The position numbers were made by a program, and so were the translations under genes. Shown here one piece after another: positions 1-64,000 of a stretch of 64,000 bases of DNA. The notes under the pieces are model-generated. The model worked only from the letters and a program-made list of their open reading frames with translations. It was not told the DNA's origin and made no database searches. How positions within the stretch are numbered: the first letter of the stretch is position 1; each line of letters begins with the position of its first letter. This DNA is from Hymenobacter sp. 15J16-1T3B (lineage in GTDB: Bacteria; Bacteroidota; Bacteroidia; Cytophagales; Hymenobacteraceae): contig NZ_JAJFAV010000003.1 in assembly GCF_020711235.1 (NCBI RefSeq), positions 372,001 to 436,000 on the forward strand, in the 5' to 3' direction.

Positions 1-462
1 GTGCATGGCGTCTTGGGCTTCGGGCAGGTTGTACATCGGAATGGCCGAAACCGTCATCCCCAGCGTATCGAGCTTCTGCCCGTTGCGCAGCACGCGGACC
101 CGGGCTTTGTACTCGGCGGGCAGCTTAGCGGCCACAGCCGGGGGCACAATCATCAGGGCCTTGCCCACGGACAGCCCCGCAAGCGTCTGCGGGTCGAGGT
201 GGTCGGGGTGAATGTCGGTAATGAGGACGACAACAGGGGCCGCCAGGCCGGCGTAGGCGGCGGCTCCGCCGTAGGGGTCCACGTAGATGGTCTTGCCGTT
301 CCAAGTCAGTACCACGCTGCCGTGGGTGATGGGCTGCACCGTGAGCGGGCCTTTCTTGGTGGCAATCTGGTCGGCCGCCGCCCGCGGCGCGGGGGCAGTT
401 TGAGCCGGCGCCTGCGTAGCAACCGCCGCCAGGGCCGCCGCGAGGATAAGGGTAGATTTCAT
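1..462 (-). CDS. MBL-fold metal-dependent hydrolase, exported (3' end cut by window edge)
   Basis: The reading frame is open from an ATG at 462 to the window edge (154 codons), so the C-terminus is missing. Residues 1-21 form a signal peptide (MKSTLILAAALAAV, ending A-Q-A-P-A-Q). The visible half matches the start of metallo-beta-lactamase-fold hydrolases of the UPF0173-like type: a strand reading HGSVVLTWNGKTIYVDPYGG, then the metal-binding segment ITDIHPDHLDP, in which the usual HxHxDH appears as DxHxDH. The DxHxDH variant is, from memory, common in this subfamily. Substrate unknown; likely a periplasmic hydrolase. The overlapping plus-strand frame at 1-483 is a shadow: it lacks family motifs, whereas this strand has both a signal peptide and the metal motif. 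Confidence 0.85.
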   Translation of the reverse strand, partial: MKSTLILAAALAAVATQAPAQTAPAPRAAADQIATKKGPLTVQPITHGSVVLTWNGKTIYVDPYGGAAAYAGLAAPVVVLITDIHPDHLDPQTLAGLSVGKALMIVPPAVAAKLPAEYKARVRVLRNGQKLDTLGMTVSAIPMYNLPEAQDAMH

Positions 463-553
463 CAGGTGTTTGTTGGTGGGTAAAAGGGACCGGGTTGCTA
501 ACCCGGGGCGGGGGCGAAAGTTCTGGGAAAGGGGTTTAGGAGAGAATGGAGGC

Positions 554-642
554 GAATAGAAAACGCCGTCCGGACGACTCCGCGCGGCGCGGTACTGGCT
601 GGCCGCTGCGGCAGCTAGGGGAGGCTGGGGCTTCTGCGTGGC
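554..642. repeat. Imperfect direct repeat, copy 1 (partner at 1045-1128)
   Basis: About 85 bases that recur at 1045-1128 with scattered substitutions and short indels. The shared core is CGGACGACTYCGCGCGGCGC followed by GGTAC-GGCTGGCCGCT and a conserved GGGAGGCTGG-GCTTCTG. The copy lies just downstream of the stop codon of the minus-strand gene at 659-1015. It is GC-rich, while the genes between and beside the copies are AT-rich. Confidence 0.85.
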
Positions 643-658
643 CTAAGCGGCAACTACA

Positions 659-1015
659 CTACCCTGGAATTGCTCCAGGTGAGCCTAGCAAATGAGTGAT
701 TATAAACTTGAGCGCTTCTGCATTTGGTTCTTCATACCAGTCACCGATTTCGGTTTGCATATCATCATTCCACAGGCAGATAACCTCGATGTCAGGGTCA
801 AGCTGAATAGCAAATGCTTTTTCAGTCGTTTCGTAAGTGGCGTATACATCTTCTGTTTGATGCATCATTGAACGAAAGAATCTTAGGCAGTTGAATACGC
901 TAGGTAGCTGGTTATTAATTAGCGGAAACAATCCAATGCCGAATCCTGAATATCTGTTCAGGACGTCTTGGTATTCCTCTTCTACAAAGGTTGAATTAGC
1001 AGGCAGTAGAGGCAT
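659..1015 (-). CDS. Hypothetical protein, low-GC, about 118 aa
   Basis: I do not recognise the family. The chosen start is the ATG at 1015; a TTG at 1033 would add six residues. The protein is acidic and has no signal peptide or membrane segment. A late stretch (VICLWNDDMQTEIGDWY) followed by a predicted helix recalls the compact cytoplasmic proteins often found as immunity or SUKH-like genes, but that is only a resemblance. Its base composition is clearly lower in GC than the neighbouring housekeeping genes. It sits between the two copies of an 85-base direct repeat (554-642 and 1045-1128), suggesting that this gene and its neighbour at 1152-1943 arrived or duplicated as a module. Confidence 0.6.
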   Translation of the reverse strand: MPLLPANSTFVEEEYQDVLNRYSGFGIGLFPLINNQLPSVFNCLRFFRSMMHQTEDVYATYETTEKAFAIQLDPDIEVICLWNDDMQTEIGDWYEEPNAEALKFIITHLLGSPGAIPG

Positions 1016-1044
1016 AGGTGTAAGGTCGAGCAATTCTTTCTAAT

Positions 1045-1128
1045 GAATACGCCGCCCGGACGACTTCGCGCGGCGCGGTACCGGCTGGCCGCTCGGGCGG
1101 CTTAGGGAGGCTGGAGCTTCTGTGAGGC
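1045..1128. repeat. Imperfect direct repeat, copy 2 (partner at 554-642)
   Basis: Second copy of the 85-base GC-rich repeat, in the same orientation as copy 1. Like copy 1 it lies immediately downstream of the stop codon of a minus-strand low-GC gene (1152-1943). Confidence 0.85.
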
Positions 1129-1151
1129 ATTGGATAGAACTCACCAAGCCT

Positions 1152-1943
1152 CTAATACACTATACGTGCCTGACTTACCTGCTTTTTAATGTTGGTAGGA
1201 TCAGATGCATCTATTTCTACCTGATTAAACTTGTTTATTCCTTCGTGGCTATCAATTATTTCTTGGGAAACTAACCAGTAAAACCTTTTAGACTTATGGT
1301 TGTACTCAAATTGCACCTCAGCGACCGGGTTGATTTTTCTATTTGCTTTTTTAGCTATTTCTAAAACTCGACAAACAGTAAGAGTCGAGTCGATAGGCTT
1401 GTAATCTGCTTCCGCAGGAAAATTAAAAGGAGAAAGAATATTTCCCTGCTCGTCTGCTGCAATACCGATATTGTATACTGCCTCAGTATCTGCTTTAAAT
1501 ACATAAAAGAAGTAGTATTTGGATTTACACCTGCTCATATCGACAGCAGGACCCCTGTTGTCAAACTTCCTGATACTATCTGGATAGACTACATCAACGG
1601 ACGAAAATTCTAAGTGTGAAAAGAAAGACTGACCTGCATATGCCTGTATCTGTTTCTCGATACGATTTTTTATCGGAAACACGGTATTAGATACCTGATG
1701 GATATCAATGGGATTTAATATGCTCCAAGATTTGGCAGTATCTCCATCGTATGCAAAGTGATAGGTAGGGCAGAAGTAGGTGTAATCATACGAATTGAAG
1801 TCGCCTCCATACTTTACTTTTTCTTCGTCAATACACTTGCTTATTGGTTTGACGTTTTTCTTCTGCGGAGGATCATTGACAGCAATTTTTGCTGAATCAG
1901 GCTGACAGTTGGCTAAAAAAAGTAAAAGAGCAAATGCTTTCAT
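1152..1943 (-). CDS. Hypothetical lipoprotein, low-GC, 263 aa
   Basis: The ATG at 1943 gives a lipoprotein signal (MKAFALLLFLANCQPDS, lipobox L-A-N-C). A longer in-frame start at 1973 is rejected because it would run through the icmF terminator hairpin at 1956-1987. The mature part is about 245 residues, rich in Lys, Asp and aromatic residues, with no family that I recognise. It contains three further cysteines and a segment near the middle (YYFFYVFKADTEAVYNIGIA) that looks like beta-strands. A periplasm-facing lipoprotein is the safest statement. Its AT-rich codon use contrasts with icmF next door and resembles the small gene at 659-1015, which supports recent acquisition of the pair. Confidence 0.7.
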   Translation of the reverse strand: MKAFALLLFLANCQPDSAKIAVNDPPQKKNVKPISKCIDEEKVKYGGDFNSYDYTYFCPTYHFAYDGDTAKSWSILNPIDIHQVSNTVFPIKNRIEKQIQAYAGQSFFSHLEFSSVDVVYPDSIRKFDNRGPAVDMSRCKSKYYFFYVFKADTEAVYNIGIAADEQGNILSPFNFPAEADYKPIDSTLTVCRVLEIAKKANRKINPVAEVQFEYNHKSKRFYWLVSQEIIDSHEGINKFNQVEIDASDPTNIKKQVSQARIVY

Positions 1944-1950
1944 AGAACGC

Positions 1951-1987
1951 AAAAAACGGGTGCTACCTCTCACAAGGTAGCACCCGT
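1951..1987 (-). terminator. Rho-independent terminator of icmF
   Basis: A 13-bp perfect stem (1956-1968 with 1975-1987, arms ACGGGTGCTACCT / AGGTAGCACCCGT) with a 6-base loop. On the minus strand it is followed by a run of six T (1951-1956). It lies 30 bases beyond the icmF stop. Confidence 0.9.
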
Positions 1988-2016
1988 TTCCGTTCAGCCA
2001 AAGCAGCCGCTGCGGC

Positions 2017-5000
2017 TTACATATTCCGCCGGTACTGACCGCCCACTTCGAACAGGGCGTTGGTAATCTGGCCCAGCGAGCAGGACTTCACCGTTTCCAT
2101 CAGCTCCTCGAAGAGGTTACCGTTTTGCACGGCTACCTGCTGCAGGCGCTTCAGGGCGTCTTCGGCCTTGTCGCGGTTGCGGGCGTGCAGGCGCTGCAGC
2201 ATGCTGATCTGGTACTGCTTCTCCTCCTCGGTGGCGCGGATAACCTCGGCGGGCTGCACCGTGGGCGAGCCTTTGGAGGAGAGGAAGGTGTTCACCCCGA
2301 TGATGGGCAGCTCGCCGGTGTGCTTCTGCATCTCGTAGTAGAGGCTTTCCTCCTGGATTTTGCCGCGCTGGTACATGGTTTCCATGGCGCCCAGCACGCC
2401 GCCGCGCTCGGTGATGCGGTCAAACTCCAGCATCACGGCTTCCTCCACCAGGTCGGTCATTTCCTCGATGATGAAGGAGCCCTGCAGCGGGTTTTCGTTT
2501 TTGGCCTCGCCCAGCTCCCGGTTGATGATGAGCTGAATGGCCATGGCCCGGCGCACCGATTCCTCGGTGGGCGTGGTAATGGCCTCGTCGTAGGCGTTGG
2601 TGTGCAGGGAGTTGCAGTTGTCGTAGATGGCGTACAGGGCCTGCAGCGTGGTGCGGATGTCGTTGAAGTCGATTTCCTGGGCGTGCAGGGAGCGGCCCGA
2701 GGTCTGAATGTGGTACTTCAGCATCTGCGAGCGGGCGTTGGCGCCGTACTTCAGCTTCATGGCCTTGGCCCAGATGCGGCGCGCCACGCGGCCCATCACG
2801 GCGTACTCGGGGTCCATGCCGTTGGAGAAGAAGAAGGAGAGGTTGGGCGCGAAGTCGTTCACGTCCATGCCCCGGCTCACGTAGTACTCCACGAAGGTGA
2901 AGCCGTTCGACAGCGTAAGGGCCAGCTGGGTGATGGGGTTGGCCCCGGCCTCGGCAATGTGGTAGCCCGAAATCGACACGGAGTAGAAGTTCCGCACCTT
3001 GTTGGTGATGAAGTACTGCTGCACGTCGCCCATGAGGCGCAGCGAGAACTCCGTGCTGAAGATGCAGGTGTTCTGGGCCTGGTCTTCCTTCAGGATGTCG
3101 GCCTGCACGGTGCCGCGCACCTGCGAGAGCGTGCGGGCCTTGATGGGCTGGTACACCTCGGCGGGCAGCACCTGGTCGCCGGTCACGCCGAGCAGCAGCA
3201 GGCCCAGGCCGTCGTTGCCCTCGGGCAGCTGGCCCTGGTAGCGCGGGCGCTCCTGGCCCAGCTCCTTATAGATGGCGTCGATTTTCTGGTCGACTTCCGC
3301 TTCCAGGCCGTGCTCCTTGATGTACAGCTCGCACTGCTGGTCGATGGCGGCGTTCATGAAGAAGGCGGCCAGTTGGGCGGCGGGACCGTTGATGGTCATC
3401 GACACGGACGTAACCGGGTCGGCGAGGTTGAAGCCGGAGTAGAGCTTTTTGGCGTCGTCGAGGCAGCAGATGCTCACGCCGCTGTTGCCGATTTTGCCGT
3501 AGATGTCGGGGCGGTGGTCGGGGTCTTCGCCGTAGAGCGTCACCGAGTCAAAGGCCGTGCTCAGGCGCTTGGCGGGCAGGCCGGCCGACACGTAGTGGAA
3601 GCGGCGGTTGGTGCGCTCCGGGCCGCCTTCGCCGGCGAACATGCGGGTGGGGTCTTCGCCCTCGCGCTTGAAGGGAAACACGCCGGCGGTATAGGGAAAC
3701 TCGCCGGGCACGTTTTCCTGCAGCATCCACTTCAGCAGGTCGCCCCAGGCGGCATAGCGCGGGGTGGCCACCTTGGGCACTTGCAGGTGGGAGAGGGTTT
3801 CGGAGTGCGTCTTGATGCGGATTTCCTTGTCGCGCACCTTGAACACGAACTCCGGGGCTTTGTAGGCGGCTACCTTTTGCGGCCAGGTTTCCAGGAGTTT
3901 CCAGTTCTGCCCGTCCAGCCGGAGCTTGATTTCCTCGAAGGTTTTCTCCAGGCCGGTTGCGAGCTGATCGGGTTGGAGTCCGTCGCGGCTGCTCCCCCCG
4001 GTTCCGGTTGCGGCGCCAAGGCTCCGGACGGCGTCAAGGCTTTGGCGGAGTCCGTAGAGCTGCTGAGCGGTTTCGGCTTGTTTATCGACCCACTGGTCAT
4101 ATTGGCGGATGGTTTCGGTGATTTCGGAGAGGTAACGCGTGCGGTGGGGCGGAATGATATACACCTTCTCGCTGGCTTCCTCCGAGGTTTCGAGGGTGGA
4201 ATGGAAAGGCGTGCCGGTTTTGCGCTCAATGGTGCTGAGCACGGCCCGGTACAGGCGGTTCATGCCCGGGTCGTTGAACTGCGAGGCGATGGTGCCGAAC
4301 ACCGGCAGCTCGTCGGCCTTGGTGTCCCAGAGCTGGTGGTTGCGCTGGTACTGCTTGCGTACGTCGCGCAGCGCGTCCTGGGCACCGCGCTTGTCGAATT
4401 TGTTCAGCGCAATGACGTCGGCGAAGTCGAGCATGTCGATTTTCTCCAGCTGGGTGGCCGCTCCGTACTCGGGCGTCATCACGTACAGGCTGGCGTCGGA
4501 GTGCTCGATGATTTCGGTGTCGGATTGCCCGATGCCGGAGGTTTCGAGGATGATCAGGTCGAAGTCGGCGGCGCGCACCACGTCCACCGCGTCCTGCACG
4601 TACTTGCTCAGGGCGAGGTTGCTCTGGCGGGTGGCCAGGCTGCGCATGTACACGCGCGGGTTGTTGATGGCGTTCATCCGGATCCGGTCCCCGAGCAGGG
4701 CGCCGCCGGTTTTGCGCTTACTCGGGTCGACCGAGATGATGGCAATGGTCTTGTCGGGGAAGTCGAGCAGGAAGCGGCGCACCAGCTCATCCACCAAGCT
4801 CGATTTGCCGGCGCCGCCGGTGCCGGTGATGCCCAGGATGGGGGCCTTTTTGTCGCTCTTGCCTTCCACGCGCTGGTCGTTGCCGGCTTCGCTGCGCTGG
4901 AACTCGGCTACCAGCTGGGTCTTCACGCGCTCAAACTCCTCGGGGAAGTTTTCGGCGGCTGAGATGAGGCGGCCGAGGGAGCGGGCGTCCTTTTCCTTGA

Positions 5001-5478
5001 CGTGGCCGGCTTCGCCGTTCAGGTTTTTGCCGGTGGGGAAGTCAGCCTTTTCGAGCAGGTCGTTGATCATGCCCTGCAGGCCCATGGCGCGGCCGTCGTC
5101 GGGGGAGTAGATGCGGGTGATGCCGTAGCCCTGCAGCTCCTCGATTTCGGAGGGCAGGATAACGCCGCCGCCGCCGCCGAAGATTTTGATGTGACCCGCG
5201 CCGCGCTCCTGCAGCAGGTCGTGCATGTACTTGAAGAACTCGTTGTGGCCGCCCTGGTAGCTGGTAATGGCAATGGCCTGGGCGTCTTCCTGGATGGCGC
5301 AGTCCACGATTTCCTGCACCGAGCGGTTGTGGCCAAGGTGAATGACCTCGGCGCCGCTGCTCTGGATGATGCGGCGCATGATGTTGATGGCCGCGTCGTG
5401 GCCGTCGAACAGCGCGGCAGCAGTCACGATGCGGACGTGGTTCTGGGGTTTATAGGGAGCTACGGGAGCTGGGTGCAT
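2017..5478 (-). CDS. icmF: Fused isobutyryl-CoA mutase (IcmF), 1153 aa
   Basis: Adenosylcobalamin-dependent acyl-CoA mutase that interconverts isobutyryl-CoA and n-butyryl-CoA, fused to its own G-protein chaperone. The order is a B12-binding domain (about 1-150, with the base-off motif DGHDAA at 25-30), then a MeaB-like GTPase (Walker [13 protein letters not shown] at 216-227, NKFD specificity motif), then the TIM-barrel mutase domain. Two segments favour IcmF over methylmalonyl-CoA mutase: [20 protein letters not shown], with Phe where MCM has Tyr, and SLHAQEI, with Gln where MCM has Arg. Start at ATG 5478. The interdomain linker near residues 490-512 is Gly/Ser-rich and longer than usual. 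A terminator follows at 1956-1987. Methylmalonyl-CoA or other branched acyl-CoA substrates cannot be excluded. Confidence 0.95.
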
Positions 5479-5579
5479 GGTAGGGTTCCGAACGAGTGGG
5501 AAATGGGCGGCTAAAGTACGAAAAACGGGCGGCGGAGGCTTACAAGTGTTAGGTGAAGCAGTGAAGGGATATTGGGGTG

Positions 5580-5867
5580 TTATTCCGGATCAGCGGGGAA
5601 TATGTCTTCGGGTAATGGCTGAAATCTTTTTCCACCGGTAGTGTTGAAACTATGTAATAGCCGTTCGAGTGCCTCAAATGGAATGTCTATCGGGCTGAAA
5701 GTGGCGAAGTCAATTTTTCGCAAATCATCGTGACGGAATATTTCTAGTAACCATACCCATTGCTGATCCACGTACTCCCACAGTTCCCAGCCGGCTCCAT
5801 CCCGGTTAGATACGTCGCCTGCTCCCATAATTTGGAAACGACGGTTGTTGATAACGAAGTCAGCCAT
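5580..5867 (-). CDS. Hypothetical small protein, 95 aa
   Basis: Begins at ATG 5867 and ends at 5580. No signal peptide or membrane segment. The sequence has the aromatic-rich pattern [20 protein letters not shown] followed by an acidic, Phe-rich tail, suggesting a small globular alpha/beta protein. I cannot assign a family. Its AT content is above that of icmF, and it is followed upstream by a CPCC-domain gene in the same orientation (5936-6178, gap 68 bases). The pair resembles small accessory genes of the toxin-immunity type, but nothing in the sequence proves this. Confidence 0.6.
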
Positions 5868-5935
5868 ATGAGATGTGTAGAGCGTCCGTTTTGAGCTGGT
5901 TGATGAAATACGTTGAGGCTTAGTGCTTACCTGGG

Positions 5936-6178
5936 CTACAGATCATGCGGTGACGGCGGTTTGGCATCTTTTACGAATTCCTTTTCGCAGGCTCCCAATT
6001 GCCTATAGTTCTCCCGGGCAACTTCTATCGATACATAGTTGGGCCCGTCAGCATCATTGGTATCTACTTCTTCCTGATAATGGTCTTGCTGCCACCAGCA
6101 GACGTAGCAAATTTCAAGGGCTCGTTCGATGGTCTTGTAGCCGCAGCAGGCGCAGGCTTGTTTTCGGACGAATTTCAT
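5936..6178 (-). CDS. Cysteine-rich CPCC-family protein, 80 aa
   Basis: Full-length small protein of the Cys_rich_CPCC type. It has CACCGYKT near the N-terminus and EICYVCWWQQD about 20 residues later, giving two CxxC-like pairs that probably bind one zinc ion. The family-typical tail VSIEVARENYRQLGACE follows. Many members read CPCCGY; here the first pair is CACC. Start at ATG 6178. The function of the family is unknown; members often occur as orphan genes among variable small genes, as here. Confidence 0.8.
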   Translation of the reverse strand: MKFVRKQACACCGYKTIERALEICYVCWWQQDHYQEEVDTNDADGPNYVSIEVARENYRQLGACEKEFVKDAKPPSPHDL

Positions 6179-6580
6179 GCGTTGTAGTTTAGGCTACCGG
6201 AAAAAGACCGTGCATCGCTTTGATGGGTGCGAGTGGAGTGTCGAGGGGTAACACGGCCGAGGCGTGCGGCTTAGGCTTCGTTATTCTCGACATGAATCCT
6301 AATGCAGGCATCAAGGGCTTCGACAGCGGTGATATGGCTTTGAACGAAGGCGTCAGGGCTCTGAACAAACGTGACATGCCTCTGAACGGTGGTGACATGG
6401 CCCTGACGTTTTTAGCCCGCAGAGGCCACCGGAGAAATGCAGATGGCGCAGAACTCAGCATTGTCTGCGCCAACCTCCGCTTACTCTGTGGGCTACAGTC
6501 GTCCGCGCAGCCTCACCGCAGCTCCGCCAGCCGCAGCCGGAAGCCGGGCAGCTGTGCTTCGGCGGACGGCCGAAACAGCC
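6179..6580. other. Intergenic region without a convincing gene; holds a 21-base tandem repeat
   Basis: Both strands contain open frames (plus 6220-6618, minus 6189-6473), but neither has a recognisable domain, and both owe their length to the repeat at 6289-6414. The rest of the region shows no promoter or terminator that I can support. Confidence 0.5.
6289..6414. repeat. Degenerate 21-base tandem repeat, six units
   Basis: Six consecutive 21-base units begin at 6289, 6310, 6331, 6352, 6373 and 6394; the best-preserved form is close to GACATGGCTCTGAACGGTGGT. The period is a multiple of three and no unit carries a stop in frame. The plus strand therefore reads a seven-residue repeat (DMALNEG, DMPLNGG) and the minus strand another (LFRALTP, PFRGMSR). 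Whether either is translated cannot be decided from the sequence. Confidence 0.85.
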
Positions 6581-7156
6581 TCAACGCTGCAGCGGCCCCA
6601 CGTGCCGGTACGTGTTGAGCAGCACCCCAGTGGAAGTTGCCTGCGAGCTGACAAAGGCCAGTTCGCGCGGCGCGGTGCCCTCCGAAAACATGCGTTTGCC
6701 CCGGCCCAGCAAGACCGGGTAGACCATTAGCACCACTTCATCCACTAATCCCTGCTCGAACAACACGGATGTGAGCGTGGAGCTGCCGCAGACAATCAGG
6801 TCGGGGCCGTCGGTGGCCTTGACGCGGCGGATGCCTTCGATGACGTCCGCACCCAGGTCCTGCGCCGGGCCCCAGCTCAGGCTGTCCGGCCGGTGCGTGG
6901 CCACGTATTTTGTTGCTGCGTTCAGCCCGTTGGCAATCGGACTATCCCCGGCCTGGGGCCAGAAGCCGGCCCAGGCGTCGTAGGTGCGGCGGCCCAGCAG
7001 CAGATCGAAGCGGCTGCCGTAGGCCTCTACGACGGCCGCCAAGCCCGCGGGCGTGCGAAACGGGGTGGTCCAGTTGCCGTACGCGAAGCCCTGGTCGCTG
7101 TCGTGCTGAATCACGCCATCCAGGGAAATGTGTTCCATGATTCGGATTTTGCGCAT
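6581..7156 (-). CDS. Dihydrofolate reductase-family protein (RibD C-terminal-like)
   Basis: A 191-residue protein of the RibD_C/DHFR-like family of NAD(P)H-dependent reductases. The N-terminus MRKIRIMEHISLDGVIQ carries the family S-L-D-G-V motif, followed by FDLLLGRRTYDAW. A later segment DLIVCGSSTLTSVLFEQGLVDEV is the nucleotide-binding core, and VYPVLLGRGKRMF is typical of the C-terminal half. The ATG at 7156 is chosen because alignment with the family begins there; upstream frame to 7225 is low-complexity. Stand-alone members are general oxidoreductases of unknown substrate, and the riboflavin role is not implied because no rib gene is near. Confidence 0.85.
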   Translation of the reverse strand: MRKIRIMEHISLDGVIQHDSDQGFAYGNWTTPFRTPAGLAAVVEAYGSRFDLLLGRRTYDAWAGFWPQAGDSPIANGLNAATKYVATHRPDSLSWGPAQDLGADVIEGIRRVKATDGPDLIVCGSSTLTSVLFEQGLVDEVVLMVYPVLLGRGKRMFSEGTAPRELAFVSSQATSTGVLLNTYRHVGPLQR

Positions 7157-7469
7157 GAGGGGAGCTAGTGGAGTTGTGACCCACAAAGGTGGTCCGGCCG
7201 GCGCAGATGGACGCGGGGTATTCAAGACAAAAGACCGGGCCGTTTGCGACGTTTCATCGCCGCCAGTTTAGGCTTTCAGTTCTATAAAGAACCCCAACCG
7301 GCGCACAGGGTAGCGCGGGCTTTACCGGCATCCGGCTGGTCAATTTCTTCGCCGGTGGGCGTATCCGTTGTGGGTCAGGATCGAGTTTGCGTCCATGCGG
7401 GCGGAACTGACCTTGCTCTGGTTAGGGGGCGTGGGGTTGCGGCAGCTCCGCCCCGCGCTGCTGCTACCC
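7157..7469. other. Intergenic region with no supported feature
   Basis: About 310 bases between the DHFR-like gene and the DUF434 gene, both on the minus strand. A plus-strand open frame (7244-7549) runs into the DUF434 gene and has no domain or signal. I see no clear hairpin or promoter. Confidence 0.4.
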
Positions 7470-8204
7470 TCAACCCGCCGCTTCGTCCTGGCTTAAATCC
7501 AGTAGCCAGCGCGGCAACTCGGCCTGCAAAGCCAACGCGGCCAGGTTAAGCCAAGTGCCGGCGCGGTCCAGCACCTCCGAATCCGAAGTCACTACAATGT
7601 CAGTGGTGTCGGCCAGCACCGTGTCGGGGTTCATCACCACCTCGGCGGTCCATGTGAGGCCGAGCTCGGGGCCCAGGTCGCGCAGGCGGGCGGCGAGGCG
7701 GCCGCTGTTGGACACGGGCTGATCGAGCAGCCAGCGGATGGGGCCGGGATGCAGGGGGCGCAGCGCGGCGGCGGCCAGGCGGATGGCGCGGTCGGTTTCC
7801 TGCACGGCCCGGTAGGTGCCGTGAATGCTCGACAGGTCGCGCAGGGCGGAGTCACGTCCGCGCAGCACCACGCCGCCGCTCAGGGCCGTTTCCAGGGTGA
7901 TGAGCAGGTTGAAGCCGTCGATGGCGACGGGACAGCCGCCGAGGTCGGCGGCGGGCAGTTGCTTGGTGGTGCGCTGAGCCAGCTGCTCGTCGGTGCAGGC
8001 GGCGCGGCCCACGGCCCAGCGCTGCCGCTCGGTGAGGGAGTACCGGTCGCCCACCAGTTTGAGGGTGCCGCCGGGCGGGTAGCCGCGCGTCAGCAGCCAG
8101 GACATTTCGGCCGTGGCGCGGCGCAGCTCGGGCAGCCAGCGGGGCGCAAACAGTTCACCATCGGCGGGGTGCGGGCCGCGGTGGCGGGTATCGGCAGGGC
8201 GCAT
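7470..8204 (-). CDS. DUF434 domain-containing protein, 244 aa
   Basis: Member of the DUF434/DUF5616 family. The N-terminal third (LPELRRATAEMSWLLTRGYP, then GDRYSLTERQRWAVGRAACT) matches DUF434. The C-terminal part (VAIDGFNLLITLETALSGG, VVTSDSEVLDRAGTWLNL) is the PIN-like DUF5616 part, with conserved acidic residues (D in IDGFN, VTSDSE). The resemblance of this part to PIN or NYN nucleases is an inference. Start at ATG 8204; a TTG at 8213 would add three residues. Cytoplasmic, no signal peptide. Function unknown. Confidence 0.85.
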   Translation of the reverse strand: MRPADTRHRGPHPADGELFAPRWLPELRRATAEMSWLLTRGYPPGGTLKLVGDRYSLTERQRWAVGRAACTDEQLAQRTTKQLPAADLGGCPVAIDGFNLLITLETALSGGVVLRGRDSALRDLSSIHGTYRAVQETDRAIRLAAAALRPLHPGPIRWLLDQPVSNSGRLAARLRDLGPELGLTWTAEVVMNPDTVLADTTDIVVTSDSEVLDRAGTWLNLAALALQAELPRWLLDLSQDEAAG

Positions 8205-8300
8205 AACGAACAACAGGAGGCGCCAGCAGCGGCGCGGTGGGCAGTAGGAGTGAAGCCAGGGGGACGGAAGGTAGCGCCCGCGGTTCCGGCGGGGCGTTGG

Positions 8301-9155
8301 TTACTCCGTCAGCAAGGAGAAGTACAGGCTGGGCTGCATGGGGTGGATGGTCCAGAGGGCCTGGCTGTTTTCGCGCTCCACCATGGTCTGCTTCGGGTCG
8401 CGCTTGACGGGGATGCTGAAATACTTGTTTTCGGGCTTGCTCGTCTCGCTTTGCAGCCACTGAAGGGTGGCCACCACAGGCTGCGCGGCCAGGGCAATTT
8501 GGTAGGGGCGCAGGTCCAGCGTCACCCAGCCTTTCTGCCAGCGCACCACCTTCAACTGCACGTCCTGGCTGAGCAGGGGCTTGCCGGGGCGGCCGTTTTC
8601 CAGGGCGTAGAGGTTGAGGCGGAAGCGCAGGTGCTCGTAGGTGTTGTCGAAGAAAAACACGTGCAGCTCCTCCAGCAAGGCCGGCTTAGGAGGCGTCAGC
8701 ACCGTGCCCAGCTCCCAGCCCCACTCCGTATCGACGGTTTCCAGGCCCGAGGAGCCGGCCATCCAGCGCACGTCGCCCTTGTCTTGGGTGCGGCCGAGCG
8801 TGGCCGGGTGCACCGGGCGGTGGGCAATCTGCACGGTCTGCAGGGTTTGCTGCTCGGGCGGGAGCTTGAACACCCGCTGCCCGGCCGCCAGCGCCGCCGG
8901 CGGCACCACCACGCGCCCGAAGCCCACGCTGGTGACAATGACGGTGTCGGTCAGGGCCGGCAGGCGCAGCACGTAGCGGCCTTGCTCGTCGGCCACGGTG
9001 CCCAGGCCGCGGCGGGGCACACCGAGGGTGGCGAAGGGGACAGGCAGGCCGGTTTGGGCGTTCAGGACCTGGCCTTGCAGCGGGGTGGGTTGGGCCAGGG
9101 CCGGGAGGGTGAGCAGGCCGAGAAGCGGGGCGGCAAGCAGCCGGCGGATAAGCAT
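8301..9155 (-). CDS. Exported carboxypeptidase-regulatory-like domain protein, 284 aa
   Basis: Residues 1-21 form a signal peptide ending A-L-A-Q. Residues about 25-105 are a CarboxypepD_reg-like beta-sandwich with the usual pattern GQVLNAQTGLPVPFATLGV, ADEQGRYVLRLP and VTSVGFG. Such domains usually mark secreted or outer-membrane-associated proteins in Bacteroidota. The remaining 180 residues are beta-rich and unassigned, with HVFFFDNTYEHLRFRLNLYA near the middle. Start at ATG 9155; a TTG codon directly before it is the alternative. The length agrees with the short non-TonB members. Function unknown. Confidence 0.85.
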   Translation of the reverse strand: MLIRRLLAAPLLGLLTLPALAQPTPLQGQVLNAQTGLPVPFATLGVPRRGLGTVADEQGRYVLRLPALTDTVIVTSVGFGRVVVPPAALAAGQRVFKLPPEQQTLQTVQIAHRPVHPATLGRTQDKGDVRWMAGSSGLETVDTEWGWELGTVLTPPKPALLEELHVFFFDNTYEHLRFRLNLYALENGRPGKPLLSQDVQLKVVRWQKGWVTLDLRPYQIALAAQPVVATLQWLQSETSKPENKYFSIPVKRDPKQTMVERENSQALWTIHPMQPSLYFSLLTE

Positions 9156-9330
9156 CAAAGCAGAAATAGGAAAACGAGCAATGGGCGGAAGCGGGCCCGA
9201 AGGGTTGCGCCGGCGGCGGTAAAAGTAGCCGTTCGGGGTGGGTGGGGGCTACGCGGTTGCGCCCGGCAGGGTTGGGGCCGCAATGCCGCGGCGGCTGCCA
9301 ATGCCGTGCCAGCCGCCGTTCCTGAGACGC

Positions 9331-10455
9331 TCAGCGGCGCGGCGCCCGCACTTGCAGCTGCGCCCGCCCGGTTGAGAGCCACACCCGTTCCGGCCCGAAA
9401 AACGCGTACGGCTGGGCCGCGGAGCCCACTGGCAGCCGCTCCTGCTGCCAGCTGCGGCCCGCGTCGGGGCTGCGGTAGAAGCGGTAAACCGGCTGCTGGG
9501 GCTGGTCGGCGGCGAGCAGCACCGAAACGCTGGAACCCGCTAGGTGCAGGGCTACCGGCCGCAGCCGCTCCCCGTGGGTTGGCACGAAGCGGTGCACTTC
9601 GGTATAGCGGCCCGTGCGCGCCGCGCGCTGCAGCAGCCGGGCGCTGCCGTCGGCGGCGGCACTGACCAGCCAAAGGTTGCCGGCGGCGTCGAGCAGGGGC
9701 GCGGCTTCGACGTGGCCGCCCGGAATGGCTTCGACGGTTACGGCCCCGCTGCGCCAATTGACGTGGGCCAGCGAATCCGCAAACCGGCGGGGCGGCCCGG
9801 GCGGCGCGAGTAGCAGCCAGGCCGTGCCGCCCGGGGCCGCTACGCCGTCGAGGGCGGGTACGGGCCGCCGCAGCCGCGCCGGCTGCCAGCTGCGGCCGCC
9901 ATTGGCCGTGTGATACAGCACGGGCGGGGCGGGGGGCGGCGCGTCGGTTGCCAGCACTAGCCCCTGGGCGGTGTCGGCGAAGGAAACGGTCAGCACCCGG
10001 CCGGGCACCGCCCGGCCTAGCAGCTGCCAGCTCAAGCCGCCGTCGGCGGAGCGCAGCAGCCGAGAGGTGTCGCGGGCGCTGCCGGAGGCGGCTTCCTGCA
10101 GCTCCACGGCGTAGGCCGTGCGCCCCGCGCGGGTGGCCAGGGTGAAGCGGCGGCCCTTGCCAATAACGTGCAGCTGCCAGCTGCGCCCGGCGTCGGTGGT
10201 GCGAAACACCGTGGACACTTGTTCGGCCGAAACGGTGCGCGTGCGGGCCGCCGCGTCGCTCCAGGCGCTGCCCAGCAGCAGGCCGGTGGAGTCGTCGAGG
10301 AAGAGCAGGGCGCCGGCGCGGTGGTTGGCCAGCGGAAAGCCGGTGGGCGAAATCAACTGCCAGGACGCCGCCGGGGAAGAGCAGGCGGCCAGTCCCGCAG
10401 CCGCAGTGGTGGCGGAAAGGGCAACTCGCCGCGCCCAATGGAAAAACCGAAGCAT
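9331..10455 (-). CDS. Lipoprotein with Asp-box (BNR-like) beta-propeller repeats, 374 aa
   Basis: An N-terminal lipoprotein signal (GLAACSSPAAS) is followed by a propeller with at least four Asp-box motifs of the form S/T-x-D/N-x-G-x-x-W: TTDAGRSW, SADGGLSW, TANGGRSW and SPDAGRSW. The architecture matches the sialidase/YCF48-like propeller proteins that are abundant in Bacteroidota. No sialidase catalytic residues (arginine triad, FRIP) are seen, so an enzymatic role is not supported. Start at ATG 10455. A long overlapping frame at 9155-10438 is a low-complexity shadow. Confidence 0.85.
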   Translation of the reverse strand: MLRFFHWARRVALSATTAAAGLAACSSPAASWQLISPTGFPLANHRAGALLFLDDSTGLLLGSAWSDAAARTRTVSAEQVSTVFRTTDAGRSWQLHVIGKGRRFTLATRAGRTAYAVELQEAASGSARDTSRLLRSADGGLSWQLLGRAVPGRVLTVSFADTAQGLVLATDAPPPAPPVLYHTANGGRSWQPARLRRPVPALDGVAAPGGTAWLLLAPPGPPRRFADSLAHVNWRSGAVTVEAIPGGHVEAAPLLDAAGNLWLVSAAADGSARLLQRAARTGRYTEVHRFVPTHGERLRPVALHLAGSSVSVLLAADQPQQPVYRFYRSPDAGRSWQQERLPVGSAAQPYAFFGPERVWLSTGRAQLQVRAPRR

Positions 10456-10536
10456 GGCGGCAAAGTAAATACCGGCGACAGTTCAGCGCCGCGTCCCTGG
10501 CCCTGGCAGATGCCCAGGCAGCAAACCAGGGAAGCC

Positions 10537-10582
10537 GCGACGCCCCGCCCGCCGACTCTGGCGAGCCGGCGGCGGGGCGCCT
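10537..10582 (-). terminator. GC-rich hairpin downstream of the 10666-11019 gene
   Basis: Inverted arms (GACGCCCCGCCCGCCG and CGGCGGCGGGGCGCC) flank an 11-base loop. There is no T-run, so it may work as a weak or processed 3' end for the minus-strand gene at 10666-11019. Confidence 0.5.
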
Positions 10583-10665
10583 TTGAGCGAGTTTGGAGTT
10601 GGTCTAAAAGAGCTCTGAAACATTATGCTCCGACAAGCTCAGCAGGGCCAACACCAACCACGCAC

Positions 10666-11019
10666 TTACTTCGCGGCCTGCTTTTCCAGCGCCTGCTCCA
10701 GCTCGTCGGCGGCTCGTTCGATGTCGTGGTAGCCTTGCTGAGCCGCGCGCTCCTTGGCCGCCAGCAGTCCGTCGCGGTGCACGGTTTTGAAGTCGCCGAA
10801 GGGGAATTTGTAGCGGCCTTTGGTGTCTTCGCCCAGGGAGGTGTCCTCGCCCAGGTGCCACTTGGCGTACTCCTCGATTTCGTGCTTGGCGAGGTACTTG
10901 TTTTCGGCGGCCGTGTCGGGGTTGTGCTCCCGCCAGTGGCCGGAGTCGTTCTTGAACTTGCCCTCTTTGATAAGCTGTTTGGCGTAGCGGACGGCGGCTT
11001 GGTTGAGTGTTACGGACAT
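10666..11019 (-). CDS. Conserved hypothetical protein, 117 aa
   Basis: Small soluble protein that begins MSVTLNQAAVRYAKQLIKEG and ends in a charged helical tail (ERAADELEQALEKQ). I recognise this N-terminus as a conserved Bacteroidota family without a known function. It has no signal peptide. The ATG at 11019 is chosen because the conserved segment starts there; the upstream frame to 11163 is not conserved in appearance. The middle carries GHWREHNPDTAAENKYLAKH and FPFGDFKTVHRDGLLAAK. The gene is alone, with a hairpin downstream. Confidence 0.75.
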   Translation of the reverse strand: MSVTLNQAAVRYAKQLIKEGKFKNDSGHWREHNPDTAAENKYLAKHEIEEYAKWHLGEDTSLGEDTKGRYKFPFGDFKTVHRDGLLAAKERAAQQGYHDIERAADELEQALEKQAAK

Positions 11020-11270
11020 AGCGCTTGGGGAAGTTGGGTCAACTCCGCAGTACGCGGCCGGACCGCCGGCCGTTAACGTTGAGCTAAGCGCGGCTAGCGG
11101 GCTTGCTGGTGTGTCAGGCTTCGGCAACCGCCGCCCAATACGTGCACGCTTATAGCATTCCAAGACTAGCCGTTATCGAGCAGTTAATAATACCATTAGG
11201 GCTCTACGTTGAAAGAGCTGTTTATGCAGTCTTAAGGGGAAAACAAACGCGCTACCAAGCCTACTTTGGT

Positions 11271-13118
11271 TTACACAAACTGGTGCCCTTGGGGCTGGCC
11301 GGCGCGGCGGGCGTCCAGGTCGCGGTTGAGCTGAAACGCGGCGCTGATCAGGGCCAGGTGCGTAAAGGCCTGCGGGTAGTTGCCGATTTGCTCCCCCTCG
11401 GGCCCGATCTGCTCCGAATAGAGCCCCAGCGGCGAAGCAAAGCCCAGCAGCTTCTCAAACAGCAGCCGCGCTTTATCAATCTGCCCGGCCCGCGAGAGGT
11501 TTTCGATAAACCAGAACGAGCACATGGTAAAGGCGCCTTCCTGCCCGCGCAGCCCGTCGGTGGCCCCGTCCTCGGCGCGGTAGCGAAACATGAGCGAGTC
11601 GAGCACCAGCTCCTGCTCGATGGTGCGCAGCGTGGCCTGCCAGCGCGGCTCGGCGGGGCTGAACATGCGCATCAGCGGCAAGAGCAGCACCGAGGCGTCG
11701 AGCACCTGGCTGCCGCGGTACTGCACGAAGGCCTGCCGCTCCTCGCTCCAGAAGTTGTGGTAGACTTCCTGGTAAATCTCGTCGCGAATGCGGTGCCACT
11801 CCACCAGCGGGGCCGGAAAAGACCGGTCGCGGGCAATGCGGATGGCGCGGTCCAGGGCCACCCAGCACATGAGCTTGCCCGAAATAAACGGCCGCTCCTC
11901 GTCGCGCACTTCCCAGATGCCGTGGTCGGGCCGCTGCCAGTTGTCGGCCACGAAGTTGACCAAGCGGCACAGGTGCTGCCAAAAGTCGAAGGTGATGGCG
12001 CCGCCGTAGCGGTTGTAGAGGTACACCGTGTCGAGCAGCTCGCCGTAGATGTCGAGCTGAAACTGCCGGGCGGCGCCGTTGCCGATGCGCACCGGCTGCG
12101 AGTCGCGGTAGCCGCTCAGGTGGGGCAGCTCCTGTTCGGGCAGTTCCGCGTTGCCGTCGACGGCGTACATCAGCTGCAGGTCGCCGGCTTCGGGCAGCTC
12201 CACGCAGCGCTCCATGATCCAGCGCAGAAAGGCCTTCGACTCTTCCATAAAGCCCAGGCGCAGGAAGGCGTACATGGTAAAGGCCGCGTCGCGAATCCAG
12301 GTGTAGCGGTAGTCCCAGTTGCGCACCCCGCCGATGCTTTCGGGCAGGGCAAAGGTGGCGGCGGCCACCGTGGAGCCGTGCTGCAGGGAGGTGAGCAGCT
12401 TCAAAGTAATGGCCGAGCGCAGCACCGTTTCGCGCCAGCGGCCGGTGTAGGAGCTCTTTTCCACCCAGTTCTGCCAGAAGTGCAGCGTGTCCTGAAAGGC
12501 GCCCTCGGCGTAGTGCGCCAGGTCGCCGGGAATAAACGCGGGGTCGTCGACGGGCGTGGCCTCGATGACGAAGCTGGCCGTGTCGCCGGCGCGCAGCGTC
12601 CACTCGCCGGTGGCTGCGCCGTCGGCCACGCGTAGGGGCTGGTCGGCGAGCAGGCGGAACTGCCGGGCGTCGGGCCCCAGGCTGCGGAACAGCAAGCTGC
12701 CGTCGGGCTGGGGCACTACCTCGTGGGGCTGGCGGGCGTAGTCGAAGCTGGGGGCGCAGCGCAGCCGAAACGTCAGCTCGCCCTTCACCAGGCGCAGCTT
12801 GCGCACCACGGCGCAGTTCTGGCCCGGGTGCTTGATGGGCATGAAGTCGGTGAGCTCGGCAATGCCGGCGGCGCAGTAAAAGCGGGTAAGCAGCACGCCC
12901 GTATCGGGCAGGTAGAGCTGCTTGCTGCGCACCGCCTCGTCGGCCGGTCCGATCAGCCAGGAACCGCCCCGGTCCGCGTCGAGCAGGGCGGCAAAGACGG
13001 TGGGCGAGTCGAAGCGGGTGAAGGGCAGGTAATCCAGCGAGCCGGCCTTCGACACCAGCGCGACGGTGTGCAAGTTGCCAATCAGGCCATATTCTTCCAG
13101 CGGGGGATACTGCGGCAT
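11271..13118 (-). CDS. Glycoside hydrolase family 15 protein, 615 aa
   Basis: GH15-family alpha-glucosidase or trehalase-like enzyme. The N-terminal beta-sandwich (about 1-230) starts [19 protein letters not shown] and [13 protein letters not shown], the pattern of bacterial GH15 enzymes with a trehalase-type N-terminal domain. The C-terminal (alpha/alpha)6 barrel includes [20 protein letters not shown], where [14 protein letters not shown] is the family signature, then [13 protein letters not shown] and [19 protein letters not shown], which places acidic residues at the active site. Predicted cytoplasmic; no signal peptide. Start at ATG 13118 (a TTG at 13124 is the alternative). The substrate (trehalose, glucosides) cannot be fixed from the sequence. 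Confidence 0.9.
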
Positions 13119-13256
13119 ATACAACGGGGCAGGCGAGGGAATACCCGCTTCCTACGCAAGCCCGGGCCGGACCGCCGTGTCCGGGCGCACAAACTCCGCC
13201 TTTCACCGGCTAGCAACTCCGCCGCCGAAGCGCGTATCTGCCGGCTGCTACGCTTT

Positions 13257-13982
13257 ATGTTGATACCGATGATTCGTTCGATTCTGCGTGTTAACAGCTC
13301 ATGCGCACTGGCCGGGCTGCTCGGCTGCGCGCCGCTGCTGCGCGTCACGCTGGGCTTCAAGCCGCCCCAGCCCGAAACCACGGCCAGCCAGCTGGCTTAC
13401 GCCCAAGCGCTGGGCCTGCCGCCGGCGCAAGTGGCCTTGGCCCGGCCCGCGTTTGTGCTCGACCACCGCCGCGACACCCTCCTCTACGCCAACCCCAACG
13501 CGAACCGCGGCCTGTACATCGGCGGGGGTAAGGTGCAGCGGTAGGATACCGTGCCGGTCGACTTTTCCTTTCCGACCGTGCTGCTCTTCGACGCCCAGGG
13601 CCGCGGCCTGCGCCTAGCCCCCGACAACCAGTGCGCCCCGGGCAAGTACAGCATCGTGAAGCCGGCCATAGCGCAGCTGAACCAGCCCCTGCGCGTCGAC
13701 GCGCGCCGGTACAACGCCGATTTCGACGCCGTGGCCGCCGGCTTCACTACCGCCGACGGGCAGCCGCTGACTTTTGCGCGCGTGCAAAACGGCAGCCGGC
13801 TGTACGTGGGGCTGTTCGGCATCCAAAACTGGGACCGGGAAACGCGCAAGCAACTCGCGCTGCTGCAAGCCGAGCTAAGCAAGCTGCCGCCCGGCCAGGC
13901 GCAAGTGCTGTACTTCAACTGCGACTTGAGCCCGGAAGCTTGGGCCGAGATGCAACGGGGCAAGCTCAAGAAGGCCCAGTAG
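13257..13982 (+). pseudogene. Lipoprotein gene interrupted by an in-frame TAG
   Basis: One reading frame runs from ATG 13257 to TAA/TAG at 13980-13982 with a single internal stop, TAG at 13542-13544. The first part has a lipoprotein signal (SCALAGLLGCAPLL) and the segment TLLYANPNANRGLYIGGGKV. Directly after the TAG the same frame continues DTVPVDFSFPTVLLFDAQ and stays coding-like to the end (YVGLFGIQNWDRETRKQLAL). A single base change to TAC or CAG would restore a 241-codon gene. No family recognised. It may be a true pseudogene, a recent nonsense mutation or a sequencing error. Without readthrough only an 89-95 residue lipoprotein would be made; a separate start at 13551 could express the second half without a signal. 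Confidence 0.7.
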
Positions 13983-13991
13983 TAGGTAGGC

Positions 13992-14843
13992 TTAGCCGAA
14001 GTGCACGCCCGGGCCCAGTACCACCCGCGCCGCCGCCAGCGCCAGCAGCACCAGCACCGCCAGGCCCGCCGCAAACCGGGTCTTTTGCGGCATTTCCACG
14101 GTAAACGCAAACAGCTCGTTGCTGCTGCTCACCGCCAGCGGGGCCAGGGCCACGAACAAGGTGGCCAGGTGCAGCCCCTCGTTGACGCTTAGGTGCGGAA
14201 ACTTGGCCAGGGCAATCAGCGCCGAGCCCAGCAGCCAGGGCAAAAACAGCGTGGCCCAGAGCAGCCGGCGGCGCTGCTCAAAGCGCATGAGCGTGCGCGA
14301 GTCGTGGCTCTGCAAAAACAGCGGGGCCGCCAGGTAGCCCAGTGCCAGCAGCACCAGGCCGCTGAGCACGGCCACCGCCACGTTGACGGCGTTGCCGGCC
14401 AAAAACACCCAGCTCGGCACAAACCAGAAGCCCGACTCGGTAATGGTGTCGGCCACCATGGCGCCGAAAAACAGGTTGAGCCCGTGCAGCACCAGCCACA
14501 GCAGGTACTGCTTGAGCAGGCCGCGCCGCAGCCGGGCCCGCTGCCAAAACCACAGCGCCGCCACCACCGCCAGCAGCAGGCACACCAGCGGCCCCACGCT
14601 GTACACGGCCACCACCGCCTGCCGCCACCACGCCGTGTCGGCAATGCGGAACTGAATGCGGCTCAGGCCCCAAATGCCCGGAATGCGCAGCTGCCGGGCC
14701 ATGAGCACGGTGGCCAGCCGGAAGGCCGTGTCGGCCGTGAGGTAGGCCAGCACGAAAAGCAGGGTGGAGTTGCAAGCGGCAATCAGCGTCTTCTGGCCGA
14801 GGTCGGTGGAAGCGGGCTGAACGGAGGTATCGGTGGCGGACAT
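13992..14843 (-). CDS. Multi-pass membrane protein, 283 aa
   Basis: Polytopic inner-membrane protein with about eight hydrophobic segments, for example STLLFVLAYLTADTAFRLA, VGPLVCLLLAVVAALWF, LLWLVLHGLNLFFGAMVADT and GLAVLVLLALAAARVVL. Charged positively rich loops (RARLRRGLLK, RFEQRRRLLW) separate them. The ATG at 14843 is chosen because the first 15 residues then lead directly into the first segment. The frame upstream to 16901 on this strand is antisense to lepA and is a shadow. I do not recognise the family and can only say integral membrane protein of unknown function. Confidence 0.75.
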   Translation of the reverse strand: MSATDTSVQPASTDLGQKTLIAACNSTLLFVLAYLTADTAFRLATVLMARQLRIPGIWGLSRIQFRIADTAWWRQAVVAVYSVGPLVCLLLAVVAALWFWQRARLRRGLLKQYLLWLVLHGLNLFFGAMVADTITESGFWFVPSWVFLAGNAVNVAVAVLSGLVLLALGYLAAPLFLQSHDSRTLMRFEQRRRLLWATLFLPWLLGSALIALAKFPHLSVNEGLHLATLFVALAPLAVSSSNELFAFTVEMPQKTRFAAGLAVLVLLALAAARVVLGPGVHFG

Positions 14844-14972
14844 GGCGGGGGGAACTAGCGCGAATGTAAGCGGGTTGGCCTCGTACTGCCAAGCAGCAAA
14901 GCCGCCCGCCGGTAGCATTTGCCGGCCGAAAGCCCTACCTTCGCGGTTGCATACAGCCTTTATTACCCCCGA

Positions 14973-16760
14973 GTGAAGAACATTCGCAACTTCTGCATCA
15001 TCGCCCACATCGACCACGGCAAAAGCACGCTGGCCGACCGCCTGCTGGAATTTACCAGCACGGTGAGTCAGCGCGAGATGCAGGCGCAATTGCTCGACAA
15101 CATGGATCTGGAGCGGGAGCGGGGCATCACCATCAAGAGCCACGCCATCCAGATGCAGTTCCCCTACAAGGGGGAAATGTACACGCTCAACCTCATTGAT
15201 ACCCCCGGCCACGTCGACTTCAGCTACGAAGTGTCGCGCTCCATTGCCGCCTGCGAAGGCGCCTTGCTGATCGTCGACGCCTCGCAGGGCATCGAAGCCC
15301 AGACGATTTCCAACCTGTACCTCGCCATCGGGGCCGACCTGGAAATCATTCCGGTGCTCAACAAAATTGACCTGCCGCACGCCATGCCGGAGGAGGTCAC
15401 CGACGAAATTGTGGACCTGATCGGCTGCAAGCCCGAGGACATCATCCACGCTTCGGGCAAAACCGGCATCGGCATCGAGGCCATTCTCAACGCCATCGTG
15501 GAGCGCGTGCCCGCGCCCTCCGGCGACCCGGAAGCCCCGCTGCAAGCGCTGATTTTCGACTCGGTATTCAACTCCTACCGCGGCATCGAAGTGCTGTTCC
15601 GCATCAAGAACGGCACCATGCGCAAGGGCGACAAGCTGCGCTTCATTGCCACCGGCAAGGAGTACGGCGCCGACGAAATCGGGGTGCTCAAGCTCAACCA
15701 GGAGCCGCGCGGCGAAATGTCGGCCGGCAACGTGGGCTACCTGATTTCGGGCATCAAGGAAGCGCGCGAAGTGAAAGTGGGCGACACCATCACCCACGTG
15801 GCGCGCCCCACCACCGAAGCCATTGTGGGCTTCGAGGACGTGAAGCCGATGGTATTCGCCGGCATTTATCCGGTAGACACGACCGAGTACGAAGAGCTGC
15901 GCTCCTGCATGGAGAAACTGCAGCTCAACGACGCCTCGCTGGTGTGGGAGCCCGAAACCTCGGCGGCCCTGGGCTTCGGCTTCCGCTGCGGCTTCCTGGG
16001 CATGCTGCACATGGAAATCGTGCAGGAGCGCCTGGAGCGCGAGTTCAACATGACCGTGATTACCACCGTGCCCTCGGTGCAGTTCAAGGTCATTTCGAAC
16101 CGCGACGAGCTCAAGATGGTATCGGCCCCGAGCGAAATGCCCGAGCCCAACCTCATCAAGCACATCGAGGAGCCCTACATCAAGGCGCAAATCATTACCG
16201 CCGCCGAGTTTGTGGGCCCGATTATCACTTTGTGCATGGAAAAGCGCGGCATCATCAAGGGCCAGTCGTACCTGACGTCCGAGCGGGTGGAGCTGTCGTT
16301 TGAGCTGCCGCTGTCCGAAATCGTGTTCGACTTCTTCGACAAGCTCAAGACCATTTCGCGCGGCTACGCCTCGCTGGACTACGAGCTGATCGGGTTCCGG
16401 CAGTCCGACATGGTGAAGCTGGACGTGATGCTCAACGGCGAGAAGGTGGACGCCTTGTCGGCCATCGTGCACCGCTCCAAGAGCTACGACTGGGGCAAGC
16501 GCCTCTGCGAAAAGCTCAAGGAGCTGCTGCCGCGCCAGATGTTCGAAATTGCCATTCAGGCCGCTATCGGGCAGAAAATCGTGGCCCGCGAAACCGTCAA
16601 GGCCCTGCGCAAAAACGTAATTGCCAAGTGCTACGGCGGCGATATTTCGCGGAAGCGCAAGCTGCTGGAAAAACAGAAAGAAGGTAAGAAACGGATGCGC
16701 CAGGTGGGCTCCGTGGAAATTCCCCAAGAGGCCTTTTTGGCCGTCCTCAAGATTGACTAA
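14973..16760 (+). CDS. lepA: Elongation factor 4 (LepA), 595 aa
   Basis: Translational GTPase that back-translocates stalled ribosomes. The GTG at 14973 gives the canonical start (V)[19 protein letters not shown]; the upstream frame is not conserved. Domains are the G domain (Walker [26 protein letters not shown]), domain II, the III/V EF-G-like domains ([20 protein letters not shown]) and the LepA-specific C-terminal domain. The length equals the family norm. A clear terminator follows at 16768-16796. The gene is not followed by lepB here, unlike in enterobacteria. Confidence 0.98.
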
Positions 16761-16767
16761 TGCACAA

Positions 16768-16796
16768 AACGCGGTTCCGATCGGGCCGCGTTTTTT
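16768..16796 (+). terminator. Rho-independent terminator of lepA
   Basis: Stem AACGCGG / CCGCGTT (16768-16774 with 16786-16792) around an 11-base loop, followed by six T. It begins 7 bases after the lepA stop. Confidence 0.85.
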
Positions 16797-16856
16797 GTTT
16801 CCTTTCACTTCATGCAATTCTTGCAAAAGCGCTGTGTGACCAACCCCACAATCCCC

Positions 16857-17042
16857 ATGAATAGCACCACGCTGACCCAGAACTGCACGAGCGAAGACCA
16901 ACTAGAACGCATCCGCCGCGGCCAGGAACTGCGCTTCCGCTGGCGCGACGACTGGCCCGTGCTGGAGCAGGCCATCCTCAAAGCCGGCCGCGAAGCCATT
17001 GCCCGCAACGCCGAAACGGCTACCGCCGCCAGCGAGAAGTAA
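16857..17042 (+). CDS. Hypothetical small protein, 61 aa
   Basis: Short frame starting at ATG 16857 (an ATG at 16812 is the longer alternative, adding 15 residues). It encodes a highly charged helical peptide: TSEDQLERIRRGQELRFRWR, then WPVLEQAILKAGREAIARNA. No signal peptide, no family known. Codon use looks coding (GC at third positions), and the next gene follows 31 bases later on the same strand, suggesting a two-gene unit. Confidence is moderate because of the length. Confidence 0.5.
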   Translation: MNSTTLTQNCTSEDQLERIRRGQELRFRWRDDWPVLEQAILKAGREAIARNAETATAASEK

Positions 17043-17073
17043 CCCCCCACCGCTTGCCCGCCGCGTACGGCCA

Positions 17074-17550
17074 ATGACGCCACAAGCCTTCCTACGCACC
17101 GAGGACCTACGCGCCCTGATAGCGCAGCTGGTCGGTACCCAGCCCTGGCGCAGCCGGGCGGGCAACGGCACCGGCTCCATCTTCACAATGGAGTTCGGGG
17201 AGCCGCTGCCCACCGATGCCACCCAAGGAGCGTTTTCGCTGATGGTGTACTGCGCCTGGCGAATCGTGCGCGGGGATGAGGTGCTGCTTAGCTGGCACGA
17301 CGACTCCGATGCAGTCCTGGCCCCGGGCCTGGCGGCGCTGGAAGGCCTTCCGGTAACTGCCGTTGAATTGTCGGCCTGGCGGGACCTGACCGTTCGTTTT
17401 GCCGACGGCCGGGCCCTGCACATCCTGAACGACTTCTCGCCTCATCAGGACTTCGACTGCAACTGGTTTGTTATCCACCAGGGTCGCCAGGCCTACGGGG
17501 TGCAGCCCGATAATACCATTGTGCTGGAGCCCGTTGGAGGCAAGGACTGA
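17074..17550 (+). CDS. Hypothetical protein, 158 aa
   Basis: Starts at ATG 17074 ([20 protein letters not shown]). The frame upstream to 16999 overlaps the previous gene and is ignored. The protein has a beta-rich core: [20 protein letters not shown], then [20 protein letters not shown] and [19 protein letters not shown]. This repeating strand pattern resembles cytoplasmic proteins that evaluate a small ligand or act as immunity proteins, but no family is assigned. No signal peptide. It lies 43 bases upstream of folD on the same strand and could be cotranscribed with it. Confidence 0.65.
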
Positions 17551-17593
17551 CCAACTGTCGGCCGCTCATTCCGAACACCAACCCTTCTCTCAT

Positions 17594-18505
17594 ATGACCA
17601 CTGCTCCCGACGCCACGACCTACCGCCTCATCGACGGCAAGCAGACCGCCGAGAACATCAAGCAGGAAATTGCCGCCGAGGTGACGCGCCTCCGCGAAGC
17701 CGGCCAGAAGGTGCCCCACCTCGCGGCCATCCTCGTGGGCCACGACGGCGGCTCTGAAACCTACGTGCGCAACAAAGTGCTGGCCTGCGAAGCCGTGGGC
17801 TTCGGCTCCACGCTGCTGCGCTTCGAGGATGACATCACCGAGGCCGCGCTGCTCCAGCAGGTGGAGGACCTGAACAACGACCCGGAAATCGACGGCTTCA
17901 TCGTGCAACTGCCCCTGCCCAAGCACATCGACCCGAACAAGGTCATCGAGGCCATCCGGCCGGAGAAGGACGTCGACGGGTTCCACCCCATGAACATCGG
18001 CCGCATGGTGGCCGGGCTGCCCGCGCTGCTGCCCGCCACGCCCTCGGGCATCGTGGAGCTGCTGCGCCGCTACGAGCTGCCCACCGACGGCAAGCACTGC
18101 GTGGTTATCGGACGTTCGAATATTGTGGGTACGCCTGTTAGCATCTTGCTGGCTAAGAACTTGGAGCCAGGTAACTGCACCGTTACTTTATGCCACTCGC
18201 GCACCCAGGACCTGGCCAGCATCACCCGCACCGCCGACATTCTGGTGGCGGCCCTGGGCCGTCCCGGCTTCGTGACGGCCGACATGGTGAAGCCCGGCGC
18301 GGTAGTCATCGACGTGGGCACCACGCGGGTGGAGGACGCCTCGAAGAAGTCGGGCTGGGCCCTGCGCGGCGACGTGGACTTTGCCGGCGTGGCCCCGCTG
18401 TGCTCCTATATCACCCCTGTGCCGGGTGGCGTCGGCCCAATGACCATTGCCATGCTGCTGCTGAACACGCTGCGCGCGGCCAAGGGCGAGGTGTACCCGC
18501 GCTAA
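17594..18505 (+). CDS. folD: FolD, methylene-THF dehydrogenase/cyclohydrolase, 303 aa
   Basis: Bifunctional cytosolic enzyme that oxidises 5,10-methylene-THF with NADP and hydrolyses the product to 10-formyl-THF. The start at ATG 17594 gives [20 protein letters not shown]; the upstream open frame overlaps the previous gene and is not conserved. Visible motifs are [10 protein letters not shown], with the active-site Tyr and Lys of the YVxxK pattern, [28 protein letters not shown], the dinucleotide site [15 protein letters not shown], and [13 protein letters not shown] near the C-terminus. Length is slightly above the usual 280-300. The candidate RNA element at 18563-18634 starts about 60 bases after the stop. 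Confidence 0.97.
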
Positions 18506-18529
18506 GGGCGGGCAAATGTCCCGCTGAAA

Positions 18530-18560
18530 TTGCCAGTTTCACCGGGGAATTGTATTTTTA
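18530..18560 (+). promoter_or_regulatory. Candidate Bacteroidota-type promoter upstream of the queE leader
   Basis: TTG at 18530-18532 and TATTTTTA at 18553-18560 are separated by 20 bases, close to the Bacteroidota -33/-7 consensus TTG-N19/20-TAnnTTTG; the -7 element matches at TA and TTT but ends in A. Transcription would begin at about 18566, exactly at the base of the hairpin element. Confidence 0.5.
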
Positions 18561-18562
18561 AG

Positions 18563-18634
18563 GTCGGGCCGCCGGGTGGCCGGAGGAACCCCAAACGGGG
18601 GGAGCTTCGTTTACCAAGCGGCCCGGCTTTTTTT
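18563..18634 (+). ncRNA. Candidate structured RNA or attenuator between folD and queE
   Basis: A 10-bp closing stem (18563-18572 with 18618-18627, one G-U pair) is followed by seven T (18628-18634), as in an intrinsic terminator. Unlike a simple terminator it encloses a 45-base interior. The interior can form three short hairpins: CCGG-GTGG-CCGG, CCCC-AAAC-GGGG and GCTT-...-AAGC, so a multi-branched junction is possible. A promoter-like sequence ends just before it. It could be the folD terminator, a small RNA, or a leader controlling queE 58 bases downstream. It does not match preQ1-I/II, SRP RNA or other families that I can recall. Confidence 0.4.
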
Positions 18635-18691
18635 CTGCCCTACCATTTCGCTTTGCTTTACCCTCTGCCCACCCTTTCCCCGTCTGATGCG

Positions 18692-19300
18692 TTGACCACT
18701 CCCGCGGCTTTGCCCGTGATGGAGCAGTTTTACACGATTCAGGGCGAAGGGGCCAACGCCGGGCGCGCTGCCTACTTCATCCGCCTCGGCGGCTGCGACG
18801 TGGGCTGCCACTGGTGCGACGTCAAAGAATCCTGGGATGCCGACCTGCACCCGCGCCACAGCCTCGACAGCCTCGTGGCCGCCGCGTCGGCGCACCCCGG
18901 CCGCAACGTGGTCATTACCGGCGGCGAGCCGCTGATGCACGACCTCGGCCCGCTTACCCGCGCCCTGCACGCCGCCGGCCTGCAGACCTGGATGGAAACT
19001 TCCGGCGCCCACCCGCTCTCGGGCGAGTGGGACTGGATCTGCTTGTCGCCCAAGAAATTCAAGGCCCCGCTACCCGAAGTGCTGCAACACGCCCACGAGC
19101 TGAAAGTCGTTGTATTCAACAAAAGCGACTTCGCCTGGGCCGAACAGCACGCCGCGCAGGTGGGCCCCGAGTGCCGGCTGTTCCTGCAGCCCGAGTGGAG
19201 CAAAGCCGCCCAGGTGACCCCGCTCATCATCGATTACGTCAAGCAGCACCCGCAATGGCAGGTGTCGCTGCAGACGCACAAGTACCTCGACATTCCCTAG
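18692..19300 (+). CDS. queE: QueE, 7-carboxy-7-deazaguanine synthase, 202 aa
   Basis: Radical SAM enzyme that converts 6-carboxytetrahydropterin to 7-carboxy-7-deazaguanine on the way to queuosine. The TTG at 18692 yields MTTPAALPVMEQFYTIQGEG, agreeing with Bacteroidota homologues; the ATG at 18719 would remove the conserved PVME. The cluster motif GCDVGCHWCDVKESWD has the three cysteines in CxxxCxxC spacing. VVITGGEPLMHD binds SAM, and WMETSGAHPLSG and SPKKFKAP follow. No other que genes are in the window. The stop is 9 bases before the PorE-like gene, so the two are probably cotranscribed. Confidence 0.93.
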   Translation: MTTPAALPVMEQFYTIQGEGANAGRAAYFIRLGGCDVGCHWCDVKESWDADLHPRHSLDSLVAAASAHPGRNVVITGGEPLMHDLGPLTRALHAAGLQTWMETSGAHPLSGEWDWICLSPKKFKAPLPEVLQHAHELKVVVFNKSDFAWAEQHAAQVGPECRLFLQPEWSKAAQVTPLIIDYVKQHPQWQVSLQTHKYLDIP

Positions 19301-19309
19301 CGCCCCTCT

Positions 19310-21250
19310 ATGCGTCGCGTGTTGCTGCCCCTGCTGGTCGTGGCTGCCGGCTGCCTGCTGCCCCTGCAGCCGGCTACCGCCCAGGTCAAAACCCCCATCA
19401 CCAATACCAAGGCCAAGAGCCTGTGGGAAAAAGCCCAGCAGCAAGTCAAGGACCGGGAGTTTAACAAGGCCATTGAGACGCTCAGCACGCTCAACCAGAA
19501 ATTCCCCTCGATGGGGGAGCCGTACCTGCTAAAAGGCCAGCTCTACAAGGCCATGGGTGACACTCGCTCGGCCTTTGAAGCGTACCGCCAAGGCGTTGAA
19601 AAGACGGCGTTTGACCCCGGTCGGATGAACGACTACTTCACCTTGGGCGAGCTGGCCATGAGCTTTGGCGAGTACCAGTCGGCGCTGGATGCTTACCAGA
19701 AGTACCTGAAGGTGGCGCCCAAGGGACAGCGCTACATTCCGAAAGCCCAGCAGCAGGTGCAGAACTGTGAGTTTGCGCTGAAAGCCATGCAAAACCCGGT
19801 GGGCAAGGCCCCCGAGCGCCTGGGCAATCCGCTCAACACTTTCCGCTTTCAGTACTTCCCGGCGGTGACGGCCGACAACCGCTTCCTCGTCTACACCGCC
19901 CGCAAAACCGGCGAATCGGACGAGGACATTGTCATCAGCCGCATCGAGAAGGACGGCTCCTTCGGAGAGCCGCAGCTGATTTCCTCGGCCATCAACTCAC
20001 AGTTCAATGAGGGCGCCGGCTCCATCTCCGGGGACGGCAAAACCTTGGTGTTTGCCTCCTGCGACCGGCCCGGCGCCGTGGGCAACTGCGACTTGTACAT
20101 CTCGCGGCGCACCGGCAACAGCTGGAGCAAGCCGCGCAACCTCGGCCGCAACGTCAATTCCGTGGCCTGGGACTCGCAGCCCACGCTGTCGGCCGACGGC
20201 CGCACGCTCTACTTCACCTCCGACCGCCGCGGCGGCGTGGGGCTGGAAGACATTTACGTGACGACCCTGCAGGAAGACGGCACGTGGTCCATTGCGCGCA
20301 ACGTGGGCGCGCCGGTGAACACCACGGGCAAGGACATGGCCCCGTTCATTCACGCCAGCGGCAGCACGCTCTACTACGTCTCCGACGGCATGGTGGGCAT
20401 GGGCGGCCTCGACGTGTACAAGGCCAACCTGAGCGGGGGCAAGTTTGGCAACCCCGAAAACCTGGGCTACCCGCTCAACACCTTTGAAAACGAAGCCTCG
20501 CTGTTCATCAGCTCCGACAACCGCCGCGGCTTCTGCGCCCGCACCCGGCCCGCCGAGGCCGCCGTGGCCGAGCGCGACCGGCCGGTGGAGCTCTTCGGCT
20601 TCGAAGTGCCCGCGGCGGTGCGCTCCAGCGAGCAAAGCACCTACACCCAGGGCCGCGTGTTCGACGCCGTGACCAAAAAGCCTCTGCAGGCCGACGTGCA
20701 GCTCTACGACCTGAAAACCGACGAAATGGTGCAGGCCGTGATGAGCGACCCGGAAAGCGGCGACTACACCGTGGTGCTCAACGAAGGCCACCAGTACGGC
20801 ATGTACGCCGTGGCCGATAAGTACCTGATGAAGAGCCTGAATTTCGACTACTCCGACAAGCGTAGCTTCGACCCGCTCACCCTCGACATTTACCTGGAGC
20901 CGCTGCGCGCCGGCCGCGCCATTGTGCTCAACAACCTCTTCTTCGACACCAAGGAATACGCCCTGAAGCCCAACTCCCGCACCGAGCTCAACCGCCTTAT
21001 CAAGTTCATGAGCCAGTACCCGGACGTGCAGGTGGAAATTTCGGGCCATACCGACGACGTGGGAACCGACGACGACAACATGGTCTTGTCGAAGAACCGC
21101 GCCAAATCGGTCTACAACTACTTGGTGGAGCACAAAGTGAAGGCCGAGCGGCTGCGCTACCGCGGCTACGGCGAGTCGAAGCCCCTGGCCCCGAACGATT
21201 CGGAGGAACACCGCCAGCAGAACCGCCGCATCGAACTGCGCATTCTGTAG
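19310..21250 (+). CDS. PorE-like T9SS/peptidoglycan-binding OmpA-family protein, 646 aa
   Basis: Envelope protein with four domains in the order known for PorE (PG1058) of the type IX secretion system. They are a signal peptide (ends PATAQ), TPR repeats at about 40-150 (AKSLWEKAQQQVKDREFNKA), a PD40-type beta-propeller at about 175-440 (repeats like FVSDxxGGxG, GKTLVFASCDRPG), a carboxypeptidase-regulatory domain at about 445-525 (YTQGRVFDAVTKKPLQADVQ), and an OmpA C-terminal domain at 535-646. The last has SGHTDDVGTDDDN and LRYRGYGESKPLAPN, the peptidoglycan-binding core. It probably anchors the secretion machinery to peptidoglycan. Other OmpA-family propeller proteins share this order, so the T9SS role is an inference. 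An 18-bp-stem terminator follows. Confidence 0.88.
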   Translation: MRRVLLPLLVVAAGCLLPLQPATAQVKTPITNTKAKSLWEKAQQQVKDREFNKAIETLSTLNQKFPSMGEPYLLKGQLYKAMGDTRSAFEAYRQGVEKTAFDPGRMNDYFTLGELAMSFGEYQSALDAYQKYLKVAPKGQRYIPKAQQQVQNCEFALKAMQNPVGKAPERLGNPLNTFRFQYFPAVTADNRFLVYTARKTGESDEDIVISRIEKDGSFGEPQLISSAINSQFNEGAGSISGDGKTLVFASCDRPGAVGNCDLYISRRTGNSWSKPRNLGRNVNSVAWDSQPTLSADGRTLYFTSDRRGGVGLEDIYVTTLQEDGTWSIARNVGAPVNTTGKDMAPFIHASGSTLYYVSDGMVGMGGLDVYKANLSGGKFGNPENLGYPLNTFENEASLFISSDNRRGFCARTRPAEAAVAERDRPVELFGFEVPAAVRSSEQSTYTQGRVFDAVTKKPLQADVQLYDLKTDEMVQAVMSDPESGDYTVVLNEGHQYGMYAVADKYLMKSLNFDYSDKRSFDPLTLDIYLEPLRAGRAIVLNNLFFDTKEYALKPNSRTELNRLIKFMSQYPDVQVEISGHTDDVGTDDDNMVLSKNRAKSVYNYLVEHKVKAERLRYRGYGESKPLAPNDSEEHRQQNRRIELRIL

Positions 21251-21272
21251 GCTTCTCAGCTTTTTCTGGTCC

Positions 21273-21320
21273 GTCAAACGGCCGGTTTTGCCCCGCAAAA
21301 CCGGCCGTTTGACTTTTTTT
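21273..21320 (+). terminator. Strong rho-independent terminator after the PorE-like gene
   Basis: Perfect 18-bp stem (21273-21290 with 21296-21313, core AAACGGCCGGTTTTG), 5-base loop, then a T-run to about 21320. Confidence 0.95.
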
Positions 21321-21425
21321 TGTGCTATATCGGCGCTTTTTTATTGACTGATTAAAATGCTGAAAATGAGCGTTTATTGTGGTTTTGATAAAAGTTAATA
21401 GATAGAATAGTTACAAAATTTCTTT

Positions 21426-21456
21426 TTGCTATTTCATTTTTATCCCCACACATTTG
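21426..21456 (+). promoter_or_regulatory. Candidate promoter of the tandem small periplasmic genes
   Basis: In a very AT-rich 250-base gap, TTG at 21426-21428 is followed after 20 bases by CACATTTG (21449-21456), which fits TAnnTTTG except at the first base. It lies 115 bases upstream of the ATG at 21572. Confidence 0.4.
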
Positions 21457-21571
21457 GTCGAACCCAATGCCGTTCCCGGGCTGCCGTTTTGGCTCGGATA
21501 CCGGGTTTCGCTCTTTGTCATTTTCACTTAAACCCGTTTTCACCATTGTCCAATCTCCACACTCCCGTCCC

Positions 21572-21943
21572 ATGAAAAAGCTCCTCCTGCTGGCCGGCCT
21601 GGCCTTTGGGTTCCTGACCGCTGCCAACGCCGCTACGGACCCCGAGGGTGACAATCCGCTCAACCAACGCGCCACCGTACTGACGCGGGCCATGGCCAGC
21701 AAAATGCAGCTCGACGAAGGCCAGTACCTGAAGCTAAAGCAGCTGAACCTGCGCATGCTCAGCACCATGGAAGACCTGAAGGACCGTTTCGCCGCCGACC
21801 CCGAAATCCGGGACATCCGGATGGCCGAAGCCCAAACCAGCTACCACATGGAACTGGCCCTGATGCTGCGTCCGACCCAACTCACGGCCTACAAGCAAAG
21901 CCAGGCCAGCATGACCGCTCTGGGTCTTCCCAGCAGCCGCTAG
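21572..21943 (+). CDS. Small periplasmic helical protein, paralogue A, 123 aa
   Basis: The signal peptide is MKKLLLLAGLAFGFLTAANA. The mature part is almost wholly helical and carries the shared motif of three genes in this window: NQRATVLTRAMASKMQLDEGQYLKLKQLN in outline (L-T-R-x-M-A-x-K-x-x-L-x-E-x-Q-Y), then a second helix ending LRPTQLTAYKQSQASM. The layout (two long helices, a C-terminal L-x-P/W-x-Q-x-x-x-Y) recalls Spy/CpxP LTxxQ-type envelope chaperones, an inference. Start at ATG 21572; upstream frame is ignored. It is followed by paralogue B after 98 bases. Confidence 0.8.
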   Translation: MKKLLLLAGLAFGFLTAANAATDPEGDNPLNQRATVLTRAMASKMQLDEGQYLKLKQLNLRMLSTMEDLKDRFAADPEIRDIRMAEAQTSYHMELALMLRPTQLTAYKQSQASMTALGLPSSR

Positions 21944-22041
21944 TGCGCCTGACAACGTCCCTGCCGAGCTCACACGGCGGGGACGTAGCTTGGGCCGGGT
22001 TGTCTGCCGCATGATCCACGCCACAACACAATCCACCGCTC

Positions 22042-22407
22042 ATGAACAAACTGTTTTTTCTTCCGTCGCTGGGTCTCTGCCTGGTACTGGCCCACGGGGC
22101 CACGGCCGGCCAGGAGCCCACCCTCAACGACCGGGCTACCACGCTCACCCAGCAGATAGCCCAGAAAGTACCCCTGAACGAAGCTCAATTCGTGAAGGTG
22201 CGCCGCCTCAATCTGCAATACCTCAGCAGCACGCAGGACCTGAAAGCGCGCCTGGCCGATAACCCCGCCGCCCTCGACCAGCAGCTGGCCGAGCTGCAGG
22301 ACCGCTTCGACTGGGAAATGGCCGCCATCCTCTGGCCGCGCCAAATGACCGCCTACCGCCAGTCGCGCGCCAACATGACGGCCCTCGGCTCCTCGACCGA
22401 GCGCTGA
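22042..22407 (+). CDS. Small periplasmic helical protein, paralogue B, 121 aa
   Basis: Tandem paralogue of the gene at 21572-21943. Signal peptide MNKLFFLPSLGLCLVLAHGATAG. The mature protein has NDRATTLTQQIAQKVPLNEA, then QFVKVRRLNLQYLSSTQDLK and, at the end, WPRQMTAYRQSRANMTALGSS. The last segment matches paralogue A almost word for word (MTAYxQSxAxMTALG). Copies A and B therefore arose by duplication and have drifted. Like A, it probably binds unfolded proteins or acts as a stress-related periplasmic factor, but that is only a structural analogy. A simple-sequence region and a terminator follow. Confidence 0.8.
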   Translation: MNKLFFLPSLGLCLVLAHGATAGQEPTLNDRATTLTQQIAQKVPLNEAQFVKVRRLNLQYLSSTQDLKARLADNPAALDQQLAELQDRFDWEMAAILWPRQMTAYRQSRANMTALGSSTER

Positions 22408-22420
22408 GCCCCGGCAACCA

Positions 22421-22477
22421 TTCACTCGCACTCACTCACCACGTTTCACTCACTCGCTTTTTCACTCACACTCAGTT
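22421..22477. repeat. Low-complexity CACTCA-rich stretch
   Basis: Irregular repetition of CACTCACTC and TTCACTCAC units over about 55 bases downstream of paralogue B. No coding potential. Confidence 0.7.
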
Positions 22478-22523
22478 CTTTGCTTAGCCGGGTGGGCTGT
22501 TGCAGCAGCCCGCCCACACGCAA

Positions 22524-22557
22524 AAACGCCAGCCTTGTTGGGGCTGGCGTTTTTTTA
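22524..22557. terminator. Terminator between paralogue B and citrate synthase
   Basis: 11-bp stem (22524-22534 with 22542-22552, arms AAACGCCAGCC / GGCTGGCGTTT), 7-base loop and flanking A and T runs, so it can act in both directions for the convergent genes. A second smaller hairpin (GGGCTG...CAGCCC) lies just before it at about 22494-22511. Confidence 0.9.
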
Positions 22558-22578
22558 TGCGGTCAGAAATGAGGCTGA

Positions 22579-23871
22579 CTAGGCGCGCTCGTTGATCGGC
22601 ACGTAGTTGCGCTCTTTCTCGCCCACGTAGATCTGGCGCGGGCGGCCGATGGGCTCCTTGTTTTCGCGCATTTCTTTCCACTGGGCAATCCAGCCGGGGA
22701 GGCGGCCCAGGGCAAACATCACCGTGAACATCTCCGTGGGAATGCCCAGGGCTTTGTAGATGATGCCCGAGTAGAAGTCCACGTTCGGGTAGAGCTTGCG
22801 CTGGATGAAGTACTCGTCGGTGAGGGCGGCTTGTTCCAGCTCCTTCGCGATTTTCAGCAGCGGGCTGTCCTGCAGGCCCAGGGCCGTCAGCACCTCGTCG
22901 GCGGCCTTCTTGATGATGGTGGCGCGCGGGTCGAAGTTCTTGTACACGCGGTGGCCGAAGCCCATCAGGCGGAACGAGTCGTTCTTGTCCTTGGCCTTGG
23001 CGATGAACTTGCTGGTGTCGCCGCCGTCGCGCTCAATGGCTTCGAGCATCTCGATAACTTCCTGGTTGGCACCACCGTGCAGCGGGCCCCACAGGGCGTT
23101 GATGCCGGCCGATACCGAGCCGTAAAGCGAGGCGTTGGCCGAACCCACCAGGCGCACCGTCGAGGTCGAGCAGTTTTGCTCGTGGTCGGCGTGCAGGATG
23201 AGCAGCTTGTTGAGGGCGCTGACGACGACCGGGTTGAGTTCGTACTTCTCCGTGGGGAAGCTGAACATCATGTGCAGGAAGTTCGAGCAGTAGTCCATGT
23301 CATTCCGCGGGTAGTTCAGCGGATGACCCATCTGGTTTTTGTAGGTCCAGGCGGCGATGGTGGGCAGCTTGGCCATCAGACGGATGACGTTCAGGTCGAT
23401 TTCCTCCTTGCTCAGGTCCGGCGACACGCTTTCGGGGTAGAAAGCCGTCAGGGCGCAAATCAGCGAGGAGAGGATGGCCATGGGGTGGGCCGCCGACGGG
23501 AAGCCGTCGAAAATCTTGCGCACGTCCTCGTGCACGAGGGTGTGCTTGGTAATCTGCGAGCTGAAGTCTTTCAGCTGCGCTTCGGTCGGCAGGGCGCCGT
23601 AGATCAGAAGGTAGGCGACTTCCAGGAAGCTGGACTGTTCGGCCAGCTGCTCGATGGGGTAGCCGCGGTAGCGCAGAATACCTTCTTCGCCGTCGAGGAA
23701 GGTAATGGCGCTTTTGGTGGCGCCAGTGTTTTTATAGCCCGAATCCAGCGTCACGTAACCGGTTTGGTCGCGGAGCTTGTTGATGTCGATAGCCTTTTCG
23801 TGCTCGGTGCCCTCGAATACCGGCATCGCGTACGATTTGCCGTCGAGGATAATTTCAGCGGTTTCTGCCAT
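22579..23871 (-). CDS. gltA: Citrate synthase, 430 aa
   Basis: Condenses oxaloacetate and acetyl-CoA in the TCA cycle. Hexameric type II citrate synthase of normal length (about 430). The N-terminal beta-domain includes MAETAEIILDGKSYAMPV, and catalytic segments are LILHADHEQNCSTSTVRLVG (His), MGFGHRVYKNFDPRA (His) and YPNVDFYSGIIYKALG (Asp). Start at ATG 23871. Monocistronic, with a divergent 328-base gap to the aldo/keto reductase. The NADH-binding regulatory site typical of proteobacterial enzymes cannot be judged by eye. Confidence 0.98.
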   Translation of the reverse strand: MAETAEIILDGKSYAMPVFEGTEHEKAIDINKLRDQTGYVTLDSGYKNTGATKSAITFLDGEEGILRYRGYPIEQLAEQSSFLEVAYLLIYGALPTEAQLKDFSSQITKHTLVHEDVRKIFDGFPSAAHPMAILSSLICALTAFYPESVSPDLSKEEIDLNVIRLMAKLPTIAAWTYKNQMGHPLNYPRNDMDYCSNFLHMMFSFPTEKYELNPVVVSALNKLLILHADHEQNCSTSTVRLVGSANASLYGSVSAGINALWGPLHGGANQEVIEMLEAIERDGGDTSKFIAKAKDKNDSFRLMGFGHRVYKNFDPRATIIKKAADEVLTALGLQDSPLLKIAKELEQAALTDEYFIQRKLYPNVDFYSGIIYKALGIPTEMFTVMFALGRLPGWIAQWKEMRENKEPIGRPRQIYVGEKERNYVPINERA

Positions 23872-24199
23872 TACTTACTGATTAGTGGACAGGGAGAGTG
23901 GGTGGCGTGCGAGGGCGAAGTACGGCATTAGCACTTTGCCCTGCAACCCGGCGGCGAGTTTGCCGCGGGCCAGGTGTAGTACAAATGAAGCTGAGCGGTT
24001 GTTTGACCTTGAGAGCCAATCAAAACCGTTAGAAGGCTCAGGCTGAGGTTAAAAAAAATTAAGGTGGCGGCTTCCTCAGCCAGTGCAATTTTTGCCGGCC
24101 CCAGGAGCCGGCGCCGCAACGAATGGGGCCAGCTCCCGGCGGAGCGGCGCCAACTTTTCGCCGCGCTGCGGCTTATTCAGCGGTACCATCCTGCTCCGC
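23872..24199. other. Divergent intergenic region (citrate synthase / aldo-keto reductase)
   Basis: 328 bases upstream of two divergent genes. The middle (about 23970-24070) is AT-rich and includes an eight-A run. Promoters for both genes are expected here, but I could not find a matching TTG/TAnnTTTG pair. Confidence 0.4.
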
Positions 24200-25096
24200 A
24201 TGAAGCTTCACCAACTCGGCACTTCCGATTTGCGCGTCAGCGCCGTCAGCTTCGGCTGCATGTCCCTCGGCAACGACCACGCCGCCAACGCCCGCCTGCT
24301 GCACCAGGCCCTCGATGCGGGCATCAACTTCTTCGACACCGCCGATTTGTACCAAAAGGGCGAAAACGAAGCCAGCGTCGGCAAGGCATTCCTGGGCCGG
24401 CGCGCGGAAGTGGTGCTGGCCACCAAAGTCGGCAACCAGTGGCGCCCCGACGGCAGCGGCTGGGACTGGAACCCCACGAAAAGCTACATCCTACAAGCCG
24501 TGGAAGGCAGCCTGCGCCGGTTGCAGACCGACTACATTGACCTCTACCAGCTGCACGGCGGCACCGTTGAGGACCCGATTGACGACACCATCGAAGCCTT
24601 CGAGCTGCTGCGGCAGCAGGGCAAAATCCGGGCGTACGGCATTTCGTCCATCCGGCCTAACGTCATCCGCGAGTACGCGCAGCGTTCCAGTATTGCCAGC
24701 GTGATGATGCAGTACAGCCTGCTGGACCGCCGGCCCGAGGAAAGCTGCCTGGATTTGCTGCAGGAGCATCACGTGAGCGTGCTGGCGCGGGGTAGCTACG
24801 CCCAGGGGCTGCTGCTGGGCAAGGCGGCCAAGACCTATCTGAACTACTCCGCCGAAGAAGTGGCCCGCGCTGCCCAAGCCGTGCAGATGGCCGCGGAGCC
24901 GCCGCGCCCGGCTTCGGAAACGGCCGTACAGTTTGCCCTGGCGCACCCGGCCGTTACGTCGGCGGTGCTGGGCATCCGCACCGAGCAACAGTTACGGGAG
25001 GCCGTGGCTGCCGGCCAGGCCCCGCCGCTGACGGATGCGGAGTTGCAAATGCTCCGCCATGCCTTGCCGGTCAACCGGTACGAGCAGCACCGGTAG
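24200..25096 (+). CDS. Aldo/keto reductase, 298 aa
   Basis: NADP-dependent oxidoreductase of the aldo/keto reductase superfamily. The ATG at 24200 opens MKLHQLGTSDLRVSAVSFGC, the family start. The catalytic tetrad is visible as Asp and Tyr in FFDTADLYQKGENE, Lys in VVLATKVG and His in DLYQLHGG. The C-terminal cofactor region is TSAVLGIRTEQQLREA. This resembles the YajO/YccK-like clade with unknown natural carbonyl substrate. Soluble; monocistronic; ends 7 bases before the 3' end of mnmE on the opposite strand, so the pair is closely convergent. Confidence 0.92.
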   Translation: MKLHQLGTSDLRVSAVSFGCMSLGNDHAANARLLHQALDAGINFFDTADLYQKGENEASVGKAFLGRRAEVVLATKVGNQWRPDGSGWDWNPTKSYILQAVEGSLRRLQTDYIDLYQLHGGTVEDPIDDTIEAFELLRQQGKIRAYGISSIRPNVIREYAQRSSIASVMMQYSLLDRRPEESCLDLLQEHHVSVLARGSYAQGLLLGKAAKTYLNYSAEEVARAAQAVQMAAEPPRPASETAVQFALAHPAVTSAVLGIRTEQQLREAVAAGQAPPLTDAELQMLRHALPVNRYEQHR

Positions 25097-25102
25097 CCCG
25101 GG

Positions 25103-26485
25103 CTACTTGCCGATGCAGAAGCGGGTGAAGATGCTGCCCAGCAAATCGTCGGAGCTGATGTCGCCGGTGATTTCGCCGAGGGCGCGTAGGGCCCGGCGCA
25201 GGTCGGAAGCCACCAGCTCGGTGCCCAGGCCGTGCTGCAAGCCCTGCTGCACGGCCGTCAGGGCTTCGGCGGCCACTTCCAGGCTGCGAGCGTGACGCAG
25301 GTTAGTCACGATGGTGGCGGCGCCGGCGTCGAGGCCTTCTTTGCGCACGGTGGCGAGCAGGCGCTGCCGCAGCTCCTCCAGGCCCGCATGGCTGGCGGCG
25401 GAGAGCAGCAGCATATCGGGGTAAGCGGCGCGCAGCTCGGCGACGGCCGCGGCCGGTGCTTCGTCCAGCTTGTTGCCGACGAGCAGCAGGGCCGCGCCTG
25501 CGGGCAGGGGTAAATCTGCTACGTCAGCCGCTACTTCGGCAGGCGAGGCGGTGGCCAGGTCGAAGAGGTAGAGCACCACGGCGGCCTGCTGCACGCGCTG
25601 CCGGGTGCGCTCCACGCCAATGGCCTCGACCACGTCGGTGGTGGCGCGCAGGCCGGCCGTGTCGACGAAGCGAAACTTGATGCCTTCCAGGCTGACCTCG
25701 TCCTCGATAAAGTCGCGGGTGGTGCCCGGAATGGCCGACACGATGGCGCGCTCCTCGTTAAGCAGGGCGTTGAGCAGGGTGCTCTTGCCCGCATTGGGCC
25801 GCCCGGCAATGACGGTGGTGACGCCGTTTTTGATGACGTTGCCCAGCTCAAAGGAGCGCAGCAGCCGTTGCACCAGGGTTTTAACTTCCGTCAGCAGCTT
25901 CAGCAAGCCGGTGCGGTCGGCAAATTCCACGTCTTCCTCGCCGAAGTCCAGCTCCAGCTCCAGAAGGGCCGCGAAGTCGATGAGGCGCTGGCGCAAGTCG
26001 GCCAGTTCGCGCGAGAAGCCGCCGCGCATCTGGTTCAGGGCCACGCGGTGCTGCAGGGCCGAGTCGGCGGCAATCAAATCGGCCACGGCCTCGGCCTGGG
26101 CCAAATCGAAGGCGCCGTGTAGAAAGGCGCGCTTGGTAAACTCCCCAGGCTCGGCCAAACGGGCGCCGCGGCGCACCAGCAGGGCCAGCAGCTCGCGCAC
26201 GATGTAGTCGGAGCCGTGGGTGCTGATTTCGACCACGTCCTCGCGGGTGTAGGAGTGCGGGCCGCGAAACAGGCTGACCACCACTTCGTCGAGGATGGTG
26301 TCGCCGTCGCGCAGGGTACCGTAGTGCAGGGTGTGGCCGGGCTGGGCGGTCAGGTCTTTGCCGCGAAATACCTCGTTGGTCAATGCTATAGCTGCCGGGC
26401 CCGAGAGGCGCACGACGGCAATAGCCCCCGCGCCGGGCGGGGTGGATAGCGCAACGATGGTATCGGAAAGGGCGAGGGGCAGCAA
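25103..26485 (-). CDS. mnmE: tRNA-modifying GTPase MnmE, 460 aa
   Basis: With MnmG it installs the 5-carboxymethylaminomethyl group on wobble uridine 34 of several tRNAs. The N-terminal folate-binding domain contains DTIVALSTPPGAGAIAVVRL and EPGEFTKRAFLHGAFDLAQA. The G domain is inserted in the helical domain and shows AGRPNAGKSTLLNALL (Walker A), IPGTTRDFIEDE, DTAGL and GNKLD. The C-terminus ends CIGK, the family motif whose Cys is required for activity. Start at TTG 26485; no ATG is nearer. The length is typical. Confidence 0.97.
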   Translation of the reverse strand: MLPLALSDTIVALSTPPGAGAIAVVRLSGPAAIALTNEVFRGKDLTAQPGHTLHYGTLRDGDTILDEVVVSLFRGPHSYTREDVVEISTHGSDYIVRELLALLVRRGARLAEPGEFTKRAFLHGAFDLAQAEAVADLIAADSALQHRVALNQMRGGFSRELADLRQRLIDFAALLELELDFGEEDVEFADRTGLLKLLTEVKTLVQRLLRSFELGNVIKNGVTTVIAGRPNAGKSTLLNALLNEERAIVSAIPGTTRDFIEDEVSLEGIKFRFVDTAGLRATTDVVEAIGVERTRQRVQQAAVVLYLFDLATASPAEVAADVADLPLPAGAALLLVGNKLDEAPAAAVAELRAAYPDMLLLSAASHAGLEELRQRLLATVRKEGLDAGAATIVTNLRHARSLEVAAEALTAVQQGLQHGLGTELVASDLRRALRALGEITGDISSDDLLGSIFTRFCIGK

Positions 26486-26586
26486 GGGAAAAAGCGTGAA
26501 GCGGTGAAGTGGGAAGTCAAAGTGAAGCGGCGCAACTGGCAGGCGCTAGGAAGCATGCCGCAGCGCACCCGTTACAGCTTTACCAC

Positions 26587-27246
26587 TTAAAACGTGACGA
26601 ATAGATTACGGCTGACCTCCGCCGAAATTTGGTTTTTCGGTTGCTGGTTGATGCTTATTTCTAGTGAGTTGTCGAATAAGATCTTATCCAGTACTTCAAT
26701 GTGGCAGCCCAGGCTGAGGCCGACCTTGTTCAGGTACTGCAGGAAGGGCTGGGACGTGTTTTTAACCGCCACCAATAGGCCTTGTTGGCCGGGTTTCAGC
26801 TCCGAGAGCAGCTGGTGCTGGGGGCGGAGCATGGCCCCGTCCTCGCGCGGAATCGGGTCCCCGTGCGGGTCGACTTCCGGAAAGCCCAGGAACTCATCGA
26901 GCCGACGCACGAGCACGGGGGAGCTGATGTGCTCCATTTCCTCGGCCACGTCGTGCACCTCGTCCCAGGCAAAGCCCAGCTTTTGCACCAGAAACACCTC
27001 CCAGAGGCGGTGCTTGCGGATGGTGAGCAGGGCCAGCTGGCGCCCCTCGGCCGTGAGCAGCACCCCGCGGTAGCGCTGGTAGCTCAGCAGGCCTTTTTCG
27101 CCGAGGCGGCGCAGCATGTCCGTCACCGACGCGGGCCGGGTCTGCAGCACTTCGGCAATGCGGTTGGTGCTGACCTCGGCGCCGGGCTCGGCTTCCGACA
27201 ACTTGTAGATGGCCTTCAGGTAGTTTTCCTCGGTGTGGCTGGGCAA
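26587..27246 (-). CDS. Metal-dependent transcriptional regulator (DtxR/MntR family), 219 aa
   Basis: Regulator of iron or manganese homeostasis. The N-terminal winged helix begins HTEENYLKAIYKLSEAE and includes STNRIAEVLQTRPASVTDML, the recognition helix. The dimerisation domain carries metal ligands in EEMEHISSPVLVRRLDEFLG and PREDG. The C-terminal third (LSELKPGQQGLLVAVKNTSQ) is a FeoA/SH3-like domain, so this is the three-domain form. Start at TTG 27246. Whether it senses Mn or Fe cannot be told by eye. No transporter is adjacent; targets are probably elsewhere. Confidence 0.92.
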   Translation of the reverse strand: MPSHTEENYLKAIYKLSEAEPGAEVSTNRIAEVLQTRPASVTDMLRRLGEKGLLSYQRYRGVLLTAEGRQLALLTIRKHRLWEVFLVQKLGFAWDEVHDVAEEMEHISSPVLVRRLDEFLGFPEVDPHGDPIPREDGAMLRPQHQLLSELKPGQQGLLVAVKNTSQPFLQYLNKVGLSLGCHIEVLDKILFDNSLEISINQQPKNQISAEVSRNLFVTF

Positions 27247-27315
27247 GGCGGAGAATGGCTGAATGGAGAGGTATGAATTCCGGCTGGGGCGCCGAAGTCA
27301 CGCGGCAAAGGTCCC

Positions 27316-27352
27316 AAAAAAAAGTGAGGCCGACGCAGCGCGTCGGCCTCAC
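27316..27352 (-). terminator. Terminator of fabH
   Basis: Perfect 13-bp stem (27324-27336 with 27340-27352, GTGAGGCCGACGC) with a 3-base loop; eight T follow on the minus strand (A-run at 27316-27323). It separates fabH from the MntR-type gene. Confidence 0.93.
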
Positions 27353-27373
27353 CAGGCTCTTAAAAAATGGCGG

Positions 27374-28384
27374 CTACCACTTGATCAGCGCCGAGGCCCA
27401 GGTGAAGCCCGAGCCGAAGGCGGCCAAGCAGATCAGGTCGCCGGACTTGACGCGGCCTTCCTGCACGGCTTCGCTCAGGGCCAGGGGCACGGAGGCGGCG
27501 GTGGTGTTGCCGTACTTCTGAATGTTGCTGAACACCTTGTCGGCGCCCAGGCCCATTTTCTGGCCCACGTACTGGGTGATGCGCAGGTTGGCCTGGTGCG
27601 GAATGAGCAGGTCGATATCCGAGGCCTGGTAGCCGTTGGCCTGCAGGGCTTCGTTGATGACTTCCGGGAAGCGCGTGACGGCGTGCTTGAACACCTGCTG
27701 CCCGTTCATGTAGGGGTACATGGCTTCCGGGTCGTCGAGCACGACCTGCACGCGGTTTTCGCGGTTGGAGCCCGGCTCTTTGGTAATCAGCTCCTCGGCG
27801 TACTCGCCCTGCGCGTGCAGGTGGGTGCTCAGGATGCCGTGGCCCTCGCGCGAGCTGCGGCGCAGCACGGCCGCCCCGGCCCCGTCGCCGAAAATCACCG
27901 ACACGGCCCGGCCGCGGGTGGTTTTGTCGAGGCCCGAGGAATGGATTTCGGAGCCGACGACCAGCGCCGTTTCGTACATGCCGGTTTTGATGAACTGGTC
28001 GGCCAGCGAGAGGGCGTAAATGAAGCCCGAGCACTGGTTGCGCACGTCGAAGGCCGGAATGGGCGCCTTGATGCCCAGCTCGCGCTGCAGCAGCACGCCC
28101 GAGCCCGGGAAGAGGTAATCGGGCGAGAGCGTGGCGAAGACGATGAGCTGCACGTCGTCGGGCTGCAGGCCGGCTTGCTCCAGGGCCATGCGGGCGGCGC
28201 GGGCGCCCATGTTGGCGGTGGTGTCTTCGCCTTCGTTGAACCAGCGGCGCTGCTGAATGCCGGTGCGCTCCTGAATCCACGCGTCGGTGGTTTCCATGAG
28301 GCCTTCGAGGTCGGCGTTGGTGACCACGCGGGACGGCACGTAGTGGCCCATGCCGGCAATTTCGGCGGTATACAATTGGGACAT
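27374..28384 (-). CDS. fabH: 3-oxoacyl-ACP synthase III (FabH), 336 aa
   Basis: Condenses acetyl- or branched acyl-CoA with malonyl-ACP to start fatty-acid synthesis. The catalytic triad is complete: Cys118 in DVRNQCSGF, His263 in LIPHQANLR and Asn293 in KYGNTTAAS. GSGFTWASALIKW is the C-terminal signature. Slightly longer than E. coli FabH (317). Start at ATG 28384. Bacteroidota often have several FabH paralogues; this one is monocistronic and away from the plsX/acpP cluster, so a second copy is likely elsewhere. Confidence 0.95.
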   Translation of the reverse strand: MSQLYTAEIAGMGHYVPSRVVTNADLEGLMETTDAWIQERTGIQQRRWFNEGEDTTANMGARAARMALEQAGLQPDDVQLIVFATLSPDYLFPGSGVLLQRELGIKAPIPAFDVRNQCSGFIYALSLADQFIKTGMYETALVVGSEIHSSGLDKTTRGRAVSVIFGDGAGAAVLRRSSREGHGILSTHLHAQGEYAEELITKEPGSNRENRVQVVLDDPEAMYPYMNGQQVFKHAVTRFPEVINEALQANGYQASDIDLLIPHQANLRITQYVGQKMGLGADKVFSNIQKYGNTTAASVPLALSEAVQEGRVKSGDLICLAAFGSGFTWASALIKW

Positions 28385-28463
28385 GATGTTGATGGGGGTG
28401 AGAAGGAACGCGGAGCGGTGAAAAGCGGGGAAAAAGGCGCCAAAGATAGCAATAGCGCCGGGC

Positions 28464-29678
28464 TTAGAACGAAGCCCCGGGGCGGGCAGTTTCCGCGGCG
28501 GTGGCCGGGCCCAGCGCCGCCTGCACGGCCGCCAGCAGGCGCGGCGCTTCGCTTTGCCACAGCGCGTCGGCCGGCGGGCCGTGCGGGTAAAAGCCGCGCG
28601 GGTAGTGGCGCGGGCTGCTCATGGCCCACACCCGCTCTACTTCAGGTAAAGCCCGCTGAAAGTCCACGACAGCGCCGGCCTCGTGCTGCTCGACTTCCGC
28701 CTGCCACAGCGGGTTGGGTGGAATCAGCACGGGCAGTGCGTTGGCGAAGTATTCGTAGAGTTTGGTGGGGATGCAGTGCCAGCTGCTGGGGTGGGGCCGG
28801 TAGGGCAGCAGGCCCAGGTGGCTGCGCCGGATTTCGGCCAAGATTGCCGCGTGCGGCACCGGCTGCGCCCCGCCCACCACGCGCAGCCAGTCGGCATGTT
28901 CGGTAGCGAGGTCGTCGAGGCGCCGTTGCTCGTCGGGGCGCTGGCAATAGCCGATGACGGTCAGCGACACGTTGCCCCGGTGCCGGTGCAGCCGGGCCGC
29001 CAGGTTGATGGCGTCGAACACCCCGTTCAGCTCCGAGATGGTGCCCGAATACAGCAGCCGCAGCGGCTCGGCCGGCGCAGGCAGGCGCACCGGCGCGGGG
29101 GGCGGGGCGGGGGCGCCGGCGGGCGGCACGTACTTGTTTTCGAGTACCACGGTGCGGCCGGCGGGTAGCCAGGGCAGCTCGCGGGCGTAGCTGCGCTCGG
29201 CCAGTAACACCGCGGCGGCGCGGCGGGCGGCCGCTTGCTCCATCCACGCGACGCCCGCGGCCAGCACCCGGCGCAGCAGCCCACGGTACACCTGCTGGGT
29301 GCGGATGTTCAGGGCGTAGTTCTCGCGCACGTCGTAGAAGAAGGGACGGCCGGTGAGCTTGTGCCAGAGCACGGTGAGCGGCAGCAGCTCGGGTGCGTGA
29401 GCGATTACCAGCTCGGGCTTCGTGGTCCGCAGCAGCCGCCAGTAGTGCCATTGGGCCCGCAGGCGGGCCAGCCCCAAGCGGTGGCCGTGAAAAAGGGGCT
29501 CCTGCAGAATGCCGTCGTTGGCGCCGGAGGGGGCGCCGGCGGCGCGTCCGGCCACGGCAGCCCGGTAGCCCGCTTCGGCCAGGCTGCGGCCAAACTTCTC
29601 GTACATGCGCGTGTCGTCCACCGGCTTCAGCACGGAAGCCAGCAGGATGAACGGCGCAGGGCGGGAGGGTGACAGCAC
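28464..29678 (-). CDS. Glycosyltransferase family 4-like protein, 404 aa
   Basis: GT-B-fold glycosyltransferase. The N-terminal Rossmann domain begins PFILLASVLKPVDDTRMYEK and carries ELVIAHAPELLPLTVLWHKL. The C-terminal domain has LRLLYSGTISELNGVFDAIN and PTKLYEYFANALPVLIPPNP, the E-x-x-x-x-x-x-P-V motif that binds the sugar nucleotide. Start at GTG 29678. No signal peptide. Located divergently from dapD. It probably adds a sugar to a surface polysaccharide or lipid; the substrate is unknown. Confidence 0.85.
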   Translation of the reverse strand: MLSPSRPAPFILLASVLKPVDDTRMYEKFGRSLAEAGYRAAVAGRAAGAPSGANDGILQEPLFHGHRLGLARLRAQWHYWRLLRTTKPELVIAHAPELLPLTVLWHKLTGRPFFYDVRENYALNIRTQQVYRGLLRRVLAAGVAWMEQAAARRAAAVLLAERSYARELPWLPAGRTVVLENKYVPPAGAPAPPPAPVRLPAPAEPLRLLYSGTISELNGVFDAINLAARLHRHRGNVSLTVIGYCQRPDEQRRLDDLATEHADWLRVVGGAQPVPHAAILAEIRRSHLGLLPYRPHPSSWHCIPTKLYEYFANALPVLIPPNPLWQAEVEQHEAGAVVDFQRALPEVERVWAMSSPRHYPRGFYPHGPPADALWQSEAPRLLAAVQAALGPATAAETARPGASF

Positions 29679-29750
29679 GGGTCAAACCTACTACTTTCGC
29701 GCCTCCGCCGGCAAGCGGCGCTTGTACAACTGTTTCCGACATCTGACTTT

Positions 29751-30575
29751 ATGACCGACATTCAGCCCCTCATCGAGGCCGCCTGGGCCGACCGCAGCCA
29801 GCTGCAGAACGCCGCCACCCAGGACGCCATCCGCTCCGTTATCGACCACCTCGACCGCGGCCTGCTGCGCGTAGCCGAGCCCTCCGCGGCCGAAGACGGC
29901 AGCTGGCAGGTGAACGACTGGGTGAAGAAAGCCGTCATCCTCTACTTCCCGCTGCAGCAGATGAAGACCGAGGAAGTGGGCATCTTCGAGTTTCACGACA
30001 AGATGCAGCTCAAGACCAACTACGCCCAGCAGCAAGTGCGCGTGGTGCCCCCGGCCGTGGCCCGCTACGGCGCCTACCTCGCGCCCGGCGTCATCATGAT
30101 GCCCTCGTACGTGAACATCGGCGCCTACGTGGGCGAGGGCACGATGGTGGACACCTGGGCCACCGTGGGTTCGTGCGCGCAGGTGGGCAAGCACGTGCAC
30201 CTTTCGGGCGGCGTGGGCCTGGGCGGCGTGCTCGAGCCGGTGCAGGCCTCGCCGGTCATCGTGGAAGACGGCGCCTTTATCGGGTCGCGCTGCATTCTGG
30301 TGGAAGGCTGCCACATCGGCAAGGAAGCCGTTATCGGCGCGGGCGTCACCATCACCGGCAGCACCCGCATCATCGACGTGAGCACGCCCGAAGGCCAAGA
30401 GTACCGCGGCTACGTGCCGCCCCGCTCGGTGGTCATTCCCGGCTCCCTGCCCAAGCAGTTTCCGGCCGGCGAATTTCACGTGCCCTGCGCCCTGATCATC
30501 GGCCAGCGCAAGCCCTCCACCGACCTCAAGACCAGCCTCAACGACGCCCTGCGCGAGCATAACGTGGCCGTGTAA
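29751..30575 (+). CDS. dapD: DapD, tetrahydrodipicolinate N-succinyltransferase, 274 aa
   Basis: Converts tetrahydrodipicolinate and succinyl-CoA to N-succinyl-2-amino-6-ketopimelate, a step to lysine and meso-diaminopimelate. It has the DapD N-terminal helical part (MTDIQPLIEAAWADRSQLQN), then a left-handed beta-helix with hexapeptide repeats (GAYLAPGVIMMPSYVNIGAY, then HVHLSGGVGLGGVLEPVQAS, IEGCHIGKEAVIGAG in outline). FYxPRSVVIPGSLPKQF is replaced here by VPPRSVVIPGSLPKQF. Length is typical (about 272). Start at ATG 29751. Confidence 0.96.
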   Translation: MTDIQPLIEAAWADRSQLQNAATQDAIRSVIDHLDRGLLRVAEPSAAEDGSWQVNDWVKKAVILYFPLQQMKTEEVGIFEFHDKMQLKTNYAQQQVRVVPPAVARYGAYLAPGVIMMPSYVNIGAYVGEGTMVDTWATVGSCAQVGKHVHLSGGVGLGGVLEPVQASPVIVEDGAFIGSRCILVEGCHIGKEAVIGAGVTITGSTRIIDVSTPEGQEYRGYVPPRSVVIPGSLPKQFPAGEFHVPCALIIGQRKPSTDLKTSLNDALREHNVAV

Positions 30576-30596
30576 CCAACGGTAGTGGGCTTCGCT

Positions 30597-30634
30597 CCCG
30601 ACCACGCTCCGCCAGCCGGCGGGGCGTGGTCGGG
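30597..30634 (+). terminator. Hairpin after dapD
   Basis: 11-bp stem (30597-30607 with 30624-30634, CCCGACCACGC / GCGTGGTCGGG) plus an inner CCGCC/GGCGG pairing. No T-run. It lies 22 bases past the dapD stop. Confidence 0.65.
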
Positions 30635-30670
30635 AATGGACCGGTTTAGGAAGTAGCAAAGAGAATCCGA

Positions 30671-30727
30671 AAGCCCCGGCGCCACCAGACCTAGCCAGTA
30701 CGGCCGGGCCCGGTGGCGCCGGGGCTT
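30671..30727. terminator. Long inverted repeat between convergent dapD and isoaspartyl peptidase
   Basis: Perfect 16-bp arms (30671-30686 and 30712-30727, AAGCCCCGGCGCCACC and its complement) with a 25-base loop. It ends 7 bases from the stop codon of the minus-strand gene and probably terminates both genes. Confidence 0.8.
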
Positions 30728-30733
30728 GCTGTT

Positions 30734-31669
30734 CTACTTAAAGTGAGCTTCCACTTCCTCTTTCCAGATGGCCACAAAGGGTTCCTGGTCGGTCTGCTGA
30801 TACGCGCAGCGCATCACGTTGGTGTTCGACTCGATGGCAATGTTGCCGTCCGGGTCCAGGGCGATGATGCCCCGGTCGCCCTGCAGCTTGTCGGCGTACA
30901 CGTCCACGGCTGCCTGGGCCGCCTTGGCTATGCTCACCTTCTTGTACTTGCGCAGGGCGTACACCTCGTGGGCCACCCCGGCCAGCATGATGATTTCCCC
31001 GTCGCCGGTGCAGGACACGGCGCAAACCTCGTTGTTGGCGTAGCCGCCCCCGCCGAAGATGCAACTGTCGCCCACGCGGCCGCGCAGTTTGCCCTCGATG
31101 CCGCCGGTGGAGGTGGCCATGGCCAGGTTGCCGTGCATGTCCAGCGCCACGGCCCCCACGGTGTCGTGCTTGTTGGCGTGCTCCACTTCGGCCTCCTGGA
31201 TGATGTCCAGCCACTCCTGCCGCTGCTCGTCGGTCTTGAAGTAGTTCGGGTCGTGCAGGGGCAGGCCCTGCGACAGGGCGAATTCCTGGGCACCCTCGGC
31301 CGTGAGAAAGGAATGCTTGCATTGCTCCATCACCAGCCGGGCCACGCTGACGGGGTTTTTTACCAGCTTCAGCCCGCTTACGGCCCCGCCGCGCAGGGTA
31401 GCCCCGTCCATGATGGAGGCTTCGGTTTCCACTTCGCCGTTGATGTTGAACATGCCCCCGCGGCCAGCGTTAAACAAGGGGTTGTCCTCCATGCTCTTGA
31501 CGGCGGCTTCTACCGCGTCGAGGGCCACGCCGCCGCGCGTCAGGATTTCGTAGCCGGCCATCAGCGCCTGCCGCAGGCCCTGCTTGAGCTGTTCTTCCTT
31601 GTCCGGGGGGATGGTCGTCGGATCGGTGTTGACGGCCCCGCCGTGGATAATCAAAACGCATTTGCCCAT
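30734..31669 (-). CDS. Isoaspartyl peptidase/L-asparaginase, 311 aa
   Basis: N-terminal-nucleophile hydrolase that cleaves beta-aspartyl dipeptides and asparagine. After autoproteolysis Thr170 becomes the nucleophile, in KHDTVGAVALD. The N-terminal half has VLIIHGGAVNTD and NAGRGGMFNINGEVETEASI, which match type 2 asparaginases. The C-terminal half has STGGIEGKLRGRVGDSCIFG, where most members read GKxxGRVGDSPIxGAG. Start at ATG 31669; the TTG at 31678 is the alternative. No signal peptide, so cytoplasmic, which is usual for the bacterial IaaA type. Confidence 0.93.
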   Translation of the reverse strand: MGKCVLIIHGGAVNTDPTTIPPDKEEQLKQGLRQALMAGYEILTRGGVALDAVEAAVKSMEDNPLFNAGRGGMFNINGEVETEASIMDGATLRGGAVSGLKLVKNPVSVARLVMEQCKHSFLTAEGAQEFALSQGLPLHDPNYFKTDEQRQEWLDIIQEAEVEHANKHDTVGAVALDMHGNLAMATSTGGIEGKLRGRVGDSCIFGGGGYANNEVCAVSCTGDGEIIMLAGVAHEVYALRKYKKVSIAKAAQAAVDVYADKLQGDRGIIALDPDGNIAIESNTNVMRCAYQQTDQEPFVAIWKEEVEAHFK

Positions 31670-32055
31670 GTTCAGCAATGGTCGGAGGTGAAGGGAACGG
31701 GTAATGCGGCGTGCCCTGCTACGCGCGCTGTTTTGGATTGGTTAGCGCCGGGCTGGTCAACTGGCTGAGGGACACAAGTAAAATAATGCTCCCTGTCGCC
31801 CAGCACCCCTTGCCTCGTGCCGATAGGCCAGCGGGATGGGGCAATGGGCTTTGTTGGGCTTCTGCGCGCAGTGCCGGCGCTGCCCCTGGGCCACCACGTG
31901 GAAGCGTCGGCGGTCCGGGGGCAGCGGCCAAGCCGGCTACGGAGGCCTTGAAGCCTGCGGGCTGCAGCTCGTGGGTAAGCTACCGCGTGCAGGCTAGCTG
32001 CCGGTAGGAGCGGAGAAGCGGGAGCCGGCCGGAAAACCCCAGCAGAAAAGCGTAG
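31670..32055. other. Intergenic region without a supported gene
   Basis: About 385 bases between two minus-strand genes. Open frames on both strands (31711-32007 and 31719-31931) are rich in Ala, Gly, Pro and Arg without a pattern, so I regard them as chance frames in GC-rich DNA. No clear terminator. Confidence 0.4.
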
Positions 32056-33657
32056 CTACGGCGTCGTAGGCAGTTGTTTTTCCCGCAGCTTGAGTTCCTC
32101 CAGATCCAGCAACGTCAAGTGCTTGCGAATCCGGTCCTCGTCGAGGTTTTCCCGCTTGTTGAGCTCGTGCAGCACGCGCCGCTGCCGGGTTAGCAAGTCG
32201 GCGTAGAGTTGGTGGAACTGCAGCAGCTCCCCGGCGGGTTGGGCGTCCCGCTCGGCCAGTCCCTCGCCGGAGGAACCCAGTTCGAGCTGCAGCCGGGCCC
32301 GCAGGTTGTGTAGGTAAGGGTTAGCCCCGGGCTGCGCCTGCACAAACGACAGGGACTCCCGGGCGAGGGTTTGCCGGATCAGCAGCTCCTGCTGGGTTTC
32401 GGAAAGCGTGTTGTCGAATTCCTCCGGCTGCACCTGCCGAATCACCCAGGGCAGCGTCAGGCCCTGAAACACGAGCGTAACCAGAATGGCGACGAAGGTG
32501 ACAAACAAAATCAGGTTGCGGTACGGAAACGGTTGCCCGGCCGGCGTGAGCAGCGGCACCGACAGGGCCGCGGCCAACGACACCACCCCGCGCATGCCCG
32601 CCCAGCCGATGACCACCGGGCCGCGCCAGCCCGGGTCGGCCACCGCCACGGTGATAAACCGGCTGGCCAAGCGGGTGAACTGCGCCACCCCAAAGGCGCT
32701 CAGCATGCGCGTGACGATGAGCACCAGCGAGATGAGCAGGCCGTAGCTGATGGCGCTGCCCAAACTGGTGCTGCCCAACTGCCGGACGGTGATGGGCAGC
32801 TGCAGCCCAATCAACATAAACACCAGCCCGTTGAGCACAAAGCTGAGTACCGTCCACACGTTCACGCCCTCCAGCCGGCTGCGGAAGGAGAGCAACACGT
32901 GGCGCTTGCTGGAGAGCAGCAGCCCGCCGCCCACCACGGCCAGCACCCCGGAGTAGTGAAAATGCTCGGCCGCGTAGTACATGCAGTAGGGCGTCACCAG
33001 CGTCAGCACCACCTCGATGCTGGGCGTGGTGGGCAGCCAGCGGTGAATGGCGTAGAACACCAGCCCCACCAGCAGCCCGATCAGCGTGCCCAGCACAATC
33101 ACCAGCACAAAGCTTGTGGTGGCCTCGCCCAGGTGGAACTGCCCGGTGAGCACGGCCGCCAGGGCAAACCGGAACACCACCAGCGAGGAGGCGTCGTTGA
33201 GTAGACTCTCTCCCTCGATGATGCTTACCAGCGGCTTGGGCACCTGTACTTGCCGCATGATGGTGGTGGCCGAAATGGCGTCGGGCGGGGAAATGATGCC
33301 GCCCAGCAGAAAGCCCAGCGCCAGCGTGAAGCCCGGAATTAGGGCGTGGGACACCACCGCCACCACGCAGGACGTCAGGATGACGATGGGGAAGGCAAAA
33401 CCGGTAATGACGCGCCGCCAGCGCCAGAACTCCTTCCACGAGGTTTGCCAGGCAGCTTCGTAGAGCAGCGGCGGCAGGAACAGGAAAAAGACCACTTCGG
33501 GCTTGATGACAATGTCGGCAAACCACGCCGTGAAGCTCAGCCCCAGCCCGCCCAGCACCAGCACGATGGGGTAGGCCACGCGCAGCTTGCCGGCCAGCAT
33601 CACCAGGGCCAGAATGATCAAGACCAAACAGACGTACTCAAACAACTGGCTTTGCAT
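32056..33657 (-). CDS. Na+/H+ antiporter, CPA1 family, 533 aa
   Basis: Sodium/proton exchanger of the NhaP/CPA1 type in the inner membrane. About 12 transmembrane segments fill residues 1-405. Ion-binding signatures are FLFLPPLLYEAAW (segment 3), GFLLGGIISPPDAISATTIM (segment 5, PPDA) and SIIEGESLLNDASSLVVFR (segment 6, with the conserved ND pair). GWAGMRGVVSLAAALSVPLL is the late arginine-containing segment. The C-terminal 120 residues form a charged cytoplasmic helical tail. The ATG at 33657 is chosen because the first hydrophobic segment begins right after it; the 110 residues upstream in frame are disordered and not conserved. Confidence 0.92.
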   Translation of the reverse strand: MQSQLFEYVCLVLIILALVMLAGKLRVAYPIVLVLGGLGLSFTAWFADIVIKPEVVFFLFLPPLLYEAAWQTSWKEFWRWRRVITGFAFPIVILTSCVVAVVSHALIPGFTLALGFLLGGIISPPDAISATTIMRQVQVPKPLVSIIEGESLLNDASSLVVFRFALAAVLTGQFHLGEATTSFVLVIVLGTLIGLLVGLVFYAIHRWLPTTPSIEVVLTLVTPYCMYYAAEHFHYSGVLAVVGGGLLLSSKRHVLLSFRSRLEGVNVWTVLSFVLNGLVFMLIGLQLPITVRQLGSTSLGSAISYGLLISLVLIVTRMLSAFGVAQFTRLASRFITVAVADPGWRGPVVIGWAGMRGVVSLAAALSVPLLTPAGQPFPYRNLILFVTFVAILVTLVFQGLTLPWVIRQVQPEEFDNTLSETQQELLIRQTLARESLSFVQAQPGANPYLHNLRARLQLELGSSGEGLAERDAQPAGELLQFHQLYADLLTRQRRVLHELNKRENLDEDRIRKHLTLLDLEELKLREKQLPTTP

Positions 33658-34124
33658 GGCGGGCGGCGGTTGGCAGAAACACCCCGGGTGCCCGCGGGCG
33701 AGCTTTCGGGGGCGGCAACATACGCACGCAGTCGGCCGCCTGCGTCGCCGGCGCCCCGATTTGTTGCCGTCGCCAGGCACGTGGGCGGCCCGCTTGCCCG
33801 TCGCATGGCCTGCTGCCCGTTCGCCCGGGCGTCGAGTTTGCGTCCGTCCAGCCCTTGCACCCCAGCCGGAGCGCGGTGGTCGAGGAAAAGGTTGGTGCCG
33901 GTGTCTAGGGGTTGGATGGCCTTCAGCTCCGCCGGCGCGGGTGAACCGGTGCGCACGCACTGGGCGCGTCCGATCTACACCAGACAACAGCCCTGATCGG
34001 ACACACCGTCAGCTGGCTTAGCCGTTTCAAGTCAGAGCTGCGGCTGCGGCCCGCACTGCCCGAAAACAACAGCGCCCCAACCAACCGGCTGGGGCGCTGT
34101 ATGCTGTTGAACGACTAGGGCGGA
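33658..34124. other. Intergenic region, no supported gene except a terminator at its left end
   Basis: About 467 bases of GC-rich DNA. Plus (33346-33996, 33587-34021) and minus (33618-33956) frames lack signals or domains. The msrA terminator lies at 34069-34100. Confidence 0.4.
34069..34100 (-). terminator. Terminator of msrA
   Basis: 11-bp stem (34069-34079 with 34090-34100, ACAGCGCCCCA / TGGGGCGCTGT), 10-base loop, then TTGTTTT on the minus strand, 25 bases past the msrA stop. Confidence 0.85.
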
Positions 34125-34661
34125 CTACACGCCGGCTTTTAGCTTGTCGGCGAAAAGGGCCTTAACCTTTTCCACTTTGGGCCGGGCCACAAACTGGCAG
34201 TAGGGCTGCGAGCCGTTCTGGTTGTAGTAGTTCTGGTGGTAATCCTCGGCCTTGTAAAACGGGCCGGCGGGCAGGATTTCCGTCACCACGGGCTTGTCGA
34301 AGGCGTGGGCTTCGTTGAGCTTCTGCTTGTAGCCTTCGGCGAGGCGCTTTTGCTCCTCGTTGTGGTAGTAAATGCCCGAGCGGTACTGCGTGCCCACGTC
34401 GTTGCCCTGGCGGTTGAGGGTGGTCGGGTCGTGGGTTTTCCAGAAGATTTCGAGCAGCTCCTCGAAGCTGATAACGGCCGGGTCGAAGGTGAGCTGAATC
34501 ACCTCGTTGTGGCCGGTCAGGCCCGAGCAGACTTCCTTGTAGGTGGGGTTGGCAATGCGGCCGCCGGTGTAGCCCGATTCAACTTTCTCGACGCCGTTCA
34601 GGTTTTGAAATACGGCTTCGACGCACCAGAAGCAGCCGGCCCCGAAGGTTGCTAATTCCAT
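34125..34661 (-). CDS. msrA: Peptide-methionine (S)-S-oxide reductase MsrA, 178 aa
   Basis: Repairs methionine S-sulfoxide in proteins with thioredoxin-derived electrons. The motif [13 protein letters not shown] contains the catalytic Cys10 and a second Cys at 13. [20 protein letters not shown] and [11 protein letters not shown] follow, and the segment AEDYHQNYY is the usual C-terminal signature. The start at ATG 34661 fits the family. The upstream frame to 34793 has no homology in appearance. No signal peptide, so cytosolic. Monocistronic with its own terminator. Confidence 0.97.
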
Positions 34662-34783
34662 GAAGGGAGGGAAATAAGGTGTGGAATGGTGGTTAAGCGT
34701 AATTCGGCCGGGAAGGTTGCAGTGGCCTTGCCACCGCCTCTTTGCCGCCCCGCTTATCCTGCCATCCACCTTACAAATACCAA

Positions 34784-34810
34784 GCCCCGACACCTCCTGG
34801 GCGTCGGGGC
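34784..34810 (-). terminator. Hairpin downstream of hbd
   Basis: 8-bp stem (34784-34791 with 34803-34810, GCCCCGAC / GTCGGGGC), 11-base loop, 44 bases past the hbd stop on the minus strand. Followed by TTGG; no long T-run. Confidence 0.7.
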
Positions 34811-34853
34811 CTGACAGAACCGCCAGAATGGCGGTAAGTGGCAGCTTTTCAGT

Positions 34854-35744
34854 CTATTTGCGGAAGCGCGGGGCCACCACCAGCTCCTTGGAGCCCGGCG
34901 TCCAGCTGTAGAAGCCTTCCCCCGATTTGGCGCCCAGACGCCCGGCCGTCACCATGTTTACGAGCAGCGGGCAGGCGGCGTATTTCTGGTTGCCCAGCCC
35001 GTCGTAGAGCACATTCAGGATGGCCAAGCACACGTCGAGCCCGATGAAGTCGGCCAGCTGCAGCGGGCCCATGGGGTGGGCCATGCCCAGCTTCATCACC
35101 GTGTCGATTTCCTCCACGCCGGCCACGCCCTCGTGCAGCGTGATGATGGCCTCGTTGATCATCGGCATCAGGATGCGGTTGGCCACGAACCCGGGGTAGT
35201 CGTTGACTTCGGTGGGGACTTTCTCCAGCTGGCGCGAGAGGTCCATTACTTGCGTGGTTACCTCGTCGGAGGTGGCGTAGCCGCGAATAACTTCCACCAG
35301 CTTCATCACCGGCACCGGGTTCATGAAGTGCATGCCGATAACCTTGTCGGGCCGCTGGGTAACGGCGGCAATGCGCGTGATGCTGATGGAGCTGGTGTTG
35401 GTGGCCAGAATGCAGCCGGGCTTGGTCAACTCGTCGAGCTGGCGGAACAGGTCCAGCTTGATGCTCACGTTTTCGGTAGCGGCTTCCACCACGAGGTCGG
35501 CGTCGCGCACGCCGTCGGCCATGGAGGTGCTGCGGTGCAGGCGGCCCAGGGTGGCGTTTTTATCTTCCTCGGTCAGGCCGCCTTTGGCCACCTGGCGGTC
35601 CAGGTTTTTGCCGATAGTGGTCCAGGCCTTGTCGAGGGCAATCTGGTTGAGGTCGATGAGGGTGACGGGAAAACCGTGCTGGGCAAACACATGGGCAATG
35701 CCGTTGCCCATGGTGCCCGAGCCGATTACGGCGACGTTCAGCAT
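34854..35744 (-). CDS. hbd: 3-hydroxybutyryl-CoA dehydrogenase, 296 aa
   Basis: NAD(P)-dependent dehydrogenase interconverting 3-hydroxybutyryl-CoA and acetoacetyl-CoA. The N-terminal Rossmann fold is VAVIGSGTMGNGIAHVFAQH; the substrate-side residues appear in CILATNTSSISITRIA and IGMHFMNPVPVMKLVEVI, where His of HFMNP is catalytic. The C-terminal domain has PGFVANRILMPMINEAI and GMAHPMGPLQLADFIGLDVC. Length is usual for Hbd/PaaH. Start at ATG 35744. Together with IcmF (2017-5478) it suggests short-chain acyl-CoA metabolism, but the genes are not linked. Confidence 0.95.
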   Translation of the reverse strand: MLNVAVIGSGTMGNGIAHVFAQHGFPVTLIDLNQIALDKAWTTIGKNLDRQVAKGGLTEEDKNATLGRLHRSTSMADGVRDADLVVEAATENVSIKLDLFRQLDELTKPGCILATNTSSISITRIAAVTQRPDKVIGMHFMNPVPVMKLVEVIRGYATSDEVTTQVMDLSRQLEKVPTEVNDYPGFVANRILMPMINEAIITLHEGVAGVEEIDTVMKLGMAHPMGPLQLADFIGLDVCLAILNVLYDGLGNQKYAACPLLVNMVTAGRLGAKSGEGFYSWTPGSKELVVAPRFRK

Positions 35745-36105
35745 GTGTGGGAAGGGGAGGAATGGAGCAAAAAGAAGGCGCCCGGCGGCGCCTCGGCGGC
35801 AAAGCTAACCCAATCCGCGGCTACGCTCAAGCCGCAACAAGAACCGGCTTGCCGGCCCTCGGAAGAGAACTACCCCGCAAAACCGCAGATTTTCAGAATT
35901 GTTTGGCCGCAGAAAACCAAGACGCTAGCATAGCTATGCAACTATGTGTTGAAATATTTTTTGCCCGCGGATATCCTTTTGTACAACCCCGCGTACAAAC
36001 CCGCAGAACGCCCCGCCAATGGCCTTCCTAACTAGGATGCAACCGGGGCGGAGCACAAGCAAGTTCTCTCAACCAACCTCTCACCTTAAAACCTTCCCCT
36101 GAGTC
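35745..36105. other. Divergent intergenic region upstream of hbd and the lmo0937-type gene
   Basis: About 360 bases. The part from about 35930 to 35985 is AT-rich and holds TTG at 35949-35951 followed after 20 bases by TATCCTTTTG (35972-35981), a weak match to the TTG/TAnnTTTG promoter form for the gene at 36106. No reliable open frame seen. Confidence 0.35.
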
Positions 36106-36267
36106 ATGGGCAACCTACTGTACATCATCGCCGTCGTCCTGGTCATCATTTGGCTCCTCGGCTTCCTGGGCTTCAACAGCTTTGGCATGGGCAACCTGAT
36201 CCACGTGCTGCTGGTTATTGCCATCATCGCCGTGGTGCTGCGCCTGATACGCGGCAGCGCGGTGTAG
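36106..36267 (+). CDS. lmo0937-family small membrane protein, 53 aa
   Basis: A very short gene encoding a hydrophobic peptide: MGNLLYIIAVVLVIIWLLGF, then LGFNSFGMGNLIHVLLVIAI and a positive end (LRLIRGSAV). It has the two-segment layout of the lmo0937 family: a first membrane helix with I-I-W-L-L-G-F, a Gly-rich turn, G-N-L-I-H, and a second helix with LVIAIIAVVLRLI. Function unknown; often stress-induced in other bacteria (general knowledge, not shown here). ATG at 36106, TAG at 36265-36267. A strong hairpin terminator follows. Confidence 0.85.
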   Translation: MGNLLYIIAVVLVIIWLLGFLGFNSFGMGNLIHVLLVIAIIAVVLRLIRGSAV

Positions 36268-36294
36268 GTACCGCGTCCGCGCATAGTCTGAAAA

Positions 36295-36339
36295 ACACGC
36301 AACGGGCGGCTTCCCACTGGGAGGCCGCCCGTTGCGTGT
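36295..36339. terminator. Terminator between the lmo0937-type gene and the outer-membrane gene
   Basis: Perfect 16-bp stem (36295-36310 with 36324-36339, core CGCAACGGGCGGC), 13-base loop. An A-run at 36291-36295 supplies T's for the minus strand, so it most likely ends transcription of the minus-strand gene at 36354 and may serve both. Confidence 0.88.
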
Positions 36340-36353
36340 CTAAGCCCGAGGAC

Positions 36354-37274
36354 TTACTTACCGCCCAGGTTATACACCAGGCTCAGGCGCTGAATCAGGA
36401 CGCCGTAGTAGTTGAAGGCGGAGTTGGAGTTGTACAGCAAAGCGCCGTCGATGGCAAACCGGTCACCGAGGCTCTGCCGGTAGCCCACGCCGAGCAGGAA
36501 CGCCCGGGTGTCGAGGCTCACTTTCCGGGCCGCATACTGTTGGTTGGGAATGATTTCGCTGACCGCGTAGTCCTGCGAGCGGGTCGATTCGTATTCGGCT
36601 TGCAGGTAAAAATTCTTGTACACCGTGAACTGCACCAGGCCTCGGGCTCCGATGTCCTTGAGCTGGTAACCGCTCGTGGGCAAACCCAAGCTGCCCGCGT
36701 CGGGCCCGAAATCGGCGCTGTGATACACGAACACCGGCCCCGCGGCCACCGACAGCCGGTTGGTGATGCGATAACCCAAGGCGGGCGCAAAGCCCGCCGA
36801 GAAGTCCACGCCGTTAAAATAGTTGCTGCTCAGGCCGAAGCGCAGCAGGCTGCCGTACAAGAACAGCTTGCCCGGCTGGTACTCCGACTGCAGGGTCGCG
36901 CCGGGCACCGCGCCGTTTTGCGGCAGCGTCTGCGCGGGCCGGCCGTCGTCGTCGATGCCACCGCCGGGGCGCTGGGGCGTTGCCGGAACCGCGGGTTGGG
37001 CCGGGCTGCTGCCGGGCAGGGGCTGGGCCGAACGGCCGTCGTCATCGATGCCGCCAGGGCGGGTTGGTTGCGCGGGCTGAGGTTGGGGCGCCGTCTGCTG
37101 CGGCGTGTACACCGGGCGCGGGGGCTGCGCTGGCGCGGGCGGCGGCACTGCCGGCGGCCCGGTGGGCAGCTGCGGCTTTACGTAGGTAGTATCGGTGCGC
37201 TGGGCCAGCGCGTCGGTGGCGGTAGCGAACAGTCCGGCGACGCCAAAGGCGGCGGCCAGTAACAAACGCTTCAT
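36354..37274 (-). CDS. Outer-membrane beta-barrel-like protein with Pro-rich repeat region, 306 aa
   Basis: Signal peptide (MKRLLLAAAFGVAGLFATAT, ending ALA). Residues about 30-120 are a flexible Pro/Gln/Ala-rich linker containing a repeated segment GGIDDDGRSAQ and GGGIDDDGRPAQ about 30 residues apart, each acidic DDD followed by G-R. Residues about 130-306 are alternating hydrophobic strands (LFLYGSLLRFGLSSNYFNGV, ends LSLVYNLGGK) with an aromatic-rich pattern typical of 8- to 10-strand outer-membrane barrels. Start at ATG 37274. The DDD motif could bind cations, an inference. Function unknown. Confidence 0.8.
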   Translation of the reverse strand: MKRLLLAAAFGVAGLFATATDALAQRTDTTYVKPQLPTGPPAVPPPAPAQPPRPVYTPQQTAPQPQPAQPTRPGGIDDDGRSAQPLPGSSPAQPAVPATPQRPGGGIDDDGRPAQTLPQNGAVPGATLQSEYQPGKLFLYGSLLRFGLSSNYFNGVDFSAGFAPALGYRITNRLSVAAGPVFVYHSADFGPDAGSLGLPTSGYQLKDIGARGLVQFTVYKNFYLQAEYESTRSQDYAVSEIIPNQQYAARKVSLDTRAFLLGVGYRQSLGDRFAIDGALLYNSNSAFNYYGVLIQRLSLVYNLGGK

Positions 37275-37360
37275 AGGAGTGAGGAACAAAGGGTCGTTTG
37301 AGTAGTAAGTAACGAAAAGGCCGCGGATGGTTGTATCCGCGGCCTTCCCGAAGTCAGGTA

Positions 37361-38986
37361 CTAAGCGCCAACCGTTTGGTACATGCGCTGGCGCTGGGCC
37401 TTGATGTTCTCGTCGGCAAGGTACTCCTCATACGACATCCGCTTGTCAATAATTCCCTCCGGCGTCAATTCGATGATGCGGTTGGCAATGGTGTCGATGA
37501 ACTGCAAATCGTGCGAAGCGAAGAGCATGGAGCCCTGGAAGTCGCGCAGCGAGTTGTTCAGGGCCGTGATGCTTTCCAAGTCGAGGTGGTTGGTCGGGTC
37601 GTCGAGCACGAGCACGTTGCCGGCCTCCATCATCATCTTGGAGAGCATGCAGCGCACTTTTTCGCCCCCGCTGAGCACGTTCGATTTCTTCTGCGACTCT
37701 TCGCCCGAGAAGAGCATGCGGCCCAGGAAGCCGCGGATAAACGACTCGTCCTTCTCGGTGGAGTACTGGCGCAGCCAGTCCACCAAGTTCAGGTCGGTGT
37801 CGAAGAACTCGGTGTTTTCCTTCGGGAAGTAAGAGGGCGTGATGGTAGTGCCCCACTTGTACGTGCCCTTGTCGGCCTTGCGCTGCTCAAACAGGATGTC
37901 GAACAGCAGCGAGGCGGCGCGGTCGTCGCGGCTCACGATGGCCACTTTGTCCTTCTTGTCCAGGGTGAAGTTCACGTCGCGGAAAATCACCTCGCCGTCC
38001 ACCGCGGCCGAAAGGTTTTCCACCGTCAGCAGCTGGTTGCCGGCTTCGCGCTCCGATTTGAAGGCGATGTAGGGGTACTTGCGCGACGACGGCTTAATCT
38101 CCTCCAGCGTGAGTTTCTGCAGCAGCTTCTGGCGCGAGGTAGCCTGCTTGGACTTCGAGGCGTTGGCCGAGAAGCGGCGCACAAACTCTTCCAGTTCCTT
38201 GCGCTTGTCCTCGGTCTTCTTATTTACCTCCTGACGCTGGCGCAGGGCCAGCTGCGACGACTCGTACCAGAACGAGTAGTTGCCGGGGTACATGGTGATT
38301 TTCGAGAAGTCCAGGTCGGCCATGTAGTTACACACCGCGTCGAGGAAGTGACGGTCGTGGCTCACCACGATTACCGTGTTCTGGAACGAGTCGAGGAAGT
38401 TTTCCAGCCACAGCACCGTTTCAGCGTCCAGGCCGTTGGTTGGTTCGTCGAGCAGCAGCACGTCGGGGTTGCCGAACAGGGCTTGGGCCAGCAGCACGCG
38501 CACTTTATCGGAGGTGCCCAGGTCGCCCATCGTGGTGTAGTGCTTGTCCTCGCCGATGCCGAGGCCCGAGAGCAACTCGGCGGCTTCGTAGTCGGCGTTC
38601 CAGCCCTCCATATCGGCAAACTCGCCCTCGAGCACGGCGGCCCGCTCGCCGTCGGCGTCGCTGAAGTCCGGCTTGGCGTAGATGGCGTCTTTTTCTTCCA
38701 TCACCTTCCACAGGCGCTGGTGGCCCATAATCACCGTCTGCAGCACCGGGTACTGGTCGTAGGCAAACTGGTCCTGCTTAAGCACCGAGAGGCGGGCGCC
38801 GGCGGGCATGTCCACCGAGCCGGTGTTGGGCTCAATCTCGCCCGAAAGAATCTTCAGAAACGTCGACTTGCCCGCGCCGTTAGCCCCGATCAGGCCGTAC
38901 ACGTTGCCGGGCATGAATTTGATAGTGACGTCTTCAAACAACACGCGCTTGCCGTAGCGCAGGCTGACGTTGGTAGTGCTGATCAT
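37361..38986 (-). CDS. ABC-F family ATP-binding protein with one degenerate ATP site, 541 aa
   Basis: Soluble tandem ABC ATPase of the ABC-F type, which act on ribosomes. NBD1 has an intact Walker A (GANGAGKST, 34-42) and Walker B with catalytic Glu (LLLDEPTNGLD, E181), but its signature is LGTSDKVR instead of LSGGxxxR. NBD2 has a good signature (LSGGEKVR, 438-445) but no Walker A (VSRDDRAAS, 351-359), and the catalytic Glu is Asp (VLDDPTNHLD, D463). One composite ATP site is therefore complete and the other dead. The linker (SANASKSKQATSRQKLLQKL) is the ABC-F interdomain helix region. Start at ATG 38986; the upstream frame lacks homology. From memory, other Bacteroidota have the same subtype. 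The C-terminal extension of EttA/Uup type is absent. Confidence 0.93.
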   Translation of the reverse strand: MISTTNVSLRYGKRVLFEDVTIKFMPGNVYGLIGANGAGKSTFLKILSGEIEPNTGSVDMPAGARLSVLKQDQFAYDQYPVLQTVIMGHQRLWKVMEEKDAIYAKPDFSDADGERAAVLEGEFADMEGWNADYEAAELLSGLGIGEDKHYTTMGDLGTSDKVRVLLAQALFGNPDVLLLDEPTNGLDAETVLWLENFLDSFQNTVIVVSHDRHFLDAVCNYMADLDFSKITMYPGNYSFWYESSQLALRQRQEVNKKTEDKRKELEEFVRRFSANASKSKQATSRQKLLQKLTLEEIKPSSRKYPYIAFKSEREAGNQLLTVENLSAAVDGEVIFRDVNFTLDKKDKVAIVSRDDRAASLLFDILFEQRKADKGTYKWGTTITPSYFPKENTEFFDTDLNLVDWLRQYSTEKDESFIRGFLGRMLFSGEESQKKSNVLSGGEKVRCMLSKMMMEAGNVLVLDDPTNHLDLESITALNNSLRDFQGSMLFASHDLQFIDTIANRIIELTPEGIIDKRMSYEEYLADENIKAQRQRMYQTVGA

Positions 38987-39303
38987 GCAGAAAGAAAATG
39001 CGGAATAAGGACGGACCGCGACCCGGAAAAACCGCGCAAAGGTAGGCAAAAATTGCCCGCGCCAGATGCTTGGGTTAGGGCATTAACAGCCAGGGCGGGC
39101 GAAAAAATCCCGTCGACTGCAAGTTCATTGTCAGATGGTTGACCGAAAGAAAGCGGCTAAAAAACGGCTGTTGGGGCAACCGCCGCCCGGCAATCCGAGT
39201 ATTAAAGACCAGAAACCGCTGAGGCTCAGCCGTGCTACAAGCATGGTCTGCACGTCCGGCGTCCGCGTCCTCTCTCTAACAACTCCAAAACTCCTCTCGC
39301 CAC

Positions 39304-39777
39304 ATGGCTGATCAACTCATTTCCCCCGAACGCAACGGCGTGCGTTACGGCCTCTTCACGGCGGTCGGCATGGCCATCTATTTCGTAGTGGCCAGCCTGT
39401 TGGGCCTTGCCGACAACGTCATGTACAGCTACGGCAACGTCATTATCTTGGCCATCGGCGCCTGCGCTGCCATTTCGCACTACAAGCGCGTGCGCCACGA
39501 CCGGATGCCTTATCTGCAAGGGTTTGGCACCGGCATCATCACGGCGGCCGTGGCTAGCTTGGTATTTGCCTTGTTCTTCGTCATCTACACGGTGATTAAC
39601 CCCAGCCTCATGGAGCAGCTGCGCGCCTCCGACCTGTTCGGGTTTGAGCTGTCGGTAACCATTGCTTTCCTGGCCATTTTGCTGCAAGGCGTTATGTCCG
39701 GCGTGATTATTTCGCTGGTAGCTATGCAGTACTTCAAAAGCCCCGACCACAACCCCCTGCAACAGCACGTGGAATAG
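39304..39777 (+). CDS. DUF4199 membrane protein, 157 aa
   Basis: Inner-membrane protein of the Bacteroidota-specific DUF4199 family, with four hydrophobic segments: YGLFTAVGMAIYFVVASLLG, NVIILAIGACAAISHY, GFGTGIITAAVASLVFALFF and ELSVTIAFLAILLQGVMSGV. The region YKRVRHDRMPYLQGFGTGII between segments 2 and 3 is the characteristic family part. Start at ATG 39304. Function unknown; in related genomes it is often near glycosyltransferase genes, a link not seen here. A near-palindromic terminator follows 18 bases later. Confidence 0.9.
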   Translation: MADQLISPERNGVRYGLFTAVGMAIYFVVASLLGLADNVMYSYGNVIILAIGACAAISHYKRVRHDRMPYLQGFGTGIITAAVASLVFALFFVIYTVINPSLMEQLRASDLFGFELSVTIAFLAILLQGVMSGVIISLVAMQYFKSPDHNPLQQHVE

Positions 39778-39795
39778 GCTAGCTCTGTTTTCGAT

Positions 39796-39830
39796 AAAAG
39801 GCCCTGCAGCGCGCTGCAGGGCCTTTTTTT
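39796..39830 (+). terminator. Terminator of the DUF4199 gene
   Basis: 15-bp arms (39796-39810 and 39813-39827, AAAAGGCCCTGCAGC and complement) with a 2-base spacer and a T-run to 39830. Nearly a perfect palindrome, so usable in both directions. Confidence 0.93.
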
Positions 39831-39916
39831 ATTGCCCGTGCAGTGGGTTTCCCAATATGAACAATGTTCCCGAAATGGGAACATTTCACTGGAAAACAAA
39901 TGTTTATGTATGTAGC

Positions 39917-39946
39917 TTGACTTAAAACTTTATAAATATATATTTG
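39917..39946 (+). promoter_or_regulatory. Bacteroidota sigma-A-type promoter of paralogue C
   Basis: TTG at 39917-39919 and TATATTTG at 39939-39946 are separated by 19 bases, a perfect match to the -33/-7 consensus (TTG, TAnnTTTG). The region is unusually AT-rich. Predicted start at about 39953, 63 bases before the ATG at 40016. Confidence 0.8.
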
Positions 39947-40015
39947 GACTAAAAGCAGCTAAAAGTCAAGATAATGCTGCTATCATCCAAATATCCACAC
40001 TCAACGTTCTCCACC

Positions 40016-40417
40016 ATGAAGGCATTTACCCTCGCCCTTCTGCTCAGCGGCTTTTCCTTGGCTGCTTCCGCCCAAATGAAAGACCGCGTGGCGTCTGCCC
40101 CCGGCGGCCAGCCGCAGCCGGTGACGTCGGCCGCTGAGCTGACGCGCCAGATGGCCAGCCGGCTGAAGCTCAACGAAGCTCAGTACATCCGCCTGCGCAC
40201 CGTCAACCAAATCAAGCTGGCCCGCATGGACGAAATCCAGTGGCAATACCAGCAAGACCCAGCCGAACGGCAACGCCGGCTGACCGAATTGGAAGCCCAG
40301 TACGAACAGGAGTGCCAGCGCATTCTGACGCCCTCGCAAATCAGCCTGCTGCGCGAGGAACTCAAGCGTGATGCAGTGCCGACGCCGACCACGCCGGCCG
40401 GCAACGGCCTGGGCTAA
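40016..40417 (+). CDS. Small periplasmic helical protein, paralogue C, 133 aa
   Basis: Third member of the family seen at 21572 and 22042. The signal peptide is MKAFTLALLLSGFSLAASAQ. The mature part has LTRQMASRLKLNEAQYIRLR, which matches paralogues A and B (L-T-R-x-M-A-S-x-x-x-L-x-E-x-Q-Y), followed by a second helix ending QRILTPSQISLLREELKRD. The ILTPSQ segment is a clear LTxxQ motif, as in Spy/CpxP-like envelope chaperones. Start at ATG 40016. It has its own strong promoter and terminator. Confidence 0.8.
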   Translation: MKAFTLALLLSGFSLAASAQMKDRVASAPGGQPQPVTSAAELTRQMASRLKLNEAQYIRLRTVNQIKLARMDEIQWQYQQDPAERQRRLTELEAQYEQECQRILTPSQISLLREELKRDAVPTPTTPAGNGLG

Positions 40418-40441
40418 GTTTAACCCGGTTTTCACAGCCTG

Positions 40442-40475
40442 CGGGCGGTTTTCTGCGGAAAGCCGCCCGTTTTTT
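40442..40475. terminator. Terminator between paralogue C and the 40474-40866 lipoprotein gene
   Basis: Stem CGGGCGG (40442-40448) with CCGCCCG (40463-40469) extended by the inner TTTC/GGAAA pairing, then six T (40470-40475) on the plus strand. Confidence 0.88.
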
Positions 40476-40866
40476 ATTGGGCCCCAATGGGCGCTGCGTA
40501 CAATACTTCCGTAACGGTGCCCAGGGAGCCAAAGCGCACCGAGAGGCGGCGGGTGGCCGCGTCGGGACGGCCGCCGGAGCACTGCGGGCCGGGCGTCACG
40601 TAGTAGTAATACACCCGCTGCGACTGTTCCTGCAGCTCTTCCTCATCGGGCCGGCCGAGCAGGTCGGTGACGACGTCGACGCGGGCGCTGTACAACTCTT
40701 CGCGGTGTTGGTCGAGGGCGGGCAGTTGGGCCTGCCGGGCGCCGGAGCAGCCGCGCAGGTCGCGGCGCCAGGCGGCGGCATCGAAGCCCGGCAACGTCTT
40801 TGGGGACTGGCTGCAGCTGCCGAGCAGCAGCGCACACGAAAGAGCAAAAACCGAGCGTTGTACCAT
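40474..40866 (-). CDS. Small lipoprotein, 130 aa
   Basis: The ATG at 40866 gives the lipoprotein signal MVQRSVFALSCALLLGSCSQ (lipobox L-G-S-C); the upstream frame is not conserved. The mature part contains two cysteines (RGCSGARQAQ and PGPQCSGG) that could form a disulfide. The segment VDVVTDLLGRPDEEELQEQS followed by Tyr-rich VYYYYVTPG resembles the SmpA/OmlA (BamE) fold, in which a GxP turn precedes a strand. That is a fold-level inference; the Bam complex role is not proven. Stop codon overlaps the 3' end of the terminator. Confidence 0.7.
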   Translation of the reverse strand: MVQRSVFALSCALLLGSCSQSPKTLPGFDAAAWRRDLRGCSGARQAQLPALDQHREELYSARVDVVTDLLGRPDEEELQEQSQRVYYYYVTPGPQCSGGRPDAATRRLSVRFGSLGTVTEVLYAAPIGAQ

Positions 40867-40978
40867 TGGGGGAACCAGCAAAGACCTCGGGCGGTTGGGG
40901 TGCCTGTGGTAGGACAAAACTACTATTTTTGACTTTGCTTCGGGTTCTGCCCGCTCTTACCCTCTGCTCCACCACCCT

Positions 40979-41755
40979 ATGAAGTTTGTTCGCTCTTGCC
41001 TAGCCGGGCTGCTGCTGTGCACCGCGGGGCTGCAGCCGACGCAGGCAGACGCTCCGCCCGCCCAACTGCCGGCCGCTGCCCAACCCGCCGCGGTGGCGGC
41101 CTTTGAGCAGTTTTTGGTGCGCACGTATACAGGGGCCAAGCTGGCCCAAACCGGCCTCAGCGTGCAGGTGCTGCGCAATGCGTTGATTGGGTACTTCAAC
41201 CTGCGGGGCCGTGGGCTGGCCAAGCGCCCGGTGCTCACGGTAATCGATTTTAGCCGCTCGAGCCGGCAAAACCGCCTGTGGGTTATTGACCTGAGCCGCA
41301 CCCGGCTGCTGTACCACACGCTAGTGGCCCACGGCAAAAACTCCGGCGGGGACGTAGCCCAAGCATTTTCCAACCGCGAGGGCTCGGAAATGAGCAGCCT
41401 GGGCTTTTACGTAACCGGCGACACGTACCAGGGCAAGCACGGCCTGTCGCTGCGGCTGGAAGGCTTGGATGCGCGCTACAACTCGCACGCCGCCGAGCGG
41501 GCCGTGGTGGTGCACGGCGCCGACTACGTGTGCGAGGATTTTATTCGGCAGAACGGCCGTCTGGGCCGCAGCCAGGGGTGCCCGGCGCTGCCGCCGGCTC
41601 AATCGGCCGGCATCATCAAAACCATCCGCAGCGGATCGGTGCTCTACGTGCAGGGGCCCAAATCCGCGGCCTACGCTTCGGACTGGCTGAACCTGAACGC
41701 GGCCCTGCCCAGCTTTATGCGCAGCCCGGAAGTAGCCGGGAGCGTGGGCCAGTAA
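40979..41755 (+). CDS. Murein L,D-transpeptidase catalytic domain family protein (YkuD_2), 258 aa
   Basis: Exported protein (signal peptide ends PTQADA, residues 1-24). The catalytic region resembles the YkuD_2 family of L,D-transpeptidases: VLTVIDFSRSSRQNRLWVID, LLYHTLVAHGKNSGG, then the conserved pair VVVHGADYV (His) and RSQGCPALP (nucleophile Cys). The usual class motif HGxxxx...S-x-G-C is satisfied. It probably cross-links or trims peptidoglycan in the periplasm. Start at ATG 40979. The gene is followed by a hairpin terminator. Confidence 0.87.
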   Translation: MKFVRSCLAGLLLCTAGLQPTQADAPPAQLPAAAQPAAVAAFEQFLVRTYTGAKLAQTGLSVQVLRNALIGYFNLRGRGLAKRPVLTVIDFSRSSRQNRLWVIDLSRTRLLYHTLVAHGKNSGGDVAQAFSNREGSEMSSLGFYVTGDTYQGKHGLSLRLEGLDARYNSHAAERAVVVHGADYVCEDFIRQNGRLGRSQGCPALPPAQSAGIIKTIRSGSVLYVQGPKSAAYASDWLNLNAALPSFMRSPEVAGSVGQ

Positions 41756-41792
41756 GATTCAGTGCGCCACGGCGCATGCTGCACAACGCAAA

Positions 41793-41824
41793 CGGCCCGC
41801 TTCCGAAGTACCGGAAGCGGGCCG
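41793..41824. terminator. Terminator between the L,D-transpeptidase-like gene and the 41845 gene
   Basis: 13-bp perfect stem (41793-41805 with 41812-41824, CGGCCCGCTTCCG / CGGAAGCGGGCCG) with a 6-base loop between convergent genes. No T-run. Confidence 0.8.
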
Positions 41825-41844
41825 CGTCGTTGGGGCACTGCGGG

Positions 41845-42033
41845 TTAGGCTCGGTCGCCGGTGGCGCGCACCAGGCTGATGCCGGCAAAAAAGAAAATCA
41901 GGCCGACGCCGAGCGGGACAAAGGAGTTGATTTTGCTTAGGCCCACCATGCCCAGCAGGCCCATGGCGCCGTAGATAATGCCCGCAATGCCTAGCAAGGT
42001 CAGCAGCGAGCCGAAAGTGCGTTTCTGATTCAT
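41845..42033 (-). CDS. Small membrane protein with two transmembrane segments, 62 aa
   Basis: The ATG at 42033 opens MNQKRTFGSLLTLLGIAGII. Two hydrophobic segments are separated by a short loop (SKINSFVPLGVG), with the motif LIFFFAGISLVRATGDRA at the end. This two-helix layout and Gly-rich first segment match small Bacteroidota membrane proteins of unknown function. The frame upstream to 42222 contains no signal and overlaps the start region of the next divergent gene, so it is excluded. Confidence 0.72.
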   Translation of the reverse strand: MNQKRTFGSLLTLLGIAGIIYGAMGLLGMVGLSKINSFVPLGVGLIFFFAGISLVRATGDRA

Positions 42034-42211
42034 GAGGTTGGAAGAGTAGTGGGGAAGGAGCCGGGCCCGCCCGCGGGCGGCGGCTTTTTGCCTGATACGC
42101 AAGGCCGGCGGATTTGGCTGTTTCGGGGCGTACAACCCTTGCGCCCGGGCCGCGTTAGATGGCTTGCCGCCGCGCCACGGCGGATTTCCTTCCCCACACC
42201 GACCTTTTCCA

Positions 42212-43024
42212 ATGAGAGGCAACCTGCGTTACATCATCGCCCTGCTGGTCGCGGGGTTTTCGTTGATTACCTACTACTGCAACCGGCAAACCAACCCCGT
42301 CACGGGCGAAGTACAGCACGTGAACATGACCGCCGAGCAGGAAGTGGCCCTGGGCCTGCGCGCCGCCCCCGAAATGGCCCAGCAATACGGCGGCCTGCAC
42401 CCCGACCAGCGCGCCCAGGCCGAAGTCGACCGCATCGGTCAGCAACTGGTGCAGTCGTCGGGCGCCACCAAGTCGCCCTACAAGTTTGACTTTCACCTGC
42501 TGGCCGACGAAAACACCATCAACGCCTTTGCCTTGCCGGGCGGGCAGGTGTTCATCACGGCCGGCTTGCTGAAAAACCTGAAAACCGAAGGCCAGCTGGC
42601 CGGGGTGCTGGGCCACGAAATCGGCCACGTCATCGGGCGGCACTCCGCCGAGCAGCTGGCCAAGTCGCAGCTAACGCAGGGGCTGGCCGGCGCCGGCGCC
42701 ATTGCCACCTACGACCCCGACCGCCCGGGCGGCTCGGTGGCCAATGCCGCCATTGCCGCGGCTATTGCCAAAGTGGTAAACCTGCGCTTCGGCCGCGAAG
42801 ACGAGCTGGAAGCCGACCGCGACGCGGTGCAGTACACCGCCGCCGCCGGCTACGACCCGCGCGCCATGATTCAGGTGATGCAGATTTTGCAGCAGGCCGG
42901 GGGCCGCAGCGGTGGGCCCGAGTTCTTAAGCACCCACCCCGACCCGGGCAACCGCATCGGCGTGCTGGAGCGCGAAATCCAGGAAGAATTCCCCAACGGC
43001 GTGCCCAGCGGCCTGAAACCCTAA
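42212..43024 (+). CDS. M48 family metalloprotease, 270 aa
   Basis: Envelope zinc metalloprotease of the M48 (BepA/YggG/HtpX-like) family. N-terminal hydrophobic signal (YIIALLVAGFSLITYYC, Cys23 may be lipidated but the lipobox is weak). The protease core has FALPGGQVFITAGLLKNLKT, the zinc motif HEIGHVIGRHSAEQ (HExxH) and the third ligand in DELEADRDAVQYTAAAGYDP (E). The tail has STHPDPGNRIGVLE, a family signature. Start at ATG 42212. A second M48 lipoprotein lies at 51844-52668. It probably degrades misfolded outer-membrane proteins, by analogy with BepA. Confidence 0.93.
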   Translation: MRGNLRYIIALLVAGFSLITYYCNRQTNPVTGEVQHVNMTAEQEVALGLRAAPEMAQQYGGLHPDQRAQAEVDRIGQQLVQSSGATKSPYKFDFHLLADENTINAFALPGGQVFITAGLLKNLKTEGQLAGVLGHEIGHVIGRHSAEQLAKSQLTQGLAGAGAIATYDPDRPGGSVANAAIAAAIAKVVNLRFGREDELEADRDAVQYTAAAGYDPRAMIQVMQILQQAGGRSGGPEFLSTHPDPGNRIGVLEREIQEEFPNGVPSGLKP

Positions 43025-43063
43025 GGCCGCCGACCCCAACCACCTTGTGCCGGCCCGCTGGGC

Positions 43064-43104
43064 CGCAACAACGGCCGAAGCGCGAAGCTCCGGCCGTTGT
43101 TGCG
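43064..43104 (+). terminator. Terminator of the M48 gene
   Basis: 14-bp perfect stem (43064-43077 with 43091-43104, CGCAACAACGGCCG and complement), 13-base loop. Not followed by a T-run. Confidence 0.75.
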
Positions 43105-43163
43105 TTCGGCGCGTTATTGTTTTTACTTACCCGGCGGGCGGGTTGCCGCCGCCTTTGCTTTCT

Positions 43164-44066
43164 ATGCCCGATACCCCGCCCATTTTGCGCCGGTTGCTGT
43201 TTGTGATGAACCCGATTTCGGGCGACATCGACAAGGCCAGCGTGCAACAACGCATTCAGACCGTGTGCGCCGAGCGCGGCCGCACCGCGCGCATCTACGA
43301 AACCAGCGGCGACGACGACCTCGCCAAACTCCGGCTCCACTTAGCGCAAGATACCCCGGACGCCGTGTTTGCCGCCGGCGGCGACGGCACCGTCAACTTG
43401 GTGGCCCAGGCCCTGAGCGGCACCGCGCTGCCCTTGGGCATCGTGCCGCTGGGCTCGGGCAACGGCCTATCCAAGGACCTGGGCATTCCGCAGGACGCCG
43501 AAGCGGCCCTGGAGCTAATCTGGCAGCACCAAGTGGTGCGCGTCGATACGCTGACGGTGGGCGGGCACTTCACCGCGCACCTGGCCGACCTGGGCTTCAA
43601 CGCCCTGATTGTGGAACGCTTTGCCGAGGGCGGCACCCGCGGGCCGGGCGCCTACGTGCGCATTGCCCTGCAGGAATACATGCGCTACCAGCCCTGTCTG
43701 TACCGCGTCGTCACCGATACTGAAACCTGGGAGGGCGAAGCTTTCATGCTGACGGTGGCCAACGCCCGCACGTTCGGCAGCAACGTGGTCATCAACCCCG
43801 CCAGCCGCATGGACGACGGCCGGTTCGAGGTCTGCGTCATCGAGCCGTTTCCGGCCACGGCCGCGCCCGGTATTCTGTACCAGCTTTACACCGACGGCTT
43901 CGACGAGTCGGCCTACACTCGGCGGCTGCAATGCCACCAGGCAAGCATCGAGGTGCCGGGCGAGGCGCAGGTGCGCGTGCAGGTCGACGGGGAGCCGCTG
44001 CACTTGCCCACGCCGGTAGCCGTCACGATCAATCCGCAGAACCTGCGGGTGCTGGTGCCGGCGTAG
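43164..44066 (+). CDS. Diacylglycerol/sphingosine kinase-family protein, 300 aa
   Basis: Lipid kinase of the DAGK catalytic family (YegS/DgkB type). The N-terminal nucleotide-binding domain has FVMNPISGDIDKASVQQRIQ, FAAGGDGTVNLVAQAL (GGDGT, ATP-binding) and GIVPLGSGNGLSKDLGIP (GSGN). The C-terminal beta-sandwich includes NARTFGSNVVINPASRMDDG. Start at ATG 43164; the upstream frame has no homology. Cytosolic, acting at the inner membrane. Its 3' end overlaps the 3' end of the convergent metallophosphoesterase gene by 38 bases. Confidence 0.93.
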   Translation: MPDTPPILRRLLFVMNPISGDIDKASVQQRIQTVCAERGRTARIYETSGDDDLAKLRLHLAQDTPDAVFAAGGDGTVNLVAQALSGTALPLGIVPLGSGNGLSKDLGIPQDAEAALELIWQHQVVRVDTLTVGGHFTAHLADLGFNALIVERFAEGGTRGPGAYVRIALQEYMRYQPCLYRVVTDTETWEGEAFMLTVANARTFGSNVVINPASRMDDGRFEVCVIEPFPATAAPGILYQLYTDGFDESAYTRRLQCHQASIEVPGEAQVRVQVDGEPLHLPTPVAVTINPQNLRVLVPA

Positions 44067-45267
44067 CGGCGGGCACGGCCGCCAGCGGCCAGCGAAACGA
44101 AACCGGCGTCGGCGTGCCTTGCGCGTCGGCCGGCTCCCAGGTGTGCAGCCAGAGTTGCCCGTCGGCGTAGTAATCGAGGCTGAAAAAGCCCTTGTGCTCG
44201 TGCGTGAATGTGGCTTTGCCGCCGGCGGCCACGTAGGCCGTCTTGCTGCCCGAGCCGCTGACGAGGTAGTGCACGCCGCGGCGCAGGAAATACTGCAGGT
44301 TGTGGTCGTGGCCAGCGGCGTACACTGTGCCCGGAAACTCGCGCAGCACCTGCAGCAGGCGGCGGCGCATGCGGCGGTAGCGGGGGTGGGCCATGTCTTC
44401 GGCGGCCCCGAGCAGGCGGCGGTATGCCGGAAACAACGACCCGAGCACCGGAAGGGGCAGGTAAGCTCGCTTGTGGGCCGCCGTGAGCGGAAACACGTGC
44501 TGCTTGACGGTGAATTTGCCGCCGTGCATGGCGTTGGAGTACAGCGGGTGGTGGCCGGCTACCAGCACCTGCTGGCCGGGGTACTGCCCGAGCAACTGCC
44601 GCAACTGCGCGAAGGGCTGGCGGGCGTCGTCGGCGCTGCAGCCGTGGGCGCGGCCCAGCGGGCGGGGGCCGCGCTGCACCCACCACTGGGTGTTGAGCAC
44701 CAGCAAGACCAAGCCTTCGGCCAAGGGCAGCGCTACCGGGCCGGGGCATCCGTTTTCGGGCAGGTACAGGGCCCCGGGCAGGTGCTGGCGCACGTAGGCT
44801 TCCTGGGCTTGCAGGTAGGCGTAGCCGTCGGGCCGGCCCTTGTTCCAGTCGTGGTTGCCGCTCAGGTAAATGACTTGGCCCGCAAACTCCCGCAACAGAT
44901 TCAGCTGCACGTCGAGGCGGCGCTCGGCCTGCTGCCGCAGCGGATGGCCCACCGGCGGCAAGCCCACGGGGTACACGTTGTCGCCGAGCAGGACCACGGT
45001 GCCCTTGGCGCCGGCTTCCTGCAGCCAGCGGCGCAGCAGATTCAGCACCGGGTCGTGGCCGTCGGTGGCCACGGCGCCCAGGTCGCCGACGAGGCAGACG
45101 CGGTGCCGGGGGGCCTCGGTCGGGGGCGCGAGGGTGGGCCAATGACGGGCGGCCGCCGCCACAAACGGGCGGCGGCGGTGGCGCCGCTCCAGGGCAAAGC
45201 GGTAGAGCAGCCAGCAAACAAGCGAAACGGCGGCCGCGGCAAGCAGCCAGAACAGGAGGTGGGTCAC
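44029..45267 (-). CDS. Membrane-anchored metallophosphoesterase, 412 aa
   Basis: Calcineurin-like phosphoesterase with one N-terminal membrane anchor (LLFWLLAAAAVSLVCWLLYR). All five metal motifs are visible: VGDLGAVATDGHD (D of GD), VVLLGDNVYPVG, YLSGNHDWNKG, VAGHHPLYSNA and YAAGHDHNLQYF. The usual first motif is DxH; here it is GDLGA, so the first-metal His may be missing or displaced. Start at GTG 45267. It contains no barrel domain, unlike the large fused homologues related to 54344-57695. Substrate unknown. Confidence 0.88.
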   Translation of the reverse strand: MTHLLFWLLAAAAVSLVCWLLYRFALERRHRRRPFVAAAARHWPTLAPPTEAPRHRVCLVGDLGAVATDGHDPVLNLLRRWLQEAGAKGTVVLLGDNVYPVGLPPVGHPLRQQAERRLDVQLNLLREFAGQVIYLSGNHDWNKGRPDGYAYLQAQEAYVRQHLPGALYLPENGCPGPVALPLAEGLVLLVLNTQWWVQRGPRPLGRAHGCSADDARQPFAQLRQLLGQYPGQQVLVAGHHPLYSNAMHGGKFTVKQHVFPLTAAHKRAYLPLPVLGSLFPAYRRLLGAAEDMAHPRYRRMRRRLLQVLREFPGTVYAAGHDHNLQYFLRRGVHYLVSGSGSKTAYVAAGGKATFTHEHKGFFSLDYYADGQLWLHTWEPADAQGTPTPVSFRWPLAAVPAATPAPAPAGSAD

Positions 45268-45368
45268 AAGCTACCTGTACGGGCGGCGGGCGGCGGCGAT
45301 AACGCCGGGGCGGCCGAAGCCGGCGCCGGGCCGAGCAACAGCGGAGCGAGGCCGTAGCTGTAACGCGG

Positions 45369-46001
45369 CTAAAAGTTAGGCGGCGTAAGATTTTTGAAGT
45401 GGCCGTTCTGACGCACCCGCTCCTTGAGCCGCTCGGTTTCCAGCACCACGGGCAGAATGTGGGCCAAGTGGTGCAGCACATATTGCTGCCGCTCGGCCTC
45501 GGTGGGCAACTTCAGCAGCTCGTACTCCTGCTCGGTCGAAAAGCCCAGGTGATGCGCAATGTCGAACGTGCGGTAGTCGGGGGCCAGCTCGATGAACAGT
45601 TTCTGCAGGCCCAGCGCGCCGTAGAGCTGCTCCACTTGCTGGCTGATGCGCGCCTTGAGGCCGGGGTCTTCCAGGGAGTTGTCGGGTAGGTCTTCCACCT
45701 GACCGGCCGCGTACAGCTTGGTGGGCAATTCGCGCAGCATGTCCACGACGCGGAAGCGGCCAATGGCCTGCGTCCGGATGTCGGATTCGCCGCCGGGGTA
45801 GCTACGCTCCACTTTGAGCAGGCGCATTTCGGTGCCGATGGGCTGCACCTGTTCGTCGAGGAAGGGCGGAATGCCGAAGGTCTGGCCCGAGTCCAGGCAG
45901 TCGGCCACGAGCTGGCGGTAGCGCGGCTCGAAGATGTGCAGGTTGAGCTTCTCGCCGGGAAAGACGACGAGGTTGAGCGGAAACAGCGGAAGAAGGCGCA
46001 T
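45369..46001 (-). CDS. LON-substrate-binding-domain protein, 210 aa
   Basis: Stand-alone Lon N-terminal (PUA-like) domain protein. The start at ATG 46001 yields MRLLPLFPLNLVVFPGEKLN, the family hallmark (P-L-F-P-L-N-x-V-x-F-P-G), followed by HIFEPRYRQLVADCL. The C-terminal part is helical (LPTEAERQQYVLHHLAHILP). The Lon ATPase and protease domains are absent, so it cannot cleave proteins itself; it may bind substrates or partners. Cytosolic. The neighbouring genes do not suggest a specific pathway. Confidence 0.9.
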   Translation of the reverse strand: MRLLPLFPLNLVVFPGEKLNLHIFEPRYRQLVADCLDSGQTFGIPPFLDEQVQPIGTEMRLLKVERSYPGGESDIRTQAIGRFRVVDMLRELPTKLYAAGQVEDLPDNSLEDPGLKARISQQVEQLYGALGLQKLFIELAPDYRTFDIAHHLGFSTEQEYELLKLPTEAERQQYVLHHLAHILPVVLETERLKERVRQNGHFKNLTPPNF

Positions 46002-46135
46002 AGGGCTGGAAAAGGCACGGCCCGCCAAGACGAACTAGCCGCTCGGCCGCGGGGCACCGGCCGGTGCCCCGCGGCGCAGAGACGCCCGTGCAGTCAGGCA
46101 AAATAGAACTTTTGCTGCGCCCACACTAGACTTAT

Positions 46136-46163
46136 ACCGGGCTTAGCAAGCCGGTAACTCTTT
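46136..46163. terminator. Small hairpin upstream of the Lon-N gene, downstream of gpmA
   Basis: Stem TACCGG-CTT / AAG-CCGGTA (one bulged G) around about 46136-46158, followed by CTCTTTTT on the plus strand. It lies 16 bases past the stop codon of the minus-strand gpmA gene, so it may be a 3' end of that gene. Confidence 0.45.
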
Positions 46164-46178
46164 TTATGCGCTGGACAC

Positions 46179-46784
46179 CTACAAATCCGTCATGGAGCCG
46201 ATGGCCAGCTCCCGGGTCAGCTCGTAGACGCGGATGCCGCCGGTCGGAATTTCCAGGGCCTCAACCTGGGCCACGGTCAGGCCTTCCAGCTGCATGCGCA
46301 GGGCCCGCAGCGTGTTGCCGTGCGACACCACCAGCAGGCTTTGCCCCGCCCGTAGCGCCGGGGCCAGCACTTCGTTGTAATAGGCCACCACCCGGTCAAG
46401 GGTGTGGTGCAGGGTTTCGCCTTCGGGCGGGGCGTCCTCGTAGCCGCGGCGCCAGCGCGTGACCTGCTCCAGCCCGTAGCGGGCAATGGTTTCCGCCTTG
46501 TTAAGGCCCTGCAGCGCGCCGTACATCCGCTCGCGCAGGGCATCGGCGGCATACACGGGAATGTTGTCCTCGTGCAGCTCGCTCAGGATGAGCTCCATGG
46601 TGCGGCGCGAGCGGACTAAGGTGGAGCAGTAAGCCGCGTCGAAGTGGAAGTTGTGCAGGCGCTGGCCGGCTTCGCGGGCTTCGGCCTCGCCCTGGGGCGT
46701 GAGGGGTACATCGAGCCAGCCGGTGAACACGCCCGCCAGGTTGGCTTCCGATTGGCCGTGGCGGACCAGAACAAGTTGTGCCAT
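46179..46784 (-). CDS. gpmA: 2,3-bisphosphoglycerate-dependent phosphoglycerate mutase, 201 aa
   Basis: Glycolytic enzyme that moves phosphate between positions 2 and 3 of phosphoglycerate. The phosphohistidine motif is VLVRHGQSEANLAGVFTGWL (RHGxSEAN), followed by YCSTLVRSRRTMELILSEL, which carries the arginine clamp, ALRERMYGALQGLNKAE, and the second catalytic His in LLVVSHGNTLRALRMQL. The protein is slightly shorter than the E. coli form (250), as in the short dPGM group. Start at ATG 46784. Confidence 0.95.
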   Translation of the reverse strand: MAQLVLVRHGQSEANLAGVFTGWLDVPLTPQGEAEAREAGQRLHNFHFDAAYCSTLVRSRRTMELILSELHEDNIPVYAADALRERMYGALQGLNKAETIARYGLEQVTRWRRGYEDAPPEGETLHHTLDRVVAYYNEVLAPALRAGQSLLVVSHGNTLRALRMQLEGLTVAQVEALEIPTGGIRVYELTRELAIGSMTDL

Positions 46785-47085
46785 GAGCAGAGGACCCGGA
46801 GGGAAACAGTGGAGCTGCAAGCACGCCGCCCCGCGTGGAGGTTGGGTGAAGGGCTAACTTCCGCTACTTAATTCGGAGTGGCAAGGAAAGTTTGGAACGG
46901 CCGTCGCGGCCCAGAAGCCGGCGGAGCGGCGGCCGGGAAGGAGCGGCCCGCGGGCCGCCCGGCAAAAAAAGCGGGTTCGACCGGCCATTCCGCCCGCACC
47001 AGGCGTGATTCGGCGGCGGGGAGTCGTAATTTCGCCCCCGGCGGCCCGCCCCAGGGCTGCCGGTGTGCCCCAATTATTCCTGCGC

Positions 47086-47832
47086 ATGGCAGAGTTTGCG
47101 AGCCAGCTGCGGCTGGCGCGGCGCGTGGCGCTGCAAGTGTTGGCTTCCCTGTTTCTGGTGACCGTGGCCTGGGTGCTGGTGTACCGCTGGGTGTCGCCGC
47201 CGGCGACTTGGCTGATGCTGGAGCGCCGCAGCCGCCGCCCAGAGGCCAACTACGGCGGCCTGCTGCCCGAAGACGCCTCGCGCAAGATTCACTACCGCTT
47301 CGTGACGCTCGACGAGGTGTCGCCGCAGCTGCCGCTGGCGCTGGTGGCGGCCGAGGACCAGCGCTTTCTCATGCACCACGGCTTCGATACCGACGCCATC
47401 ATCAAGGCGGCCAAGCACAACTTCGGCGAGAAAAACGGCGGCATCCGCGGGGGCAGCACCATCTCGCAGCAAGTGGCCAAAAACGTATTTCTGTGGCAGG
47501 GCCGCAGCTACGTCCGCAAGGCCGCCGAGGCCTACTTCACCGTGCTCATCGAGCTGCTGTGGGGCAAGGAGCGCATCCTGGAAGTGTACCTGAACATTGC
47601 CGAAATGGGTGACTGCGTGTTCGGGGCCGAAGCCGCCGCGCAAAAGCACTTTGGCCGCTCGGCCAAGCGCCTCACGCCCAGCCAGGCCGCGCTGCTGGCG
47701 GCTGTGCTGCCCAATCCGCTGAAGTTTCAGGCCGGCCACCCGGGCCCGCAGGCCCGCACCAAGCAGCAGCGGGTGCTGCGCAACATGCGCCGGCTCGGCG
47801 GCACCAAGTTTATCGGCGAAATTCTCGACTAA
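47086..47832 (+). CDS. mtgA: Monofunctional peptidoglycan transglycosylase MtgA, 248 aa
   Basis: Polymerises lipid II into glycan strands without a transpeptidase domain. One N-terminal membrane anchor (VALQVLASLFLVTVAWVLVY), then GT51 motifs: VAAEDQRFLMHHGFD (catalytic Glu), GGSTISQQVAKNVFLW and RKAAEAYFTVLIELLWGKERILE in outline, where the segment ILEVYLNIAEMG is characteristic. Start at ATG 47086; the upstream GC-rich frame is not conserved. The lipoprotein gene follows after 3 bases, so the two form an operon. Confidence 0.95.
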   Translation: MAEFASQLRLARRVALQVLASLFLVTVAWVLVYRWVSPPATWLMLERRSRRPEANYGGLLPEDASRKIHYRFVTLDEVSPQLPLALVAAEDQRFLMHHGFDTDAIIKAAKHNFGEKNGGIRGGSTISQQVAKNVFLWQGRSYVRKAAEAYFTVLIELLWGKERILEVYLNIAEMGDCVFGAEAAAQKHFGRSAKRLTPSQAALLAAVLPNPLKFQAGHPGPQARTKQQRVLRNMRRLGGTKFIGEILD

Positions 47833-47835
47833 GCC

Positions 47836-48309
47836 ATGCGTCCACAGCTCTACTTCCTGGCGTTGGCCGTCTGCGGACTCGCCGCCTGCTCCGATGGTGC
47901 CCAGCCGCAAGCTGAAACTGCCGCACCTGCCGCGTTTGCCGCGGCCGATGCGCAACAGATTCGGCAGGTGCTGAGCACGCAGGCCGCCGCCTGGAACCGC
48001 GGCGACCTAGCCGGGTACATGCAGGGCTACTGGCAGAGCGACTCGCTGCTGTTCATCGGCAAAAACGGCCCGCAACACGGCTGGCAGCGCACCCTCGACA
48101 ACTACCGCCGCAGCTACCCCGGTGCCGCCGCCATGGGCCAGCTCGACTTCAGCCAGCTGCGCATCAGCCCGATCGCGGCCGACGCGGCGCACGTGGTCGG
48201 CCACTGGCACTTGGCCCGCCCGCAGAAGGGCGACCTGCAGGGCTGGTTCACCCTGCTCTTTCGCAAACTCGACGGCAAGTGGGTGATTGTGGCGGACCAC
48301 TCCAGCTAG
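47836..48309 (+). CDS. SnoaL-like (DUF4440-type) lipoprotein, 157 aa
   Basis: Lipoprotein signal (AVCGLAACSDGAQ, lipobox L-A-A-C). The mature domain has the nuclear-transport-factor-2 fold pattern: AQQIRQVLSTQAAAWNRGDL, then GYWQSDSLLFIGKNGPQHGW and a C-terminal beta-sheet VVGHWHLARPQKGDLQGWFT to KWVIVADHSS. This matches DUF4440/SnoaL-like proteins, whose cavity often binds small ligands. No catalytic residues can be assigned. It starts 3 bases after the mtgA stop, so is cotranscribed, which suggests an envelope role. Confidence 0.85.
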   Translation: MRPQLYFLALAVCGLAACSDGAQPQAETAAPAAFAAADAQQIRQVLSTQAAAWNRGDLAGYMQGYWQSDSLLFIGKNGPQHGWQRTLDNYRRSYPGAAAMGQLDFSQLRISPIAADAAHVVGHWHLARPQKGDLQGWFTLLFRKLDGKWVIVADHSS

Positions 48310-48450
48310 TGCCCGCTGGCTCTGCGCCGCGCGACGAACCCACGGTGGCCTGACGGGCGCGGGTGGCAGTAGCCCGGCCGCGCCGGGGCTGAGCGTGTCT
48401 TGGGCGGGCCGCCCCAAAATCTGAGGTGGCCGACCTGATATCTTCCGGCG

Positions 48451-49021
48451 ATGAATGAGTTTCTGGCGTACGTAGCGCAGTTTGGCAGCCTCAGCCCGCA
48501 GCAACAAAGCCTGCTGGCGCACCGGGCCACCAGCGTTGAGCTGCGAAAAGGGGAGAACTTTCTGGAGGCAGGGGTGGTGGCCCGGCGGGTTGGGTTTGTC
48601 CTGAACGGGATATTGCGGGTTTGCTACTGCACCGACCAGGGCGAGGAAATTACCCACTACTTTCTCGACGAACACCGCCTGCTTCTGGGACGTGCGCGGG
48701 CTTGAGACCAACGCCGCTTCGCCCTACCACGTGCAGGCCGTTACCGATTGCCGGCTTCTGGTGTTTTCCCACCACGACTGGCGAAACCTGGCGTCGGTCG
48801 TGCCGGGCTGGGACGCCATCGTGCACCGAATGGTGGAGCAGATGCTCAGCCAAAAGCTGGCGCGGGTCATGCCGATGCGGGCCCAGGATGCCACGGCCCG
48901 TTACCTGGCGTTTATGGAAACGTACCCGCAGCTGGCCAACCGCGTGCCGCTGACTTACCTGGCGTCGTACCTGGGCATTACTCAGTCCTCGCTCAGCCGC
49001 ATCCGCAAAAACGTCCGGTAG
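48451..49021 (+). pseudogene. Crp/Fnr-family regulator gene with a frameshift
   Basis: The first frame (48451-48705) encodes the start of a cAMP-receptor-like domain: ELRKGENFLEAGVVARRVGF, then GILRVCYCTDQGEEITHYFL. It ends after DEHRLLLGRARA. A second frame (from about 48680 to 49021) continues with CFWDVRGLETNAASPYHVQ, then the regulator core VTDCRLLVFSHHDWRN and a winged-helix end (YLASYLGITQSSLSRIRKNV). Homologues read DEHR-F/C-W-D there, so one extra base in the run near 48676-48686 (or a two-base loss) explains the break. Restored, it would be about 190 residues, normal for this class. It might be a real inactivation or a sequencing error. It lies directly upstream of the SDR gene, which it may have controlled. 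Confidence 0.85.
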
Positions 49022-49139
49022 GCAGTTTTTGCCATTTGGCAAAAAAAACCTTCGTGCAGTGCCGGACTTTTGTGCTGCAACTATTTGCATCATCACCGGG
49101 CGGGCCGTTTTGCGCGAACCGCTGCAACAGACGTTAGGT

Positions 49140-49889
49140 ATGCACAAGCAACTTGTCGCCCTGGTCACCGGGGCAAACCAGGGCATCGGCCTGGAGCTGG
49201 CCAAGGCCCTGGCTGCGCACGACTACACGGTGCTCGTCGGGGCCCGCAACCTGGCCAAGGGCGAGGCCGCAGCCTGGAGCATCGGCGCCAATGCGCAGGC
49301 CCTGCAGCTCGACGTGACCGATCCGGCCTCCATCCGCGCCGCCGCGGCGCGGATTCGGGAGCAGTTCGGCCGTCTCGACTTGCTGGTGAACAACGCGGCC
49401 ATTTCCAACACGCAGGCGCCGGGTACGCCGTTCGAGGAAATCCTGCAAGCGGGCCGGCCCAGCGTGGCCCCGCTGGACGAAGTGCGCGCCGTGTTCGAAA
49501 CCAACGTATTCGGCGTCATTGCCGTCACGCAGGCGCTGCTGCCGCTGCTGCGCGAGGCGCCGGCGGCGCGCATCGTCAACGTCTCCAGCGGCGTCGGCTC
49601 GCTCACGCTGAACGCGGATCCGGCCTTCCCGTACCGCCAGGGGTTCAGCGTCGGGTATCCCGCCTCCAAGACGGCCCTGAACGCGGTGACGTTGGCCTTT
49701 GCCATCGAGCTGGAAGGCAGCGGCATCAAGGTCAATGCCGTGAGCCCCGGCTTCACGGCCACCGCCCTCAACAATTTCGCGGGTACCGAATCCGTCGAAC
49801 AAGGCGCGCAGGCCCCCATCCGGATGGCCCTGGACCAAGACGCTCCGACCGGCACGTTTTCGGGCCCGCAGGGGCCACTGCCGTGGTAG
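49140..49889 (+). CDS. SDR family oxidoreductase, 249 aa
   Basis: Short-chain dehydrogenase/reductase of the classical type. The cofactor motif is VALVTGANQGIGLELAKALA (TGxxxGIG), followed by LQLDVTDPAS, LLVNNAAISNTQ (NNAA), the catalytic Ser in IVNVSSGVGSL and YPASKTALNAV (YxxxK). INAVSPGFTATALNNFAG, here KVNAVSPGFTATALN, follows. The C-terminus (PTGTFSGPQGPLPW) matches the group of short SDRs that reduce small carbonyl compounds. Start at ATG 49140. The broken Crp/Fnr gene lies 118 bases upstream on the same strand, a common arrangement for a regulator and its target, an inference. Confidence 0.9.
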   Translation: MHKQLVALVTGANQGIGLELAKALAAHDYTVLVGARNLAKGEAAAWSIGANAQALQLDVTDPASIRAAAARIREQFGRLDLLVNNAAISNTQAPGTPFEEILQAGRPSVAPLDEVRAVFETNVFGVIAVTQALLPLLREAPAARIVNVSSGVGSLTLNADPAFPYRQGFSVGYPASKTALNAVTLAFAIELEGSGIKVNAVSPGFTATALNNFAGTESVEQGAQAPIRMALDQDAPTGTFSGPQGPLPW

Positions 49890-49918
49890 GCGCGGCGGGT
49901 TAAGACCTAGTAAAGCAG

Positions 49919-49964
49919 GCGCCCCGGCGGCAAGAACTTGTAGTCCTGCGCCGGGGCGCTTTTT
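49919..49964 (+). terminator. Terminator of the SDR gene
   Basis: 11-bp perfect stem (49919-49929 with 49949-49959, GCGCCCCGGCG / CGCCGGGGCGC), 19-base loop, five T. Confidence 0.9.
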
Positions 49965-49999
49965 CCGTTGCGCACGCCTAGAAAGCGGCCCGGGTGCTG

Positions 50000-51157
50000 T
50001 TATTTGCCAGCGGCCACGTCGCCCGGGTCTTCGGGCGTGGCTTCGTCCTTCTGCTTCTCGGCTTCGACGGCGGGCACGGCTTCCACGAACACCAAGCCGG
50101 TGGCGGCGGCGTGCTCAGCGGCGTGCACCGTGTCTTTTACGAGCAGCATTTCCACCTTGTCCTGGCGCAGCTCCTCGGCCACGCGCTGCACCATCACGGT
50201 GCGCTCGGGCAGGTTCACGTCGCGGATGTAGATGGCCAGCACCCGGCCGGGGTGGCGGCGCACCACTTCGCGGTAGATGTTGGCGTCTTCCTGGCCCGAG
50301 TCGCCGATGAGCACGAAGGGCAGCTTGGGGTAGGTGAGCAGCAGGTTGTCGATTTCCTTGAGTTTGTGGCCGTGGTGGGCGGAGGCGTCGCCCGAGCTTT
50401 TGCGCTTCAGGGCCATGTCGCGCAGCAGCAGCGGGCCGGGCGGAATGTCGTTGAGCGCCAGGAAGTCTTCGAGCAGGTCGTAGAGGTTCCAGGGCGAGCT
50501 GCTGACGTAGAAAAACGGGTTGTTGCGCTTGCCGTTGCGGCCCAGCTGCAGCTGCCGGTAGAACTCGGCTACGCCCTTGAAGGGCAGGCGCGAGCGGGCG
50601 TTTCGCAGCAGCACCGTGCGGGCCATGCGCAGCAAATCGGTGGCGGCGGTTTGAATGACCGTGTCGTCGAGGTCAGAGATGATGCCGTACTCCGCGTCGG
50701 CGGGGGGCACCAGCACGGGGGCGTGCACGCTGCGGGTGGCGGGCAACGGGGCGGGCGCGTGCACCAGCTCCACCTCCACCGGGTGCCAGAGGAAATCCAC
50801 CGCCGGGCTCAGCTGCCGGGGCTCGATGTTGAGGGTGAAGTAGCCTTCCTCGTCGGTTACCACGGGGTGCTCGGTGCCGTCGCCGGGGCGGATGACGAGC
50901 TGGGCGCCGGGCATTTCCTGCGAATCAAAGCGGCGGTACATGTTCAGCAGGTTGTGCCAGCGCGAATCGGAGGGGTCCGGCTCGCCGATGCCTTTGTCGG
51001 TGAGCACGCGGCCCTTCACGTAAAGGCGGTCGGGGGTGCCGTAGCTGCGGTAGGGCAACACCTGCACCTGGTGCAGCAGGCCCAGGCGGGTGCGGGCGCG
51101 GCGCAGCAGGTCGTCGGCGTTTTCGGCCAGGCCGCTGAGACGGTCGAAGAGGGACAT
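50000..51157 (-). CDS. App1-like phosphatase-domain protein (DUF2183), 385 aa
   Basis: Protein with a HAD-like phosphatidate phosphatase (App1) domain. The N-terminal third is a beta-domain (LYVKGRVLTDKG, VVTDEEGYFTLNIEP), and the C-terminal two thirds have the DxDxT motif IISDLDDTVIQTAATDLLRM, with FYVSSSPWNLYDLLEDFLAL and the late acidic motif VLIGDSGQEDANIYREV. Fungal App1 dephosphorylates phosphatidic acid; the bacterial substrate is unknown. Start at ATG 51157. Predicted cytosolic; no membrane segment. Confidence 0.9.
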   Translation of the reverse strand: MSLFDRLSGLAENADDLLRRARTRLGLLHQVQVLPYRSYGTPDRLYVKGRVLTDKGIGEPDPSDSRWHNLLNMYRRFDSQEMPGAQLVIRPGDGTEHPVVTDEEGYFTLNIEPRQLSPAVDFLWHPVEVELVHAPAPLPATRSVHAPVLVPPADAEYGIISDLDDTVIQTAATDLLRMARTVLLRNARSRLPFKGVAEFYRQLQLGRNGKRNNPFFYVSSSPWNLYDLLEDFLALNDIPPGPLLLRDMALKRKSSGDASAHHGHKLKEIDNLLLTYPKLPFVLIGDSGQEDANIYREVVRRHPGRVLAIYIRDVNLPERTVMVQRVAEELRQDKVEMLLVKDTVHAAEHAAATGLVFVEAVPAVEAEKQKDEATPEDPGDVAAGK

Positions 51158-51247
51158 ATGCGAAGATTGGAAGAGGGAAGGTGCGAAAGTACACAACGGG
51201 GCCAAGGCCGGAACCGTTGGGTAATTTCCCCGCCTTTCCCCGTTGCC

Positions 51248-51793
51248 ATGCTTCGACGCCTACTTTGTATTCCGGTGCTGCTGCTGGGCGCGTGCGCCCC
51301 ACGGCCCACCAGCACCCCCAGGGCCGCTCCGCCTGTGAGCCTGCAGATTCAGCCCTCCGCCGACACGGTATTCAACATCGTGTGGCTGCGCACGAGCCTG
51401 CGCAACCCGGGCCCCAGGCGCGTCTGGGTGGTGCAGCAGCCGGATTCCGTCAACCTGGTTTGCGCGGAGGGCGGGGCGTTTGTGCTGCTGGCCCTCTCGC
51501 CCGAGCGCGACTCCATGCAGTTTTGCGGGCCGTGCCAGGCCGCGGCCCCGGCAACGCGCAAACTGGTGCCTTTGGAACCTGGCGCGGAGCGCGTGACGTA
51601 TCTGCGCGTCGATTTCAACTACCTGTTTCCGCGGCGCGCCTTGGCGTCGGTGCAGCCCTGCGGCCGGTATTTCAACCGCACCGTGGGCGCCTACCAGTTG
51701 CGCGTGGCACCGGTGCAGGTGGCGCCCAGCCCGCGGGGCGGCCTGCTCGCAGTGCCCGCCAGCAACACCGTTACCATCCAGCGCAAACAATAA
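51248..51793 (+). CDS. Hypothetical lipoprotein, 181 aa
   Basis: The ATG at 51248 starts MLRRLLCIPVLLLGACAPRP (lipobox L-G-A-C). The remainder is beta-rich: FNIVWLRTSLRNPGPRRVWV, then VNLVCAEGGAFVLLAL and NYLFPRRALASVQPCGRYFN. Two late cysteines (VCAEGG and SMQFCGPCQ) may form a disulfide. Family unknown; could be an immunoglobulin-like domain. The same frame is open upstream to 49994, but that part is antisense to the App1-like gene, so it is excluded. Confidence 0.75.
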   Translation: MLRRLLCIPVLLLGACAPRPTSTPRAAPPVSLQIQPSADTVFNIVWLRTSLRNPGPRRVWVVQQPDSVNLVCAEGGAFVLLALSPERDSMQFCGPCQAAAPATRKLVPLEPGAERVTYLRVDFNYLFPRRALASVQPCGRYFNRTVGAYQLRVAPVQVAPSPRGGLLAVPASNTVTIQRKQ

Positions 51794-51823
51794 GGCCAGC
51801 CGCCCGGCGGGCAGCTGGCCTTA
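51791..51823. terminator. Terminator between the 51248 lipoprotein and the M48 lipoprotein
   Basis: 10-bp stem (51791-51800 with 51814-51823, TAAGGCCAGC / GCTGGCCTTA) that includes the TAA stop of the upstream gene; 13-base loop. Confidence 0.75.
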
Positions 51824-51843
51824 TCATCAGGACGAAGTGCCGC

Positions 51844-52668
51844 TTACAGCAGCCCTTGCAGCTCGCGCAGGCCGCTGCTGTTCACCGTGCGGTTGCGGCA
51901 GTTCAGCTCGGTGGCTTTGGTTTGAATGGCCTGGATGCGGTTGTCCGGGTTGGGGTGGGTGCTCAGGAACTCGGGCGGGCTGGCCTGACCCTGGCTTTGG
52001 GCCTTGATAAAGAAGCCGGCCGCGCCGTCGCAGGCATAGTAGCCCGGGCCGTTCAGGTAGATGACCGAGTACTGGTCGGCTTCGTTTTCGAAGTCGCGGC
52101 TAAACTTCAGGGTGCCCAACCCGGCCAGGCCCGAGGCAATCTGCGAAGCGGTGCTCTCGCTGTTGCCCAGCGCCACGCTCAGCAGCAGCTGAATGCCGTA
52201 CTGGTTTTGCAGCTGGCGCGAGGTGTGGCGGCGGTCGGCGTGGGCAATTTCGTGGCCCAGCACGCCGGCCAGCTGGCTTTCGTCGTCCAGGTACTTGATC
52301 AGGCCGGTAAACACGTATATGTGCCCGCCGGGCGTCGCAAACGCGTTTTGCGTCGAGTCTTCCTTGATGATTTTCACGTCCCAGGCGAAATCATTGCGGT
52401 GCTGGATGTCCGAGGAGTTGAGCACGCGGTTGACCACGCCGTCGAGCAGCTGGTAGGCGCGGGCGTGGGTGCTGCGCTCCAGCAGCTTGCCCTGGGCACG
52501 GTAGGTGGAGTCGGTTTCGGCGGCTACCTGGTCGCCCAGGGCAATGTCGTCTTCGAGGCTGAAGAGAAGCGGGTTGCCTTCTTTGTCGGTGCAGGAAGAA
52601 GCGGCGAAACCCAGCGGCAGCGCCAGCGCGGCCAGCAGGCCAAAGCGGGAAAAAATGCGTTGAAACAT
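51844..52668 (-). CDS. M48 family metalloprotease lipoprotein, 274 aa
   Basis: Second M48 zinc protease in the window. The ATG at 52668 gives a lipoprotein signal (LGFAASSCTDKEGN, lipobox A-S-S-C). The core has FATPGGHIYVFTGLIKYLDD, HEIAHADRRHTSRQ (HExxH) and the third ligand region FENEADQYSVIYLNGPGYYA. STHPNPDNRIQAIQ is the family tail. Lengths and motifs parallel the protein at 42212, but the two share only family-level similarity. It is probably outer-membrane anchored and involved in quality control, as for BepA. Confidence 0.92.
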   Translation of the reverse strand: MFQRIFSRFGLLAALALPLGFAASSCTDKEGNPLLFSLEDDIALGDQVAAETDSTYRAQGKLLERSTHARAYQLLDGVVNRVLNSSDIQHRNDFAWDVKIIKEDSTQNAFATPGGHIYVFTGLIKYLDDESQLAGVLGHEIAHADRRHTSRQLQNQYGIQLLLSVALGNSESTASQIASGLAGLGTLKFSRDFENEADQYSVIYLNGPGYYACDGAAGFFIKAQSQGQASPPEFLSTHPNPDNRIQAIQTKATELNCRNRTVNSSGLRELQGLL

Positions 52669-52952
52669 GCGTGTTGAGTAGAAAGGTCGGGGGTGAAAAC
52701 GGGCGGCTGAGCGGCCCAAAGAAAAAACGGTGCCAAACCCGCTTGGGGCCCGATACGCACGCAAGTAACGTCCGGTTGGGCCCTGCAGGCATATTCCGGG
52801 CCTAGCTCAGCCGTTTCCGGCGTCGTTTTCAGACCGATAATTTTTTGGTCGTTGGCGCGCTGCTGGCCCACGGCGGCCTGCGGGGCAGCCGCCACGGCGG
52901 CCCTTGCGTACACGGCTAAGCCCGGCTCCGGGCCCCTCAGCATTTCCGACCC

Positions 52953-54074
52953 ATGCCTACCGCCACCGGCGCCACCACCCCGCGCCTCAAAGTCCGCAAA
53001 AAGAAGCTGGTGCCCGTCGACGCCGACGCGCACGAGCTCTACAAAGACCCCGCCCGCCAGGCCGAGCTAGCCGGCCTGCGCTACTTCCCCGACACCAAAC
53101 CGGGCTACGCGCGCCAGCTCGGCCGCAACGCCCATTTTCGCTACGTGGATAGCAAAGGCGCGGAAATCACCGACGAAAAAACGCTGGCCCGCATCCACAG
53201 CTTCGTGATTCCGCCGGCCTGGACGGACGTGTGGATTGCCCCGTCGGCCAACGCCCATTTGCAAGTGACGGGCCGCGACGCCAAGGGCCGCAAGCAGTAC
53301 ATCTACCACCCGCTCTGGGACCAGGCCCGCTCGCTGACCAAGTTCAGCCGCCTGCGCGCCTTCGGCGAACAGCTGGCCGAGCTGCGCCAGCGCCTGCAGC
53401 AGGACCTCAAGCGCCCCGGCCTCGACAAGCCGAAAGTGGTGGCCCTGGTGCTGACGTTGATGGACCAGTCGTTTATCCGCGTCGGCAACCGCGAGTACGC
53501 CAAGAAAAACAAGAGCTACGGCCTGACAACCCTGCGCGACCGGCACGTGCAGGTCGATGGGGCCGACGTGCGCTTTGCCTTCGTGGGCAAGAAGGGCGTG
53601 GCCCACGACGTGACCCTGCACGACCGGAAACTGGCCCGCTTGGTGCAGAAATGCAAGGAAATTCCCGGCCAGCACCTCTTTCAGTATTACAACGCCGACG
53701 GGCAGCGCCAGGAGCTGGAGTCGGGCGACGTGAACGATTACCTGCGCGAGGTGACCGGCCTGCCGCTGTCGGCCAAGGACTTCCGCACCTGGGGCGGCAC
53801 CGTGCGCATGGTGCAGTGCCTGGAGCAGGTGCTGCAGGCCGAGCCCGAGTTGCCCAAGGACAAGGTCATCAAGAAGGCCGTCAAAGACGTGGCCAAAGAC
53901 CTCGGCAACACGCCCACGGTGTGCAGCAAATATTACATTCACCCGCAGGTGGTGGAGCTGTTTCAGTCCGACAAGCTCATCGACTACCTGCGCCGCCACG
54001 ACGCCGACCCGGCCGACAACGACCAACTCAGCCCCACCGAGCACCTGGTCTTGGACATGCTCTCGACCGTTTAG
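52953..54074 (+). CDS. DNA topoisomerase IB, 373 aa
   Basis: Type IB (poxvirus-like) topoisomerase that relaxes supercoils by a 3'-phosphotyrosine intermediate. The N-terminal domain has GLRYFPDTKPGYARQLGRNA. The catalytic domain contains QSFIRVGNREYAKKNKSYG (R of RVGN), TLRDRHVQVDG (K/R pair), the His region LPLSAKDFRTWGGT, and CSKYYIHP with the likely nucleophile Tyr328. Length agrees with bacterial members (about 350). Start at ATG 52953. Bacterial copies are patchily distributed and may have been transferred. Confidence 0.93.
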   Translation: MPTATGATTPRLKVRKKKLVPVDADAHELYKDPARQAELAGLRYFPDTKPGYARQLGRNAHFRYVDSKGAEITDEKTLARIHSFVIPPAWTDVWIAPSANAHLQVTGRDAKGRKQYIYHPLWDQARSLTKFSRLRAFGEQLAELRQRLQQDLKRPGLDKPKVVALVLTLMDQSFIRVGNREYAKKNKSYGLTTLRDRHVQVDGADVRFAFVGKKGVAHDVTLHDRKLARLVQKCKEIPGQHLFQYYNADGQRQELESGDVNDYLREVTGLPLSAKDFRTWGGTVRMVQCLEQVLQAEPELPKDKVIKKAVKDVAKDLGNTPTVCSKYYIHPQVVELFQSDKLIDYLRRHDADPADNDQLSPTEHLVLDMLSTV

Positions 54075-54112
54075 ACGGTAGAGCGCGTGCGTTTCAAACC
54101 GCTGAGGGAATC

Positions 54113-54320
54113 GTCATCCTGAGTGCAGCGAAGGACCTGCCTCACACCGCGCACCGCCATTGCCGCCGAAGCGCAGACGCTTAATTAAGCACATACACTA
54201 CCTGAAAAGCGCAGCCACCTCGCCCGGACGATTGAGCGTTGGTGGCTGCGCTGATTCGTTGGTACGGGGCCAGAGGAAGGTCCTTTGTCCTCGCTTGATA
54301 TGCGACATGCTCAGGACGAC
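54113..54320. repeat. REP/MITE-like palindromic element
   Basis: A left arm at 54113-54138 (GTCATCCTGAGTGCAGCGAA then GGACCT) and an inverted right arm at 54278-54320 (AGGTCC ... GCTCAGGACGAC) border about 140 bases. Inside is a second perfect inverted repeat of 12 bp (54208-54219 with 54241-54252, AGCGCAGCCACC). Sequences beginning GTCATCCTGAG-GCAGCGAAGGACC are, from memory, scattered repeats in Hymenobacter genomes. No transposase is present, so it would be non-autonomous. Confidence 0.65.
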
Positions 54321-54343
54321 GTGCTGGTTTGCGCGGCTACCCA

Positions 54344-55930
54344 TCACCGGCCCGAGCCGTCCCGGTCGAAGGCGTGGGTGGCCACGCCGCTTTCGGTTTT
54401 GATTTTCAGCTCGGGCGCGGGCTCCACTTCGTTGTTGCGCTTGGTGTCGTAGAAGCGCGTTTTGCGGCGTAGCCCGGCCACGCGGGAGCTGTCGGCCACG
54501 GAGTCCTCGCCGGGGCCGCCGTAGATGTCGATGCGCGGGGAGCGGCGCACCTGCCCGCGGAGCACGAATTCGTCTTTGCCGCCGAGCCCGTGCAAGAGCA
54601 CCCGCTTGGTTTCGGCGGGGTGGAAGGCGCGGCGGTAGAGCAGGGTTTCGGCTTTGTCGCGGCTGAAGACCGACACCACGGTCAGTGAGTCGCTTTGCCG
54701 CTCCACCACGAAGCGTTCCGGCTCGTCGGTGCCCGGCACCACCACTTCCTCGGCGTGCCGGCGGTAGAATTCGGCGGCGGCGGCCGGCAGCGTGGCCCGG
54801 CGGGCTTTGAGCGCCGCCACCAGGCGCGGCCCTTCCAGCCGGTACACCTCCGGCGGCAGCCGGCGCGCCGCCCGCTCGATGACCTCGTCGGTGAGGGCCT
54901 GCTGCAGCGAGGCGGCGGCGTCCAGGTACTGCGGGCGCGTCAGCTCGTTCAGAGCCCGCGAGTCGATAAAGTGCGCGTTGCGGGTGTAGCCGCCGATGCT
55001 CTGGTACGCGGGCCCAAACGTGCGAAACTTGCGCACGGCCTTGCTCACCAGCCAGGAAATGACCCCGTCGTCGAAGCGGAAGAAGACCTGGTCCCGGTCG
55101 ATGGGAATGGGGCGGTAGAGCGTGCGGGCCTCCTGCTGCACGGCCACCCAATCCCACTGGCCCTCGTGCCGGTCCCAGTCGCCCAGCCAGAGGTCGAGCA
55201 GGCGCGCGCGCAAAAAGGCGGGCTGGTCGAAGCGGTGGCGCCCGTCGCGGTAAATGGCTTCCAGCGCGTCGTCGCTTTCCATCAGGTCCTCGGCCCCGGG
55301 CCCAAACCCGGCGTTGAGGTTGTCCTTGCTTTCGTACTTTTCCTCCAGCAGCACCACTTTGCCCCGAAACCGCTCCGAGGCCTTGTCCAGCCCGGTTTCG
55401 TCGTTGCGAATGTAGAAGGGGCGGGGCTTGGTGTGCAGCACGCCGGCGGCTTGGGCCAAGGGCGGCACCACGAAGGCGCCGTAGGGCGTGCCGGCCGAGG
55501 TGGCGTCGCGCACCACGTTGAGGACGAAGGTGTGGCGCAGCACCTTGGGCAGGGTTTTGTAGGGGTCTTTGTCGAGGCTGCGCAGGGCGTAGGTGCGTCC
55601 GTCGGGGCCGTTGAGCGTCATGCTGGTGGTCTGAAAGCCGCCGCCCATTTTGCCGGGCTGCAGGCCGCCGGGCGCGGCGCGGCGCAAATCGAGTACGGGC
55701 AGGGTGACGGGCTGGGCCCAGGTGGCGCGGTAGTGCTGGCCGAAGAGCAACCGTCCCGGCCAGCCACGACGGTAGTGGCGGCCGGCCGTCACGCGGGCGC
55801 TGTCGGGGCCCACGGCGGCTTGGGCCGCCGCGTCCGGAATGCGGGCGTCGGGCTGAAAGAAGCGCTGGCGGGCGCAGCCGGCCGAAAGCAGGCCGAGCAG
55901 GAGCGCAGCGCCGGAAACACAGCGCGTCAT
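54344..55930 (-). CDS. Lipoprotein with CotH/HipA-like kinase motifs, 528 aa
   Basis: Lipoprotein signal (LLLGLLSAGCARQ). The first part has RHYRRGWPGRLLFGQHYRAT, then PDGRTYALRSLDKDPYK (about 109-125), which looks like the ATP-lysine strand. GDWDRHEGQWDW (250-261) resembles the catalytic loop of CotH/HipA/FAM20-type kinases, and YRPIPIDRDQVFFRFDDG (about 272-289) resembles the metal-binding segment. The last third has a beta-domain: PGTDEPERFVVERQSDSLTV, then VLLHGLGGKDEFVLRGQV. As recalled from related bacteria, this module is the middle of large metallophosphoesterase/BamA-like proteins; here the phosphoesterase and barrel are missing. Start at ATG 55930; the upstream frame runs into the divergent promoter region. 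Paralogue of 56097-57695. Confidence 0.75.
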   Translation of the reverse strand: MTRCVSGAALLLGLLSAGCARQRFFQPDARIPDAAAQAAVGPDSARVTAGRHYRRGWPGRLLFGQHYRATWAQPVTLPVLDLRRAAPGGLQPGKMGGGFQTTSMTLNGPDGRTYALRSLDKDPYKTLPKVLRHTFVLNVVRDATSAGTPYGAFVVPPLAQAAGVLHTKPRPFYIRNDETGLDKASERFRGKVVLLEEKYESKDNLNAGFGPGAEDLMESDDALEAIYRDGRHRFDQPAFLRARLLDLWLGDWDRHEGQWDWVAVQQEARTLYRPIPIDRDQVFFRFDDGVISWLVSKAVRKFRTFGPAYQSIGGYTRNAHFIDSRALNELTRPQYLDAAASLQQALTDEVIERAARRLPPEVYRLEGPRLVAALKARRATLPAAAAEFYRRHAEEVVVPGTDEPERFVVERQSDSLTVVSVFSRDKAETLLYRRAFHPAETKRVLLHGLGGKDEFVLRGQVRRSPRIDIYGGPGEDSVADSSRVAGLRRKTRFYDTKRNNEVEPAPELKIKTESGVATHAFDRDGSGR

Positions 55931-56096
55931 GCGGTCGGAGGGGAGCAGAGGTCTGGCATAGAATTCAGGTGTCCTTACGCAGCCGTGCCGGAAATGGTCG
56001 AACTTATCCGGCGTGGGCAACCGCCCCGGCGGCGCTGCGGTATAAGAGGCAGCTTTTCGGGTCGGGGCCGCCGCTGGCCCCACTACCGTTGCCGCT
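55931..56096. other. Divergent promoter region of the kinase-like pair
   Basis: 166 bases between two paralogous, divergently transcribed genes. Promoters for both must lie here. No strong TTG/TAnnTTTG pair is visible in the GC-rich sequence. Confidence 0.4.
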
Positions 56097-57695
56097 TTGC
56101 TGACCTTGCTACCCACTTCCCGTCTGTTGCTGCTGGCCCTGGGGCTGCCGGCTGCTTCGGCCCGTGCCCAAACGGCCGCCGCCCCGCCCGCCATTTCCGC
56201 CGATTCCATCGTGCACGTGGCCGCCGGCCCGCAGTACCGCCGCGGCTGGCTGCACCAGCTCATGTGGGGCTTTCACTACCGGCGGGAGTGGGCCACGCCC
56301 GTCACGGCGCCGGTATTCAACCTGCGCACGGCCGTGCCCGGCGGACTCAAGCCCGTGAAAGAGGGCGGCAGCTTTCAAACCCACAACCTGCGCTTGGTGG
56401 CCCCCGACGGCCGCCAGTACGTGCTGCGCTCCGTCGACAAAGATGCCACCGCCGCCCTGCCCGAAGACATGCGCAACGGCTGGATCGGGCGGCTGATGAA
56501 GGACCAGACCAGCGTCATTCACCCCTACGGCGCCTACATCGTGCCGCCGCTGGCCCGGGCGGCCGGCGTGTACCACACCAACCCACGCCTGTACTACCTG
56601 CCCGATGACCCCGCCTTGGGCGAGTACCGGGCCGCTTTTGCCAACGCGCTGTACCTGTTCGAGGAGCGGCCCGAGGGCGACCAGCGCATGGTGCGCAGCT
56701 TCGGCGCCTCGGCCCAGGTGGTCAGCTCTAAGCACGCGTTTACCCAACTGGTGGCCTCGCCGCGGGTGCACGTCGACGCCCGCCACTACCTGCGCAGCCG
56801 CCTCTTTGATATGTGGCTGGGCGACTGGAGCCGGCGCGAAGATCAGTGGCGCTGGGCCGCCTTTCCGGGCCCCGACAGCACCACCGTGCTCCGGGCCATT
56901 CCGCGCGACCGGGACCACGCCTTTTTCAAGTTCGACGACGGCGTCATCACGCGACTGGTCAGCTTCGTCAAAACCAATTACCAAACCTTCTCGCGCGACA
57001 TCAAGCTGCACGACGTGGAGGGCCTGAACCGCGCCGCCCGGCCCATGGACAAGTCCCTGCTGGTGTATCTCTCGGAGCAGGATTTTCACCAGGTAGCCGA
57101 TTCGCTGCGCCTTGCCCTCACCGATAAGGTCATTGCCGATGCCCTGCAGGTGTGGCCCAAGGAAGTGTACGCGCTGTCGGGCGAGGAATTTCAGCAGAAG
57201 CTGCAGAGCCGCCGCGAGCAGCTGCCGCGGGTGGCCGAGGAGTTTTACCGCCAGCTGGCCCGGGAGGTCGAAATACCCGGCACCGACGAGCCCGAGCGGT
57301 TCGTGGTGGAAGCTGCCGGCCCCTGGCAGGCCTGGGTGCGGGTGTACGCCCTGCGCCCCGACGGCCGCAACGGCCGCCTCATCGGCCAGCGCCTCTTCGA
57401 CGCGCGCCAGACCGGCACCGTCAGCCTCTACGGTCTCGGCGGCAACGACGAATTTCAGCTCGTGGGCCAGCCCGACCGGCGCCTGCGCATCCACATTTAC
57501 GACGGCCAGGGCCAAGACGTGGTGCAGCAGCTCCAAGTGCCACCGCGCGCCCTCAAAACGCGCGTCACCATCTACGATTCCGGCGACGGTAACCTGCTGA
57601 AAGTCGGCAAAGACCAAGTCGAGACCGAAGCCTACCAGCCCAAAGCCAACGAGTACGACGGCGCCGGCTGGTTGCTGCGGCACCGCCTGTACTGA
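56097..57695 (+). CDS. Exported paralogue of the kinase-like protein, degenerate catalytic loop, 532 aa
   Basis: Signal peptide from TTG 56097 (LLPTSRLLLLALGLPAASA, ending A-R-A-Q). It parallels 54344-55930 along its length: PQYRRGWLHQLMWGFHYRRE, then PDGRQYVLRSVDKDATA (about 104-119), PYGAYIVPPLARAAGVYHTN, and IPRDRDHAFFKFDDG (268-282). The catalytic-loop-like motif is GDWSRREDQWRW (242-253): the D and H of D-R-H are S and R, so if this is a kinase fold, this copy is probably inactive. The C-terminal third also matches (PGTDEPERFVVE, LYGLGGNDEFQLVGQP). Ends before any barrel. Strong terminator follows at 57699-57758. Confidence 0.75.
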   Translation: MLTLLPTSRLLLLALGLPAASARAQTAAAPPAISADSIVHVAAGPQYRRGWLHQLMWGFHYRREWATPVTAPVFNLRTAVPGGLKPVKEGGSFQTHNLRLVAPDGRQYVLRSVDKDATAALPEDMRNGWIGRLMKDQTSVIHPYGAYIVPPLARAAGVYHTNPRLYYLPDDPALGEYRAAFANALYLFEERPEGDQRMVRSFGASAQVVSSKHAFTQLVASPRVHVDARHYLRSRLFDMWLGDWSRREDQWRWAAFPGPDSTTVLRAIPRDRDHAFFKFDDGVITRLVSFVKTNYQTFSRDIKLHDVEGLNRAARPMDKSLLVYLSEQDFHQVADSLRLALTDKVIADALQVWPKEVYALSGEEFQQKLQSRREQLPRVAEEFYRQLAREVEIPGTDEPERFVVEAAGPWQAWVRVYALRPDGRNGRLIGQRLFDARQTGTVSLYGLGGNDEFQLVGQPDRRLRIHIYDGQGQDVVQQLQVPPRALKTRVTIYDSGDGNLLKVGKDQVETEAYQPKANEYDGAGWLLRHRLY

Positions 57696-57698
57696 CAA

Positions 57699-57758
57699 GT
57701 CCGCGGGGCCACCCGAAGCGCCCGACGATGAAGTCGGGCTTCGGGTGGACCCGCGGAC
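57699..57758. terminator. Very long hairpin after the kinase-like paralogue
   Basis: Arms of 26-28 bases (57699-57726 and 57733-57758; begins GTCCGCGGG and ends CCCGCGGAC) with two small bulges and a 6-base loop. It lies between convergent genes and probably terminates the plus-strand gene 4 bases past its stop. Confidence 0.9.
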
Positions 57759-57832
57759 AGCTGGTAACGAAACCTTGGTTGCAACGCGGTCGGCTGCCGC
57801 AGGCGCCGGAAACCCGTAGCCCGGGCGCGGAC

Positions 57833-58594
57833 TTAGTTGCCGTGGATGTGGTCGATGCGAAACATGCCGGCGGCCAGGTTATCCGCGAGCTGCGCCGACG
57901 GCGCGTCGCCCGAGGCCGAGCTCATCTGGGCGAACCGCACCGGCTGGGGGCCGTCGAACAGCTTCAGCACGTTGGCTTTGAGGTGCATTTCGGGGGAGGC
58001 CCCCTCCTTGATGTGCAGTGCCGTGGTGCCCGCCGGCAGCGGCAAGGTGAGCGTGCGAATGTTATTATAGGGGTCCTCGAAGCCGGCAATATCGAAGAAC
58101 AACCCGCCGTTGCCGGGCGCCTTGCTGGAGCTGCCGTTGAGGCGCAGGAAAATGTAGCCCGTTGTCCAGTTCCAGATCATCTGGTGGGCCGGGTCGAGGG
58201 CCCCGGTTTGCGCCCCGGCCGTGTTGCGCGGCGCGTCCACCCCGATGGTAATGCGCAGGGCGGTGTAGTCGCCCGCGGGCACATCTTTGATGGTCAGGTG
58301 CTGGGAGTCGGCTTGGGCCTGGTCGATGAGGTAGTAGCTTTCCGGTTCGGCCCACACCGAGCCGTCGGCGCGCACCAGTTGCACGTTGGTGAGGTAGTAG
58401 CGAAACTCCGTGACCTTAAAATCGTCGCCGGCCGCGGTCGTGTACGCCGTGTTGTACGCCAGCGTGCTGCTGCCCACCACGTTTTCCACGTGCATTTCTA
58501 GCTCGCCGGTTTCTTGCTGGGGCGTGACGTGCTTGTTTTCGCAGGCGGCCAGTAACAACAGGCCGGCGAGGGCAGGGTAGAGGATGGATTTCAT
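57833..58594 (-). CDS. MbnP-family lipoprotein, 253 aa
   Basis: Lipoprotein signal (LAGLLLLAACENKH, lipobox L-A-A-C). The rest is the MbnP-type beta-sandwich: FRYYLTNVQLVRADGSVWAE, then YYLIDQAQADSQHLTIKDVP, ITIGVDAPRNTAGAQTGALD and MIWNWTTGYIFLRLNGSSSK, all characteristic of this family. MbnP proteins act with MbnH in methanobactin-related copper handling in other bacteria; here there is no MbnH or methanobactin gene nearby, so copper binding is a family-level guess. Start at ATG 58594 (a TTG at 58600 adds two residues). Confidence 0.88.
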   Translation of the reverse strand: MKSILYPALAGLLLLAACENKHVTPQQETGELEMHVENVVGSSTLAYNTAYTTAAGDDFKVTEFRYYLTNVQLVRADGSVWAEPESYYLIDQAQADSQHLTIKDVPAGDYTALRITIGVDAPRNTAGAQTGALDPAHQMIWNWTTGYIFLRLNGSSSKAPGNGGLFFDIAGFEDPYNNIRTLTLPLPAGTTALHIKEGASPEMHLKANVLKLFDGPQPVRFAQMSSASGDAPSAQLADNLAAGMFRIDHIHGN

Positions 58595-58673
58595 ACGCAA
58601 GGCGGCGGGTTGAGAGTTGCCGGAACACTACCCCACTCGCAAATCCTCGGCGCCAGGGTTGCCTTGGGTAAGA

Positions 58674-58742
58674 GTGAAATGGGCAAAAGCGAAGTTGCGA
58701 ATGATTGGCCTCCGTTCACAACTTCGCTTTTGCCCATTTCAC
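58674..58742 (-). terminator. 24-bp perfect inverted repeat after the nuclease gene
   Basis: Arms at 58674-58697 and 58719-58742 (GTGAAATGGGCAAAAGCGAA then GTTG, and the complement) with a 21-base loop. It lies 9 bases past the stop of the minus-strand gene at 58751. There is no T-run. The arms are less GC-rich than the surroundings. Confidence 0.75.
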
Positions 58743-58750
58743 CACTTGGC

Positions 58751-60229
58751 TCAGGCAAATACTTTCACCTTGTCCTTGTGCTTGGTGCGCATGTACTGCC
58801 GGATGATCTGTTGCACATCCTTGTTGTCGACCTGCGCCTTGATGACGTCCTTGAACGCCTCCAGGCGCCGCGCCGTGAACGTTTCGTCGATGTAGCCGAA
58901 GCCTAGGTAGCGCCCGTGCTCCACCACCACCACCGACCGCTCGCCCGCCCGGCGCCCCTCGCCGATGATGACGAAGGACTGGTGCTCGTAGGTGATGCTT
59001 TCGATGGCCTCGTCCACGCGCCGGTTGTAGTCGTCCACCGGCTCCAGCCCGATGCAAGCGCCCTTGCAGCGGTGCACTTGGTAGTCGAAGCAGGAAGAGG
59101 TGGTTTTATACAGGTCGCAGAGCTTTTGGCAGAGGTTGTACTTGGCCACCTTGTGGTACAGAAAGCCCTTGGCCTTGAATTGGTTGCCCAGCGCAATGAT
59201 GGGTATTTCCTGGTTGTTGGCGTCGGCGCGGCCGTAGTAGAGGCGCTTGTAGCCATTTTCGTCGACGCGCATGTAGATGCCCGCCGGAAACACCGAGCGG
59301 CGCTGGGCCCGGTTGTAGTGCGGCTTCAGGCGCTTGATTTCCGAGGACTCGTGCAGCAGCGCCACCAGCTCCGAGCCCGTCAGTTCCCAGGTGATGTCGG
59401 CAATGGAATTCTTGAAGTCCAGCGACTTGCGCGACTTGTAGTCCACTGCGAAGTGCTGCTGAATCCGCTTGTAGATGTTGATGCTCTTGCCCACGTAAAT
59501 TACCTCGCCGTGCTCGTCGTGGAAGTAGTACACGCCGGCTTCCTGCGGCAGCGAGGCCACTTTTTCGGGCGTAATCAGCGGGGGCAGCAGGGCGGTTTTG
59601 ATGGCCTGCTGCACGGCGGCAATTTTGCGGGCCGAGGGCTGCTTGGCGGGCCGCTGCCCCATCGGCGCGGCGGCGTCCACGGCCATCAGCTTGGCTGTCG
59701 AATTGGCCTGCTCGTAGCCGGGCGCGTCGGCCTGCTGGCTGATTTTGAGCAGGCGGTCGAACAGAATGGCGGTGGCTTCGGCGTCGCCGGCGGCGCGGTG
59801 GCGGTTGTTGAGCGGAATGCCGATGTTGGCGCAAAGCTTGCCCAGCGAGTAGCTCGGCTGCCCCGGAATCAGGGAGCGGCTCAGGCGCACGGTGCACAGC
59901 GTCTTGCGCGAGTAGGTGTAGCCCAGGTCGGCGAATTCCTTTTTCAGAAAGGAGTAGTCGAAGCGCACGTTGTGGGCCACGAACACGCAGCCCTCGGTCA
60001 TCTGCACCACCTTCTTGGCCACCTCGTGAAAGCGCGGCGCCTCCTTCACCATCTCATCGGTAATGCCGGTGAGCTGCTGGATATAAAAAGGAATGGGCCG
60101 GCCGGGATTGAGCAGGGTTGCGTATGAATCCACCACCTTGTCGCCGTCGTGGATGTAGATGGCAATTTCGGTGATGCGGTCCTGCGTGGGCTGGCCCCCG
60201 GTGGTTTCAAGGTCGATGATGGCGTACAA
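58751..60229 (-). CDS. DnaQ-like exonuclease fused to a GIY-YIG nuclease, 492 aa
   Basis: Two-nuclease fusion. Residues 1-170 are a DEDDh 3'-5' exonuclease: D6 and E8 in IIDLETTG, D91 in VAHNVRFDYSF, and H144 and D149 in HRAAGDAEAT. Residues about 225-305 are a GIY-YIG domain of the UvrC/Cho type: AGVYYFHDEHGEVIYVGKSI, NIYKRIQQHF and ELVALLHESSEIKRLKPHYN. The last 190 residues contain four cysteines, including the segment SCFDYQVHRCKGACIGLEPV, that probably bind metal or stabilise the fold; UvrC has a similar CxxxxxxxxxC segment there. Similar fusions are known in actinobacteria and Bacteroidota. Start at TTG 60229. Likely role in DNA repair. Confidence 0.9.
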   Translation of the reverse strand: MYAIIDLETTGGQPTQDRITEIAIYIHDGDKVVDSYATLLNPGRPIPFYIQQLTGITDEMVKEAPRFHEVAKKVVQMTEGCVFVAHNVRFDYSFLKKEFADLGYTYSRKTLCTVRLSRSLIPGQPSYSLGKLCANIGIPLNNRHRAAGDAEATAILFDRLLKISQQADAPGYEQANSTAKLMAVDAAAPMGQRPAKQPSARKIAAVQQAIKTALLPPLITPEKVASLPQEAGVYYFHDEHGEVIYVGKSINIYKRIQQHFAVDYKSRKSLDFKNSIADITWELTGSELVALLHESSEIKRLKPHYNRAQRRSVFPAGIYMRVDENGYKRLYYGRADANNQEIPIIALGNQFKAKGFLYHKVAKYNLCQKLCDLYKTTSSCFDYQVHRCKGACIGLEPVDDYNRRVDEAIESITYEHQSFVIIGEGRRAGERSVVVVEHGRYLGFGYIDETFTARRLEAFKDVIKAQVDNKDVQQIIRQYMRTKHKDKVKVFA

Positions 60230-60374
60230 ATCGGCAGCAGCTAAAGCGTCCAGTGACGGCTGATAACAAATTTAGCAAGCGAAAAGGTGCCGCTTTGGTT
60301 TTTAGCAGGGGAGGAGCCGTTTGCGCGGCGGTGCATCGGTTGCTGTTGGCAGTATCTGCACACGGCAACATTAG

Positions 60375-60576
60375 TAGTCCTTGCGAGCGAAGCGCGGCAA
60401 AGCTTCCTCCAGCAGCACCAACGATACAATACCTATCAACCGAAAACGGCCCCGCCCGAAACCCCGCTTCTGCAGGTCCCGGTGGGGCCGTTTTGTTCTG
60501 GGAACATTTCGGTTTCTGCTAGTGGTAGCGTCGTGCCGCGTGAGAAAAGATTGCCGCGCGTTGCTCGCAAGGACTA
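60375..60576. repeat. REP/MITE-like element with 26-base inverted termini
   Basis: The left arm (60375-60400, TAGTCCTTGCGAGCGAAGCG then CGGCAA) and the right arm (60551-60576) are inverted copies with 24 of 26 positions matching. They flank about 150 bases containing an 11-bp hairpin. The arm resembles the widespread repeat GTCATTGCGAGCG-AGCGCGGCAA of Bacteroidota genomes (recalled, not searched). No transposase is present. Confidence 0.75.
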
Positions 60577-60669
60577 TCAGTGTGGCCGTTTTTGCCGCCG
60601 CGCAGTTCCTGCAGGACGAACCGGCTTTTCCAACAGGTCTAACAACATGCTAGGCCCGAAAACAAAAGA

Positions 60670-60693
60670 ACGGCCCGCCTTTCGACGGACCGT
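60670..60693 (-). terminator. Terminator of the DUF2383 gene
   Basis: 8-bp stem with one mismatch (60670-60677 with 60686-60693, ACGGCCCG / CGGACCGT), then TTCTTTTGTTTT on the minus strand. Confidence 0.7.
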
Positions 60694-60719
60694 CCCTTCT
60701 CTCAACAGCCAGGTTAACC

Positions 60720-61193
60720 CTAGCGGTTGGATGCTTTCCACTGCGTCACCTGGTTTTTAGCGGCCAGGATTTCGCCGTGTTGCTTCTGGATGATGGAAGA
60801 CACCTGAGCCGGAATGCTCTGGGCCTTCAGCGCCGATTCATAGGCTTGCAGGGCCACTTGGTCACCGGTTTCGCACTCGCCGAGAATGGCGGCGTCGCTT
60901 TGGCCGGTAATGGCCGATTTCAAGTTGATCCAGCCGCGGTGTACGGCGGCGGCGGCATCGGCCACCACGCCTTCCACCGTGTTGTCGTTCGTTACATCAA
61001 TGCCGGCTTGGCGGGCTTGCTGCTCGAGTTCGGCGGCAAACTGGGCGCGTTGCTGGCTCAGGCGGCTCAGTTCCGATTTCAGTTGCGGATTCGAAACGCC
61101 TTCGGCTGCCTCTTGGTAGCCTTTGGCTCCGGTCTTGTTGATTTCCACCAGGTCGTTGAAGGCCCGGGCCGAATCAGAATTAATAGATGCCAT
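60720..61193 (-). CDS. PA2169-family four-helix-bundle protein (DUF2383), 157 aa
   Basis: Predicted four-helix bundle of the ferritin-like DUF2383 family: NDLVEINKTGAKGYQEAAEG (helix 1), LKSELSRLSQQRAQFAAELE (helix 2), then GRxxRGWINLKSAITGQSDA in variant form (HRGWINLKSAITGQ) and a fourth helix (VSSIIQKQHGEILAAKNQVT). The family has a conserved GxxxRGWxxLK motif here as VHRGWINLKSA. Soluble, cytosolic or periplasmic by unknown means; no signal peptide. Start at ATG 61193. Role unknown, often stress-associated. Confidence 0.9.
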   Translation of the reverse strand: MASINSDSARAFNDLVEINKTGAKGYQEAAEGVSNPQLKSELSRLSQQRAQFAAELEQQARQAGIDVTNDNTVEGVVADAAAAVHRGWINLKSAITGQSDAAILGECETGDQVALQAYESALKAQSIPAQVSSIIQKQHGEILAAKNQVTQWKASNR

Positions 61194-61324
61194 GGTTGTG
61201 TCGTAGTGGGTGTGGGTGCAGATCCGAAGCGCGGCGAAAGAGACAGTGCGCTTGCGGTTTCTGAGGGCTTATACTTCCGGCCGGGCCGCGGGGTTACGCC
61301 CGCAGCCCGAAAACTTTGGCGGGC

Positions 61325-62509
61325 TTACTTGCCGAGCATGTGCCAGAGGCGCCGGTACCACGGCCGAATTTCCGCCTCCGCTTGCTTTTTGCTCGTCACG
61401 TTGTCCTCCCCGTCGGCCACGTCGCCGAGCAGGAAGCCGAAGGGTTCCAGGGGTTTGTAAGCATCGAACACCACCTTCAGAATGGCCGTGAGCGGAATGC
61501 TCAGGATCATGCCCGGCGTGCCCCACAGCGCCCCGCCCAGAATCAGCGCCAAAATGGCCGCCAGCGGGTTGATGCTCACCTGCGAGCCGGTAATCATGGG
61601 CGTGATGAAATTGCCCTCCAGAAACTGCACCACCACAAACACGCCGATAACGGCCAGCGCCTGCAGTGGGGAGCCGGTCTCAACCAGGGTAATAATGGCC
61701 GGTATGGTGGCCCCGATCATGATGCCGATGTAGGGAATGACGGCCAGCACCGAGGCGAAAATGGCGAAGAACACCGCGAACTTGACGCCCAAGGCCAGCA
61801 GGCCGATGGCGTTTAGAATGCTCACGATGACGATAACCTTGAGCAGCCCCGAAATGTAGGCCTGCACCACCGTCTGAATGCTGTCAACGGTGTTGAGCAC
61901 CATGGTGCGCTTGTCGGGGGCCACGAAGCGGAACATGAACTGCCGCAGATGGTCGCGGTAATACAGAAAGCAGAAGATGTAGATGAGCACCTGCGCGAGG
62001 TTGCTGAGCACGTCGGTGGTAGTGTTCAGCGTGGTGCCCAGGTAGGTGGTGCCCGATTTCTTGATGCTCTTCATCGTCGACTCCTTCACTTCGTCGATGC
62101 TCATCGGGTCGTAGCCGAACCGGTCGTGGGCCCAGGCCTGGGCTTGGTTGAAAATTTCCATCATCTTGGCCTGCAGCTTGGGAATCTCGTCCCGAAACTG
62201 CGTCAGCTGCGAGCCGAACCCGATGATGATGCCCGCGAAGATGAGCAGCACCAGCAGCAGGCAGATGACGATGGCCAGCACCCGCGGCACCTTGTGCGCT
62301 TCCAGCCAGCGGCAGATGGGCAGCAGCAGCAGGGTAAACACGGCCGAAAACGCAATGGGCAGCAGAATTTCGTCGAGCTTGTGGAGCACGAACACCAGCA
62401 GTGTGAGTCCGATAAGCACAAACGTGTAGTAAATCACCGGCGCCTGCTTGATTTCGGGCGCTTGGTGCGGGTGCTGCGGCCGGTTAAAATTGTTGGGAGG
62501 AGGAAGCAT
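61325..62509 (-). CDS. AI-2E family transporter (TqsA/PerM-like), 394 aa
   Basis: Polytopic membrane protein of the AI-2E transporter family. About eight transmembrane segments: VIYYTFVLIGLTLLVFVLHK, AIVICLLLVLLIFAGIIIGF and, after a cytosolic stretch, VLIYIFCFLYYRDHLRQFMF, VIVSILNAIGLLALGVKFAV and ALAVIGVFVVVQFLEGNFIT. The segment FVVVQFLEGNFITPMITGSQ is the family signature (Q-x-x-x-x-N-x-I-x-P). Start at ATG 62509. Some members export autoinducer-2, others move sodium or other solutes, so the substrate is open. Confidence 0.92.
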   Translation of the reverse strand: MLPPPNNFNRPQHPHQAPEIKQAPVIYYTFVLIGLTLLVFVLHKLDEILLPIAFSAVFTLLLLPICRWLEAHKVPRVLAIVICLLLVLLIFAGIIIGFGSQLTQFRDEIPKLQAKMMEIFNQAQAWAHDRFGYDPMSIDEVKESTMKSIKKSGTTYLGTTLNTTTDVLSNLAQVLIYIFCFLYYRDHLRQFMFRFVAPDKRTMVLNTVDSIQTVVQAYISGLLKVIVIVSILNAIGLLALGVKFAVFFAIFASVLAVIPYIGIMIGATIPAIITLVETGSPLQALAVIGVFVVVQFLEGNFITPMITGSQVSINPLAAILALILGGALWGTPGMILSIPLTAILKVVFDAYKPLEPFGFLLGDVADGEDNVTSKKQAEAEIRPWYRRLWHMLGK

Positions 62510-62719
62510 TTGCTAAAATTGTTGGGAGAAAGGTGCGGTCAAAGCGTGGGGTTTTGCAGGCTTTTTCGGAAATTTGGGTGAACCTACTCCGAGCAGCGGC
62601 GGTTAGGAAACGGCTCGATTTGCCAATGCGAATAGCAAGCGGGCCCGGCGCGGCCAAGGTGGAAACCCTGCCTTTTCTGCGTTATTTTACCGCTTAAACG
62701 TACTGAAGGATATTACCCA

Positions 62720-64000
62720 ATGGCTGAGCAGCAACTGCCTCTCGAAAGCGCGCCAAGCGCCCCCGTCGACCACGGCTACAACGAGGATTCCATCCGTTCG
62801 TTGGACTGGCGGGAGCACATCCGCCTGCGCCCGGGCATGTACATCGGCAAGCTGGGCGACGGTTCGTCGCCCGACGACGGTATCTACATCCTCGTCAAGG
62901 AGGTCATCGACAACTCCATCGACGAGCACATGATGGGCTACGGCCGCACCATCGAAGTCAAAATCACCGAGCAGCGCGTGACCGTGCGTGACTACGGCCG
63001 CGGCATTCCGCTGGGCAAGGTGGTCGACGTGGTGAGCAAGATCAACACCGGCGGCAAGTACGACTCCAAGGTCTTCCAGAAGTCGGTAGGCCTCAACGGC
63101 GTGGGTACCAAGGCCGTGAATGCGCTGAGCACCAACTTCGTGGTGCAGAGCGTGCGCGACGGGATGATGAAATCGGCCGAGTTTCAGGGCGGCAAGCTCA
63201 TCAGCGACCCGAAGCCCATCAAGACCTCGCAGCGCAACGGCACGATGATGTCGTTCGAGCCGGACCCGACCATCTTCCGCAACTACCGCTTCATCCCGGA
63301 CTTCCTGGAAAGCCAGTTCTGGAACTACGCCTACCTGAACGCGGGGCTGACCATCAACTTCAACGGGCAGAAGTACCACTCCGAAAACGGCCTGCGCGAC
63401 CTGCTGGAGCGCAAAACCGACCCGGACGCCATTCGTTACCCGGTAATTCACCTGAAGGGCAACGACATTGAAATGGCCCTGACCCACGGCAACGACTACG
63501 GCGAGGAGTACTACTCCTTCGTCAACGGGCAGTACACCACCCAGGGCGGTACGCACCTGGCCGCGTACCGCGAGGGCATTGTGAAGACCCTGCGCGAGTT
63601 CTACAAGAAGGACTACGACGCCACCGATATCCGGGCCAGCATCGTGGGCGCCATTGCCATCCGGGTGCAGGAGCCGGTGTTCGAGTCGCAGACCAAGACC
63701 AAGCTGGGCTCGATTACGATGGAGCCGGAGGGCGCCGTGACCGTGCGCAACTTCGTGGTGGACTTCGTGAAGGAGCACCTCGACAACTACCTGCACAAGA
63801 ACCCCGAAACGGCAGAAGCCCTGAAGCGCCGCATCGAGCAGAGCGAGCGGGAGCGGAAGGACATGGCCGGCGTGAAGAAGCTGGCCAACCAGCGCGCCAA
63901 AAAAGCCAGCCTGCACAACCGCAAGCTGCGCGACTGCCGCTTCCACTTCGACGAGGGCAAAACCCCGGACAAGGAAGCGCTGACCACCCTGTTCATCACC
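62720..64000 (+). CDS. parE: DNA topoisomerase IV subunit B (ParE-like), 5' part
   Basis: ATP-binding subunit of a type IIA topoisomerase; the frame starts at ATG 62720 and remains open to the window end (427 codons), so the C-terminal TOPRIM part is largely missing. The GHKL ATPase motifs are [20 protein letters not shown] (motif I with catalytic Glu), [20 protein letters not shown] (motif II) and [20 protein letters not shown] (motif III). [20 protein letters not shown]-type start ([19 protein letters not shown]) and DNSIDEH favour ParE of Bacteroidota over GyrB (family knowledge). It continues into VYNFVNGQYT-like segments ([20 protein letters not shown]). No parC is visible before the window ends. 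Confidence 0.92.

What the first reader, a model, noticed from the sequence alone, without database searches (positions are those of the whole stretch)
54344..57695. Divergent pair of exported CotH/HipA-like proteins, one with an apparently dead catalytic loop
Two paralogous genes share a 166-base divergent region. Both have the linear order of kinase-like motifs: a Lys-containing strand (ALRSLDKDP / VLRSVDKDA), then a loop resembling GNxDRHxxNW (GDWDRHEGQWDW in one, GDWSRREDQWRW in the other), then a PI-x-DRD-x-x-FFxF segment. As I recall, such modules usually lie between a calcineurin-like phosphoesterase and a BamA-like barrel in large Bacteroidota proteins. Here both copies are free-standing and end before any barrel. 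A lipoprotein with the motif and an exported copy without it suggest an enzyme/pseudoenzyme pair at the cell surface. Seen: motifs, paralogy, gene order. Inferred: kinase fold, activity and partnership.
Basis: partly seen in the sequence, partly recalled or inferred. Interest (0 to 1): 0.72.

Follow-up and report, generated by a model that had tools for sequence, protein, structure and literature searches.

The report
Exported kinase and pseudokinase gene pair
Two neighbouring genes make exported proteins with a kinase-like shape, one with a complete active site and one that has lost key catalytic parts, and they have stayed close together in many related bacteria, which suggests an enzyme and its inactive regulatory partner outside the cytoplasm.

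Summary
A (54344-55930, -) and B (56097-57695, +) are exported paralogues, 42% identical, 166 bp apart. AlphaFold models of both are confident (pTM 0.89, 0.90); their best PDB match is the HipA-like kinase CtkA. No Pfam family covers them. They belong to an unnamed Bacteroidota module that otherwise lies between a calcineurin-like phosphoesterase and an Omp85-like barrel, or before a barrel alone. In 187 aligned modules the catalytic-Asp position is lost only in B (18) and in one fused group (16). Of 22 positions invariant in the other 153, B lost three: a glycine in the strand 1-2 loop, the catalytic Asp and the next His; it keeps Lys, Glu and both DRD aspartates. B is under purifying selection. 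Its loop occurs in 118 of 204 genomes of the family and in none of 391 sampled outside it. Of 91 assessed B loops, 90 lie within 5.1 kb of an A-type loop. Best reading: an exported kinase-like enzyme with a pseudokinase partner, like Fam20C/Fam20A, probably periplasm-facing. Computed: predicted fold, motifs, linkage. Inferred: activity, binding, substrate.

The parts
54344..55930 (-). Gene A, 528 aa: exported lipoprotein (C19), kinase-like domain about residues 45-394, beta-rich C-terminal domain about 395-515
   Evidence: AlphaFold model pLDDT 88.1, pTM 0.89; Foldseek best match CtkA E 1.5e-6
55148..55183 (-). A: catalytic loop G250-D251-W252-D253-R254-H255-E-G-Q258-W259-D-W261
   Evidence: Coordinates checked; D253 and H255 in 153 of 153 members outside the B and Gly253 groups, D251 in 187 of 187
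55091..55105 (-). A: P276-I277-D278-R279-D280, at the place of the metal-binding (DFG-type) Asp
   Evidence: Coordinates checked; P276, R279, D280 in 108 of 108, D278 in 107 of 108
55634..55645 (-). A: G96-G97-G98-F99 in the loop between strands 91-96 and 103-107, the place of a glycine-rich nucleotide loop
   Evidence: Secondary structure of the model; G98 in 153 of 153 members outside the two loss groups, Ser in 18 of 18 B
56097..57695 (+). Gene B, 532 aa, TTG start, signal peptide without lipobox Cys: paralogue that has lost the catalytic Asp and His
   Evidence: model pLDDT 88.4, pTM 0.90; Foldseek best match CtkA E 2.1e-4
56820..56855 (+). B: altered loop G242-D243-W-S245-R-R247-E-D-Q-W-R-W253
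   Evidence: Coordinates checked; Ser in 18 of 18 B members, second Arg in 16 of 18; pattern for D-W-S-R-R-E-D-Q-W in 118 of 204 genomes of the family
56364..56375 (+). B: G90-G91-S92-F93, altered glycine loop
   Evidence: S92 in 18 of 18 B members against Gly in 153 of 153 outside the two loss groups; coordinates checked
55931..56096 (.). Shared divergent region, 166 bp in 6 and 168 bp in 1 of 7 aligned genomes of the genus, with a conserved GGTATAA stretch

Best explanation
A and B are the enzyme and the pseudoenzyme of an exported protein-kinase-like pair. Supported by computation: both are predicted to have a kinase-like fold; A keeps the complete catalytic set (glycine loop, K121, E196, D253, H255, Q258, D278, D280); B keeps the residues expected to hold nucleotide and metal but has lost the catalytic Asp, the following His and one glycine of the loop; B is under purifying selection and has stayed close to A. 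Inferred: A, anchored by its lipid to the inner face of the outer membrane, transfers phosphate (or another nucleotide-derived group) to an envelope protein, lipid or glycan; B, without a lipid anchor in most members, binds A, perhaps with nucleotide in its pocket, and switches or stabilises it, as Fam20A does for Fam20C. The pair is the free-standing form of a module that other Bacteroidota carry in front of an outer-membrane barrel, often behind a phosphoesterase.
For: Fold; the profile of 81 modules gives CtkA as its best PDB sequence match, aligned on the catalytic loop (E 0.061, weak). Motifs: of 22 invariant positions B lost 3, in the glycine and catalytic loops; four other subgroups treated the same way lost none. 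Selection: dN/dS 0.12-0.19 for B and 0.14-0.24 for A, six pairs each among four genomes. Linkage: among 24 genomes of the family 18 have B, in each beside an A-type gene or at most 3.6 kb from it; 90 of 91 assessed B loops lie within 5.1 kb of an A-type loop, all 90 divergent. In 2 of the 18 (G014, G022) the pair is tandem, in G014 with other neighbours. A-type genes occur in 24 of 24 genomes and B in none without A, as for an accessory subunit. Precedent: Fam20A/Fam20C (PMC4421793, passages).
Against: No assay. Foldseek TM-scores are low (at most 0.33 over the query, 0.56 over CtkA). The second match of the family profile in the PDB, a non-kinase (YaaH, E 0.1), is nearly as good as CtkA. With a looser cut-off (85%) two further B-specific changes appear, S103 and A146, not obviously in the active site. 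The neighbouring genes are conserved too, so the linkage in the main block may be mere synteny. Unrooted, A, B and the fused forms are three separate groups, so A+B as one clade depends on the root. The periplasm is thought to hold no ATP (recalled), so the donor is unexplained. D251, not D253, is the residue that never varies (187 of 187), so loss of D253 need not mean loss of activity.
Confidence: 0.45

Rival explanations
1. B is not dead: it is an enzyme with changed chemistry, the way SelO or SidJ use a kinase fold for AMPylation or glutamylation. The fixed Ser-Arg-Arg loop and the retained D243, K115, D271 and D273 would serve another transfer reaction.
For: S245 and S92 are fixed (18 of 18 each) and R247 nearly so (16 of 18); the exact loop is in 118 of 204 genomes; purifying selection; the Asp at 251 (D243 in B) is in 187 of 187. 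Repurposed kinase folds are known (SidJ: start of an abstract; SelO as AMPylase recalled).
Against: A conserved pseudoenzyme interface would also be fixed. No positive sign of another reaction.
Confidence: 0.2
2. Neither protein is a kinase in practice: the fold is kept as a binding or scaffold module of the outer membrane, because there is no ATP in the periplasm.
For: Exported proteins and fused forms before a barrel; no ATP expected there (recalled).
Against: D253 and H255 are kept in 153 of 153 members outside the two loss groups, also in fused forms whose phosphoesterase lacks the GNHD motif (of 100 fused Asp253 forms 29 lack it, 70 keep it, 1 has a gap there). That is hard to explain without catalysis.
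Confidence: 0.2
3. B is a separate protein with its own job; it lies beside A only because the chromosomal block is stable.
For: The genes around the pair in the window (AI-2E family transporter, DUF2383, exonuclease/GIY-YIG, topoisomerase IB, M48 peptidase, APP1-type phosphatase; Pfam) recur with it in loci of other genera (8 to 12 of the 28 loci compared). A occurs without B in 6 of 24 genomes.
Against: The pair is also adjacent in another setting and orientation in G014 (and tandem in G022), and other A-clade genes lie divergent to a fused member in 6 genomes.
Confidence: 0.25

Closest known systems
CtkA, HipA-like kinase of Helicobacter pylori (PDB 3akj, 3akk, 3akl)
   Same: Best structural match of both models and best, though not significant, sequence match of the family profile (E 0.061); its loop G-N-F-D-R-H-N-G-N-W lines up with G-D-W-D-R-H-E-G-Q-W
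   Different: 10-14% identity and low TM-scores; Asn instead of Asp at the first loop position; partners of CtkA were not examined
CotH kinases (PF08757)
   Same: Profile comparison aligns G-D-W-D-R-H with G-N-W-D-N-Y and P-I-x-D-R-D with I-P-Y-D-Y-D over 240 columns (E 0.0074 for one comparison, probability 5%)
   Different: 0 of 81 members reach the Pfam model at E 0.1; no CotH structure among the 50 listed fold matches of either model
HipA (PF07804; PDB 2wiu, 4pu4)
   Same: Among the best fold matches; N-x-D-x-H-x-x-N loop and a P-A-Y-D segment at the matching places (sequences)
   Different: Cytoplasmic toxin with an antitoxin (recalled); profile comparison E 0.039 and not on the motif
Fam20C and Fam20A
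   Same: Secreted kinase with a pseudokinase paralogue that activates it (PMC4421793 and PMC5413348, passages); analogy of arrangement only
   Different: Animal proteins; Fam20A keeps the catalytic Asp and lost a Glu, B the reverse; homology not tested
Phosphoesterase-module-Omp85 proteins of Bacteroidota (no family name found)
   Same: Same module, homologous over its length
   Different: A and B lack phosphoesterase and barrel

Membership tests
Protein-kinase-like fold | Two-lobed kinase core recognised by structure comparison | tested here: met
   Predicted models only. A: 13 matches at E 0.001 or better, best CtkA 1.5e-6; B: 5, best CtkA 2.1e-4. Nearly all of the 50 listed rows of each are kinase-fold entries by my reading of the titles; one of B's (8ox9, a flippase) is not
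Protein-kinase-like fold | Lys, Glu, catalytic Asp and metal-binding Asp conserved | tested here: met
   Lys, both Asp: 153 of 153 outside the loss groups; Glu196: 33 of 36 A-clade and 117 of 117 fused. B keeps all but the catalytic Asp. Roles assigned by alignment, not by structure superposition
CotH (PF08757) | Match to the curated model | tested here: not met
   0 of 81 members at E 0.1; A and B alone 0 families at E 1
CotH (PF08757) | Kinase activity on Ser-rich substrates | not testable with these tools
   Needs an assay
HipA (PF07804) | Match to the HipA_C model | tested here: not met
   0 of 81 members at E 0.1
HipA (PF07804) | Small HipB-like antitoxin gene beside it | tested here: not met
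   In the window the pair is flanked by topoisomerase IB and MbnP genes, and no open frame of 40 aa or more lies wholly inside either gap; other genomes not checked for short genes
Kinase/pseudokinase pair (Fam20-type arrangement) | Paralogue lacking a catalytic residue, kept under selection, co-occurring with the active copy | tested here: met
Kinase/pseudokinase pair (Fam20-type arrangement) | Physical complex and stimulation of activity | not testable with these tools
Bacterial lipoprotein (A) | Signal peptide with lipobox Cys | tested here: met
   L-S-A-G-C19 in A; read by eye, 27 of 36 A-clade proteins have the Cys and 9 an N-terminal hydrophobic stretch without it. No signal-peptide program was run

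The most novel reading that the evidence does not exclude
The module is an extracytoplasmic phosphotransferase family that works at the outer membrane without cytoplasmic ATP, perhaps on polyphosphate or a pyrophosphate-linked lipid, opposed by the phosphoesterase in the same chain. In the family of the window it also exists as a free kinase with a dedicated pseudokinase, and a sister fused protein became a double pseudoenzyme. This would be kinase signalling or tailoring in the Gram-negative periplasm with its own regulators.
Probability: 0.12. Interest if true: 0.85.

Novelty: new variant of a known kind. Interest (0 to 1): 0.6.

Why it matters
If A is active, Bacteroidota have a widespread kinase-like enzyme outside the cytoplasm (family found in 114 of 296 sampled genomes of the phylum) for which A and B match no Pfam or NCBIfam family (one chance hit far below its cut-off). 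The A/B pair would be a compact bacterial system for asking how a pseudokinase regulates its enzyme, and where a phosphate donor comes from in the periplasm.

Tried and rejected
Membership of CotH or HipA: rejected on Pfam scans. The profile link to CotH is suggestive only (E 0.0074, probability 5%); HipA E 0.039; CotH against HipA, which share the fold, E 0.028; control with the phosphoesterase domain E 0.69.

Random decay of B: rejected by dN/dS and by the fixed losses at few places. Spread of the B loop beyond the family: 4 of 395 sampled genomes of the phylum have it, all 4 in the window's own family. A quick tree joined A and B (support 0.905); the careful tree gives three groups, A, B and fused, with the root open, so I do not claim an order of duplication.

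A mobile origin: not supported, the pair lies in a chromosomal block conserved across genera. A paper describing the family: none found in the held open library (listings and starts of abstracts seen). I read passages of PMC4421793, PMC5413348, PMC12599244, PMC9758233 and PMC10281475; a term search of PMC8262856 gave no passage. A cited paper on a Riemerella metallophosphoesterase (Niu 2021, seen only in a reference list) may concern the fused form; it is not held.

Rows dropped: one fragment of a split gene (L092, 460 aa) before the alignment of 108; L174 left out of the 80 loci because it is a second copy from the organism of L164 with the same score; CotH loci L200, L207 and L215 (18 of 21 used) and nine of 20 HipA loci (11 used) were not put into the profiles. 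One search covers 91 of the 120 B loops because the A listing was cut. One search kept the best 80 of at least 582 relatives. Part of the output was cut, so the neighbours of two loci (L079, L075) were not seen in full.
Full report
What is there. Gene A runs from 55930 to 54344 on the minus strand (528 aa) and gene B from 56097 to 57695 on the plus strand (532 aa, TTG start); 166 bases lie between. They are paralogues, 207 of 497 residues identical. A has a lipoprotein signal (L-S-A-G-C19), B a signal peptide without such a Cys (read by eye). In seven genomes of the genus the gap is 166 bp in six and 168 bp in one, the TTG start is kept in all seven, and the region holds a conserved GGTATAA stretch. 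Neither protein matches a Pfam family at E 1. In NCBIfam A has no match and B one chance hit far below its cut-off.

The family. The own genome holds five members: A, B and three fused ones with open frames of 888, 1382 and 1254 aa. Pfam finds a calcineurin-like phosphoesterase at the front of the 1382 aa frame and, below its cut-off, of the 1254 aa one; a relative of 1273 aa has both the phosphoesterase and an Omp85 barrel; the 888 aa protein shows only a barrel match below the cut-off. Of 38 genomes searched, 27 have a member, among them all 24 of the window's family. In a sample of 296 genomes of the phylum 114 have one. A scan of named genomes kept 80 loci (of at least 582 relatives), from Hymenobacter, Pontibacter, Rufibacter, Adhaeribacter, Larkinella, Chitinophaga, Mucilaginibacter, Labilibaculum and others. 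That scan selected on the stretches [GA]DW and DRD, so it is no independent proof of those residues. The window is probably from Hymenobacter or a near genus (inference from these relatives).

Conservation. I aligned 108 modules from 27 genomes and 79 of the 80 named loci, 187 in all. Position 253 is Asp in 153, Ser in 18 and Gly in 16. The 18 Ser forms are free-standing B-type proteins; the 16 Gly forms lie in one fused group that also holds one Asp form. D251, two residues before, is Asp in 187 of 187. Within residues 45-395, 22 positions are invariant in the 153. B has lost three of them: G98 to Ser (18 of 18), D253 to Ser (18 of 18) and H255 to Arg (16 of 18); the Gly group lost two, D253 (16 of 16) and R254 to Lys (13 of 16). 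Four other subgroups of 14 to 36 members, treated the same way, lost none. With a looser cut-off of 85%, B also differs at S103 and A146. G98 lies between the first two strands of the sheet (91-96 and 103-107), where kinases have the glycine loop. B keeps R111, K115, E189, D271, R272 and D273, each in 18 of 18. Two B proteins that form one of its two main branches still have His (GDWSRHEDNW), so the Asp probably went before the His.

Fold. With 81 sequences each, AlphaFold gives pLDDT 88.1 and pTM 0.89 for A and 88.4 and 0.90 for B. Foldseek against the PDB: for A the six best are CtkA of Helicobacter pylori (E 1.5e-6 to 5.1e-6), followed by HipA, YihE and Rio2, with ADCK3 and PI4K IIalpha a little lower. 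For B the five best are CtkA (2.1e-4), Rio2, ADCK3, TvaE and HipA. TM-scores are low (at most 0.33 over the query and 0.56 over the target for A), so this is shared fold, not close kinship. By sequence, the profile of the 81 modules has two PDB matches up to E 10: CtkA (E 0.061), aligned on its loop GNFDRHNGNW, and a non-kinase, YaaH (E 0.1). Profile comparison with 18 CotH domains aligns both motifs (E 0.0074, probability 5%); with 11 HipA domains E 0.039, off the motif; with the phosphoesterase E 0.69.

The pair. Among 24 genomes of the family 18 have a B, each beside an A-type gene or at most 3.6 kb from it: 16 divergent, 2 tandem. In two of the divergent cases (G008, G013) a gene lies between that is a formate-tetrahydrofolate ligase (Pfam for G008, similarity for G013). 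A pattern for the exact B loop hits 118 of 204 genomes of the family, in five of six genera, with no hit of the reversed control, and none of 391 sampled genomes outside the family. Of 91 B loops that could be assessed, 90 have an A-type loop on the same contig within 5.1 kb, 83 within 2 kb, always divergent. Of the seven that lie further than 2 kb, two are the G008 and G013 cases; I opened two more (G369, G373) and found an A-type gene with a slightly different loop directly beside B; three were not opened. The one exception is a second, shorter B (472 aa) in G373. dN/dS is 0.12-0.19 for B and 0.14-0.24 for A (six pairs each, four genomes). The block around the pair is conserved as well, so the linkage is weaker evidence than its count suggests; the tandem pairs of G014 and G022, in G014 clearly among other neighbours, are the better evidence.

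Phylogeny. A careful tree of 72 rows makes A one group (bootstrap 100, SH-aLRT 100), B one (100, 97) and all fused forms one (100, 95); the root is not known. The Gly253 label needs two changes on this tree.

How it probably works. A has what a kinase of this type needs. B has what holds nucleotide and metal but not the catalytic Asp. Together with selection and linkage this fits an enzyme with a pseudoenzyme partner, as Fam20A stimulates Fam20C in the animal secretory pathway (PMC4421793 and PMC5413348, passages read). The place is probably the periplasmic side of the outer membrane: the module precedes an Omp85-type barrel in fused relatives, whose amino end is periplasmic (recalled), and no acidic residue, as in known surface-export signals of Bacteroidota (recalled), follows the Cys of A closely. 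The donor is open, since ATP is not expected there. One hint: I fetched seven loci of module-barrel genes from other families, two of them because a CotH match had shown up close by; in three of the seven a CotH gene is near. One of these (L239) also has polyphosphate kinase, two PAP2 phosphatase genes, a phosphate-porin gene and a histidine-phosphatase gene by Pfam, and the other two share several of these by similarity. I give the pair reading 0.45.

A side result. In the fused Gly253 group all 16 proteins have also lost the phosphoesterase motif GNHD (GDKD instead) and GHEH. Of 100 fused Asp253 proteins 70 keep GNHD, 29 lack it and one has a gap there. This looks like a double pseudoenzyme that kept its barrel. 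One protein placed inside this group, in G023, still has Asp253 but shows GDKD, so the phosphoesterase may have gone first.

Noticed in passing
L098:2826-6587 and relatives (G000:C33:27825-31586, outside the window): Fused phosphoesterase-module-barrel group in which both enzyme domains have lost catalytic motifs (16 of 16 Gly253 proteins): an apparent double pseudoenzyme kept across genera.
   Followed up: partly
L238:6502-11386, L239:6090-11705, L242:3335-9130: In three of seven fetched loci the module-barrel gene lies near a CotH kinase gene (two of the seven were picked for that); L239 also has PPK1, two PAP2 genes, a Porin_O_P gene and a histidine phosphatase. A phosphate-related neighbourhood.
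   Followed up: partly
G010:C1:4604069-4609986, G015:C3:2261338-2266849, G019:C1:4681201-4686892; also G012, G017, G021: Other A-clade free-standing genes, three of them only about 400 aa and without the C-terminal domain, lie divergent to a fused family member 0.7-2.5 kb away, so pairing of a free with a second member recurs.
   Followed up: partly
L257:4038-5453: A second, shorter B-type gene (472 aa) with the SRR loop and no A-type gene in the 10 kb fetched around it.
   Followed up: no
57833-58600 (-): MbnP family gene (PF20243, E 1.1e-53) directly after B in the window; a similar gene follows B in the loci L051 and L054.
   Followed up: no
A residues about 395-515, B about 390-512: Beta-rich C-terminal domain with G-G-x-G-x-D stretches that recall RTX repeats; 1 of 81 members has a weak HemolysinCabind match (E 0.022).
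   Followed up: no
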